Assembly: GCA_947629365.1 (NCBI GenBank)
Contig: CANRDM010000005.1
Span: forward strand, 1 to 34,821
Direction of reading: 5' to 3'
Origin: an uncultured Bacilli bacterium
GTDB taxonomy: Bacteria > Bacillota_I > Bacilli_A > RF39 > UBA660
Length of the DNA: 34,821 bases
Shown here: positions 1 to 34,821 of the stretch, piece after piece
How the letters are laid out: every line of letters starts with the position of its first letter
How positions within the stretch are numbered: position 1 is the first letter of the stretch
Program-made: the position numbers and the translations under genes
Notes under the pieces: model-generated
Databases searched by the model: none
Told to the model about the DNA's origin: nothing
The model's input: the letters and a program-made list of their open reading frames with translations, nothing else

Positions 1-184
1 CCATCAACTCTCTTTTTAAAAACTATCTAATAATCGTGTTTCTTATCAACGTTTTACAAATTTATTTTAACACTTTTAATATTGCTTTGCAATAAGATTA
101 ATTTTTTCTTTGTAATGCTCTTTTTTTAGTTTCCGCTACTCTTGTTAATCATAGCATCATTTTTTGAATTAATTATTTATTTGT

Positions 185-925
185 TTAGGACCAAATTATT
201 TGTCTTCTAGTTTTTTCAATGCCTTGTGAATTTTTAACTGAATAATATGAATCAGTTTTTACATAAGTTTTAGTATTTCCATCATAAACATATTTAAACA
301 TTAGACTATATCCAGTAGGTACACAACAAATAATGTCTCCTCTAACAAAGCTGCCACCAACATTAATGTAGAAACATTTTTCTGATTCATCAAACGTTGC
401 TTTACCTGCTAAAAGGAAGGCTTCAATTTCTTCGCTAGTATACGATGGATTACCACCTTTCATACTACTATTTTTAATAAGGAATACATCTAAATCTTCT
501 GTTTTAACAGATTTAGTTCCAATCCCAAAATACTTATCAGTAGTAGGTTCATATCTAACATAAATTAAATTAGTAATTCCATCTTTTGTTTCAGTATCAT
601 CTTTCACCCAATAATCACTTACAACTATTTGGTGGCATTCGCCTTTAGCAATTAAACTGGTTATTTCTTCCTTAGTATAAGTTACCTTATCAATAGGTAA
701 TTCTTGTAATTCATAAAAATCAGCATAATAATGATTAGAATCTAAAAATGAATTCCACTTTTCTTCTTCAGTTTGTTCTTCTACAACAACATTTTCAATC
801 GGCAGATTATCATTATCAATCTTAGCTTTGGAAACTCCTAATCTAAAATTTTCCGCTAAAGATATAATAGCAACAGATAAGATAACAGCATTAATTATTC
901 TTTTATTTTTCTCATTATTTAACAT
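185..925 (-). CDS. Uncharacterised membrane-anchored/secreted protein
   Basis: 246-aa ORF with N-terminal hydrophobic segment (INAVILSVAIISLA); no family recognised. Confidence 0.6.
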   Translation of the reverse strand: MLNNEKNKRIINAVILSVAIISLAENFRLGVSKAKIDNDNLPIENVVVEEQTEEEKWNSFLDSNHYYADFYELQELPIDKVTYTKEEITSLIAKGECHQIVVSDYWVKDDTETKDGITNLIYVRYEPTTDKYFGIGTKSVKTEDLDVFLIKNSSMKGGNPSYTSEEIEAFLLAGKATFDESEKCFYINVGGSFVRGDIICCVPTGYSLMFKYVYDGNTKTYVKTDSYYSVKNSQGIEKTRRQIIWS

Positions 926-1018
926 CTAAATTTCCCCCTTTAAAAGAACAACTAGAATTATATAGCAAAAATATTTGGAAGTCAAGTTAAAAATTATGGC
1001 CACTAAATCTATGTAAAA

Positions 1019-1225
1019 TTAGGGTACTAAATCTATGCCGCCTTTACTAAAGGGATTACATTTTAAAATTCTTTTAATAGCTAAAAAACTTCCCTTTATA
1101 GCGCCATATTTTGTAATAGCTTCTTTAGCATAATTAGAACAAGTTGGATAGTATTTACACCTGCTATGTGTAGCTATGGGCATCCTTTGATACACATCAA
1201 TTAATTTTAATAATAATTTCTTCAT
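1019..1225 (-). CDS. yidD: Membrane protein insertion efficiency factor YidD
   Basis: 68 aa; motif CKYYPTCSNYAKEAITKYGAIKGSFLAIKRILKCNPFSKGGID typical of YidD. Confidence 0.93.
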   Translation of the reverse strand: MKKLLLKLIDVYQRMPIATHSRCKYYPTCSNYAKEAITKYGAIKGSFLAIKRILKCNPFSKGGIDLVP

Positions 1226-1358
1226 ATTTAAAGTATAATCGGTTATAATTTTTTTAACAAGTATTTAAAGATAATTTTTCCAAAAAATGGTACTTGCATC
1301 AAATAAAAATTTATTATATACTCGTTATGTAAACAATTGTTTGATTGGCGGTGAAATA

Positions 1359-2609
1359 ATGAATTCTAAAAGAAATATTTTATGTATTGATTTAAAAAGT
1401 TTTTTTGCTTCTTGTGAATGCGTTGAAAGAGGGCTTGATCCGTTTACTTATCCTTTAGTAGTAGCTAATAAAAAACAAGGGGGAGGGGCAATCACTTTAG
1501 CTGTTACTCCGTATTTAAAAGCAAAAGGGGTAAAATCAAGGGGCAGAATTTATGAAATACCTAAAAATATAAAGTATGACATAGTAAATCCTAGAATGGG
1601 ACTATATATAGCTAAGAGTAAAGAAGTCATTAGTATTTACCTAGATTTTGTTAGTGAAGATGATTTATTAGTTTACTCTATTGATGAATGTTTTTTAGAT
1701 GTTACTAATTATTTAAGGATGTATAAAAAGACTGATTACGAACTTGCTTTGGATATTCTTAAAACCATTAATGAAGCAACAGGCTTAACAGCAACGTGTG
1801 GAATTGGCCCTAATATGCTTCTTGCCAAAGTAGCAATGGACATTGAAGCTAAACATACAAAAGATAATATTGCCAAATGGGAATATGAAGAGATTAAAGA
1901 AAAATTATGGTCTATTACTCCTCTTTCAAAAATGTGGGGAATAGGCAGAAGAATGGAACAAAATTTAAATAAAATGGGCATTTATCAAATTGGTGATTTA
2001 GCTAAATATAATCCTCTGGAATTAAAAGATAAATTTGGGGTGATGGGAATAGAATTATGGAATCACGCTAATGGCATTGATACAAGTATTATTAAAGATT
2101 ATAAAAAAATAGCTAAATCAGAATCATATAGTCATTCCCAAGTTTTATTTAAAGATTATAATGAAAACAATATTAAAATAATTATTTCCGAAATGGTAGA
2201 TGTCGTAGTGCAAAGATTAAGAGAAAATAATAAAATGACAAGATATATTGGCCTTGGTATTGGTTATTCTAAAGAAATTAATAATGGTTTTTATCATACG
2301 ATTAAGCTGGAAGCTGCAACTGATTCCGAAAAGGAAATTTTAAAATATTGCTTACTTATTTTTGATAAATTTTATGAATATTTACCTATTAGAAAAGTAA
2401 CTGTTACTTGTGCAAACTTAGAAAATAAAGAAAGTACGCAATTAAGTTTGTTTGAAAATGAAGAAGATAGTGAAGAAAATCATATTGGTAAAACAATTGA
2501 TGAGATAAAAAACAAATATGGAAAAAATAGCTTAATAAAAGCCACTAGTCTTTTAGAAGATTCAACTGCTAGAGAAAGAAATCAAAAAATTGGAGGTCAT
2601 TTTGAATGA
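1359..2609 (+). CDS. Y-family DNA polymerase (UmuC/UvrX-like)
   Basis: ILCIDLKSFFASCECVERG, YSIDECFLDVT and GIGPNMLLAKVAMDIEAK motifs; start set at ATG 1359 (MNSKRN) rather than the ORF-track start. Confidence 0.92.
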   Translation: MNSKRNILCIDLKSFFASCECVERGLDPFTYPLVVANKKQGGGAITLAVTPYLKAKGVKSRGRIYEIPKNIKYDIVNPRMGLYIAKSKEVISIYLDFVSEDDLLVYSIDECFLDVTNYLRMYKKTDYELALDILKTINEATGLTATCGIGPNMLLAKVAMDIEAKHTKDNIAKWEYEEIKEKLWSITPLSKMWGIGRRMEQNLNKMGIYQIGDLAKYNPLELKDKFGVMGIELWNHANGIDTSIIKDYKKIAKSESYSHSQVLFKDYNENNIKIIISEMVDVVVQRLRENNKMTRYIGLGIGYSKEINNGFYHTIKLEAATDSEKEILKYCLLIFDKFYEYLPIRKVTVTCANLENKESTQLSLFENEEDSEENHIGKTIDEIKNKYGKNSLIKATSLLEDSTARERNQKIGGHFE

Positions 2610-2926
2610 TCGATCGGGGTATAATAAAATGGCAACCATTTAATTCCTGTTTTAATGGTAGTGATATTATTAAAGATATTAGTAAGAAAAAAGCCAAAGA
2701 AAGAATTGAGTTTCCCACTCTTTCTGATGATCAATTGATGATTTTAGAAGATAAAATTAAAAATGCTTATTATTTAAAAAATAAAATTAATATTACTTAT
2801 TATTATGACGGTGAGATGAAAAGCTTAAGTGGTAAAATTAATTATTTTGATTACTATAATAAAAAAATATATATCAATAATCAAGAAATATATTTTGGCC
2901 AAATTATTAAAATAGGGGAAGCTTAA
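2606..2926 (+). CDS. YolD-like protein, translationally coupled to the Y-family polymerase
   Basis: MIDRGIIKWQPFNS...; YolD-like proteins commonly follow UvrX/YqjW-type polymerases; overlaps the polymerase stop. Confidence 0.8.
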   Translation: MIDRGIIKWQPFNSCFNGSDIIKDISKKKAKERIEFPTLSDDQLMILEDKIKNAYYLKNKINITYYYDGEMKSLSGKINYFDYYNKKIYINNQEIYFGQIIKIGEA

Positions 2927-3642
2927 ATCTTCCCTTTGTTAATTAAAGAATTAATATCATCTTCTAAGTTATTTTTTAAAATATAAAGCATTTTATTAAG
3001 ATAGGCTAATTCAGTATGATAATTTTTTTCGGTATCAAATAATAATTTATCATTTATTTCATAAGATATATCGATTACTTCATCTTTTAAAGTAGCGTCC
3101 ATCCAAGATATTAAAGGAATTGGTATTTCTCTATTTAAACTATCATATTTTCTTGGTAATTCAATTTGCCTTTTATTCATTAAAGAAATAATTTTATAGA
3201 AAGCATCTTCACATTTTATTCCAAAATGGAGATTAACATCAATTAAATTTTGCCCAGACACAGAAGAATTAAGGAGGTTTTGGGTAATCGTTTTTAAGGC
3301 ATTATTATCTACCAATTCTACTCCAGCATATATAGCAGTATGCATTACGACAATTCCATTATCTGCTAGCATTTCATAAATTTTTAAAGCAATATCACTA
3401 AACTTATTAATATCAATAAGCTCCATATTATATTGAAGATTAACTTTAGAAAATGTTAAATTATTATTGTTTTGCCGGTTAAATGCAGTTAATTTAGGTT
3501 TAAATAAATTATTATCATCTTGGTCATATACTTTAATTTCTGTAAATTCATTAACTAAATTATTATTAATAATATCGATAAATTTTTGATGATCATCATA
3601 AATGTTAAACCAAAAAGTTATACTTAAAAAATTAGGCTTCAT
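2923..3642 (-). CDS. Hypothetical protein
   Basis: 239-aa ORF overlapping the 3' end of the upstream minus-strand ORF. Confidence 0.6.
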   Translation of the reverse strand: MKPNFLSITFWFNIYDDHQKFIDIINNNLVNEFTEIKVYDQDDNNLFKPKLTAFNRQNNNNLTFSKVNLQYNMELIDINKFSDIALKIYEMLADNGIVVMHTAIYAGVELVDNNALKTITQNLLNSSVSGQNLIDVNLHFGIKCEDAFYKIISLMNKRQIELPRKYDSLNREIPIPLISWMDATLKDEVIDISYEINDKLLFDTEKNYHTELAYLNKMLYILKNNLEDDINSLINKGKI

Positions 3643-4231
3643 TAATTACCTCAAAAGTACTTAGCATAAAATTAATTCTTGATTTTATTTCATCATTATA
3701 GTGACTACTATCAGGGGTTTTAACCGTAATTTTATAAGTTAAGCCTTGTTCTTTAACATAGTATAATTTAGTATAATCATCAACGGTAATAACACAACTG
3801 TTATGTACTTCATCACCAGCCGTAATACAGTTACTTGGAATAGTACTCTTCTCTACGATAACTAATATTTTTTCAGCTTTATTATATTTAAACATATCTT
3901 GTTTTTTGTATTTAACGACTTTAAAAGTATCAATGTCATAACGCATATTATAGCTTAAATCACTAACATATTTTTGAGTCAAAATTGTTTCATCCTTGCC
4001 ACTCACATTAATTGTATCTACCCGTTTATCAGTTGAAATGTTAATTTTTAAATAACTTTTTTGAACAAAAAAATAATTCATTAAATATACGCAAATTACA
4101 CAGGAAATAACAACTCCTAAAAATATTAAAACTTTCATTTCAAATGTCTTTTCCTCTTCTTTAGGCTTTTTAGTCGTGGGTTCAACTTTTCCCAAAGATT
4201 TTTTATTTTTAACATTCTTATTATTAGCCAT
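3632..4231 (-). CDS. Hypothetical single-pass membrane protein
   Basis: 199 aa; Lys-rich N-terminus followed by TM VLIFLGVVISCVICVYLMNYFF. Confidence 0.6.
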   Translation of the reverse strand: MANNKNVKNKKSLGKVEPTTKKPKEEEKTFEMKVLIFLGVVISCVICVYLMNYFFVQKSYLKINISTDKRVDTINVSGKDETILTQKYVSDLSYNMRYDIDTFKVVKYKKQDMFKYNKAEKILVIVEKSTIPSNCITAGDEVHNSCVITVDDYTKLYYVKEQGLTYKITVKTPDSSHYNDEIKSRINFMLSTFEVINEA

Positions 4232-4366
4232 ATAATCACTACCTTTATTTTAATAATACTACGCAAATTTAAAATCAGCAATATTAATTTATTTTCACTA
4301 TGTCAATAAATATAAATACATAATTATTATTGGCTATTATGACTTTTATATGTATTATTATGGCAA

Positions 4367-4392
4367 AATAAAAACCCGTAAAACGGGCTTAA
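4367..4392 (-). terminator. Rho-independent terminator after tRNA-Ala
   Basis: On minus: AAGCCCGTTTTACGGGTTTTTATTTT. Confidence 0.75.
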
Positions 4393-4400
4393 TTGTCAAT

Positions 4401-4477
4401 TGGTGGAGGATGTGGGATTCGAACCCGCGACCCTCTGCGTGCAGGGCAGATGCTCTAGCCAGCTGAGCTAATCCCCC
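4401..4477 (-). tRNA. tRNA-Ala (anticodon TGC)
   Basis: GGGGGATTAGCTCAGCTGGCTAGAGCATCTGCCCTGCACGCAGAGGGTCGCGGGTTCGAATCCCGCATCCTCCACCA; G3:U70 pair; encoded CCA; anticodon loop CCTGCAC. Confidence 0.95.
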
Positions 4478-4527
4478 AAAGGACAAGATTATCTTAACAC
4501 ATAACCTTGAGATAATCAAGCAAATTT

Positions 4528-4737
4528 TTATTGTTTTTCTTTTTTTACAACTTTTATTAATCCATTTTCAAGTTCTTCAAGGGCTCTTCCTAAATCCTTT
4601 TTACTAACATAATTACTAATGCGCATTTGATAATGAGAAGTCTCTTGCATTTGTTTACTTCTTTTAGAAGCAACGTGAACTAACATATATTTTGAATCAA
4701 CAATATTAAGTAATTTATCAATTGATGGATATAACAT
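4528..4737 (-). CDS. rpoZ: RNA polymerase omega subunit
   Basis: MLYPSIDKLLNIVDSKYMLVHVASKRSKQM...KDLGRALEELENGLI. Confidence 0.92.
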   Translation of the reverse strand: MLYPSIDKLLNIVDSKYMLVHVASKRSKQMQETSHYQMRISNYVSKKDLGRALEELENGLIKVVKKEKQ

Positions 4738-4826
4738 AAATACATCCTCTCCTTACATTAATATCTTACTAAATATTTTATCTTTAATACAAGCATTATT
4801 GTAAATTTGACATTAATTTTACTAAG

Positions 4827-5219
4827 CTAAACTGATTTTTCAATTTCTATTTCAAAACCGTTATCTTGTAATTTTATGCGAACCTTTCTAGAATTAAAAG
4901 TGGCATCTTCACTAGGGTCTTTAATATTACCTTCTTCATCAGGAATTAAGTAGGCATTATCAATAAGTTCTTGAACGGTAACATATTTAATTGGCTCTTC
5001 TTCCGTAAATTCTTCTTGATGATCTTGAGCGTATTTTTTTGCTCCTTCTTCAATAATATTCATTACTTGTGTATGATAAAAAGAAGCATCATAATCATTA
5101 ACAAAAGCATATGATATTTTGTTGACAATAATAAAATAACCAATTGTAAATACTAGTAAGATTATGGCTAATGTCATTATTTTTTTATCTTTTAAATATT
5201 TCAATCTTTTCACCTTCAA
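4827..5219 (-). CDS. Hypothetical membrane-anchored protein
   Basis: 130 aa with N-terminal TM segment. Confidence 0.55.
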   Translation of the reverse strand: MKVKRLKYLKDKKIMTLAIILLVFTIGYFIIVNKISYAFVNDYDASFYHTQVMNIIEEGAKKYAQDHQEEFTEEEPIKYVTVQELIDNAYLIPDEEGNIKDPSEDATFNSRKVRIKLQDNGFEIEIEKSV

Positions 5220-5296
5220 TATCCATAAATATTATAACTTATAATTTAGTTTATGCCAAGGGCAAAAAGAAAAAAGCTCTTTTTTAAAGAAGCTTT

Positions 5297-5617
5297 TTAG
5301 AAACAACATTTACGATCGTAAACATTTGATACGACGTTTTCTTCACACGTTGTAAAGCAAGGTTGATATGTATGTCTATAAATGTGATGATTTATAACTC
5401 GCGTATTGCAAGGCATAATATGTGGTACTTCATAGCACATATATCTGTGGCATACTCTTTCTTGAGGGCATTCTTGAATTGGTTGACACATTACAGTTTG
5501 GCTTGGCATTGCATAATTCATATCACAACAACCACCCATTCCCATATTCATATCCATTCCCATAGTTGCACCATCATAGTTAGAATCTTGATTATACTCA
5601 AATTTCTTTTGTTCCAT
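5297..5617 (-). CDS. CotD-like Cys/His/Met-rich spore coat protein
   Basis: HIMPCNTRVINHHIYRHTYQPCFTTCEENVVSN resembles the CotD family; followed on minus by a hairpin and T-run. Confidence 0.65.
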   Translation of the reverse strand: MEQKKFEYNQDSNYDGATMGMDMNMGMGGCCDMNYAMPSQTVMCQPIQECPQERVCHRYMCYEVPHIMPCNTRVINHHIYRHTYQPCFTTCEENVVSNVYDRKCCF

Positions 5618-5675
5618 AATTTTATTTCCTTTCTAGTGTATCATATGAAATAAAATTATTTTGGTATGGGTTATT

Positions 5676-7100
5676 TTAATTAAGTGGGGCAAATTGTTTC
5701 CTTGGGGTTGTCTCATCTATTTTTTTAAATACATATCCTTTATTTTTTAAATTTTCAATTATTGTTGGTAATGCGGTAAGAGTATTTTTCTTAATATCGT
5801 GCATTAATATTATATAGTTGCCATTACCTTTAACATATTTTTTAATGGTATTTATTATATCATCAACAGAGTTGTTTTTACACGTATCACAACAATCAAC
5901 ACTCCAGTCAAAATAAGTATAACCTTTTTCAGTCATCAAACTAGCTAAAGTCGTCATTATGCCTTCTGAGTGCTTTCTACTAACGGTATTACTAGTGCCT
6001 CCGGGAAATCTAAAATATTTAGGATGAGTCCCCGTTTTATCAAATACGATTTGCTCAATTTTATTAAAATCAGCTAAGTAAGTATCAACGCTATCATAAA
6101 TATCCCATTTATGACTATATGTATGAATACCAACTGTATGACCTTCATTGTATTCTCTGGTAATTAAATCATAATATTTAGAAAATTGACCAGTTACAAA
6201 GAAAGTTGCTTTAATGTTATTTTTAGCTAAAATATCAAGGATTTTGGCAGTATATTGACCTGGGCCATCATCAAATGTTAAATAAATTGTACCATCAGTT
6301 ACATATGCAAGAGGATCATCATCTTTATCGACAACAACAACTTTTCTTTCTTTAGTAACAACATTACCATATTCATCTTTAACTTCATATTTAATTTTAT
6401 ACTCACCTAATTTAGAGGTATCTACTTTACCAGAAATTTTAATGTTTTCACTTATATCACCATCGCAAGAATCACTAGCTGTAGCTCCCTCTTCTTCATA
6501 AGCACTTCCCTCTTTTATATACATTACTTCTTGGCCATTAATACTAATAACTGGTTTTTCATTATCAACGTAATCGATGGCACTTTTAATTGTTGATTCA
6601 TTTTTTGAACTATCAGATACATTCAAAAATATTTCATCTTTCTCAATTTTAAATTTTATTTTATCAGTAATATTGCCATCATAATTATCATTAGCGGTGG
6701 CATTAATATCAATAACTTTATTATTTTTACAAGCCTTAACGTTGCCATTAAGAGTAATTTGCGGTTTAACATCATCAATAACATTAATTATTTGTATCTT
6801 AGTATTTTTTAAACCATTAGCTTTAGCTGTATAAACAATTGGGTATTTTCCTACTTTAGTTACGTCAACCTCACCGGAAACAGTAACTTTAATTTCATCT
6901 TTACCAAAAATATTTTTAACATAAGCTTTAGCTCCTAAAGGAGAATAATTTTCACCAACTCGGACTGTCACAAATACTTTATCATTTAATTCAATGCTAA
7001 TTTTAGGCAGAAAGATGCTAATAATAAGTAAAACATTAATAAATATTAAAATGGAACCAATTATAATAATCTTCTTTTTATTTTTAATACTACTTCTCAT
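5676..7100 (-). CDS. Polysaccharide deacetylase with N-terminal Ig-like (DUF5011-type) repeats
   Basis: TIYLTFDDGPGQYTAKIL, TVGIHTYSHKW, FRFPGG, ILMHDI catalytic motifs; repeats of the form GDISENIKISGKVDTSKLGEYKIKYEVKDEYGN. Confidence 0.9.
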   Translation of the reverse strand: MRSSIKNKKKIIIIGSILIFINVLLIISIFLPKISIELNDKVFVTVRVGENYSPLGAKAYVKNIFGKDEIKVTVSGEVDVTKVGKYPIVYTAKANGLKNTKIQIINVIDDVKPQITLNGNVKACKNNKVIDINATANDNYDGNITDKIKFKIEKDEIFLNVSDSSKNESTIKSAIDYVDNEKPVISINGQEVMYIKEGSAYEEEGATASDSCDGDISENIKISGKVDTSKLGEYKIKYEVKDEYGNVVTKERKVVVVDKDDDPLAYVTDGTIYLTFDDGPGQYTAKILDILAKNNIKATFFVTGQFSKYYDLITREYNEGHTVGIHTYSHKWDIYDSVDTYLADFNKIEQIVFDKTGTHPKYFRFPGGTSNTVSRKHSEGIMTTLASLMTEKGYTYFDWSVDCCDTCKNNSVDDIINTIKKYVKGNGNYIILMHDIKKNTLTALPTIIENLKNKGYVFKKIDETTPRKQFAPLN

Positions 7101-7216
7101 ATAACCATCCGAATTTCACCTTTATTATAGCACGGTTAATAAATGTTTTAAATAAAATTTCGCATTTTGCTAAAATTTTACAATACATTTTTAAATGATT
7201 ATATTAAATAAGAAAA

Positions 7217-7236
7217 ATAAAAAAGCCTTGCGGCTC
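7217..7236 (-). terminator. Rho-independent terminator downstream of pgsA
   Basis: On minus: GAGCCGCAAGGCTTTTTT. Confidence 0.7.
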
Positions 7237-7238
7237 AA

Positions 7239-7832
7239 TTATTGCTTTAAATAGACTTTTATTTTGAAAAAATATTCACAACCACTTATTATTGAAAGGA
7301 TTGTGGCAATTAAAACTAAAATAGTAGCAATAGGAACATTTAAATAAACAAAAGGAAAATTTCCAAATAAAACAAGAGTTAGACCCACCATCATAAATAT
7401 GGTTTTAAGTTTTCCAAGCTTACTAGCAGCGACTACTTTACCATTTGATCCGGAAATCATTTTTAAAGAATCAACAATTATATCACGTGTAATGATTACA
7501 ACCGGAATTAAAACAGGAATTAGTCTATCATATGCTAAAATTATAAGTAAGCCATTAACTAAAATTTTATCTGCAATTGCATCTGCGACTTTACCAAAAT
7601 CGGTCACCATATTGCGACTTCTTGCAATATAGCCATCAATAAAATCACTAACTGAACCAATTAAGAATAAAACACCTGCAATAATATATTTTAAATTTAT
7701 TATACTTCCATTAACTAAAAACTCCGGAAATTTAACGCCTAAATCATACCACGGTATTAATAATAATACGATCATTATAACGGCAATAATAATTCTAAAA
7801 ATTGTAATTTTATTAGGTAAATTCATTTTCAT
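7239..7832 (-). CDS. pgsA: CDP-diacylglycerol-glycerol-3-phosphate 3-phosphatidyltransferase
   Basis: NLPNKITIFRI start; SDFIDGYIARSRNMVTDFGKVADAIADK CDP-alcohol phosphotransferase motif. Confidence 0.93.
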   Translation of the reverse strand: MKMNLPNKITIFRIIIAVIMIVLLLIPWYDLGVKFPEFLVNGSIINLKYIIAGVLFLIGSVSDFIDGYIARSRNMVTDFGKVADAIADKILVNGLLIILAYDRLIPVLIPVVIITRDIIVDSLKMISGSNGKVVAASKLGKLKTIFMMVGLTLVLFGNFPFVYLNVPIATILVLIATILSIISGCEYFFKIKVYLKQ

Positions 7833-7841
7833 ACTACTTCA

Positions 7842-8321
7842 CTACTTCCTATAATTAAAAACATACGCATTATTTTTATCAACTGTTATTTGATTAACAG
7901 ACCAAAATATTGCTAAAATTACTAATATAAATAACAAAATATAAAATAAAATATAAATTCCTTTTTTGCTTTTAACTTTTGGCATTGTATAAGGAGAAGA
8001 TATTCTTTCCTCATCAATTTCTTTAGTATTTAATTCAATTGTTTTTTCTAATTCTTTTATTGGTATTTTCGATGTGTACTCAAATAAATATTCATTGAAT
8101 TCATCAATTATTTTATCGGGATCTAAACCTAAATATTTTGCATAATTGGAAATATAAGTTTTTAAAAGAAACACGTCTTTAAAGGATCCAATTTTTCCTT
8201 CTTCAATATTTTGTAAAATTAATTCGTTTATGTCTAAATCTTTGCTTACTTCCGAAAGTTCTATACCCGATTCTTTCCTCGTTTCTTTTAAAAGATTAGC
8301 AATTTCTTCCAAAATTTTCAC
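7842..8321 (-). CDS. RodZ-like helix-turn-helix membrane protein
   Basis: N-terminal HTH (LLKETRKESGIELSEVSKDLDINELILQNIEEG...YLKTYISNYAKYLGLD-type) and a C-terminal TM; adjacent to pgsA. Confidence 0.8.
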   Translation of the reverse strand: MKILEEIANLLKETRKESGIELSEVSKDLDINELILQNIEEGKIGSFKDVFLLKTYISNYAKYLGLDPDKIIDEFNEYLFEYTSKIPIKELEKTIELNTKEIDEERISSPYTMPKVKSKKGIYILFYILLFILVILAIFWSVNQITVDKNNAYVFNYRK

Positions 8322-8334
8322 TCCTTAAATAAAA

Positions 8335-8690
8335 AAATTAATATTAATAAGCCATTTTCTGTACTTCAATTAAGAAGCGACAAATATTTATCTATGCTTA
8401 TAGCATCTACAAAAAAATTCTTATTTCTTTTTTTGTAGCTCCCCTACCATAATTTGGGTTTCTCACTTGTGGGGTTTACCGCGTTTCATTTGTTTGTTAC
8501 CAAACAACTACGTTTCTGTGGCACTTTACATTTACTTAAATCTCAAAAAGATTTGTTCAACGCCGTTAGTTATTAACTACCTTAGGTTATTTATTCCCTA
8601 AGCACAAACACTACAATCATCACAGATTGTGTGAGTATGGACTTTCCTCTACATTACTTACTAATGCAGCATTTGTCTAAATATTAATTT
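8335..8690 (-). ncRNA. rnpB: RNase P RNA, class B
   Basis: Minus strand contains GTAGAGGAAAGTCCATACTC, AAGTGCCACAGAAACG, AAACGCGGTAAACCCC, GAGAAACCCAAATTATGGTAGGGGAGC, ACAGAAAATGGCTTA; complementary ends AATTAATATT/AATATTAATT; next to gpsB as in Bacillus. Ends approximate. Confidence 0.95.
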
Positions 8691-9016
8691 TCTTTTCCAA
8701 ACACTACTTTTTCTAGTTGACTTATTCTTTTTAATAAATCAACATTAGTAATAGTGCTATTTTTATTTTCGTTTGTTTTGCTTATTTCTAGTTGTTCTTT
8801 TAAAACCATAATTTCGTGTTTAAGCTTGTTATTGTCATCAGTTAAATCCTTAACATCTTTTTCTAATTTCTTTATTATAGAATTAAATTCTGTATAATCA
8901 CGAATAACCATATCAAGAAATTTATCTACTTCTTGAGGGCGATATCCCCTAGCATCAATTTTAAATTCTTTTTCTAAAATATCATTAGGAGTTAAATAAA
9001 TTCGTTCGTTATACAT
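8684..9016 (-). CDS. gpsB: Cell division protein GpsB/DivIVA family
   Basis: YLTPNDILEKEFKIDARGYRPQEVDKFLDMVIRDYTEF; start set at MYNERIYL. Confidence 0.88.
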   Translation of the reverse strand: MYNERIYLTPNDILEKEFKIDARGYRPQEVDKFLDMVIRDYTEFNSIIKKLEKDVKDLTDDNNKLKHEIMVLKEQLEISKTNENKNSTITNVDLLKRISQLEKVVFGKEN

Positions 9017-9040
9017 TGAACCACCTTCTAACAAAGAAAA

Positions 9041-9154
9041 TTATAAACGATTTGTGCTTTTCTTGTCAAGTTCTTTAAGATTTATTGTTTCAATCCATAA
9101 ACCAGAATATTCTACCTTTTTTAAAAGTTCATTTAACATAATATCAACTTTCAT
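9041..9154 (-). CDS. Small hypothetical protein (37 aa)
   Basis: MKVDIMLNELLKKVEYSGLWIETINLKELDKKSTNRL preceded by AGAGGTGA; sits just upstream of gpsB. Confidence 0.4.
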   Translation of the reverse strand: MKVDIMLNELLKKVEYSGLWIETINLKELDKKSTNRL

Positions 9155-9211
9155 AGCTTTAACGTCACCTCTTTTTATAATTTTAACATTTAAATTTGAG
9201 AAATAAATAAA

Positions 9212-9231
9212 TTCGACAAATGTTGTCAAAA
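9212..9231. promoter_or_regulatory. Spo0A-box-like inverted motif
   Basis: TTCGACAAATGTTGTCAAAA; 19/20 match to the motif at 30066. Confidence 0.5.
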
Positions 9232-9298
9232 TATTTATATTTAACTTTTACTCTTGTTACGAAATATTATGCTATTTAGATAAATTTGAGTAATAAAA

Positions 9299-9333
9299 GC
9301 AAAAATAAAAAGTACATCAAAAATTGTGTACTT
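9299..9333 (-). terminator. Terminator after tRNA-Arg/tRNA-Pro pair
   Basis: On minus: AAGTACACAATTTTTGATGTACTTTTTATTTTT. Confidence 0.7.
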
Positions 9334-9362
9334 CTATTCTAGCCATAAGGCTTTAATTCAAA

Positions 9363-9439
9363 TGGTCGGGAAGACAGGATTTGAACCTGCAACCCCTACA
9401 TCCCAAATGTAGTGCTCTACCAAGTTGAGCCACTTCCCG
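9363..9439 (-). tRNA. tRNA-Pro (TGG)
   Basis: CGGGAAGTGGCTCAACTTGGTAGAGCACTACATTTGGGATGTAGGGGTTGCAGGTTCAAATCCTGTCTTCCCGACCA. Confidence 0.96.
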
Positions 9440-9446
9440 ATTTATA

Positions 9447-9523
9447 TGGTGCACCCAAAGGGAGTCGAACCCCTAACCTTTAGATCCGTAGTCTAACGCT
9501 CTATCCAATTGAGCTATGGGTGC
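9447..9523 (-). tRNA. tRNA-Arg (ACG)
   Basis: GCACCCATAGCTCAATTGGATAGAGCGTTAGACTACGGATCTAAAGGTTAGGGGTTCGACTCCCTTTGGGTGCACCA. Confidence 0.96.
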
Positions 9524-9652
9524 GATTTTTCCCTTGCTGCATTAACATTATATTACAACAAATTGAAAAAATCAACCAAATAAAGAGAAAGTGATAGAAG
9601 TTTTTGCAATTGCAAGATAATTTTTCAAAAAAATATAGTAATTGTTGGAATA

Positions 9653-10393
9653 TTAGAAATTTAGTTTTTCAAATAGTCTTTCAATATTTTCTTTCCTAAT
9701 TCTAAATTGAAAACCGTGACAATCTACAATTGGATAGCCAAACATATCAATAGTTTCTTTTAAACTTAGTTCAACGCAAATTGTATCGTTTTTAATTAAA
9801 TTCAGAAATTTTTGAAAACTTTTTAATTTGTAAAAAGTAATATTATAGTATTTAACGTAATTCTCATTGTTAACCTTATATGGAAAGCAGTCAACTAATG
9901 CTAGCTTTTGCAATTTAGCATAAACTTTTTCTTCTAGTAAATCAAATGGCCAATAGCAAATATCTTCTAAAAATTCATTATTTAAATAGGCTTTAAGAAA
10001 AACTTTTCTTTTATAATCATTAACATATAATTTAAAAGTAAAACCATACCTATCTTTTACATAGTGTGAAAACATTTTTAAACTGAATATTTTTTCATCC
10101 GGATTGTTGTACTTTTCATAGGCGTAATTATAAAAGATGTAGTTGTAGGCTGTACCATAATCACATTTTGGAGCACAAGTAAATAATGTAAAGTGAGTAT
10201 TTGAAAAGCCAAATTTACATTTTATTTCAATGCTTCCAAAATCAGGCTTACACTCTTGATCTTCCTTTTTGCCTAGTAATGTTTCGAAAGTGTAACCATA
10301 ACCAGTCGAACCACCACGCATTAGTTTGATTAAGCCCATTCCCTTAATTTTCAAAAATTCTTCTTTCAACTTAACAGCATCATCATCAACCAT
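9653..10393 (-). CDS. MvaI/BcnI-like restriction endonuclease-fold protein (orphan in this window)
   Basis: GGSTGYGYTFETLLGKKEDQECKPDFGSIEIKCK resembles the MvaI/BcnI (MutH-like) catalytic region with D..ExK. Confidence 0.65.
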   Translation of the reverse strand: MVDDDAVKLKEEFLKIKGMGLIKLMRGGSTGYGYTFETLLGKKEDQECKPDFGSIEIKCKFGFSNTHFTLFTCAPKCDYGTAYNYIFYNYAYEKYNNPDEKIFSLKMFSHYVKDRYGFTFKLYVNDYKRKVFLKAYLNNEFLEDICYWPFDLLEEKVYAKLQKLALVDCFPYKVNNENYVKYYNITFYKLKSFQKFLNLIKNDTICVELSLKETIDMFGYPIVDCHGFQFRIRKENIERLFEKLNF

Positions 10394-10551
10394 AAAATCC
10401 CTCCCGATATATTGTTATAGCACATCCAAATCGAAAAAATTGTCACTTTATGTCGAAGATGTTAAATTTGTAAAAGTTTGTAAATGATTTTGCAAAATAT
10501 GTTTATTTTTTAAAGAGGAAAAGTATAATTAAAATAGAGGAGCTATTAAAA

Positions 10552-10593
10552 ATGGAGTGTAATATTGACTTTATTCGCAGTTTTAAAGAATAA
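10552..10593 (+). CDS. Candidate 13-aa small peptide MECNIDFIRSFKE
   Basis: AGAGGAG Shine-Dalgarno ahead of ATG, TATAAT-like box upstream, strong terminator downstream. Confidence 0.3.
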   Translation: MECNIDFIRSFKE

Positions 10594-10626
10594 AAAGTTT
10601 ATATATAATTTAGCTCTTTGGATTTT

Positions 10627-10650
10627 GTCATCTTAACGGATGACTTTTTT
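10627..10650 (+). terminator. Rho-independent terminator
   Basis: GTCATCTTAACGGATGACTTTTTT. Confidence 0.75.
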
Positions 10651-10687
10651 GTTTTAAAGTATACAATTTTAAAATTATTCCAATTTC

Positions 10688-10803
10688 TTTCTTGACAACA
10701 GGTCCCAGATGCAAATACTTTTGCGCGTTGCTGGTCAAATCAGTAAATAACTCTACTGATTTAACATTAGTATTGCGTATTTGTATCGCCCATTGTCAAG
10801 AAA
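10688..10803. ncRNA. Candidate structured RNA / inverted-repeat element (rod-like fold, 116 nt)
   Basis: Nested complementarity: TTTCTTGACAA/TTGTCAAGAAA, GATGCAAATAC/GTATTTGTATC, AAATCAGTA/TACTGATTT, with a large internal bubble. Confidence 0.5.
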
Positions 10804-10932
10804 TTTTCTCGGCATAATTTAAGAAATTTTTAATTAAGAAGGAAAGGTAAAATTAAAACTAAGGCTTTTTTCCAAAGAAAATATAAAAATAAATGGTTTA
10901 GAAAATATGGATTAGGGCAATTTTTGCAATAT

Positions 10933-10957
10933 AAAAACCTCGTAAAAACGAGGTTAT
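10933..10957 (-). terminator. Terminator after tRNA array
   Basis: On minus: AACCTCGTTTTTACGAGGTTTTTAT. Confidence 0.8.
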
Positions 10958-10966
10958 TTAACAAAA

Positions 10967-11042
10967 TGGTGTCTCGTTGGAGATTTGAACTCCAGACCCT
11001 TCGATTAAAAGTCGAATGCTCTACCGGCTGAGCTAACGAGAC
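10967..11042 (-). tRNA. tRNA-Lys (TTT)
   Basis: GTCTCGTTAGCTCAGCCGGTAGAGCATTCGACTTTTAATCGAAGGGTCTGGAGTTCAAATCTCCAACGAGACACCA. Confidence 0.96.
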
Positions 11043-11054
11043 ATATTTTAAAAA

Positions 11055-11130
11055 TGGCTGCCCCGGCTGGGTTCGAACCAACGGAATGTCAGAGTCAAAG
11101 TCTGATGCCTTACCACTTGGCTACGGGGCA
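11055..11130 (-). tRNA. tRNA-Gln (TTG)
   Basis: TGCCCCGTAGCCAAGTGGTAAGGCATCAGACTTTGACTCTGACATTCCGTTGGTTCGAACCCAGCCGGGGCAGCCA. Confidence 0.96.
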
Positions 11131-11152
11131 AAACGCGTAAAATATTATAAAA

Positions 11153-11236
11153 TGGTGGAGGGATATGGATTCGAACCATAGAACTCGAAAGAATAGATTT
11201 ACAGTCTACCGCGTTTGACCTCTTCGCTATCCCTCC
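11153..11236 (-). tRNA. tRNA-Tyr (GTA)
   Basis: GGAGGGATAGCGAAGAGGTCAAACGCGGTAGACTGTAAATCTATTCTTTCGAGTTCTATGGTTCGAATCCATATCCCTCCACCA; long variable arm. Confidence 0.96.
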
Positions 11237-11248
11237 ATATAAAATAAA

Positions 11249-11551
11249 TGGTGCCGACAGAGGGAATCGAACCCCCAACCTACTGATTCATACTACTATA
11301 GTTTTCACTACTTCAATGTCATTTGTAGTCTGGACTTTCTCTTAACCATATTAACATAACTTAGGTCCGTCGTATAAAGTCTCTACACTCGGTATTAACC
11401 TAGCTCGGGATTGTCATATAATTACTTACTTAGAGTTCCCCGAATTAGCGACGTCCACCTTACCCGTTTCCAAATAAGGGTGCAAGATAGTTCAAAAAGT
11501 ATAAACTTCTATCCCACAAGTCAGTTGCGCTACCAATTACGCTATGTCGGC
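11249..11551 (-). tRNA. tRNA-Thr (TGT), interrupted by a group I intron between positions 36 and 37
   Basis: Exons 11516-11551 and 11249-11288 join to GCCGACATAGCGTAATTGGTAGCGCAACTGACTTGT|AATCAGTAGGTTGGGGGTTCGATTCCCTCTGTCGGCACCA (76 nt, full cloverleaf). Confidence 0.93.
11289..11515 (-). other. Group I self-splicing intron (227 nt, no ORF)
   Basis: 5' exon ends in U, intron ends in G; P1 pairs TGT|GGGATAG with CTATCTTGCA (U.G at the splice site); P3 CGTCG/CGACG; P4 CGGG/CCCG with Q-like AATCCCGAGC; R-like GTAGAGACTTTATACGACGG and S-like AAGAGAAAGTCC forming P7. Confidence 0.92.
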
Positions 11552-11564
11552 AAAAAAAATACAA

Positions 11565-11641
11565 TGGTGGGCGATATAGGACTCGAACCTATGACCCTCT
11601 GCTTGTAAGGCAGATGCTCTAACCAACTGAGCTAATCGCCC
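11565..11641 (-). tRNA. tRNA-Val (TAC)
   Basis: GGGCGATTAGCTCAGTTGGTTAGAGCATCTGCCTTACAAGCAGAGGGTCATAGGTTCGAGTCCTATATCGCCCACCA. Confidence 0.96.
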
Positions 11642-11783
11642 GATAACGGAAAATATATCGCCCGAATTAAATAAATTAATTCCAAGACAATTAGAATTAT
11701 ACTATACAAAATTTAATTATGCAATATTTTTTTTGCTTTTTTATTTAGATTTTGACGTTTTTATGAAATTTTTATTATTAAAT

Positions 11784-12209
11784 TTAGCGCAATAAACCTT
11801 TTTCTATAGCATAAGGTAAGAAGTGGTCGCGAATAGATGATGATAAATTATATTCTACCTCACCTATTGAATACCAGTGGTAGTCTAATATTTCATCATT
11901 AGGTATTAAGCTAACGTGAATTTTCTTAGTAGCTAAAAACATATTCATCTCAATAATAACTTCTGAATCACTTTGGGCGGCTTCTTTAAAACATAATATT
12001 GGCAATAAATCTTCTTCACAAAATTCAAATCCTTGACCGATTTCTTCATTTACTTCTCTTAAAGCAGCAGTAATTTCTGTTTCACCAGTTTCAACACCGC
12101 CACCAACCAATGTCCAAGAATTGGTAGTGCTACTCCTTTGCGATTTGACAATTAATAATTTATCGTTTTCTACAAAAGCCACACTAACTACTCTTTTTAA
12201 TTTTTCCAT
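11784..12209 (-). CDS. NUDIX hydrolase
   Basis: LVGGGVETGETEITAALREVNEEIGQ Nudix box. Confidence 0.92.
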   Translation of the reverse strand: MEKLKRVVSVAFVENDKLLIVKSQRSSTTNSWTLVGGGVETGETEITAALREVNEEIGQGFEFCEEDLLPILCFKEAAQSDSEVIIEMNMFLATKKIHVSLIPNDEILDYHWYSIGEVEYNLSSSIRDHFLPYAIEKGLLR

Positions 12210-12364
12210 TTTATCACTACGCCTTACTACTTACCATAAAAATTATACTATAAATTTAACTTAATAACAAAAAGGAATTGTCAACAGTGTAAAATTGTGT
12301 TAAGATGATTTTGAAATACTAAGGGTTTCTCTTTTTATAAATTACATAGAAAGAGGATTTTAAT

Positions 12365-13822
12365 ATGTCAAAAAATTATTATGTTGATAATTATCCTTTA
12401 GATTATTATCAAATGCAATTATTAAATTGTGAGGAAAATTGTATTGTTATCGCGGGTGCAGGTGCGGGCAAAACTCTTACCATACTTGGGAAAATTAATT
12501 ACTTAATTGAAAACAAAATTACTAACGAGCAAGATATTTTAGTAATTTCTTTTACTAATGCTTCCGTAAACGATATAAAAAAACGAATAAAATACAACAT
12601 TCCCGTATTTACTTTTCACAAATTAGCAATGTTTATTTTAGAAAAAGCCAATTTTGAATACCAAATATGTAGTACCACTTTGCTTCAATACATTATAAAA
12701 GAAGAAGTTACGACTTGTAACAAGCAAGTGCAAGAAAATATTATTAAATTTTTAAAAGTTGATACAGATTTTACAAAATTCTGTCAAACGAATCAATTTC
12801 AAAGCTTTTGCCGTTTAATTGAAACATTTATTAATTTATGGAAAACTAATGCTTTAAAATTTAAAGACATTCCAATGAAAAAGTATACTAAATTGGAGAA
12901 AAAAATTTTATACTTTATTTTTAAAATTTACAAAAAATACATCAGTGAAAAGCAGAGTGCCAATTTGCTTGATTTTGATGATCTAATTTTTAAAGCTACA
13001 GAAATTGTCAAAAATATCCCCCTTAACTTTAAATATATTATCATTGATGAATTTCAAGATACTTCTTACATTCGGCTTAATTTAATAAGAGAAATATATC
13101 AAATTACCAAGGCCAAGGTCATTGTCGTTGGTGATGATTGGCAATCTATTTATCGCTTCAGTGGTTGTGATTTAAATATTTTCTTAAACTTTCAACAATT
13201 TTTCCCCGCGGTTAAGGAAATAAAACTAGTAAATACTTACCGCAACAGTCAAGAACTAATAAACATCGCTTCCACATTTATAAAAAAGAATCCCCTTCAA
13301 ATTAATAAATCATTAAAATCTTTTAAAAATAATCCTAATCCCTTTATCTTTACTCCATATAAAAACAAAGTACACAAATTAAAAAAAGTTTTAAATACCA
13401 TTTTGAAAACAAGTGGCGATATAATGATTTTAACAAGAAACAACAAAGATATTTTAGAATATATTGATGAAGACTATCAAATTGTTTCACCTAATCAAAT
13501 TGAATATAATGGGTGTTTAATTAAATTATACACTGTTCACAAATCCAAAGGCCTCGAAGCAGAAAATGTTGTAATTTTAAATTGTAATGATGATTTACTC
13601 GGGTTTCCCAATCAAATCGAAGACAACATTATTTTAAAAAAATTATACCCAGATAAAGAAATAACCTATGCTGAAGAAAGAAGACTTTTCTATGTTGCTA
13701 TTACAAGATGCAAAGAAAAGACTTATCTTCTTTATGACAAAGATAAGCCTTCTATATTTATTATTGAAATGAAGAAAATAGTTAAAAAGCATTTAAACAA
13801 TCTTTCTTATTTCAAAGATTAA
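12365..13822 (+). CDS. Compact UvrD/Rep-family SF1 DNA helicase
   Basis: IAGAGAGKT, YIIIDEFQDTS, VVGDDWQSIYRFSG, NTYRNSQELI, TVHKSKGLEAENVVILN, EERRLFYVAITRCK; 485 aa. Confidence 0.93.
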   Translation: MSKNYYVDNYPLDYYQMQLLNCEENCIVIAGAGAGKTLTILGKINYLIENKITNEQDILVISFTNASVNDIKKRIKYNIPVFTFHKLAMFILEKANFEYQICSTTLLQYIIKEEVTTCNKQVQENIIKFLKVDTDFTKFCQTNQFQSFCRLIETFINLWKTNALKFKDIPMKKYTKLEKKILYFIFKIYKKYISEKQSANLLDFDDLIFKATEIVKNIPLNFKYIIIDEFQDTSYIRLNLIREIYQITKAKVIVVGDDWQSIYRFSGCDLNIFLNFQQFFPAVKEIKLVNTYRNSQELINIASTFIKKNPLQINKSLKSFKNNPNPFIFTPYKNKVHKLKKVLNTILKTSGDIMILTRNNKDILEYIDEDYQIVSPNQIEYNGCLIKLYTVHKSKGLEAENVVILNCNDDLLGFPNQIEDNIILKKLYPDKEITYAEERRLFYVAITRCKEKTYLLYDKDKPSIFIIEMKKIVKKHLNNLSYFKD

Positions 13823-14718
13823 TTTGTTTTAGTTAAAAAGTTTTTTAAACCCTCTAATCCTAAAATAATAATGCATCCTAAAAGGAAATACCAAAAATTA
13901 AATGTTTCCAAAGTTAAAAATTCCCGCGGAATGTCAAGAGTTGTTGGTCCCATTACGATTGAATATAAAGATGCCACCATCATACCTAAAATAGCATACA
14001 CTGTAGCACTTCTTCTTTTTTCTAAACATTTTCGAACTAATTTAGTAAAAAAGACAATTCCAAAAATTATTCCTAATCCAAAAACAATTAAAATTGGTAA
14101 AACCGAAAAGTCAAAATTTAAAAATAATTTTATTTTAGTTATGATTGGTATGTATATACCAAAAATTAATAGAATGGTCGAACCAGAAACACCAGGCAAA
14201 ATCATTGCTGATATGGCAACCATCGCGGCTAAAAAGGTATAAATAATTGTTCCTAAATTAAAATTATCTATATTAAAGTTGCTTCCCGCTACTCGATTTA
14301 AATAAGTAATCATTATTACGACTAAAGCCCCAATAATAGCAAAGAAAATATTTTTATAATTACCTTTTAGATTTTCTTTTTCTTCTTTAATAACAATAGG
14401 AATAGCTAAAATAATAAAACCAAGAAATAAAGAACTTAACTCATAGATATATTTGTCAAATAAATTAGCTAAAAACAATACCGCCAAAATCATTCCTACT
14501 ATCCAGCCAATTACTAGCTTACCTAAATATTTTAAAGCTTCCTTTTTCTTTTCCCAGGTTCCTCTAAATAAATCATCTAATGAAGCAATAAATTTATCAT
14601 AAAAGCCTAAAATAAATGCTACTGTACCACCTGAAACCCCTGGAACACTATCAGCTAAAGACATACAAAAGCCGTTAATAAAACATATAATATAATCTTT
14701 TATCTTTTTCATATTCAC
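13819..14718 (-). CDS. DUF368 family membrane transporter (undecaprenyl/polyprenyl-phosphate translocase-type)
   Basis: FINGFCMSLADSVPGVSGGTVAFILGFYDKFI and AISAMILPGVSGSTILLIFGIY. Confidence 0.88.
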   Translation of the reverse strand: MNMKKIKDYIICFINGFCMSLADSVPGVSGGTVAFILGFYDKFIASLDDLFRGTWEKKKEALKYLGKLVIGWIVGMILAVLFLANLFDKYIYELSSLFLGFIILAIPIVIKEEKENLKGNYKNIFFAIIGALVVIMITYLNRVAGSNFNIDNFNLGTIIYTFLAAMVAISAMILPGVSGSTILLIFGIYIPIITKIKLFLNFDFSVLPILIVFGLGIIFGIVFFTKLVRKCLEKRRSATVYAILGMMVASLYSIVMGPTTLDIPREFLTLETFNFWYFLLGCIIILGLEGLKNFLTKTN

Positions 14719-14768
14719 CTTCCTAAATTATTATACCAAAACCGTCTTTTATTAACAACTTTTAACCG

Positions 14769-15983
14769 CTAAAATTTATAAAATTTAATTTCAAAAATAG
14801 TACTATCTTTAAAGGATGTGACACTGATACTGCCATTATCTTTTTCTATTATCGTTTTAGCTAGAGACAAACCGATGCCAATACTTTCATTAGATGAATT
14901 GTAACCCTTATAAAATCTTTCAAATATATGAGGCAAATCATTAGCATTAATACCTTTACCATTATCATTAATTGTTATTTTGGTATAAGCATTATTATCT
15001 TCTAAGTTAATTATTATACTACTATCATTAAAAGAATATTCAACACAATTTTTTAAAATGTTAGTAAGAGCCTCCACTTCCCAATAATGATCTAGTATAG
15101 CCATAATGCTTTTATCACCATTTATTTCAATTTTAATATTTTTTAAATCACACAAAGTCGAGACATTAGTGGCACTTTCTCTAATTAGTTCAAAAACATT
15201 AACATTATCTTTCACAAAATTAATGGTGTTTGCATCAAATTTTGATAGTTTCAAAATATTTTGCACAAGTGAATTTATATTCATAATGTTTCTTTTAATA
15301 TCTCTTAAAAATTCTTCTTTTACTTTTGCATCTAAATTATTGTCTTCTAAATTATCGAGCATTATCAAAATCGATGTCAGTGGGGTTTTTAATTGATGGG
15401 AAATATCTTCTAAAGATTTTTTTAACTCTTTTTTATCTTTTAAAGAATTGTCAGCATTTTCTCTAAGTAAAACAGTTATCTTATAAAGCTCGTTTTTTAA
15501 TATTGAAAGTTCATCTTCGGATAATTCATTAATTTCCAAACTATAATTCTTATTATTAATTTCTTCTAAGTATTTACTTATCTTTTTTAATTCTTTATCT
15601 CTTCCTTTATTATAAATATAAAAATTAACAAATAAAGAAGTCACTAATAAAAGACAAATAAAAAAATCAATAATAACAAATTTTTGATAAACATTATTAT
15701 TTTCGATAACAATATTATCTTTTATAATATCAATATTATATTTTTTAAAAAATTCTTCATTAATTTTACCATTTTTACTATTAATTATATCATTGATTTC
15801 TTTTTCACTAACAAGGGGATATTTATTTGTAACCTCAGATATAATCATCATTATTTTTTCGTTATTTATTTTTGTTAAACTTTGATATTCATAGCTTTTT
15901 ACGAAAATAATAACTACGATAAAAAACAACATAATAAATAATGAATTGACAAAATATTTTTTTAATTTAATCTTATTTTTCAT
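14769..15983 (-). CDS. Sensor histidine kinase
   Basis: DISHQLKTPLTSILIMLDNLE H-box; NDNGKGINANDLPHIFERFYKGYNSSNESIGIGLSLAKTI. Confidence 0.93.
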   Translation of the reverse strand: MKNKIKLKKYFVNSLFIMLFFIVVIIFVKSYEYQSLTKINNEKIMMIISEVTNKYPLVSEKEINDIINSKNGKINEEFFKKYNIDIIKDNIVIENNNVYQKFVIIDFFICLLLVTSLFVNFYIYNKGRDKELKKISKYLEEINNKNYSLEINELSEDELSILKNELYKITVLLRENADNSLKDKKELKKSLEDISHQLKTPLTSILIMLDNLEDNNLDAKVKEEFLRDIKRNIMNINSLVQNILKLSKFDANTINFVKDNVNVFELIRESATNVSTLCDLKNIKIEINGDKSIMAILDHYWEVEALTNILKNCVEYSFNDSSIIINLEDNNAYTKITINDNGKGINANDLPHIFERFYKGYNSSNESIGIGLSLAKTIIEKDNGSISVTSFKDSTIFEIKFYKF

Positions 15984-16626
15984 CTATTCTATAACCTACT
16001 CCCTTAATAGTAATTATTATATCGCTTCCTATTTTTTCTCTAATTCTTTTTAAATAAACGGTTATGGTATGATCATCTACATAATTACCAGTTGCATCAA
16101 ATATAGCATCAATTAAAACTTCTCTTCTAACAACTTTATTAAGATTTAAAAATAATAAATATAATAACTGCATCTCAATACTTGTCAAATTAACAATTTG
16201 ACCATTTTTCATTACTACCATTTTATCTAAATCAAAAGTTATATCTAAAACAGTTATAATATTTTTATTAGCCTTTCTTAATAAAACTTTACTAACTCTT
16301 GCCATAAGTTCTTTAGTGCTAAAAGGTTTAGTTATATAGTCTTCTGCTCCATTTATAAGCGATGAGACAATATCATCTTCATTATCCCTTGCTGTTAGAA
16401 AAATAGTGGGAATATTTTGAGGTTTAATATATTCTTTAAAAAGAGCAAAACCATTACCATCTGGTAACATTACATCTAAAATAACTAAATCAATTGCTTT
16501 ATCTTTCAAACATCTTTTAGCGTCATTTACATTGGTTTCATAAATTAACTGATAATCGCTTTTAGCAAAAGCAAAAATTAAACCTTTGATAATACTTAGA
16601 TTGTCTTCAACTAATAAAATTGTCAA
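15973..16626 (-). CDS. OmpR-family response regulator
   Basis: TILLVEDNLS, LVILDVMLPDGNG, IFLTARDNEDD, winged-helix C-terminus. Confidence 0.94.
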   Translation of the reverse strand: MTILLVEDNLSIIKGLIFAFAKSDYQLIYETNVNDAKRCLKDKAIDLVILDVMLPDGNGFALFKEYIKPQNIPTIFLTARDNEDDIVSSLINGAEDYITKPFSTKELMARVSKVLLRKANKNIITVLDITFDLDKMVVMKNGQIVNLTSIEMQLLYLLFLNLNKVVRREVLIDAIFDATGNYVDDHTITVYLKRIREKIGSDIIITIKGVGYRIDEK

Positions 16627-16706
16627 TTTAGCACTCCTTCCAAATTAATTAAATTATACTATTCATTCTTACCTTCTTTCAATATTTATTTTTTTTAAAA
16701 CAACAA

Positions 16707-16724
16707 AAGGGCTAATTAGCCCTT
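16707..16724 (-). terminator. Terminator of the ABC/TCS module
   Basis: On minus: AAGGGCTAATTAGCCCTTTTGTTGTTTT. Confidence 0.6.
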
Positions 16725-19329
16725 AAATGTTTTCGTTTCTAATTGTTTCAATTATATTTTGTTTATTTATTTTATTAATTGAATATTTCATAATGATACT
16801 AATAAGAGCAATAACACTAATAGCGCAAACAATGATGGCTCCAAAAGGGATTATATAACTATCACCTTGATTTTTTAATAAATAGAACATCAAATATGAT
16901 AAAATAAGGCCAAAAATAGTACCAAATAATAATGATTTTATTCCCATAAATAAGCTTTCTAAACTAATCATTCGATTAAATTCTTTTTTAGTCATTCCAA
17001 TAGATTTTAAAGTAGCAAATTCTCTTTTTCTTAAAGCCATATTAGTCGTAATAGTATTAAAAATATTAGTTAATCCAATAAGTGTTATAACAATAATAAA
17101 GCCATATAAGAAAATACCTATCAAAGTATAGAAACTATCCATCATTTGTTTTTGTTCTTCACTATTGGTTAAAGAATATTCTTGATCTTTTAAGATTTCA
17201 TCTATTTCATCTTGAACCTTACTCGCATTATCCGCAAGATAATAAATGGATACAATCGTCTTTGGACAATTTTGATCAAAATATTCATCACTTACAATAA
17301 TTTTACTACTACCTAAACTATTCTTAAAGCCAAATGGTAATTCTTTCGTAACTTTAGCTATTTCTAAATTAACTAATTTTTCATCTATAGTGCCGCTTAT
17401 TTTATCACCTACTTTATAGTTAAATACATTATAATAGTGATTTTCATTTTTATTAGTATCACTATTATATTCTCGAACTAAAATATTATTAAATAATATG
17501 CCTTTATCTTTAACATCTTCATAATTTAAGTTTAATTCATCAATATATTTACGATATTCACTATCACCAAGGGCAATTACCGCAACACCATAAGCATCTC
17601 CATCGCGATTAAAACGATTACGATATTCTTCACTAAATTTAGGATTGCTAATTTCTAAATAACTATCTCTTGCAATAGTATATTCTTTGATGCCATCAAG
17701 ATTAGTGGTACTAATTGCTAAATTATTAACCTCATTTATATTGCCACCTTGCATCATCAAATATAAATTATATTCGTTGTTTTTAAATTCTTTTCTAACT
17801 TCATTAAAAGCCATATTCATAAATGAAGACAAAGCAATAAAGGTCGCAACTGAAACAATCATTGAAATAACTGTTGTACGGTATTTTCTTTTATTTCGCT
17901 TTAAATTTTTATAAGAAATTTCTCCCCCAATTCCAAATAATTGGTTAATTATTTTTGGGCATTTTAACTTTTTACTCTTTATTTTAATATTGCCACTATT
18001 TCTAATTGAAGTAATCGGTGATATCTTGCTAGCTTTTCTTGCACTACTAAAAGCTGATAAGTATAAAGTTACAATTCCTAAGATAACGGATATAATAATT
18101 GCTGGCCAAGAAAAGGAAAAAATTAAGGACATATCTTCACTAGCAAAAGAAGATTTTAGAAAATAATTACAAACAATTACTAAAATAAAGGAAGCAAATA
18201 TACCAGATAAAATACCCAAAGGAATACCTATTAGTCCAAGAATACTTGCTTCATAAAAAACATTTTTCTTTATTTGTTTTTTAGTAGCTCCTACACTGCG
18301 AAGCATTCCATATTGTTTTATTTTTTCCGTAATAGATATACTAAAACTATTTTTAATACAAAAAACAGAAGTAAAAATAATGATAGCTATTACAACCATA
18401 ACCACTGATGATAAAGAGCCAATTGTACCATTACTTAAAGGTTTATTTTCAAGAGCAATTAAATAAGAGTTAATATCGTATTGATACTTAGCTTTCGCCA
18501 TTTCGTTAATTACTTTCGTATCTTCGAAAACATAATAATCACTAAATAATAGTTTAAAAATATCTTTATTAACTCCTAAAATATTGGCTGTTACATTAAT
18601 ATAATCTTTAGATCCTTTTTTGTTATATAAAGCATAGATATCTAAAAGATCAGTATCTTGATACTCATCTATATAAGTAATAAAAGTATATCCTGGCGCA
18701 TCATAGGGTTCTATACTAGTTGATGGTCTTTCAACTATACCTACAATCTTATAAGTTTTGACCTCTTTATTTATAAGGCTTTCACTTTCAGCATAAGCAC
18801 TACCTGGATAAGGATTATGTTGATTTAGTTTAAAGCCTTCACTATTTACTCTTTCACCAATATCTAAAGTAATCTCATCACCAATATCTAAAACTATTCG
18901 TCCATTGGTTTTTAAATGAGTGGGAATAACAATTTCTCTTTCATTTTGAGGAAGACGTCCTTTAACTAAATTAATGGATAAATTTTCTAAAGCACTTTTA
19001 GTAAAGGCTTTTACTAAAGCGTAAGGTTTATATTCATTGGCTGAATTAGTTAAGTAAGCATAACCTATATCTTTTGTTACATAAATATCTTCTATACCCC
19101 GATTATTTTCTAAGTTATCTTTTTCACTAGCTAAAACATTATAAAAGGCTACGTGATAATTACCTTTTTCACTTTTTTCAAAGTTAATTAAAGAAGCTAT
19201 TCCACTAGCATACATACTAGATACGGCACAAATAAGAGCTACCGATAAAATTATGCCAATAATTGTAACAATGGTTCTTTTTTTATTAAGCATTAAGTTT
19301 TTAATTGTTAGTTTATTAAGTAAGTTCAT
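16723..19329 (-). CDS. FtsX-family ABC transporter permease
   Basis: 868 aa; FSISITEKIKQYGMLRSVGATKKQIKKNVFYEASILGLIGIPLGI and NIFNTITTNMALRKREFATLKSIGMTKKEF. Confidence 0.92.
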   Translation of the reverse strand: MNLLNKLTIKNLMLNKKRTIVTIIGIILSVALICAVSSMYASGIASLINFEKSEKGNYHVAFYNVLASEKDNLENNRGIEDIYVTKDIGYAYLTNSANEYKPYALVKAFTKSALENLSINLVKGRLPQNEREIVIPTHLKTNGRIVLDIGDEITLDIGERVNSEGFKLNQHNPYPGSAYAESESLINKEVKTYKIVGIVERPSTSIEPYDAPGYTFITYIDEYQDTDLLDIYALYNKKGSKDYINVTANILGVNKDIFKLLFSDYYVFEDTKVINEMAKAKYQYDINSYLIALENKPLSNGTIGSLSSVVMVVIAIIIFTSVFCIKNSFSISITEKIKQYGMLRSVGATKKQIKKNVFYEASILGLIGIPLGILSGIFASFILVIVCNYFLKSSFASEDMSLIFSFSWPAIIISVILGIVTLYLSAFSSARKASKISPITSIRNSGNIKIKSKKLKCPKIINQLFGIGGEISYKNLKRNKRKYRTTVISMIVSVATFIALSSFMNMAFNEVRKEFKNNEYNLYLMMQGGNINEVNNLAISTTNLDGIKEYTIARDSYLEISNPKFSEEYRNRFNRDGDAYGVAVIALGDSEYRKYIDELNLNYEDVKDKGILFNNILVREYNSDTNKNENHYYNVFNYKVGDKISGTIDEKLVNLEIAKVTKELPFGFKNSLGSSKIIVSDEYFDQNCPKTIVSIYYLADNASKVQDEIDEILKDQEYSLTNSEEQKQMMDSFYTLIGIFLYGFIIVITLIGLTNIFNTITTNMALRKREFATLKSIGMTKKEFNRMISLESLFMGIKSLLFGTIFGLILSYLMFYLLKNQGDSYIIPFGAIIVCAISVIALISIIMKYSINKINKQNIIETIRNENI

Positions 19330-19332
19330 AAA

Positions 19333-20028
19333 TTAACCCTCTTTAACAATTTTGCCATCTTCTATTTTAATAATTCGATCGGCACATTTAGCTATTTCTA
19401 AATTATGGGTAATCATTATGATGGTTTGCTTATAATCTTTATTGGTTTTCTTAAGAAGAGATACTATTTCATCACTAGCTTTAGAGTCTAGGTTCCCCGT
19501 TGGTTCATCAGCTAAAATAAGGGTTGGACTAGTTATTAGTGCTCTTCCAATGCTAGCTCTTTGTTGTTCACCGCCCGATAATTCATTGGGTAAATGATTG
19601 ACCCGATGAGATAAGCCGAGTAAATTTAATAAATCATTTAGTTTATCTTTAGAGACAGTACGATTATCAAGAAATAAAGGTAAGCAAATATTTTCTTCAA
19701 CATTCAATATGGGAATTAAATTATAAAATTGATAGATTAAACCTACTTGTCTTCTTCTAAATATAGCTAATTTATCATCATTCAAAGAAAAAATATCTAA
19801 CCCATCAATATAAACTTTTCCACTAGTAGGTTTATCAACTCCCCCAATGATATGGAGTAAAGTAGATTTACCACTGCCAGAAGCACCAATAATGGCTACA
19901 AATTCACCCTTTTCAACTGTAAAAGAAACATTGTCTAAAGCAACGACTTTAGAATTACCCTTACCATATATTTTGGTTAAGTTTTCCACTCTTAATATTT
20001 CCATAAAAATCATTCCTTTCTCCATCAT
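19333..20028 (-). CDS. ABC transporter ATP-binding protein (MacB/LolD-like)
   Basis: IIGASGSGKSTLLHIIGGVDKPTSG, LSGGEQQRASIGRAL, LILADEPTGNLD; likely start MEILRVENL. Confidence 0.95.
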   Translation of the reverse strand: MMEKGMIFMEILRVENLTKIYGKGNSKVVALDNVSFTVEKGEFVAIIGASGSGKSTLLHIIGGVDKPTSGKVYIDGLDIFSLNDDKLAIFRRRQVGLIYQFYNLIPILNVEENICLPLFLDNRTVSKDKLNDLLNLLGLSHRVNHLPNELSGGEQQRASIGRALITSPTLILADEPTGNLDSKASDEIVSLLKKTNKDYKQTIIMITHNLEIAKCADRIIKIEDGKIVKEG

Positions 20029-20063
20029 TATATTACATCATAAGTTACAACTAAGTTACAAAA

Positions 20064-20098
20064 TTAAAAAAATATCAATTTTTGAACTGATATTTTTT
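20064..20098. terminator. Hairpin flanked by T-runs (possibly bidirectional terminator)
   Basis: AAAAAATATCAATTTTTGAACTGATATTTTTTT. Confidence 0.6.
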
Positions 20099-20117
20099 TA
20101 AATAATTATTATTTTAA

Positions 20118-20906
20118 TTAAAGTCTTGTAAGTATCTTTGCAAATTCTTCTGATGACTTTTTAAATTCTTTGTATAATTCCTTTTCTTGATCATCGGAAA
20201 TCGGCACATTACCTTTCCGACGCCCACCATATAATCCTTTAATTATTATCGATGTTGATGGATAAATTTCATTTTCCATAATACCTTCTCTTAATAAACT
20301 TTCGCGAGAAATTTTAAATGTTAAATAGGTTTCTAAATTATTGGCTATGCTAATTTTCTCATTTAAATCTTCAATATTTTGAATAGTTGGAGTTACTAAA
20401 CGATCAATATCTACTACTTTAATATTACCAGATTCATCTAAATTAATATCAAGTTCTCCTAATAAACCTTTTATATTATCAGTTTGTTTAGTACCAATTG
20501 ATTCAATAATGTTAATTAATTGTAAAGCTTTATTTCTAACAATTGTAGTATATCTTTTAAAATATTCTAAAGTATAAGAATTAAAGCAATATCTAGTTGT
20601 ACTTAGTTCATCAGTAAATCTTTTAGCATCTTCTTTTATTTCTTCAAATGTCCAATAATTAGCACTCTTCTTAATTCGAGGTCTTGGATTTTCAATTCTT
20701 TCTTTTAATTCAGGATCTTCCTCACTAAATTTTTCATCTAAAAATTTTTTAATATCATCTTCAGTTACTTTTACAACAGCATCATTAACTTCCGTTTTGA
20801 TTTGTTCTAAACCTTTAGATAACTCTTGCTCTAATATTGATATAATTTTTTGGGCCTCACAATATTCCCCTTGTAATTCTAAATTTTCTTTCTCCATTAA
20901 TATCAC
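20118..20906 (-). CDS. Hypothetical protein
   Basis: 262-aa ORF, charged/helical. Confidence 0.6.
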   Translation of the reverse strand: MILMEKENLELQGEYCEAQKIISILEQELSKGLEQIKTEVNDAVVKVTEDDIKKFLDEKFSEEDPELKERIENPRPRIKKSANYWTFEEIKEDAKRFTDELSTTRYCFNSYTLEYFKRYTTIVRNKALQLINIIESIGTKQTDNIKGLLGELDINLDESGNIKVVDIDRLVTPTIQNIEDLNEKISIANNLETYLTFKISRESLLREGIMENEIYPSTSIIIKGLYGGRRKGNVPISDDQEKELYKEFKKSSEEFAKILTRL

Positions 20907-20958
20907 CTCTTACAAAAACATATTAACATATTTTAAAATAAATTTATATATAATTGTT

Positions 20959-21492
20959 TTAATTTCTAACTCTTTTAGAACCACTTTCTTTACTTTTTCT
21001 TTCGTTATACATTTCAAGTACTTCTTCCGTAAATTCTTTTCTAACTGCTAACATATTTTGATACATTTCAGCAAAATATTTATTCATTCCTTTTTTAAAA
21101 TTTTCTAGTTTTACCACTAATTCTTGCTTTTGGCTTTCTAAATTATGTTCTACTTCTCTTGATGCCATTTGCATATTACCACATCTATAATTACCAGCTA
21201 ATCCTAAGTAATCAAATTCACCCCAATAATATCCATCATTATAATCACCACTAAAAATAAAAGGGGTACTACCTTCAAGGGGAGTAAGTTTATTTAAAAA
21301 TATTACTTTCCCTTCAAAATAAGCTCCAAAAACAAATCTATCTAATTTATAATCGCTATAAGGATTATTAACTATGCCTTCAAACCAACCATCTTCATCT
21401 AATAAGATTTGTCCTTCATACATATCTTTTTCATCAAAGTTCCAATCATTACTCGTATTCCAATACCCTTTAATATTCATTAATTTTGCCAT
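20959..21492 (-). CDS. Hypothetical protein
   Basis: 177-aa ORF, MAKLMNIKGYWNTSNDWNF..., coiled C-terminus. Confidence 0.6.
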   Translation of the reverse strand: MAKLMNIKGYWNTSNDWNFDEKDMYEGQILLDEDGWFEGIVNNPYSDYKLDRFVFGAYFEGKVIFLNKLTPLEGSTPFIFSGDYNDGYYWGEFDYLGLAGNYRCGNMQMASREVEHNLESQKQELVVKLENFKKGMNKYFAEMYQNMLAVRKEFTEEVLEMYNERKSKESGSKRVRN

Positions 21493-21559
21493 ATCAATTC
21501 TCCTTTATAGTAGTTTATTCTAACATATTTAATAGTACTTGTAAATCTTCAATATTAAA

Positions 21560-22486
21560 TTAACCATTAAGCCCACCGGCCATAATTCTATATTTTATAT
21601 TGTTATTCCATATTTCTTTTAGTTTTAAAAAATTTTTATCGGGATTTAACATTAAACTAGCTAATAAATCCAATTCTTTTAATTCTTCTTCTGTTAAATT
21701 TAAATTTTTATCCAAAATATATTTTGGTAAATGTAAAAAAATTATTTCGTCATTCATAAGACAATGAAAATCATAAAACAAGCCGTGGAGGGCTGCTTTA
21801 ATACCTAAAGTTTTAGGACTTGAAGCATAATATATTTCCTTTTCACTATATGTTCCATTTCTTAATCCTAAATAGGCTTCTGCCCCAAATATAAATTTAT
21901 TTCTTGGTATATCTAACAGATTAAAATCAATATTATATTCTCTTAATGTTTCATCATCATAATAAAAATCGGCATCTACTAAAATCCACCTATTCTCTGA
22001 TTTGCTATAATATTCGCAAATCCAATGATCACCAACTTCTTTATTTGTCGCGTTCAAATAAAAGGTAAAACCACTTCTTACACGAGCAGAAATGCCTTTT
22101 GCTTTTAGAATACTTGCAAGTAAAATTGCTTGTTCTCTACAACACACGTGAATTTTATCTTCTATTTTTCTTTCTTCAGAATAATTTTTATCTCTTCTTA
22201 AGAGTTCAGCTATGATAGATTGCGCAGTGGGAAACAAATCATTTTCGTATTTTAAACTAGTTTGGCTAATTTTAGTCATATCGCCATAAAAAGAATTGAC
22301 ATTCTTGCTTTCTTTTTCATCACATAAATCGAATGGATGAATTATTTGGTTTCTTTGAAGCAAGCATAGTTTCTTTAGATCATTAGGCAAAGCAATAGCA
22401 AAATCTTTATATAGTCCTAAATCGGTATATAAACTTGTTTGCTTATAAAAATTAAGAATATCTTGATTCATAAAACTATATGCCAC
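21560..22486 (-). CDS. Transglutaminase-like protein
   Basis: Cys-His-Asp pattern: VCCREQAILLASILKAKGISARVRSGF ... DHWICEYY ... WILVDADF. Confidence 0.75.
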   Translation of the reverse strand: MAYSFMNQDILNFYKQTSLYTDLGLYKDFAIALPNDLKKLCLLQRNQIIHPFDLCDEKESKNVNSFYGDMTKISQTSLKYENDLFPTAQSIIAELLRRDKNYSEERKIEDKIHVCCREQAILLASILKAKGISARVRSGFTFYLNATNKEVGDHWICEYYSKSENRWILVDADFYYDDETLREYNIDFNLLDIPRNKFIFGAEAYLGLRNGTYSEKEIYYASSPKTLGIKAALHGLFYDFHCLMNDEIIFLHLPKYILDKNLNLTEEELKELDLLASLMLNPDKNFLKLKEIWNNNIKYRIMAGGLNG

Positions 22487-22488
22487 CT

Positions 22489-22965
22489 TTACTTTCTTAC
22501 CATTTTTAAAGTTTTATCCATTTTTTCTGCACAATATTTGTCAAGTTCTTCATCACTGTAACCTAACAAATTTGATATTGCAATTAGATAAGATAAAATC
22601 TTTAGTAGTTTATCTTTATCTAAATTTATTGTTAATGTTGAAGCAAGTTTATTTGCTTCAATAAACATTTTAACCATATCTTTTTCTTTAATTTCTTCAA
22701 TTTCTAATATATCAATATTAGCTAAATCGCAAAAACACAAAGTAATCATTAAACAATCAGCAAATTCAGGAATTGTTACCTCAGGTGCACTTTGACTTTC
22801 ATTTTTCCAAAATTTAAAACATTTAGTTTCATAAGCAAATTCGCTTAATTCACATAAAAGTTCTAAAACTTGCTTGTTAAAAAATTCTTCATTTTTATAA
22901 TCATATTTTTCCGCAAAATAAGAATTGATTATTTTTTCTTTAGCATATATTTTATTTAAATCCAT
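22489..22965 (-). CDS. Putative dimeric all-alpha dUTPase family (dUTPase_2-like)
   Basis: ELLCELSEFAYETKCFKFWKNES...EFADCLMITLCF ... GYSDEELDKYCAEKMDKTLKM. Confidence 0.6.
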   Translation of the reverse strand: MDLNKIYAKEKIINSYFAEKYDYKNEEFFNKQVLELLCELSEFAYETKCFKFWKNESQSAPEVTIPEFADCLMITLCFCDLANIDILEIEEIKEKDMVKMFIEANKLASTLTINLDKDKLLKILSYLIAISNLLGYSDEELDKYCAEKMDKTLKMVRK

Positions 22966-23178
22966 AATTAATTATCTCCTAACATAAAATGGTACAACCA
23001 CTATCTTCTATCCTTTAAGTTAGCCAAATAAATAAGGTAGAAGTAATAACTTTATTATCTAGATAACTGTTAATATCACAAAAAGTTTCCTAATTAATCT
23101 TACATTTTAATTATATCAATTTTTTAACACAATGAAAAGACTATAAGCTAAAACTTATAATCTTTTTATGCTAAAAAC

Positions 23179-23802
23179 TTATAATCTTTTTTTCAATTCT
23201 TTAATACTTTTAACTTTAATAGTATCAGTTGAAATATTTTCTTTATCAGTAACTAAAATAGTATTAAATCCAAGTTTTAAAGGTTTTTTAATATCTAATT
23301 CTAAATCATCACCAATTATAATACATTCAGATGGTTCAAATATTCCTTTGGCTTGCCAATAAGCTTCATCATATGGTTTTATTTTATGTTCACCATAATA
23401 TTCTTTAAAATATTTATTTATTCCCATTGCTTCTAATCTATTTCTTTGCGATTTTTCAAAATAATTAGATAATAAAACTAATTCATATTTTTTGCTTAAG
23501 TATTCTATTGTTTCTTGGATTTCATCAAAATTACTAGGAATTGCTTTTTTTAAATGCTTAAAAAAAATTTCAAGAAAATTTCTTTCTAAATTTATCCCTA
23601 ATTGATTGCTAAAAAAATTCAAATAATCAGTTGTATTATAATTATCATAGTTTTTCTCATATTCTTTAATAGAATTTAAAAATATTTCTAAATTTTTATC
23701 TGAATAAATTTTAGCTTCTTTTAATGTTTGAACAATAGCATCATTAAATTGAACATTTCTAATAAGCGTACCATCTATATTAAAAATTAGTCTTTTTATC
23801 AT
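23179..23802 (-). CDS. HAD-family hydrolase
   Basis: IFNIDGTLI, LVLLSNYFEKSQRNRL, CIIIGDDLELDIKKPLKLGFNTILV. Confidence 0.9.
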   Translation of the reverse strand: MIKRLIFNIDGTLIRNVQFNDAIVQTLKEAKIYSDKNLEIFLNSIKEYEKNYDNYNTTDYLNFFSNQLGINLERNFLEIFFKHLKKAIPSNFDEIQETIEYLSKKYELVLLSNYFEKSQRNRLEAMGINKYFKEYYGEHKIKPYDEAYWQAKGIFEPSECIIIGDDLELDIKKPLKLGFNTILVTDKENISTDTIKVKSIKELKKRL

Positions 23803-23832
23803 ATCGTTATTCTCCTTGATTAGTAAATATTT

Positions 23833-23853
23833 TATAAAAGTTCGAGTTTTCTA
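23833..23853. repeat. 21-bp direct repeat copy 1
   Basis: TATAAAAGTTCGAGTTTTCTA, identical to 25026-25046. Confidence 0.8.
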
Positions 23854-23867
23854 GCTAGCATAAGTAT

Positions 23868-24373
23868 CTAGCCTTTTTTTAAAACTTTTTGATTCTCTAA
23901 TTCATTATGTTTTTCTACGATGATATCAGCAATAGATATTAAATTATAACTTCCTTCAATTGAAATAGTCTCTTCATATTCAGCATCATTTTTTAAACTA
24001 ATTATTTTTAATTCACTAACTATATTAGGATTAATTCTTTCTTCTCTTGGAATAAAATATACATAACCAATAGTTACTCTTTTATTATTTTCTGCCGATA
24101 TTTTTTGACCTATTTTTTTAGTTTCATTCAACTCATCTTCAAAAAAATAATCAGAACCATCTAAAATATAAAATCACAATCTTTGGGAATATCTTCTTTT
24201 CTATGCCTTGCATAAGCAGTTCCACTTCCAAAAATATAAGCGTGAAAATTTTTATATTTTCTTTCCCATTTTGTAAACTGACACCAATAAGCATTATGTG
24301 CCATAAGCATTAAACCTGTTTCTATTCCATTTTCCAATCTTTTTATAAAAAGATTATTTTCTATAGATTTCAA
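23868..24373 (-). pseudogene. Frameshifted hypothetical gene (ORFs 24161-24373 and 23868-24131)
   Basis: A -1 shift at GATTTTATATTTTAG joins ...KDCDF to YILDGSDYFFEDELNETKK... with no further stops. Confidence 0.6.
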
Positions 24374-24470
24374 ACAATATCACCCAGTTAGTTATTATAG
24401 CAATTTTTATGTTTGATGAAAAGACTATAAATTAATATTATTGATTATTGTTTTATTATAAATTAAAAAG

Positions 24471-24583
24471 AAAAATAACCCTTTTGAGTTACTTTCCTTG
24501 CCTGAGGGATCCCGTACTTAACATACGATTAGAACATTCGCATATAAAAATGCTTGGTTCGATACACCTCAAAGGTCTTCTAA
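24471..24583 (-). ncRNA. Candidate small structured RNA of unknown family
   Basis: Minus-strand promoter (TTGTAA, 16 nt, TATAAT) at 24616-24589; CCTTTGAG/CTCAAAAGG closing stem; hairpins; terminator TAACTCAAAAGGGTTATTTTTC. Confidence 0.5.
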
Positions 24584-24616
24584 TTAAAATTATACTACAT
24601 TTTTACGAATTTACAA

Positions 24617-24961
24617 CTAATTCTTTGCTTTTTCTTCATTTTTGCTACTTTCTTGTTCAAGTTGCTTTAATGTTGGGCTATTTCCAAACAGTTTGAAGGG
24701 AAATTTTGAAATATAGGTTCTATAATATTGTGAGACTCTTCTAGATAGGTCTTCTTTCTGACAATTGTATTTTTTCCACACCATATTAGCAATATAATCT
24801 GCCATCTGCACATCTCTATTATCTTTTGAATCTAAATATTTTACTTTTACTTCTAAATCCATAAGTTCAAATTCCCATTGTAAAAAAGTTTCTAAATCTT
24901 TTAAAGATTTTACGGATGTATTTCTATTATCTACTCTTAACTCTATATCATTTGTTTGCAA
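24617..24961 (-). pseudogene. DUF3800-like protein, C-terminal remnant
   Basis: VKYLDSKDNRDVQMADYIANMVWKKYN resembles the DUF3800 C-terminal motif; expected N-terminal DESG region absent. Confidence 0.5.
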
Positions 24962-25025
24962 TAATGGTAAAATTTACAACTATAAATATATACTATCATA
25001 ATTTTTTACAAATTTTAACTCGAAC

Positions 25026-25046
25026 TATAAAAGTTCGAGTTTTCTA
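25026..25046. repeat. 21-bp direct repeat copy 2, 6 nt beyond the tRNA-Arg 3' end
   Basis: TATAAAAGTTCGAGTTTTCTA; also forms half of a hairpin AACTCGAAC/GTTCGAGTT. Confidence 0.8.
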
Positions 25047-25052
25047 TCATTC

Positions 25053-25127
25053 TGGTGTCCCAGGCGAGAATCGAACTCGCAATTAGGCTTTAGGAGAGCC
25101 TCGTTATATCCATTTAACTACCAGGAC
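25053..25127 (-). tRNA. tRNA-Arg (CCT)
   Basis: GTCCTGGTAGTTAAATGGATATAACGAGGCTCTCCTAAAGCCTAATTGCGAGTTCGATTCTCGCCTGGGACACCA. Confidence 0.95.
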
Positions 25128-25169
25128 ATAATTTATTTTAACAATAAATGTTAAAATAAATATTATTTT

Positions 25170-26507
25170 TTAATTTAATTCTTTTTTCATAACAGCAATA
25201 ATATCATCACACATTTTGGTGATAAAATCAATATCTTTACCTTCAAGCATAACTCTAATTAAATTTTCTGTTCCACTAGCTCTTACTAATATTCTTCCAT
25301 CACCATTTAATTTTTTATTACACTCATCAATATAATCCATAATTACTTTATTTTCTTGATAATGATCTCTATTTTCTTTAGAAACATTTAAGTTTTTTAA
25401 AACTTGTGGATATGTTTCCATAACTTCAGCGAGTTCTTTTAAACTCTTTTTAGTATGAACCATTACATTTAAAACTTGTAAAGCAGTTACTTCACCATCG
25501 CCAGTCGTGGCAAATTCTTTAAAAATAATATGCCCACATTGTTCTCCCCCGATTATATAATCATTTTGTAGCATATTTTGTAAAACATAACGATCTCCTA
25601 CTTTGGTAGATTCAAATTTAATACCTTCTTTTTCACAAAATTTAACAAAACCCAAATTAGACATAACGGTTCCTACAATCGCATTATTTTTTAATTTATG
25701 ATTATCTTTTAAATATTTACCACATATTGCAAGTATCTTATCACCATCAATTATATTACCTTCATTATCAACTAATAAAGCTCTATCAGCATCCCCATCA
25801 AAAGCAATACCACAATCAAGATGATTATCAACAACATATTTTTGCAAAACTTCTAAATGGGTGGAACCAGCATTTAAATTAATATTATAACCATCTGGTT
25901 CATTATTTATTATTTTATAGTCAGCTTGCAATTTGTTAAATAAAACTTCAGCTGTTTTATAAGCTGCCCCATTAGCGGTATCTATACCAATTTTTATACC
26001 TTTTAAATCACCATTTATCGTACTTACTAAGTAATCAGTATAATCATTGATGGCATTATCGGCATAATGATACATACCTACTTCATTAGCATTATTGTTA
26101 TCTTCAAAATTATAAACATAATTTTCTATTTCTTCTTCTAATTCATCTGCTAATTTATAGCCATTTTCATTAAATATCTTAATACCATTATACTCACTTG
26201 GATTATGACTAGCAGAAATAACAAAACCACCATCAGCATTATACTTTTTTATTAAATATGCTACTGCAGGTGTAGGAATAACCCCAAGATCTATAACATT
26301 AGCACCCATAGATAAGACACCACCCGCTAATGATAAACGCAAAGCATCTTTAGAAATTCTTGTATCACTACCAATTAGAAGCGTTAAATCTTTTTTATTC
26401 TTTTTCATTACTTTAGCGGCACTTGCGCCAATACGCATTGCTAAAGAAACTGTAAGTTCACTATTAACAATTCCTCTAGCACCATCAGTACCAAATAATT
26501 TTCCCAT
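25170..26507 (-). CDS. glmM: Phosphoglucosamine mutase
   Basis: MGKLFGTDGARGIVNSELT; ISASHNPSEYNGIKIF; DGDADRALLVD; VRASGTENLIRVMLEG. Confidence 0.97.
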   Translation of the reverse strand: MGKLFGTDGARGIVNSELTVSLAMRIGASAAKVMKKNKKDLTLLIGSDTRISKDALRLSLAGGVLSMGANVIDLGVIPTPAVAYLIKKYNADGGFVISASHNPSEYNGIKIFNENGYKLADELEEEIENYVYNFEDNNNANEVGMYHYADNAINDYTDYLVSTINGDLKGIKIGIDTANGAAYKTAEVLFNKLQADYKIINNEPDGYNINLNAGSTHLEVLQKYVVDNHLDCGIAFDGDADRALLVDNEGNIIDGDKILAICGKYLKDNHKLKNNAIVGTVMSNLGFVKFCEKEGIKFESTKVGDRYVLQNMLQNDYIIGGEQCGHIIFKEFATTGDGEVTALQVLNVMVHTKKSLKELAEVMETYPQVLKNLNVSKENRDHYQENKVIMDYIDECNKKLNGDGRILVRASGTENLIRVMLEGKDIDFITKMCDDIIAVMKKELN

Positions 26508-27167
26508 TTAATTAATCTCCTTACTTATGATATTATCCATACTTTTAACAATGGAATTTTCTTTTATAACTCCTCTTACACTAGTAAGGGGATAAATATT
26601 TGTATTAGGCATTATAATAGTGCCAGGATTTAAAACAGAATTGCAACCAACTTCGACATTATCACCTAAAAAGGCCCCAATTTTTCTTAAATTTGTTTCT
26701 ATTTTTTCATCTCCATTTTTGATAATAATATCTTTTTTATCACTTTTTAAATTAGATATAATAGAACCAGCTCCTAAGTGAGAGTGAGACCCTAATATGG
26801 AATCTCCTACATAACTAAAATGGGGGACTTGAACATTATCAAAAAGAATAGCGTTTTTGATTTCACAAGAGTTACCAAAAACAGTACTTTTACCTATAAT
26901 TGCACTACCTCTTACAAAAGCATTACAACGAACTATTGCGCCATCATCAATAATACAAGGCCCATTAATCTCAGCTGTCGGACTTACTACAGCATTTTTA
27001 TGAATCCAAATATTTTCTCCCTTTAATTCATAGTCACTACTTAATGTGTTTCCTAATTTAATTATATATTCTTTTATATCTTTTAAAACTTCAAAAGGAT
27101 ATTCATATGACATTATAAAATCATAAGCTATACTTTCTTTACTTTTAAAAATATCTTTTGTTTTCAA
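26508..27167 (-). CDS. Left-handed beta-helix (hexapeptide) acyltransferase, GlmU C-terminal-like
   Basis: NGPCIIDDGAIVRCNAFVRGSAIIGKSTVFGNSCEIKNAILF; NLRKIGAFLGDNVEVGCNSVLNPGTII; adjacent to glmM. Confidence 0.85.
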   Translation of the reverse strand: MKTKDIFKSKESIAYDFIMSYEYPFEVLKDIKEYIIKLGNTLSSDYELKGENIWIHKNAVVSPTAEINGPCIIDDGAIVRCNAFVRGSAIIGKSTVFGNSCEIKNAILFDNVQVPHFSYVGDSILGSHSHLGAGSIISNLKSDKKDIIIKNGDEKIETNLRKIGAFLGDNVEVGCNSVLNPGTIIMPNTNIYPLTSVRGVIKENSIVKSMDNIISKEIN

Positions 27168-27239
27168 AATATTTCACCATTCCTTTGTTGTATCCTTATT
27201 ATATCAAATGCCAAGAAAAAAGAAAAGATTTCTCTTTCC

Positions 27240-27590
27240 TTAATCTCTAGCTTTAAAAATCATCGCAAATACAAATGAGAAGACAACAACCGAAACAATA
27301 GCTATACCCGATGAACATAATAAATTGGAAAATAAACCTAATACACCACCTTCAGCATAACCTGCTATACCAGCTTGATACAACATATGGCCAAAGTTAG
27401 CAATAAGGGTTGTTGCTCCCGCTCCACAACATAATACTATTTTATCATAGATGCCTAAAAATGATAGTATTGCACCGATTACAGTAACCGCACTTGTAAT
27501 ATGTCCAGGTGTAAGTTTTGTATTATCTAAGACTAACTGACAAATAAGACAAACAGTACCAGCAAACAAGAATGCTTTTAAATACATCAT
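27240..27590 (-). CDS. spoVAE: Stage V sporulation protein AE
   Basis: GTVCLICQLVLDNTKLTPGHITSAVTVIGAILSFLGIYDKI; gene order. Confidence 0.93.
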   Translation of the reverse strand: MMYLKAFLFAGTVCLICQLVLDNTKLTPGHITSAVTVIGAILSFLGIYDKIVLCCGAGATTLIANFGHMLYQAGIAGYAEGGVLGLFSNLLCSSGIAIVSVVVFSFVFAMIFKARD

Positions 27591-28564
27591 TATAAGACCT
27601 CCAAACTAACCGCGTGAGCAATAGCGGGAATAGGACTTTTTTGATTAACAAAAGTTTTACTATGGAGAGCACCTGTACCAATAATTAAGATCTTTTTATA
27701 TTTATTTTGTGGTAAGATTTTATTAAATAAAACAAGTGGTAAACAACTAGGCCCTGATCCACCAGCATATACTTCTTGGCTTTTTAAATATAATTCACAA
27801 CCTGCATCTAAATGGTTTTTTAATTTTAAATTATATTTTAACTCGGCATATTCTTTAAAAATATTGACACCAACTACCCCTAAATCACCAGTTAGAATTA
27901 AATCATAATAATCAAGAGGTCTTTTTAATTCTTCTAAATGCTCATATAATGTTCTTGCTGCTGCGGGAGCCATAACTGCTCCCATATTATTAGCATCTTT
28001 AATACCCATTTCCGTTACTTTACCAATAGTAGCAGATTCAATTTTTATTTTACCTTTATCTTGACTTAAAAGCGTACTAATTGCTGCTGTTGCTGTAAAT
28101 GTTGCACTATGGGGTCTTGGAGCACCATATTCAATTGGATATCTAAATTGTCTTTCCGCTCCTAAGTTATGACTACTAGTAATAGTAATAATCTTTTTTA
28201 AATCTTTATTATTTAAAAAGATACTACCAATAATTAAGCTTTCTGGAAAAGTAGCACAAGCACTGTATATTCCTAAAAGAGATATGGGAATATTCATTGC
28301 TCCATAATTAGTGGCTGTTATTTGATCAAGTAAATCACCACCAATTAATATATCAATATCATTATTAGTTAAATGATTTTTAAAAAGTAACCTTTCAATA
28401 ACGGTTCTTTGCATTTTAGCTTCCGCTTTTTCAAAAGTTTTTTCCCCATAATAATAATCATCCATCGTTAAATCTTTACTTTTAAGACGACTATTGCTTT
28501 CTAATGGTCCTGTTATAGTAAAATAATCATTTAAATAAATATTATTAAATTTTAAACTAGCCAT
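27590..28564 (-). CDS. spoVAD: Stage V sporulation protein AD
   Basis: Thiolase-like; GLLGIYSACATFPESLIIG-type and PRPHSATFTATAA; gene order. Confidence 0.94.
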   Translation of the reverse strand: MASLKFNNIYLNDYFTITGPLESNSRLKSKDLTMDDYYYGEKTFEKAEAKMQRTVIERLLFKNHLTNNDIDILIGGDLLDQITATNYGAMNIPISLLGIYSACATFPESLIIGSIFLNNKDLKKIITITSSHNLGAERQFRYPIEYGAPRPHSATFTATAAISTLLSQDKGKIKIESATIGKVTEMGIKDANNMGAVMAPAAARTLYEHLEELKRPLDYYDLILTGDLGVVGVNIFKEYAELKYNLKLKNHLDAGCELYLKSQEVYAGGSGPSCLPLVLFNKILPQNKYKKILIIGTGALHSKTFVNQKSPIPAIAHAVSLEVL

Positions 28565-28994
28565 ATAATACCACCTTTAATACACATAGAAAGAAAGCAC
28601 TAACTATTCCATATAATATTACTGAACCAGCTAGTTTAAATATATTAGCGCCAATACCTGTTACTAAACCATCTTTTTTATAATCTAAAGCAGCACTTTG
28701 AACACTATGAGCAAAACCTGTTGTAGGTATTATAAGTCCACATTTTGCTTTGGCAACCCAATTATCAAATTTGCCAAGGGCAGTCATAAATGTTGCAAAA
28801 AGAATTAGAATAAAAGAAAGCCACATACAAGAATCTACTCTAGCAAGTCCAAATGATTCCATTAAAATATTAATAATAACTTCACCAATAAAACCAATAA
28901 AACCACCTACTAAAAAAGCTAGTAAGGCATTTCTAAACTTAGGTTCCTTTGGTGATAATTGTTTAACTAATTTTTGATATTCTGTTTTATTCAT
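28557..28994 (-). CDS. spoVAC: Stage V sporulation protein AC
   Basis: FLVGGFIGFIGEVI...GLIIPTTGFAHSVQSAALDYKKDGLVTGIGANIFKLAGSVILYG. Confidence 0.94.
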   Translation of the reverse strand: MNKTEYQKLVKQLSPKEPKFRNALLAFLVGGFIGFIGEVIINILMESFGLARVDSCMWLSFILILFATFMTALGKFDNWVAKAKCGLIIPTTGFAHSVQSAALDYKKDGLVTGIGANIFKLAGSVILYGIVSAFFLCVLKVVLYG

Positions 28995-29039
28995 TATTCA
29001 TTCACCATTTTTATTATGAATAAATACTACCAAATTATA

Positions 29040-29678
29040 CTAATTTGTTAAATATTCTCTTAACTTATCAATACTTTTTTTCTCATATCTTGAAACCATT
29101 ACTTGGGTCATATTAAGTTTTCTTGCTACTTCACTTTGAGTTAAATCTTCAAAATATCTTGATTTAATAATATTTTTCTCATCATCATTTAACACTTCAA
29201 AACTATCATTAATAAATATTTTTGTATCTAAATCTTCACTTTTACCTATACATTCATAAATAGATTTATCAAAATCATTTTCACTATCAAGTGATAGAAT
29301 AATATTAGCACTATTACAAGCACTTTCTACCATTTCTAAACTAATATCTAAAAATTCTGATAGTTCTAAATTACTTGGTATTTTACCTAATTTTTGAGCT
29401 AAAGTATATCTTGCTTCTTCTATTTTCTTATAAAGATTTAAAATGTCTTTACTAACTTTAATATTTTTATTACTAGCAAGTAAATACATCTCACCAAAAA
29501 TATAATCGTGAGCATAAGTAGAAAATTTAGTTTTACCATCTTTTCGATAATTTTTTAAAGCTTTTAAAAGACCAACTACTCCCGCTTGGAATAAATCATC
29601 ACTACTTGTTCCATAGAAATGACTAGCTATTTTCCAAATCAATTTTTCATTATCTTTTATTATCTTTTCATAGTCCAT
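29040..29678 (-). CDS. sigF: Sporulation sigma factor, SigF/SigG type
   Basis: DDLFQAGVVGLLKALKNYRKDGKTKFSTYAHDYIFGEM; LTQSEVARKLNMTQVMVSRYEKKSIDKLREYL; synteny spoIIAA-sigma-spoVA. Confidence 0.85.
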   Translation of the reverse strand: MDYEKIIKDNEKLIWKIASHFYGTSSDDLFQAGVVGLLKALKNYRKDGKTKFSTYAHDYIFGEMYLLASNKNIKVSKDILNLYKKIEEARYTLAQKLGKIPSNLELSEFLDISLEMVESACNSANIILSLDSENDFDKSIYECIGKSEDLDTKIFINDSFEVLNDDEKNIIKSRYFEDLTQSEVARKLNMTQVMVSRYEKKSIDKLREYLTN

Positions 29679-29681
29679 CCT

Positions 29682-30014
29682 TTACACCTCAATTAAATTT
29701 ACTAATTCTCCTTCCGTAGTCTTAGTTTTAATATGTAAGTGTTTAAGGCTTAACTCAAAGTCTTTTTTAATGCCACATAAGTATATATGACCTTTATTGC
29801 AACGAGTAGTACATTTAACATTTAGAATGGCATTTATACCAGTATTATCAATTTCTTTCAAGTTTTCTAAATTAATAATAACCCTTTTTAAATGATGCTT
29901 CTTAATAACAGGAATAATATAATTATTTAATTTATAACTACTCTTCCTATTTAAAGTACCATCTAATCTAATAAAGAAAATGCCTCTTTCATATTCTAAA
30001 TCCATTTTTAACAT
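29682..30014 (-). CDS. spoIIAA: Anti-sigma factor antagonist (STAS domain), SpoIIAA-like
   Basis: FIRLDGTLNRKSSYKLNNYIIPVIKKHHLKRVIINLENLKEIDNTGINAILN; start set at ATG 30014 behind an AGGTG RBS. Confidence 0.82.
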   Translation of the reverse strand: MLKMDLEYERGIFFIRLDGTLNRKSSYKLNNYIIPVIKKHHLKRVIINLENLKEIDNTGINAILNVKCTTRCNKGHIYLCGIKKDFELSLKHLHIKTKTTEGELVNLIEV

Positions 30015-30065
30015 ACATTCACCTGCTATTATAATATAGAACATATTTTAATAAATTTAAACAAC

Positions 30066-30085
30066 TTCGACAAATGATGTCAAAA
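30066..30085. promoter_or_regulatory. Spo0A-box-like inverted motif upstream of spoIIAA
   Basis: TTCGACAAATGATGTCAAAA; TTTGTCGAA on the transcribed strand, matching the Spo0A box TGTCGAA. Confidence 0.6.
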
Positions 30086-30093
30086 GAAGACAA

Positions 30094-30118
30094 AAAAAGG
30101 AAGGAATAATTCCTTCCA
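30094..30118 (-). terminator. Terminator of surface-protein gene 1
   Basis: On minus: TTGGAAGGAATTATTCCTTCCTTTTTTTG. Confidence 0.8.
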
Positions 30119-30140
30119 AAGAGTTAAGTCTATGAGGTTT

Positions 30141-32007
30141 TTACGAGTTTCCCTTCTCGAGTTGTGTTTTTTCTATTATGAATGGGTCTGCTGAAGTCCC
30201 AGAACCGAAGGAAATCAAAGTATCAGCCGAAAGGTAGAAGACGGGGCGAACCGAATACTGGGCATTTAATTGCGAGCTAACAGGTGCACTCGACGAACTC
30301 ACTGCCCAGTCATAGAAAAAGGCTGCCAATCCTTCGTAGGTTCTAGTCATCGTCCATTCTCCGTAGTCGTTTTCGAAACTAACTCCTTTATTTTGGAGAG
30401 CTAACCAACTCTCCCAACAATGGTCTTTGTTGCAGTTTGTATTAGAAGAATCTAATCCATCTGATGCATATGAGTAGTAAAGATCACTTACAAACATTAA
30501 TCCCACTTTAGCCTGAACACTATAAATGGAATATCTTTCATGATTATATAGGTTGTCAGCACTAGTCTTTACATATTCCAGTACCATTATTATCACCTGC
30601 ATTGCAAGCACCAACAAAGCGATACATATCATCATTATATGTTGAGCTATCTTTAGATGACTCTCCCAGTATACTATCACTTAATCCATTTGGCTTATTA
30701 TTACCAGTAATTAAATCTTTACCTGTTATTCCCTTTTTATCTGTTGTTACAATTACGCTTGGATTATTTGTACTATACCTTCCTGAACCATCTCTTACTC
30801 TTGCTTCTATTGTATATGCTGTTCCTTCTTCTAATGCTGTTCCATCATCTAAAATACTTATTGTACACTCACCATTTGGTTCTGCATCGGTCCAATTATT
30901 TTGATCATTTATTTTACATTGTCTTTCTATTATTCCTGTTTTATCTATTTCGTTCCCCACTGCTACTGTTATACTATCTGTTGTTTTACTTTTCTCTTCT
31001 ATTCCTGCTGTTGGATTTTGCAAATCTAATGTTATTGTTTTAGTTGATATTGTGGATTCATTACCTGCCTTATCTTTTACTTTTATACTTAAGGTTTTTA
31101 TTCCTTCACTTTCAGTTAAATTATATTCTTTTTTCGTTATTTCTTTTTCTATAGTTTCTAGATAACTACAACCACTATTTTCATATACACAATAACTTTC
31201 TATATTTTCTTCTGTTATATTTGCATTATATGTTATATCTTTTGTATGGGTATATGTTTCATTATTACTTAATTGTTGTCCTTCATCTGCTGTTCCGGTT
31301 AATGTAAATGTATTTATTACAGGTTTTGTTTTATCTACTGTTATGCTTTTTGTTTGTACTTCTGATATATTATTTGCTTTATCTTTTAAATATATGTGTA
31401 ATGTTTTTTGTCCATCTTTGTTATCCTTCAATGAATAACTATTTGACTCAGCTAGTGAATACCAATTACAATTATCATTACCTTCTGTTTCATTTATACA
31501 ATATTGTTTTACATCTTCTTCTGTATCTGTATATTCTACTGTAAATGGTAAACTATCTGTTTGATATGTAAAGTCATTATTTAATTCTTGATTACTATTT
31601 GTTTTTCCCTTTATTTCAAAATCAGTTATAATTGGTGCTTCATTCTTATCAAAGTATAAATTACAATAAATTGTATTACTACTTTCTATTGTTATACTTC
31701 CATCTATTATTTCATTTACTAAATTTTGTGTTGGTTTATAACTTGTTTCTTTGCCATTATAATCATAACATACCGTTTTAGTTGTATTTAATAAATAGCC
31801 TTGACTAGGAAATGATTCACTACTTGATGGATTATAATCTTCACTTCCAACTGATTGTTGTAAATATATATTAAATTCTTTTCTTTCTATTTTTATTACT
31901 TTATTTTTTTCTACTATATTATTATCTTTTTTTAATATTAAAAATATATTTAATATTAATAACAATATTATTACAATTACTATTCCTACTCTTTTATTCT
32001 TATTCAT
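30141..32007 (-). pseudogene. Surface protein 1: N-terminal anchor, Ig/FN3-like repeats and a C-terminal SVRPVFYL-type domain, split by a frameshift
   Basis: ORF 30562-32007 (start MNKNKRVG behind AGGAGAG) ends ...GTGICKD-stop; ORF 30141-30680 continues in another frame as TSADNLYNHERYS...WTMTRTYEGLAAFF...YSVRPVFYLSADTLISFGSGTSADPFIIE. Confidence 0.65.
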
Positions 32008-32026
32008 AGATACTCTCCTAATCTTC

Positions 32027-32136
32027 ACGGCACAATTGTCATATTTATAAATTACCACAGCACGGCATAAATGTCAAGATGAGAAACCGGCTTTTGTGCC
32101 GTTGGAAAGAAAATATAATTATGACATAATTGCCGT
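32027..32136. promoter_or_regulatory. Operator array for the divergent XRE regulator
   Basis: ACGGCA-N4-TGTCA at 32027 (+), 32062 (+) and 32120-32136 (-), plus half-site GTGCCGT at 32096. Confidence 0.65.
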
Positions 32137-32147
32137 AGGTGAGTATA

Positions 32148-32339
32148 ATGTTTAAAGAATATAGAAAATTAAGAAAATATACACAAGAATATCTAGCTGA
32201 ATTAACTAATTTAGATACAAGAACAATTCAAAGAATAGAAAACGAAGAGAAAAAACCTTCGATTGATACTTTTAGAAAGTTAGTCAAAGCCTTAGAAATT
32301 AAAGATAAAGATATTTTAGATTATATAAAAAATAATTAA
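32148..32339 (+). CDS. XRE-family helix-turn-helix regulator (63 aa)
   Basis: MFKEYRKLRKYTQEYLAELTNLDTRTIQRIENEEKKPSIDTFRKLVKAL; AGGTGAG RBS. Confidence 0.92.
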   Translation: MFKEYRKLRKYTQEYLAELTNLDTRTIQRIENEEKKPSIDTFRKLVKALEIKDKDILDYIKNN

Positions 32340-32349
32340 TGATTTATTG

Positions 32350-32369
32350 CCAGCTTAGCTGGTTTTTTT
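32350..32369 (+). terminator. Terminator after XRE gene
   Basis: CCAGCTTAGCTGGTTTTTTT. Confidence 0.85.
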
Positions 32370-32386
32370 ATTTACATAAAATAAGG

Positions 32387-32446
32387 AAGGAATAATTTCC
32401 TTCCAAAGAGTTAAGTCTATGAGGTTTTTACGAGTTTTCCTTCTCG
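32387..32446 (-). repeat. Second copy of the surface-protein 3' tail plus terminator
   Basis: GAGAAGGAAAACTCGTAAAAACCTCATAGACTTAACTCTTTGGAAGGAAATTATTCCTTCC on minus, near-identical to about 30094-30157. Confidence 0.85.
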
Positions 32447-32474
32447 GAATTTATTTTATATATTATTGAAAATA

Positions 32475-34334
32475 TTATTGCTTTCTCTCTGCTTCTTTAT
32501 AACAAACTAGATTACTTGTCCCACTATTTGATAATTCACTCCAACCAGAATCACAAGAATAAACTTCTTCATCATAGCTCCCTATACTTCCAAGCTCTTC
32601 CGTTTTAACGCATGCACTCTCACAACTATCTTGATCGGAATATTCTACTTTATTAAGACTGCATTTCGAAACCTGTTGCACTTCTACTGGACTTTTTCGA
32701 TCAATGCACATTAGCGAGCAAGTGTCGTAGTCATATATCTTGTTATCAAAACTGCATTGAGCATATTTTAATTCTCTGTCGGTAGGACTACATGAAAAGT
32801 AACGGTAACATCTACCAAAAGTGTCTAGGTAGTAAGAATCATCGCACACATTTTTGTAAGAATTAGTACACGTCCCCTTTGTTTCTTTACTACAGGCAGA
32901 CTTAGCGGCAATCTCAGATTCATATTTAACTGAAGGCTCAACGCTACATGTCCAGTAAGTAACTAAAGAAGATTTACCATTACTTTTACAAATCCATCCC
33001 TTTTGTTCATCAAAAGCTAAATCTCCACCTATATTATTACAAGTATATTCAAATTGGGTTGTAACTTCTATACTTGGATTATTTGTACTATACCTTCCTG
33101 ATGCATCTCTTACTCTTCCTTCTATTGTATATTCTTGACCATCTTTTAATTCTTGCCCATCTGATAATTTATCTATTGTACAACTTCCATCTTCTTCTGC
33201 ATTCGTCCAATTATCTGTTCCATTTAATCTACATTGTTGTTCTATTATACTACTATTTGGTGTTTTATCTTCTCCACTTACTGTTACCGTTATACTATTT
33301 GTTGTTTTACTTTTCTCTTCTATTGTTGATGTTGGATTTTGCAAATCTAATGTTATTGTTTTAGTTGAATTGATATCAACAACAGATTCATTTCCTGCCT
33401 TATCTTTTACTTTTATACTTAAGGTTTTTATTCCTTCACTTTCAGTTAAATTATATTCTTTTTTCGTTAATTCTTTTTCTATAGTTTCTTCATAATTACA
33501 ACCACTATTTTCATATACACAATAACTTTCTATATTTGTTTCATTTATACTTGCATTATATGTTATATTTGGCTTATGTGTATATTGTGCACTATTACTT
33601 AATGTTTGATTTTCATCTGAGGTTCCTGTTAATGTAAATGTATTTATTACAGGTTTTGTTTTATCTACGGTTATGGTATATTGACTCACTCCTGATATAT
33701 TATTTGCTTTATCTTTTAAATATATATACATTGTTTTTAATCCATCTGTTTTATCTATTAATGTATATGTACCTTTTGTTCCACTTAATGTTTGCCAATT
33801 ACAATTATCACTACCTTCTGTTTCATTTATACAATATTGTTTTACATCTTCTTCTGTATCTGTATATTCTATATTAAATGGTAAACTATCTGTTTGATAG
33901 GTAAACCCATTATTTAATTCTTGATTACTACTTGTTTTTCCTTTTACATTAAAAGTAGTTATTGTTGGCTTTTCATTTTTATCAAAATATAAATTACAAT
34001 AAGTTGTTTTATTACTTTCTATTGTTATACTTCCATCTATTATTTCATTTACTAAATTTTGTGTTGGTTTATAACTTGTTTCTTTGCCATTATAATCATA
34101 ACATACCGTTTTAGTTGTATTTAATAAATAGCCTTGACTAGGAAATGATTCACTACTTGATGGATTATAATCTTCACTTCCAACTGATTGTTGTAAATAT
34201 ATATTAAATTCTTTTCTTTCTATCTTTATTACTTTATTTTTTTCTACTATATTATTATCTTTCTTAAATATTAAAAATACATTTAATATTAATAACAATA
34301 TAATAACTCCTACTATATAGCCTTTATTTTTCAT
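32475..34334 (-). CDS. Surface protein 2: paralogous N-terminus and Ig/FN3-like repeats with a Cys-rich C-terminal cassette
   Basis: Start MKNKGYIVGV behind GGAGGAG; N-terminal ~400 aa closely matches surface protein 1; C-terminus TCNNIGGDLAFDEQKGWICKSN... unrelated. Confidence 0.85.
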   Translation of the reverse strand: MKNKGYIVGVIILLLILNVFLIFKKDNNIVEKNKVIKIERKEFNIYLQQSVGSEDYNPSSSESFPSQGYLLNTTKTVCYDYNGKETSYKPTQNLVNEIIDGSITIESNKTTYCNLYFDKNEKPTITTFNVKGKTSSNQELNNGFTYQTDSLPFNIEYTDTEEDVKQYCINETEGSDNCNWQTLSGTKGTYTLIDKTDGLKTMYIYLKDKANNISGVSQYTITVDKTKPVINTFTLTGTSDENQTLSNSAQYTHKPNITYNASINETNIESYCVYENSGCNYEETIEKELTKKEYNLTESEGIKTLSIKVKDKAGNESVVDINSTKTITLDLQNPTSTIEEKSKTTNSITVTVSGEDKTPNSSIIEQQCRLNGTDNWTNAEEDGSCTIDKLSDGQELKDGQEYTIEGRVRDASGRYSTNNPSIEVTTQFEYTCNNIGGDLAFDEQKGWICKSNGKSSLVTYWTCSVEPSVKYESEIAAKSACSKETKGTCTNSYKNVCDDSYYLDTFGRCYRYFSCSPTDRELKYAQCSFDNKIYDYDTCSLMCIDRKSPVEVQQVSKCSLNKVEYSDQDSCESACVKTEELGSIGSYDEEVYSCDSGWSELSNSGTSNLVCYKEAERKQ

Positions 34335-34343
34335 AAACTCCTC

Positions 34344-34430
34344 CATTAATGATATCACTATGTTATCACTAAAATGATAACATAATATTATCACTTTGTA
34401 AATATTAAATTTGTTAGCGATATGATATCA
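34344..34430. promoter_or_regulatory. Candidate operator region for the RHH regulator
   Basis: Palindrome ATGTTATCACTAAAATGATAACAT flanked by AATGATATCA and TGATATCATT copies. Confidence 0.55.
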
Positions 34431-34448
34431 TTATTGCGAGGTGGAATG

Positions 34449-34616
34449 ATGGATAATAAGGTAGCTACTTTAATAAGAATAGAAGAAGAAATATATGAAG
34501 AAATAAAAGAAATTGCAGCTGAAGAAAACCGTAGTTTTAATAAACAAGTTGAATTTATTTTAAAAAATTTTATTGAACAATATAGAAATAAAGAAGAAGA
34601 AAATAAAAATAAATAA
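34449..34616 (+). CDS. Ribbon-helix-helix (Arc-like) DNA-binding protein
   Basis: KVATLIRIEEEIYEEIKEIAAEENRSFNKQVEFILKNFIEQY; GAGGTGG upstream of ATGATG. Confidence 0.85.
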   Translation: MDNKVATLIRIEEEIYEEIKEIAAEENRSFNKQVEFILKNFIEQYRNKEEENKNK

Positions 34617-34617
34617 T

Positions 34618-34648
34618 TAAAAGTTCTAGTCACCATCTAGAACTTTTC
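34618..34648. terminator. Bidirectional terminator hairpin
   Basis: AAAAGTTCTAGTCACCATCTAGAACTTTT. Confidence 0.75.
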
Positions 34649-34821
34649 TTATGTCTTCTTTTGTACTATTTACCATATTCTCATCTGGCATCATCACATA
34701 TAATGTTTGACTAGGTACTGAATAAGTATATTCTCTTCCATCAGTACCATTTAAAATAACACTTTCTATTTGCCAATTTCTTCTTTTAATTAATTCTCTT
34801 TTAATAAAACTAAATATAGTA
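34626..34821 (-). CDS. Partial CDS running off the window edge, unknown function
   Basis: Open frame ...FSFIKRELIKRRNWQIESVILNGTDGREYTYSVPSQTLYVMMPDENMVNSTKEDIRKVLDGD-stop; not in the ORF track. Confidence 0.6.
   Translation of the reverse strand, partial: TIFSFIKRELIKRRNWQIESVILNGTDGREYTYSVPSQTLYVMMPDENMVNSTKEDIRKVLDGD

What the first reader, a model, noticed from the sequence alone, without database searches (positions are those of the whole stretch)
11249..11551. Group I intron inside the anticodon loop of tRNA-Thr(UGU)
Between tRNA-Tyr and tRNA-Val there are two tRNA halves separated by 227 nt. The halves join into a complete tRNA-Thr(UGU), with the break directly after anticodon base 36. 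The insert starts after a U, ends in G, and reads as a minimal group I ribozyme (P1 with the U.G splice-site pair, P3, P4, P7 with R- and S-like segments) without a homing endonuclease. Group I introns are established in bacterial tRNA-Leu(UAA), tRNA-Arg(CCU), tRNA-Ile(CAU) and tRNA-fMet; I know of no well-described tRNA-Thr(UGU) case, so host and position look unusual. The window shows no other tRNA-Thr.
Basis: partly seen in the sequence, partly recalled or inferred. Interest (0 to 1): 0.8.

Follow-up and report, generated by a model that had tools for sequence, protein, structure and literature searches.

The report
Self-splicing intron splitting a threonine tRNA
The only gene for one threonine tRNA in this gut bacterium is split by a small RNA that very probably cuts itself out. 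It belongs to a large family of such inserts in gut bacteria that share one guide sequence and sit in threonine and tyrosine tRNA genes, which ordinary annotation mostly misses.

Summary
On the minus strand, tRNA-Thr(UGU) is split after anticodon base U36 by 227 nt (11515..11289); removing the insert gives a perfect 76-nt tRNA. The insert is a compact, HEG-less group I intron of the Azoarcus (IC3) type: P1 with U·G, P3/P7 pseudoknot, P4-P6, P8, P9, terminal G, and GAAA loops L2 and L9 facing 11-nt-receptor-like P8 and P5. A 46-sequence alignment gives 99% paired cells and covariation far above controls. It scores below Rfam's RF00028 cut-off (32 vs 50 bits). Same-genus relatives have an uninterrupted gene at the same syntenic place, and intron-bearing genomes checked lack an intact tRNA-Thr(UGU), so it must be spliced. 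It is not isolated: at least 47 Thr(UGU) and 51 Tyr(GUA) introns of this type occur, mainly in gut Bacillota. Both classes share the guide UUGCA, complementary to the exon junction UGUAA present in both anticodon loops one base out of register. Relatives carry an HNH ORF (Thr, in L5) or a PDDEXK_5 ORF (Tyr, before the guide), some decayed; the window's intron has none. In two genomes the Thr and Tyr cores nearly match, suggesting exchange. Splicing is inferred, not shown.

The parts
11516..11551 (-). tRNA-Thr(UGU) 5' exon, nt 1-36, ending with the anticodon UGU
   Evidence: ARAGORN with introns; identical to uninterrupted genes of relatives
11289..11515 (-). group I intron, 227 nt, no ORF
   Evidence: RF00028 E=1.5e-6; model R1 163.6 bits (the window's intron is one of the 29 sequences in that model); covariation
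11249..11288 (-). tRNA-Thr(UGU) 3' exon, from A37, CCA encoded
   Evidence: 100% match in same-genus relatives
11509..11518 (-). P1 5' strand: exon UGU plus intron GGGAUAG, with the U36-G wobble at the splice site
   Evidence: sequence; 10 bp in 40 of 47 Thr introns; pairs counted
11481..11490 (-). P1 3' strand with internal guide sequence UUGCA (11485..11481), complementary to ligated exons UGU-AA
   Evidence: UUGCA in 47/47 Thr and 50/51 Tyr introns
11458..11479 (-). P2 hairpin; L2 GAAA tetraloop at 11470..11467
   Evidence: 8 of 9 pairs change on both sides
11449..11453 (-). P3 5' strand CGUCG
   Evidence: 3 of 5 pairs covary with 11372..11368
11439..11443 (-). P4 5' strand UCGGG, pairing with 11409..11405
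   Evidence: invariant in 46 sequences
11414..11434 (-). P5 with 11-nt-receptor-like motif (UCUAAG...UAUGA) and short GUAA-capped end; L5 is where relatives carry the HNH ORF
   Evidence: one P5 pair takes AU, GC, UA, CG and GU; L211, L217
11405..11409 (-). P4 3' strand CCCGA
11376..11381 (-). P7 5' strand GACUUU (guanosine-binding helix), pairing with 11338..11333
   Evidence: paired in 99.3% of cells but nearly invariant
11368..11372 (-). P3 3' strand CGACG
11345..11366 (-). P8 with 11-nt receptor (CCUAAG...UAUGG)
11333..11338 (-). P7 3' strand AAAGUC
11292..11329 (-). P9 domain; L9 GAAA at 11306..11303
   Evidence: P9 and P9a pairs covary
11289..11289 (-). terminal guanosine (omega G) at the 3' splice site
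   Evidence: G at this place in all 98 Thr/Tyr introns listed
11153..11236 (-). neighbouring tRNA-Tyr(GUA), uninterrupted here; it carries the sister intron in relatives

Best explanation
[quoted passage not shown] Transcribed with the tRNA, it folds around a P3/P7 pseudoknot; its guide 5'-UUGCA-3' pairs the anticodon UGU (P1, with U36-G at the splice site) and then the first 3'-exon bases AA (short P10). An exogenous guanosine bound in P7 attacks after U36, U36 then attacks after the terminal G, and the exons join into tRNA-Thr(UGU). The intron is an HEG-less member of a mobile lineage in gut Bacillota whose guide fits UGUAA in both tRNA-Thr (34-38) and tRNA-Tyr (33-37); some relatives still carry an HNH ORF (Thr, in L5) or a PD-(D/E)XK ORF (Tyr, upstream of the guide). 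Shown here: exon/intron borders, conserved fold, guide, exact empty sites, lack of another intact gene, HEG-bearing and decayed relatives, closely matching cores within two genomes. Inferred: self-splicing in vitro and in vivo, homing by the ORFs, and the order of HEG gain and loss.
For: Perfect spliced tRNA. RF00028 E=1.5e-6. 46 Thr introns: 67 pairs, 99.0% of cells paired, 324 two-sided changes against 82 (sd 8) shuffled and at most 48 for slid structures; P3 covaries. Guide UUGCA in 97 of 98. L2/P8 covary: GAAA with an 11-nt receptor in Thr introns, mostly GUGA with a CU:AG helix in the Clostridia Tyr clade; the same L2-P8 and L9-P5 GAAA/11-nt contacts are listed for the Azoarcus crystal structure 1U6B (PMC3494683), whose guide is also 3 nt (PMC6274277). 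Intron in 3 of 38 same-genus genomes; same-genus loci without it have Val-Thr-Tyr-Gln-Lys (or the part of it on the contig) with intact Thr(UGU). No intact Thr(UGU) in the intron-bearing genomes checked, one of them 99% complete; ACA is 196 of 8453 codons in window ORFs. HNH ORF in L5 of same-type introns, with frameshifted copies and a relic; PDDEXK_5 in Tyr introns, nearest PDB chain 2OST (E=0.035).
Against: The Rfam score is below gathering. Pseudoknot-free folding of the pre-tRNA is not exceptional (z=-1.16). P4 and P7 are nearly invariant, so they neither support nor deny pairing by covariation; the structure was derived from one of the aligned sequences. No splicing or RNA data exist here. 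The genome is 88% complete, so an undetected intact copy is not excluded in it alone.
Confidence: 0.95

Rival explanations
1. The tRNA gene is a dead copy carrying a decayed, non-splicing intron.
For: There is no HEG and the Rfam score is low.
Against: Both exons are 100% identical to uninterrupted orthologues, no other tRNA-Thr(UGU) was found, ACA codons are common, and the fold is kept across 46 sequences.
Confidence: 0.03
2. The insert is removed by a protein tRNA-splicing endonuclease and ligase, as in archaea, not by itself.
For: The site, 3' of the anticodon, is close to the usual archaeal/eukaryotic position (PMC4090602, abstract).
Against: 227 nt with a full conserved group I core, splice-site U-G, guide and terminal G. 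Bacteria are not known to have that endonuclease (general knowledge; not searched for here).
Confidence: 0.01
3. A question within the best explanation: similarity between tRNA-Thr and tRNA-Tyr introns arises mainly by gene conversion between introns already present in adjacent genes, not by repeated jumps.
For: Same-genome Thr and Tyr cores are 94-95% identical in L211 and L212, against 91-93% within host class between those genomes, but the 5' and 3' ends stay host-specific (GUAUG vs GUAAAG). The genes are neighbours.
Against: In L120 the two cores are only 90% alike, no more than across genomes (its Thr copy is cut at the fetched edge). Ends could also re-adapt after a jump. At least one ancestral jump between hosts is still needed.
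Confidence: 0.6
4. The split is an assembly artefact.
For: The source is a fragmented draft genome (112 contigs).
Against: Same intron in G036 (99%) and G006 (91%) and in dozens of other assemblies at the same base.
Confidence: 0.005

Closest known systems
Azoarcus sp. BH72 tRNA-Ile(CAU) group IC3 intron
   Same: Anticodon-loop host; small size without an ORF; 3-nt guide pairing next to the splice site; L2-P8 and L9-P5 GAAA/11-nt contacts
   Different: Host tRNA-Thr(UGU); guide GCA; P5 receptor deviates from the strict 11-nt consensus; no direct sequence alignment to it was run here
Cyanobacterial tRNA-fMet(CAU) intron with I-Ssp6803I
   Same: tRNA group I intron with a PD-(D/E)XK endonuclease, as in the tRNA-Tyr sister introns (PF11645; 2OST E=0.035; that 2OST is I-Ssp6803I is from memory)
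   Different: Other host; window intron has no ORF; lineage relation not tested
Group I introns in tRNA genes of Patescibacteria
   Same: Match the same P4 motif pattern; RF00028 hits at 56-75 bits; tRNA-Asn(GUU) after U35. Group I introns in CPR tRNAs are mentioned in PMC8172020
   Different: Different host, guide and shorter core; score above Rfam's cut-off
Cyanobacterial/plastid tRNA-Leu(UAA) introns
   Same: Group I intron in an anticodon loop (literature)
   Different: Inserted within the anticodon of another tRNA (general knowledge); not compared by sequence here

Membership tests
Group I catalytic intron | U-G wobble at the 5' splice site with an internal guide | tested here: met
   U36-G; guide UUGCA conserved in 97 of 98 introns
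Group I catalytic intron | P3/P7 pseudoknot around P4-P6 and P8 | tested here: met
   P3 covaries in 3 of 5 pairs; P4 and P7 pair in nearly all sequences but do not vary
Group I catalytic intron | Terminal guanosine at the 3' splice site | tested here: met
Group I catalytic intron | Rfam RF00028 gathering score (database criterion, not a biological one) | tested here: not met
   32.1 bits against 50, full-length match, E=1.5e-6
Group I catalytic intron | Guanosine-dependent self-splicing | not testable with these tools
   needs an RNA experiment
IC3 subgroup (Azoarcus type) | L2-P8 and L9-P5 tetraloop/receptor motifs and 3-nt guide | tested here: met
   motifs present and L2/P8 change together; compared with 1U6B as tabulated in PMC3494683
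IC3 subgroup (Azoarcus type) | Best score against subgroup-specific models | not tested
   no subgroup models available
Mobile (homing) group I intron | Encoded homing endonuclease | tested here: not met
   no ORF in the 227 nt; HNH or PDDEXK_5 ORFs only in relatives

The most novel reading that the evidence does not exclude
A single IC3-type intron lineage in gut Bacillota uses one five-base guide (UUGCA) to occupy two adjacent tRNA genes, Thr(UGU) at 36/37 and Tyr(GUA) at 35/36, that share UGUAA out of register; it trades cores between them and has acquired and lost two unrelated endonuclease types at two places in the intron.
Probability: 0.6. Interest if true: 0.65.

Novelty: new member of a known kind. 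Interest (0 to 1): 0.55.

Why it matters
It adds tRNA-Thr(UGU) and tRNA-Tyr(GUA) to the short list of bacterial tRNAs known to host group I introns, in a part of the gut microbiota where annotation misses both the intron (below Rfam's cut-off) and the tRNA. Genomes then seem to lack a needed tRNA. The system also gives a natural test of how a 3-nt guide sets which tRNA an intron can enter, with intact, decayed and absent endonucleases in close relatives.

Tried and rejected
Rfam at gathering threshold and default ARAGORN miss the element; this was not taken as evidence against it. Pseudoknot-free MFE z-score is uninformative. BLASTN to plasmids gave nothing; to phages only short matches to parts of the 3' half of the intron, the two inspected lying next to a capsid gene annotated in pieces and a helicase gene, not in tRNAs. 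RF00028 hits elsewhere in the family (L052-L054, L056-L058, L060, L066) show no tRNA gene around them; L061-L064 look like chance. Automatic L2/L9 picks contain some misfolded loops; the alignment was used instead. Literature searches found no tRNA-Thr or tRNA-Tyr group I intron in Bacillota, but only open-access papers are held.

Full report
Observation. The minus strand at 11551..11249 carries tRNA-Thr(UGU) in two halves. ARAGORN with introns allowed returns anticodon TGT with a 227-nt intron between positions 36 and 37, and the spliced exons form a complete 76-nt tRNA with encoded CCA. Default ARAGORN skips the gene.

Is it a group I intron? RF00028 aligns over its whole length at 32.1 bits, E=1.5e-6 in a 401-base search, but below the gathering score of 50. 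None of 15 Bacillota loci of this kind that I scanned gave an RF00028 match at gathering, while three Patescibacteria ones did; one of the 15 (L055) was scored 50.8 by a different search, so it is borderline. I therefore tested the structure directly. On 46 aligned tRNA-Thr introns (A1), a hand-built structure with the P3/P7 pseudoknot has 99.0% of cells paired, 36 pairs with two-sided changes and 324 such cells, against 82 (sd 8) in shuffles; sliding partners by 1-3 columns drops pairing to 37-43%. P1 and its extension, P2, P3, P5, P6a, P8 and P9 covary. P4 and P7, the catalytic core, are nearly invariant.

Mechanism. The intron's UUGCA is complementary to the ligated junction UGU-AA: GCA pairs the anticodon UGU with a U36-G wobble, and UU can pair A37-A38 as P10. 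P1 extends to 10 bp in 40 of 47 Thr introns. L2 and L9 are GAAA; P8 has CCUAAG...UAUGG and P5 a close variant. In the Clostridia Tyr clade L2 is mostly GUGA (other GNRA loops otherwise) and P8 is a plain helix with CU:AG, a correlated change that supports L2-P8 docking (that GUGA prefers CU:AG is from my own knowledge). The same pair of contacts is listed for the Azoarcus tRNA-Ile intron structure (PMC3494683; the assignment of the listed residues to L2-P8 and L9-P5 is mine), which also has a 3-nt guide (PMC6274277). Splicing is thus expected to follow the ordinary two-step guanosine pathway. This is inference; no RNA data were available.

Host need. Only 3 of 38 genomes of the genus have the intron (G000, G036, G006). 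Same-genus genomes with a readable locus have Val-Thr-Tyr-Gln-Lys, or the part of it on the contig, with an uninterrupted Thr(UGU) whose two parts abut exactly at 36/37. None of the genomes checked with a Thr intron holds an intact Thr(UGU): the matches in G154 and G282 have a CGU anticodon, while the Tyr-intron genomes G206, G136 and G800 do have an intact copy. ACA makes up 196 of 8453 codons in window ORFs, so the gene must be spliced to serve.

Family. With loci from other searches, 47 introns lie in tRNA-Thr(UGU) after U36 and 51 in tRNA-Tyr(GUA) after U35, almost all in gut Bacillota assemblies; one tRNA-Tyr case is on a viral contig. The guide UUGCA is in all 47 Thr and 50 of 51 Tyr introns. 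UGUAA occurs in both loops (Thr CUUGUAA, Tyr CUGUAAA), which accounts for why these two tRNAs are hosts and why the position shifts by one. A tRNA-Lys(CUU) intron, L101, has a matching changed guide, GGAG (by eye). Model R1 finds matches in 15 of 395 class genomes and 8 of 392 phylum genomes in even samples, some of them weak.

Movement. On the core tree the host label changes at least four times across well-supported branches. Thr and Tyr introns of the same genome group together in L211 and L212; their cores are 95.4% and 94.4% identical, more than Thr-Thr (91.4%) or Tyr-Tyr (92.6%) between those genomes. L120 shows only 90.1% within the genome, with part of the Thr copy missing. Yet the ends stay host-specific (Thr GUAUG, Bacilli Tyr GUAAAG), so gene conversion of cores between neighbours explains this at least as well as repeated jumps.

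Endonucleases. Four Tyr introns of 591-606 nt were found; the ORFs of two (L055, L059) match PF11645 PDDEXK_5 (E=2e-17 and 4e-18), with 2OST as the nearest solved chain at a weak E=0.035 (I identify 2OST as I-Ssp6803I from memory). Thr introns of about 625 nt in the same family carry an HNH ORF inside L5: intact in L211 and L217 (PF01844), interrupted in L216 and L212, and a relic in L218 (336 nt). The window's L5 is a short hairpin. This looks like the gain-decay-loss cycle of homing endonucleases, but the tree does not resolve whether the window lineage lost an HNH or never had one.

Verdict. It is a new member of a known kind (group I, IC3-like) in hosts that I could not find described in Bacillota. 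Novelty is limited by the open-access literature searched; PMC8172020 already notes, by private communication, that tRNAs are often invaded by group I introns, and tRNAscan-SE authors report missing tRNA-fMet/Ile2 genes for the same reason.

Noticed in passing
window 9653..10393 (-): MvaI/BcnI-type restriction endonuclease ORF (PF15515, E=1e-28) near the tRNA array, with no evident methyltransferase ORF beside it.
   Followed up: partly
L193 (IMG/VR contig of 202 kb), also L195, L189, L204, L205, L190, L202: Viral-contig tRNA genes, including a CUA suppressor tRNA cut after U35 (L193), appear to hold introns with the same P4 core motif; none reaches Rfam gathering. A 2014 review said phage group I introns were only known in protein genes.
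   Followed up: partly
L088, L091, L123 and other Patescibacteria loci: Group I introns in tRNA-Asn(GUU) after U35 and possibly other tRNAs, RF00028 56-75 bits.
   Followed up: partly
L214 1406..2197 (-): tRNA-Leu-like gene split by about 700 nt with an HNH-like ORF (motif by eye, no Pfam match) and RF00028 at 65.3 bits.
   Followed up: partly
L101, about 2246..2509: tRNA-Lys(CUU) interrupted after U35 by a related intron with guide GGAG.
   Followed up: partly
L206 (Pelagibacter phage HTVC120P): A capsid gene annotated in two pieces (gp29, gp30) with a stretch resembling the intron 3' part between them, possibly an unannotated group I intron.
   Followed up: no
window 30562..32058 and 32475..34394 (-): Two neighbouring paralogous long proteins sharing an N-terminal region and repeats.
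   Followed up: no
window 27240..29678 (-): Genes that read like SpoVA components and a sporulation sigma factor, suggesting a spore former; by eye only.
   Followed up: no

Follow-up and report, generated by a model that had tools for sequence, protein, structure and literature searches.

Multigene variation of the bacterial surface has been studied mostly in pathogens (Neisseria, Borrelia, Treponema). In Neisseria pilE/pilS and Borrelia vlsE a variable region lies between conserved ends, undergoes gene conversion among paralogues and is followed by a conserved 3' homology block; the C-type-lectin-like fold is, in turn, a known target fold of diversity-generating retroelements (DGRs). The closest described systems are the vls gene-conversion system of Borrelia (PMC11499132), Treponema denticola, some strains of which have lost the DGR core yet keep the target genes (PMC4891356), and the tentaclins, phage proteins that are DGR targets and carry the lectin domain at the N-terminus (PMC10743442). 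The window analysed here, 34,821 nucleotides, is one entire 34.8-kb contig from a 1.14-Mb metagenome-assembled genome (MAG; G000, completeness 88%), and we propose that two of its minus-strand genes, A and B, are probably two copies in a dispersed, recombining, slot-based and individually regulated family of stalk-and-tip surface proteins. The comparison covered the sister species (G036), further relatives in the genus (G001, G003, G006, G029, G031 and G060) and one genome of another genus in the same family (G155), the named relatives being rabbit-gut MAGs of uncultured Bacilli; C-numbered loci are from G000 and L-numbered loci from G036. The MAG origin of all sequences is the main caution, since with every genome a MAG and many family genes at contig ends individual junctions may be chimeric.

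Gene B (32475-34334, minus strand, ATG at 34334; ORF 32475-34394), delimited from the ORF list and paralogue searches, encodes a signal anchor, a stalk and a class-2, Cys-rich tip. Gene A (30562-32007, minus strand, ATG read from the sequence at 32007; ORF 30562-32058 in the ORF list) encodes a signal anchor and an Ig/FN3-like stalk of Big_13 repeats (Pfam Big_13, E=1.1e-6), and its frame stops shortly past the stalk-tip junction, leaving the tip truncated. The remainder of this class-1 tip, SVRPVFYL...GSGTSADPFIIEKTQLEKGNS, is read in another frame than the stalk, from an ORF at 30141-30680 (minus strand) that holds tip sequence only below about 30572; a profile of intact class-1 tips matches A at 30168-30572, and alignment with intact paralogues reveals an internal deletion. 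With its tip both out of frame and internally deleted, A is probably a broken gene, or else an assembly error. Its chromosomal slot is defined by the adjoining STAS anti-anti-sigma (spoIIAA-like) gene and sigF-like gene (ORFs, 29040-30044, minus strand), and the spoIIAA-like gene also begins just 3' of a family gene in G006.

The initial annotation had described two genes that share near-identical sequence from the signal anchor through the repeats and diverge abruptly after RYSTNNPS into unrelated C-termini. The sharing is borne out, the stalk DNA being 85.8% identical (1083/1262), and so is the abruptness, 60-nt windows being 65-100% identical in the stalk and 32-58% past RYSTNNPS. The near-identity towards the N-terminus is real but local: the longest identical run, 211 nt, pairs A 31680-31890 with B 34013-34223 (both minus strand), and as the permuted maximum is 85 nt (5000 permutations of the mismatches) chance is excluded. 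The natural reading of this tract is recent gene conversion, which would explain the near-identical N-terminal stretch without any fixing of the N-termini. As for the C-termini, B's tip is Cys-rich as described, but A's is the out-of-frame and deleted remnant, and homology between the two loci resumes at the 3' end (30092-30179 against 32379-32466, 82% identical).

Across the family, class-1 tips constitute a single homologous domain that varies greatly and has a conserved end (VRPVFYL...GSGTSxDPFII), not the set of unrelated cassettes first supposed. Foldseek gives, for the AlphaFold model of a class-1 tip (pLDDT 89.6), a best PDB match to the C-terminal domain of Legionella Lcl (prob 0.89, E 0.036), followed by C-type lectins, and among viral structures (BFVD) matches to DUF6273 proteins (prob 1.0). 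Given the weak PDB E-values, it is the consistency of the match list and the viral matches that carry the fold call, by which class-1 tips are predicted to be C-type-lectin-like binding domains; none of the class-1 proteins scanned matches Pfam DUF6273 at E<=1. The class-1 profile reaches other genera within the same family. The class-2 tip of B (195 aa, 32475-33062, minus strand) belongs to a 12-sequence alignment with a conserved Cys framework and ends and a hypervariable centre, and its AlphaFold model (pLDDT 89, pTM 0.5) has no meaningful Foldseek match. Its closest relatives are 50% identical in G003 and 49% in G036; this near-equal distance makes the tip lineages appear older than the split between G000 and G036. 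Phage-borne donors were considered and rejected, neither the class-2 tip nor the 3' element discussed below being found in IMG/VR.

A protein search locates 16 family places in G000, mostly single genes adjoining housekeeping genes; at 12 of these the stalk is full or a long partial one, although two of the 12 are probably halves of one gene. The sister species G036 has at least 20 stalk-bearing copies. In the first search each of the 36 other genomes of the genus yielded family members; with the same protein query, 23 genomes from other genera yielded none. Uniform divergence without additional paralogues had been named as the counter-case to tip exchange, and what is found is many paralogues that diverge non-uniformly. 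At slots paired between G000 and G036, several by one flank only and two via inferred contig joins, the flanks are 87-98% identical, mostly 94-98%, but no similarity is seen between the tips at DNA level. The loss of identity already sets in at the start codon, not solely at the tip junction, which makes the whole gene body the unit exchanged. Same-slot stalks are 56-65% identical in amino acids (different-slot mean 57.7) and same-slot tips of the same class 34-45% (different-slot mean 40.3), so that occupying the same slot in G000 and G036 has no effect on the similarity of stalk or tip. Indeed, tip class has switched at three of the eight slots with comparable tips, the tips of the five unswitched slots rank only 4th to 11th of 15 when set against all tips, and the stalk tree clusters by genome (4 changes, against 7.9 when shuffled).

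A model without exchange, in which genes simply duplicate and then diverge by point mutation under strong diversifying selection, would account for fast-evolving stalks and tips and for the hypervariability of the latter. It is already largely refuted, and in our estimation very unlikely, in view of flanks mostly about 95% identical around bodies so much more divergent and indifferent to slot, of the three class switches, and of a 211-nt identical run amid 86% identity in stalks that cluster by genome. Recombinational exchange among the copies is well supported by these sequence comparisons, which support exchange in evolutionary time, with the entire gene body and not just the tip as its unit. 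The cassette exchange originally proposed thus keeps its recombination and its switches of tip class and gives up its boundary, since divergence begins at the start codon and the whole body moves; it was right in spirit and too narrow in extent, and a programmed switch within a strain is hypothetical. No near-identical donor and recipient tips occur within one genome, so no recent tip transfer has been caught.

Chimeric joining of repeats in metagenome bins might produce apparent exchange of the same kind, and the many copies that stop at contig ends, together with the frameshift in A, would be expected of such an artefact. One pair invites this reading directly: the C2 and L089 stalks are 96% identical over 1283 nt yet have different downstream flanks, and as both contigs start at the gene a chimera is possible. 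However, A and B lie together inside a single 34.8-kb contig, the same layout recurs in at least seven separately assembled species, and at C23/L082 and C9/L084 both sides are crossed by single contigs. As an account of the family, assembly artefact is therefore more doubtful still than divergence without exchange.

The slots themselves are marked by regulators. In G000 and G036 a small DNA-binding-protein gene is transcribed divergently from nearly every copy, about 60-160 nt upstream, usually of the XRE type and sometimes ribbon-helix-helix (RHH). Such a gene adjoins 8/9 loci with upstream DNA in G000, 15/16 in G036, 10/10 in G003 and 5/5 in G006, 14 of the 16 in G036 having been called by Pfam and most of those in G003 and G006 by similarity. 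The regulators differ between slots and are conserved within a slot, at 94-100% identity between G000 and G036 where compared and at 77-94% in further species. That of A (32139-32339, plus strand) has an XRE-type HTH (Pfam HTH_3, E=2.3e-14) and is 97% identical to the regulator of L092 in G036 and 83% to the G006 regulator at the same spoIIAA site, and that of B (34422-34616, plus strand) is a ribbon-helix-helix protein by a Pfam RHH_4 match (E=2e-4) below the curated cut-off. The intergenic repeats before the two genes are likely operators: TGACAnTTnTGCCGT-like half sites in both orientations before A (32062-32136, no strand assigned; inverted repeats 32062-32076/32122-32136 and 32062-32071/32093-32102), and TGATAACA-type palindromes and repeats before B (34350-34393, no strand assigned; an inverted repeat with 19-nt arms, and direct repeats). 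Phase variation by an invertible promoter was rejected, as upstream of A and B there are only repeats of operator size and 29500-34821 holds no long near-perfect inverted repeats.

The slots are not perfectly fixed, since A's regulator type is located elsewhere in G036, between nrdG and murD; in addition, the C45 slot has lost upstream similarity around its regulator and the C52/L097 slot is without one. Nevertheless, conserved slots and regulators around replaced bodies mean that slot identity and protein identity are uncoupled. The comparison between species shows slots and regulators staying in place, with the gene bodies evidently replaced and homogenised by recombination and conversion among copies. 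The adjacent regulators may switch the surface genes. A narrow literature search found no surface family of this kind reported to have private regulators.

A second shared feature lies at the 3' end. At the end of the copies in G000 and G036 stands a 40-nt block that hardly varies and is kept whether inside the reading frame or outside it; a terminator-like hairpin of varying sequence follows. In A this element (30117-30161, minus strand; covariance model R1, E=8.2e-16) has a stem CGAG/CTCG with the loop AAGGGAAA, then TAAAAACCTCATAGACTTAACTC, and the terminator-like hairpin and T-run read from the sequence follow at 30092-30117 (minus strand). In B it lies wholly past the stop codon (32404-32448, minus strand; R1, E=3.4e-16), with the corresponding hairpin and T-run, also from the sequence, at 32378-32404 (minus strand). 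The 4-bp stem varies in step across species (CGAG/CTCG, CGTC/GACG, TGAC/GTCA) around a constant loop, compensatory two-sided changes occur in three of the four stem pairs, and 98.5% of stem cells are paired, against 7-52% in slid controls of the tested structure. A pseudoknot between the loop GG and a downstream CC is compatible with the alignment, in which the two are invariant where present and lost together in G005 and G023. The covariance model detects the element clearly in 7/38 species and weakly in three more, at 14 places in G000, 26 in G036, 21 in G060, 22 in G003, 18 in G031 and 13 in G029. Rfam holds no match to it (the best chance matches, E 0.46, fall elsewhere), and when one genome of every GTDB species was scanned for the exact pattern, it turned up in these rabbit MAGs only.

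An almost invariant 40-nt block at the end of every copy, homology on both sides of the tip and two orphan loci consisting of a tail only (C18 and C21) all recall programmed variation of the pilE/pilS or vlsE type, with one expression copy, silent cassettes and the 3' element as downstream homology block. Such a system is nonetheless distinctly unlikely here. Where a copy's 5' end can be read, it almost always comes with a start codon, a signal anchor and a private regulator belonging to that copy, so there is no silent array; near-identical tip pairs are lacking; and C18 and C21, in which most of the gene has gone and the tail alone remains, look more like remnants of lost genes, the corresponding sites in G036 being occupied by intact ones. 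Far less probable, and indeed barely credible, is that the element is a landing or priming site for a reverse transcriptase (RT) copying tips from mRNA into other slots. A structured and nearly invariant element right after every tip, and also 3' of the DGR operon of G003, would suit such a site, but G000's retron-like RT, on C16, occurs in 13/38 species and is missing from several element carriers (exchange driven by it was rejected on this ground), no DGR-type RT was found in G000, G036 or G031, and G006 has a DGR and none of the element. This last observation means that the element is not a DGR target signal, and its place after the G003 operon fits a regulon tag.

The DGR bears on the class-1 tip itself. 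In G155 a class-1 gene lies beside a template repeat from which it differs at 15/28 A positions and only 2/67 others, and the same locus carries Avd-like and RT genes. A DGR-type RT (IGNMTSQ motif) is found in about 16/38 species of the genus, and N-rich templates, identified from an RPV/RPA coding motif and AAY-rich reading frames, in G003, G006, G001 and others; automated template searching gave many A-rich false matches in AT-rich DNA. RT and template repeat occur in the same genome in G003, where an Avd-like gene is also present, G006 and G001. Measured against the G003 template, variable regions are mismatched mainly at A in G003 (p=0.009) and G029 (p=1e-5). A segment of A (30243-30308, minus strand; W...VRP, 22 codons) resembles a DGR variable region, having the length and anchors of the G003 template repeat, from which it differs at 17/24 template A and 14/30 other positions (p=0.065).

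A DGR in trans acting on all slots could on these grounds be held responsible for the tip differences, the C-type-lectin-like class-1 tip, the A-biased G155 pair, the spread of the RT through the genus, the template repeat, Avd-like and RT genes of G003 and the bias in G003 and G029 all being in its favour. However, in the window's own genome the DGR was rejected as a candidate: G000 yielded no DGR RT with template (in a non-exhaustive template search of an assembly 88% complete), its RTs being one retron-like and one group-II-type, and no DGR RT was found in G000 (88% complete), G036 or G031 (both 94%). Against the G003 template, mismatches do not favour A in either G000 (ratio 1.09, p=0.27) or G036 (0.98), each represented by three testable, standard-length regions. 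Moreover a DGR is unable to change tip class or stalk, and as sole source of the differences it is unlikely. The missing RT in three genomes and missing bias in two suggest that the DGR, a second source of tip variation, has apparently been lost in this lineage, much as in the T. denticola strains that no longer have the core (PMC4891356).

The family of exchanging slots that we favour would operate as follows. Each copy would occupy a chromosomal slot with a divergent, repressor-like XRE or RHH regulator of its own; in this subclade the slot would also keep a folded element and terminator at the 3' end, and exchange would proceed among copies and probably also between strains. Each private regulator would set its own slot on or off independently, with the result that cells display different tips, and the variable hairpin of class-1 tips may be, or have been, diversified by the DGR too. 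The likely role would be varied surface ligand specificity or antigenicity in the gut, and the gene layout looks built for varying the cell surface. More tentatively, and with somewhat less than even confidence, we suggest a system of about 14-25 slots with private repressors among which interchangeable bodies circulate, in which a single 3' RNA tag would be a post-transcriptional regulon mark or an exchange boundary, and in which the mutator would have been lost in some lineages with exchange continuing.

A layout comparable to those of pathogens, and more elaborate, in an uncultured gut genus would suggest that surface turnover matters for commensals too, whether the pressure comes from host immunity, phages or ligands that change. 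That private regulators are conserved apart from swapped bodies can be tested directly, as can the undescribed covarying 3' element. Some species of the genus have a DGR and others lack one, a natural setting in which to compare recombination in the presence and absence of the mutator. Like the TvpA family of T. denticola (PMC4891356), the present one comprises several dispersed, probably surface-exposed proteins of predicted C-type-lectin fold, served, here in relatives, by one template repeat and RT in trans; unlike it, exchange here extends to the gene bodies, the tips include a second, Cys-rich class, each gene has a regulator and all share a 3' element, and no DGR is seen in the genome itself. 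With the tentaclins and DUF6273 proteins (PMC10743442) it shares a C-type-lectin-like, DUF6273-type domain joined to Ig-like domains, although here the proteins are chromosomal and membrane-anchored, with the tip C-terminal and no Pfam DUF6273 score. It resembles pilE/pilS and vlsE in its conserved ends around a variable region, its conversion among paralogues and its 3' homology block, and differs from both in having neither a single expression site nor a silent cassette array, each slot instead keeping a promoter region and regulator of its own.

The stem-loop block that follows the tips of the dispersed stalk-and-tip surface-protein genes, here termed the 3' element, takes a shorter form in two relatives, G005 and G023 (loci L157, L159 and L167). 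This form, CGTC-AACGAA-GACG-TTAAAATAGA..ACTTAACCC, has lost both the GG of the loop and the downstream CC, and because the two disappear together the sequences hint that the element may form a pseudoknot. In the window's own genome the usual 3' element does not directly follow the class-1 tip (the variable, predicted C-type-lectin-like C-terminal domain) at L271 (contig C17:3711-4448), where the stalk is barely recognisable in the longest ORF. The window contig itself likely encodes another cell-surface protein, polysaccharide-deacetylase-like with an Ig-like N-terminal part (5676-7100).

Within the genus, the operons of diversity-generating retroelements (DGRs) in G003, G023 and G004 (L290, L293 and L299, respectively) have a small ORF resembling the MutS N-terminal domain preceding Avd, and a conserved ORF of 89-101 aa 3' of the reverse transcriptase (RT). 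Upstream of a single DGR RT, G001 (L306 1-560) carries two tandem template-repeat-like copies, mismatched to each other at a few positions. Outside the window, the window's genome has a lone retron-like RT on contig C16 (L049:1196-2203), flanked by alanine racemase-like and GTPase (der-like) genes and with orthologues in 13 of the 38 species of the genus, and a group-II-type RT on contig C3 (L050:7385-9481) with RVT_N and GIIM domains and an HNH-like C-terminus.

At 29040-30044 of the window a spoIIAA-like gene is followed, after 3 nt, by a sigF-like gene, with no spoIIAB (anti-sigma) ORF between them, an arrangement that in this respect differs from the usual spoIIA operon.
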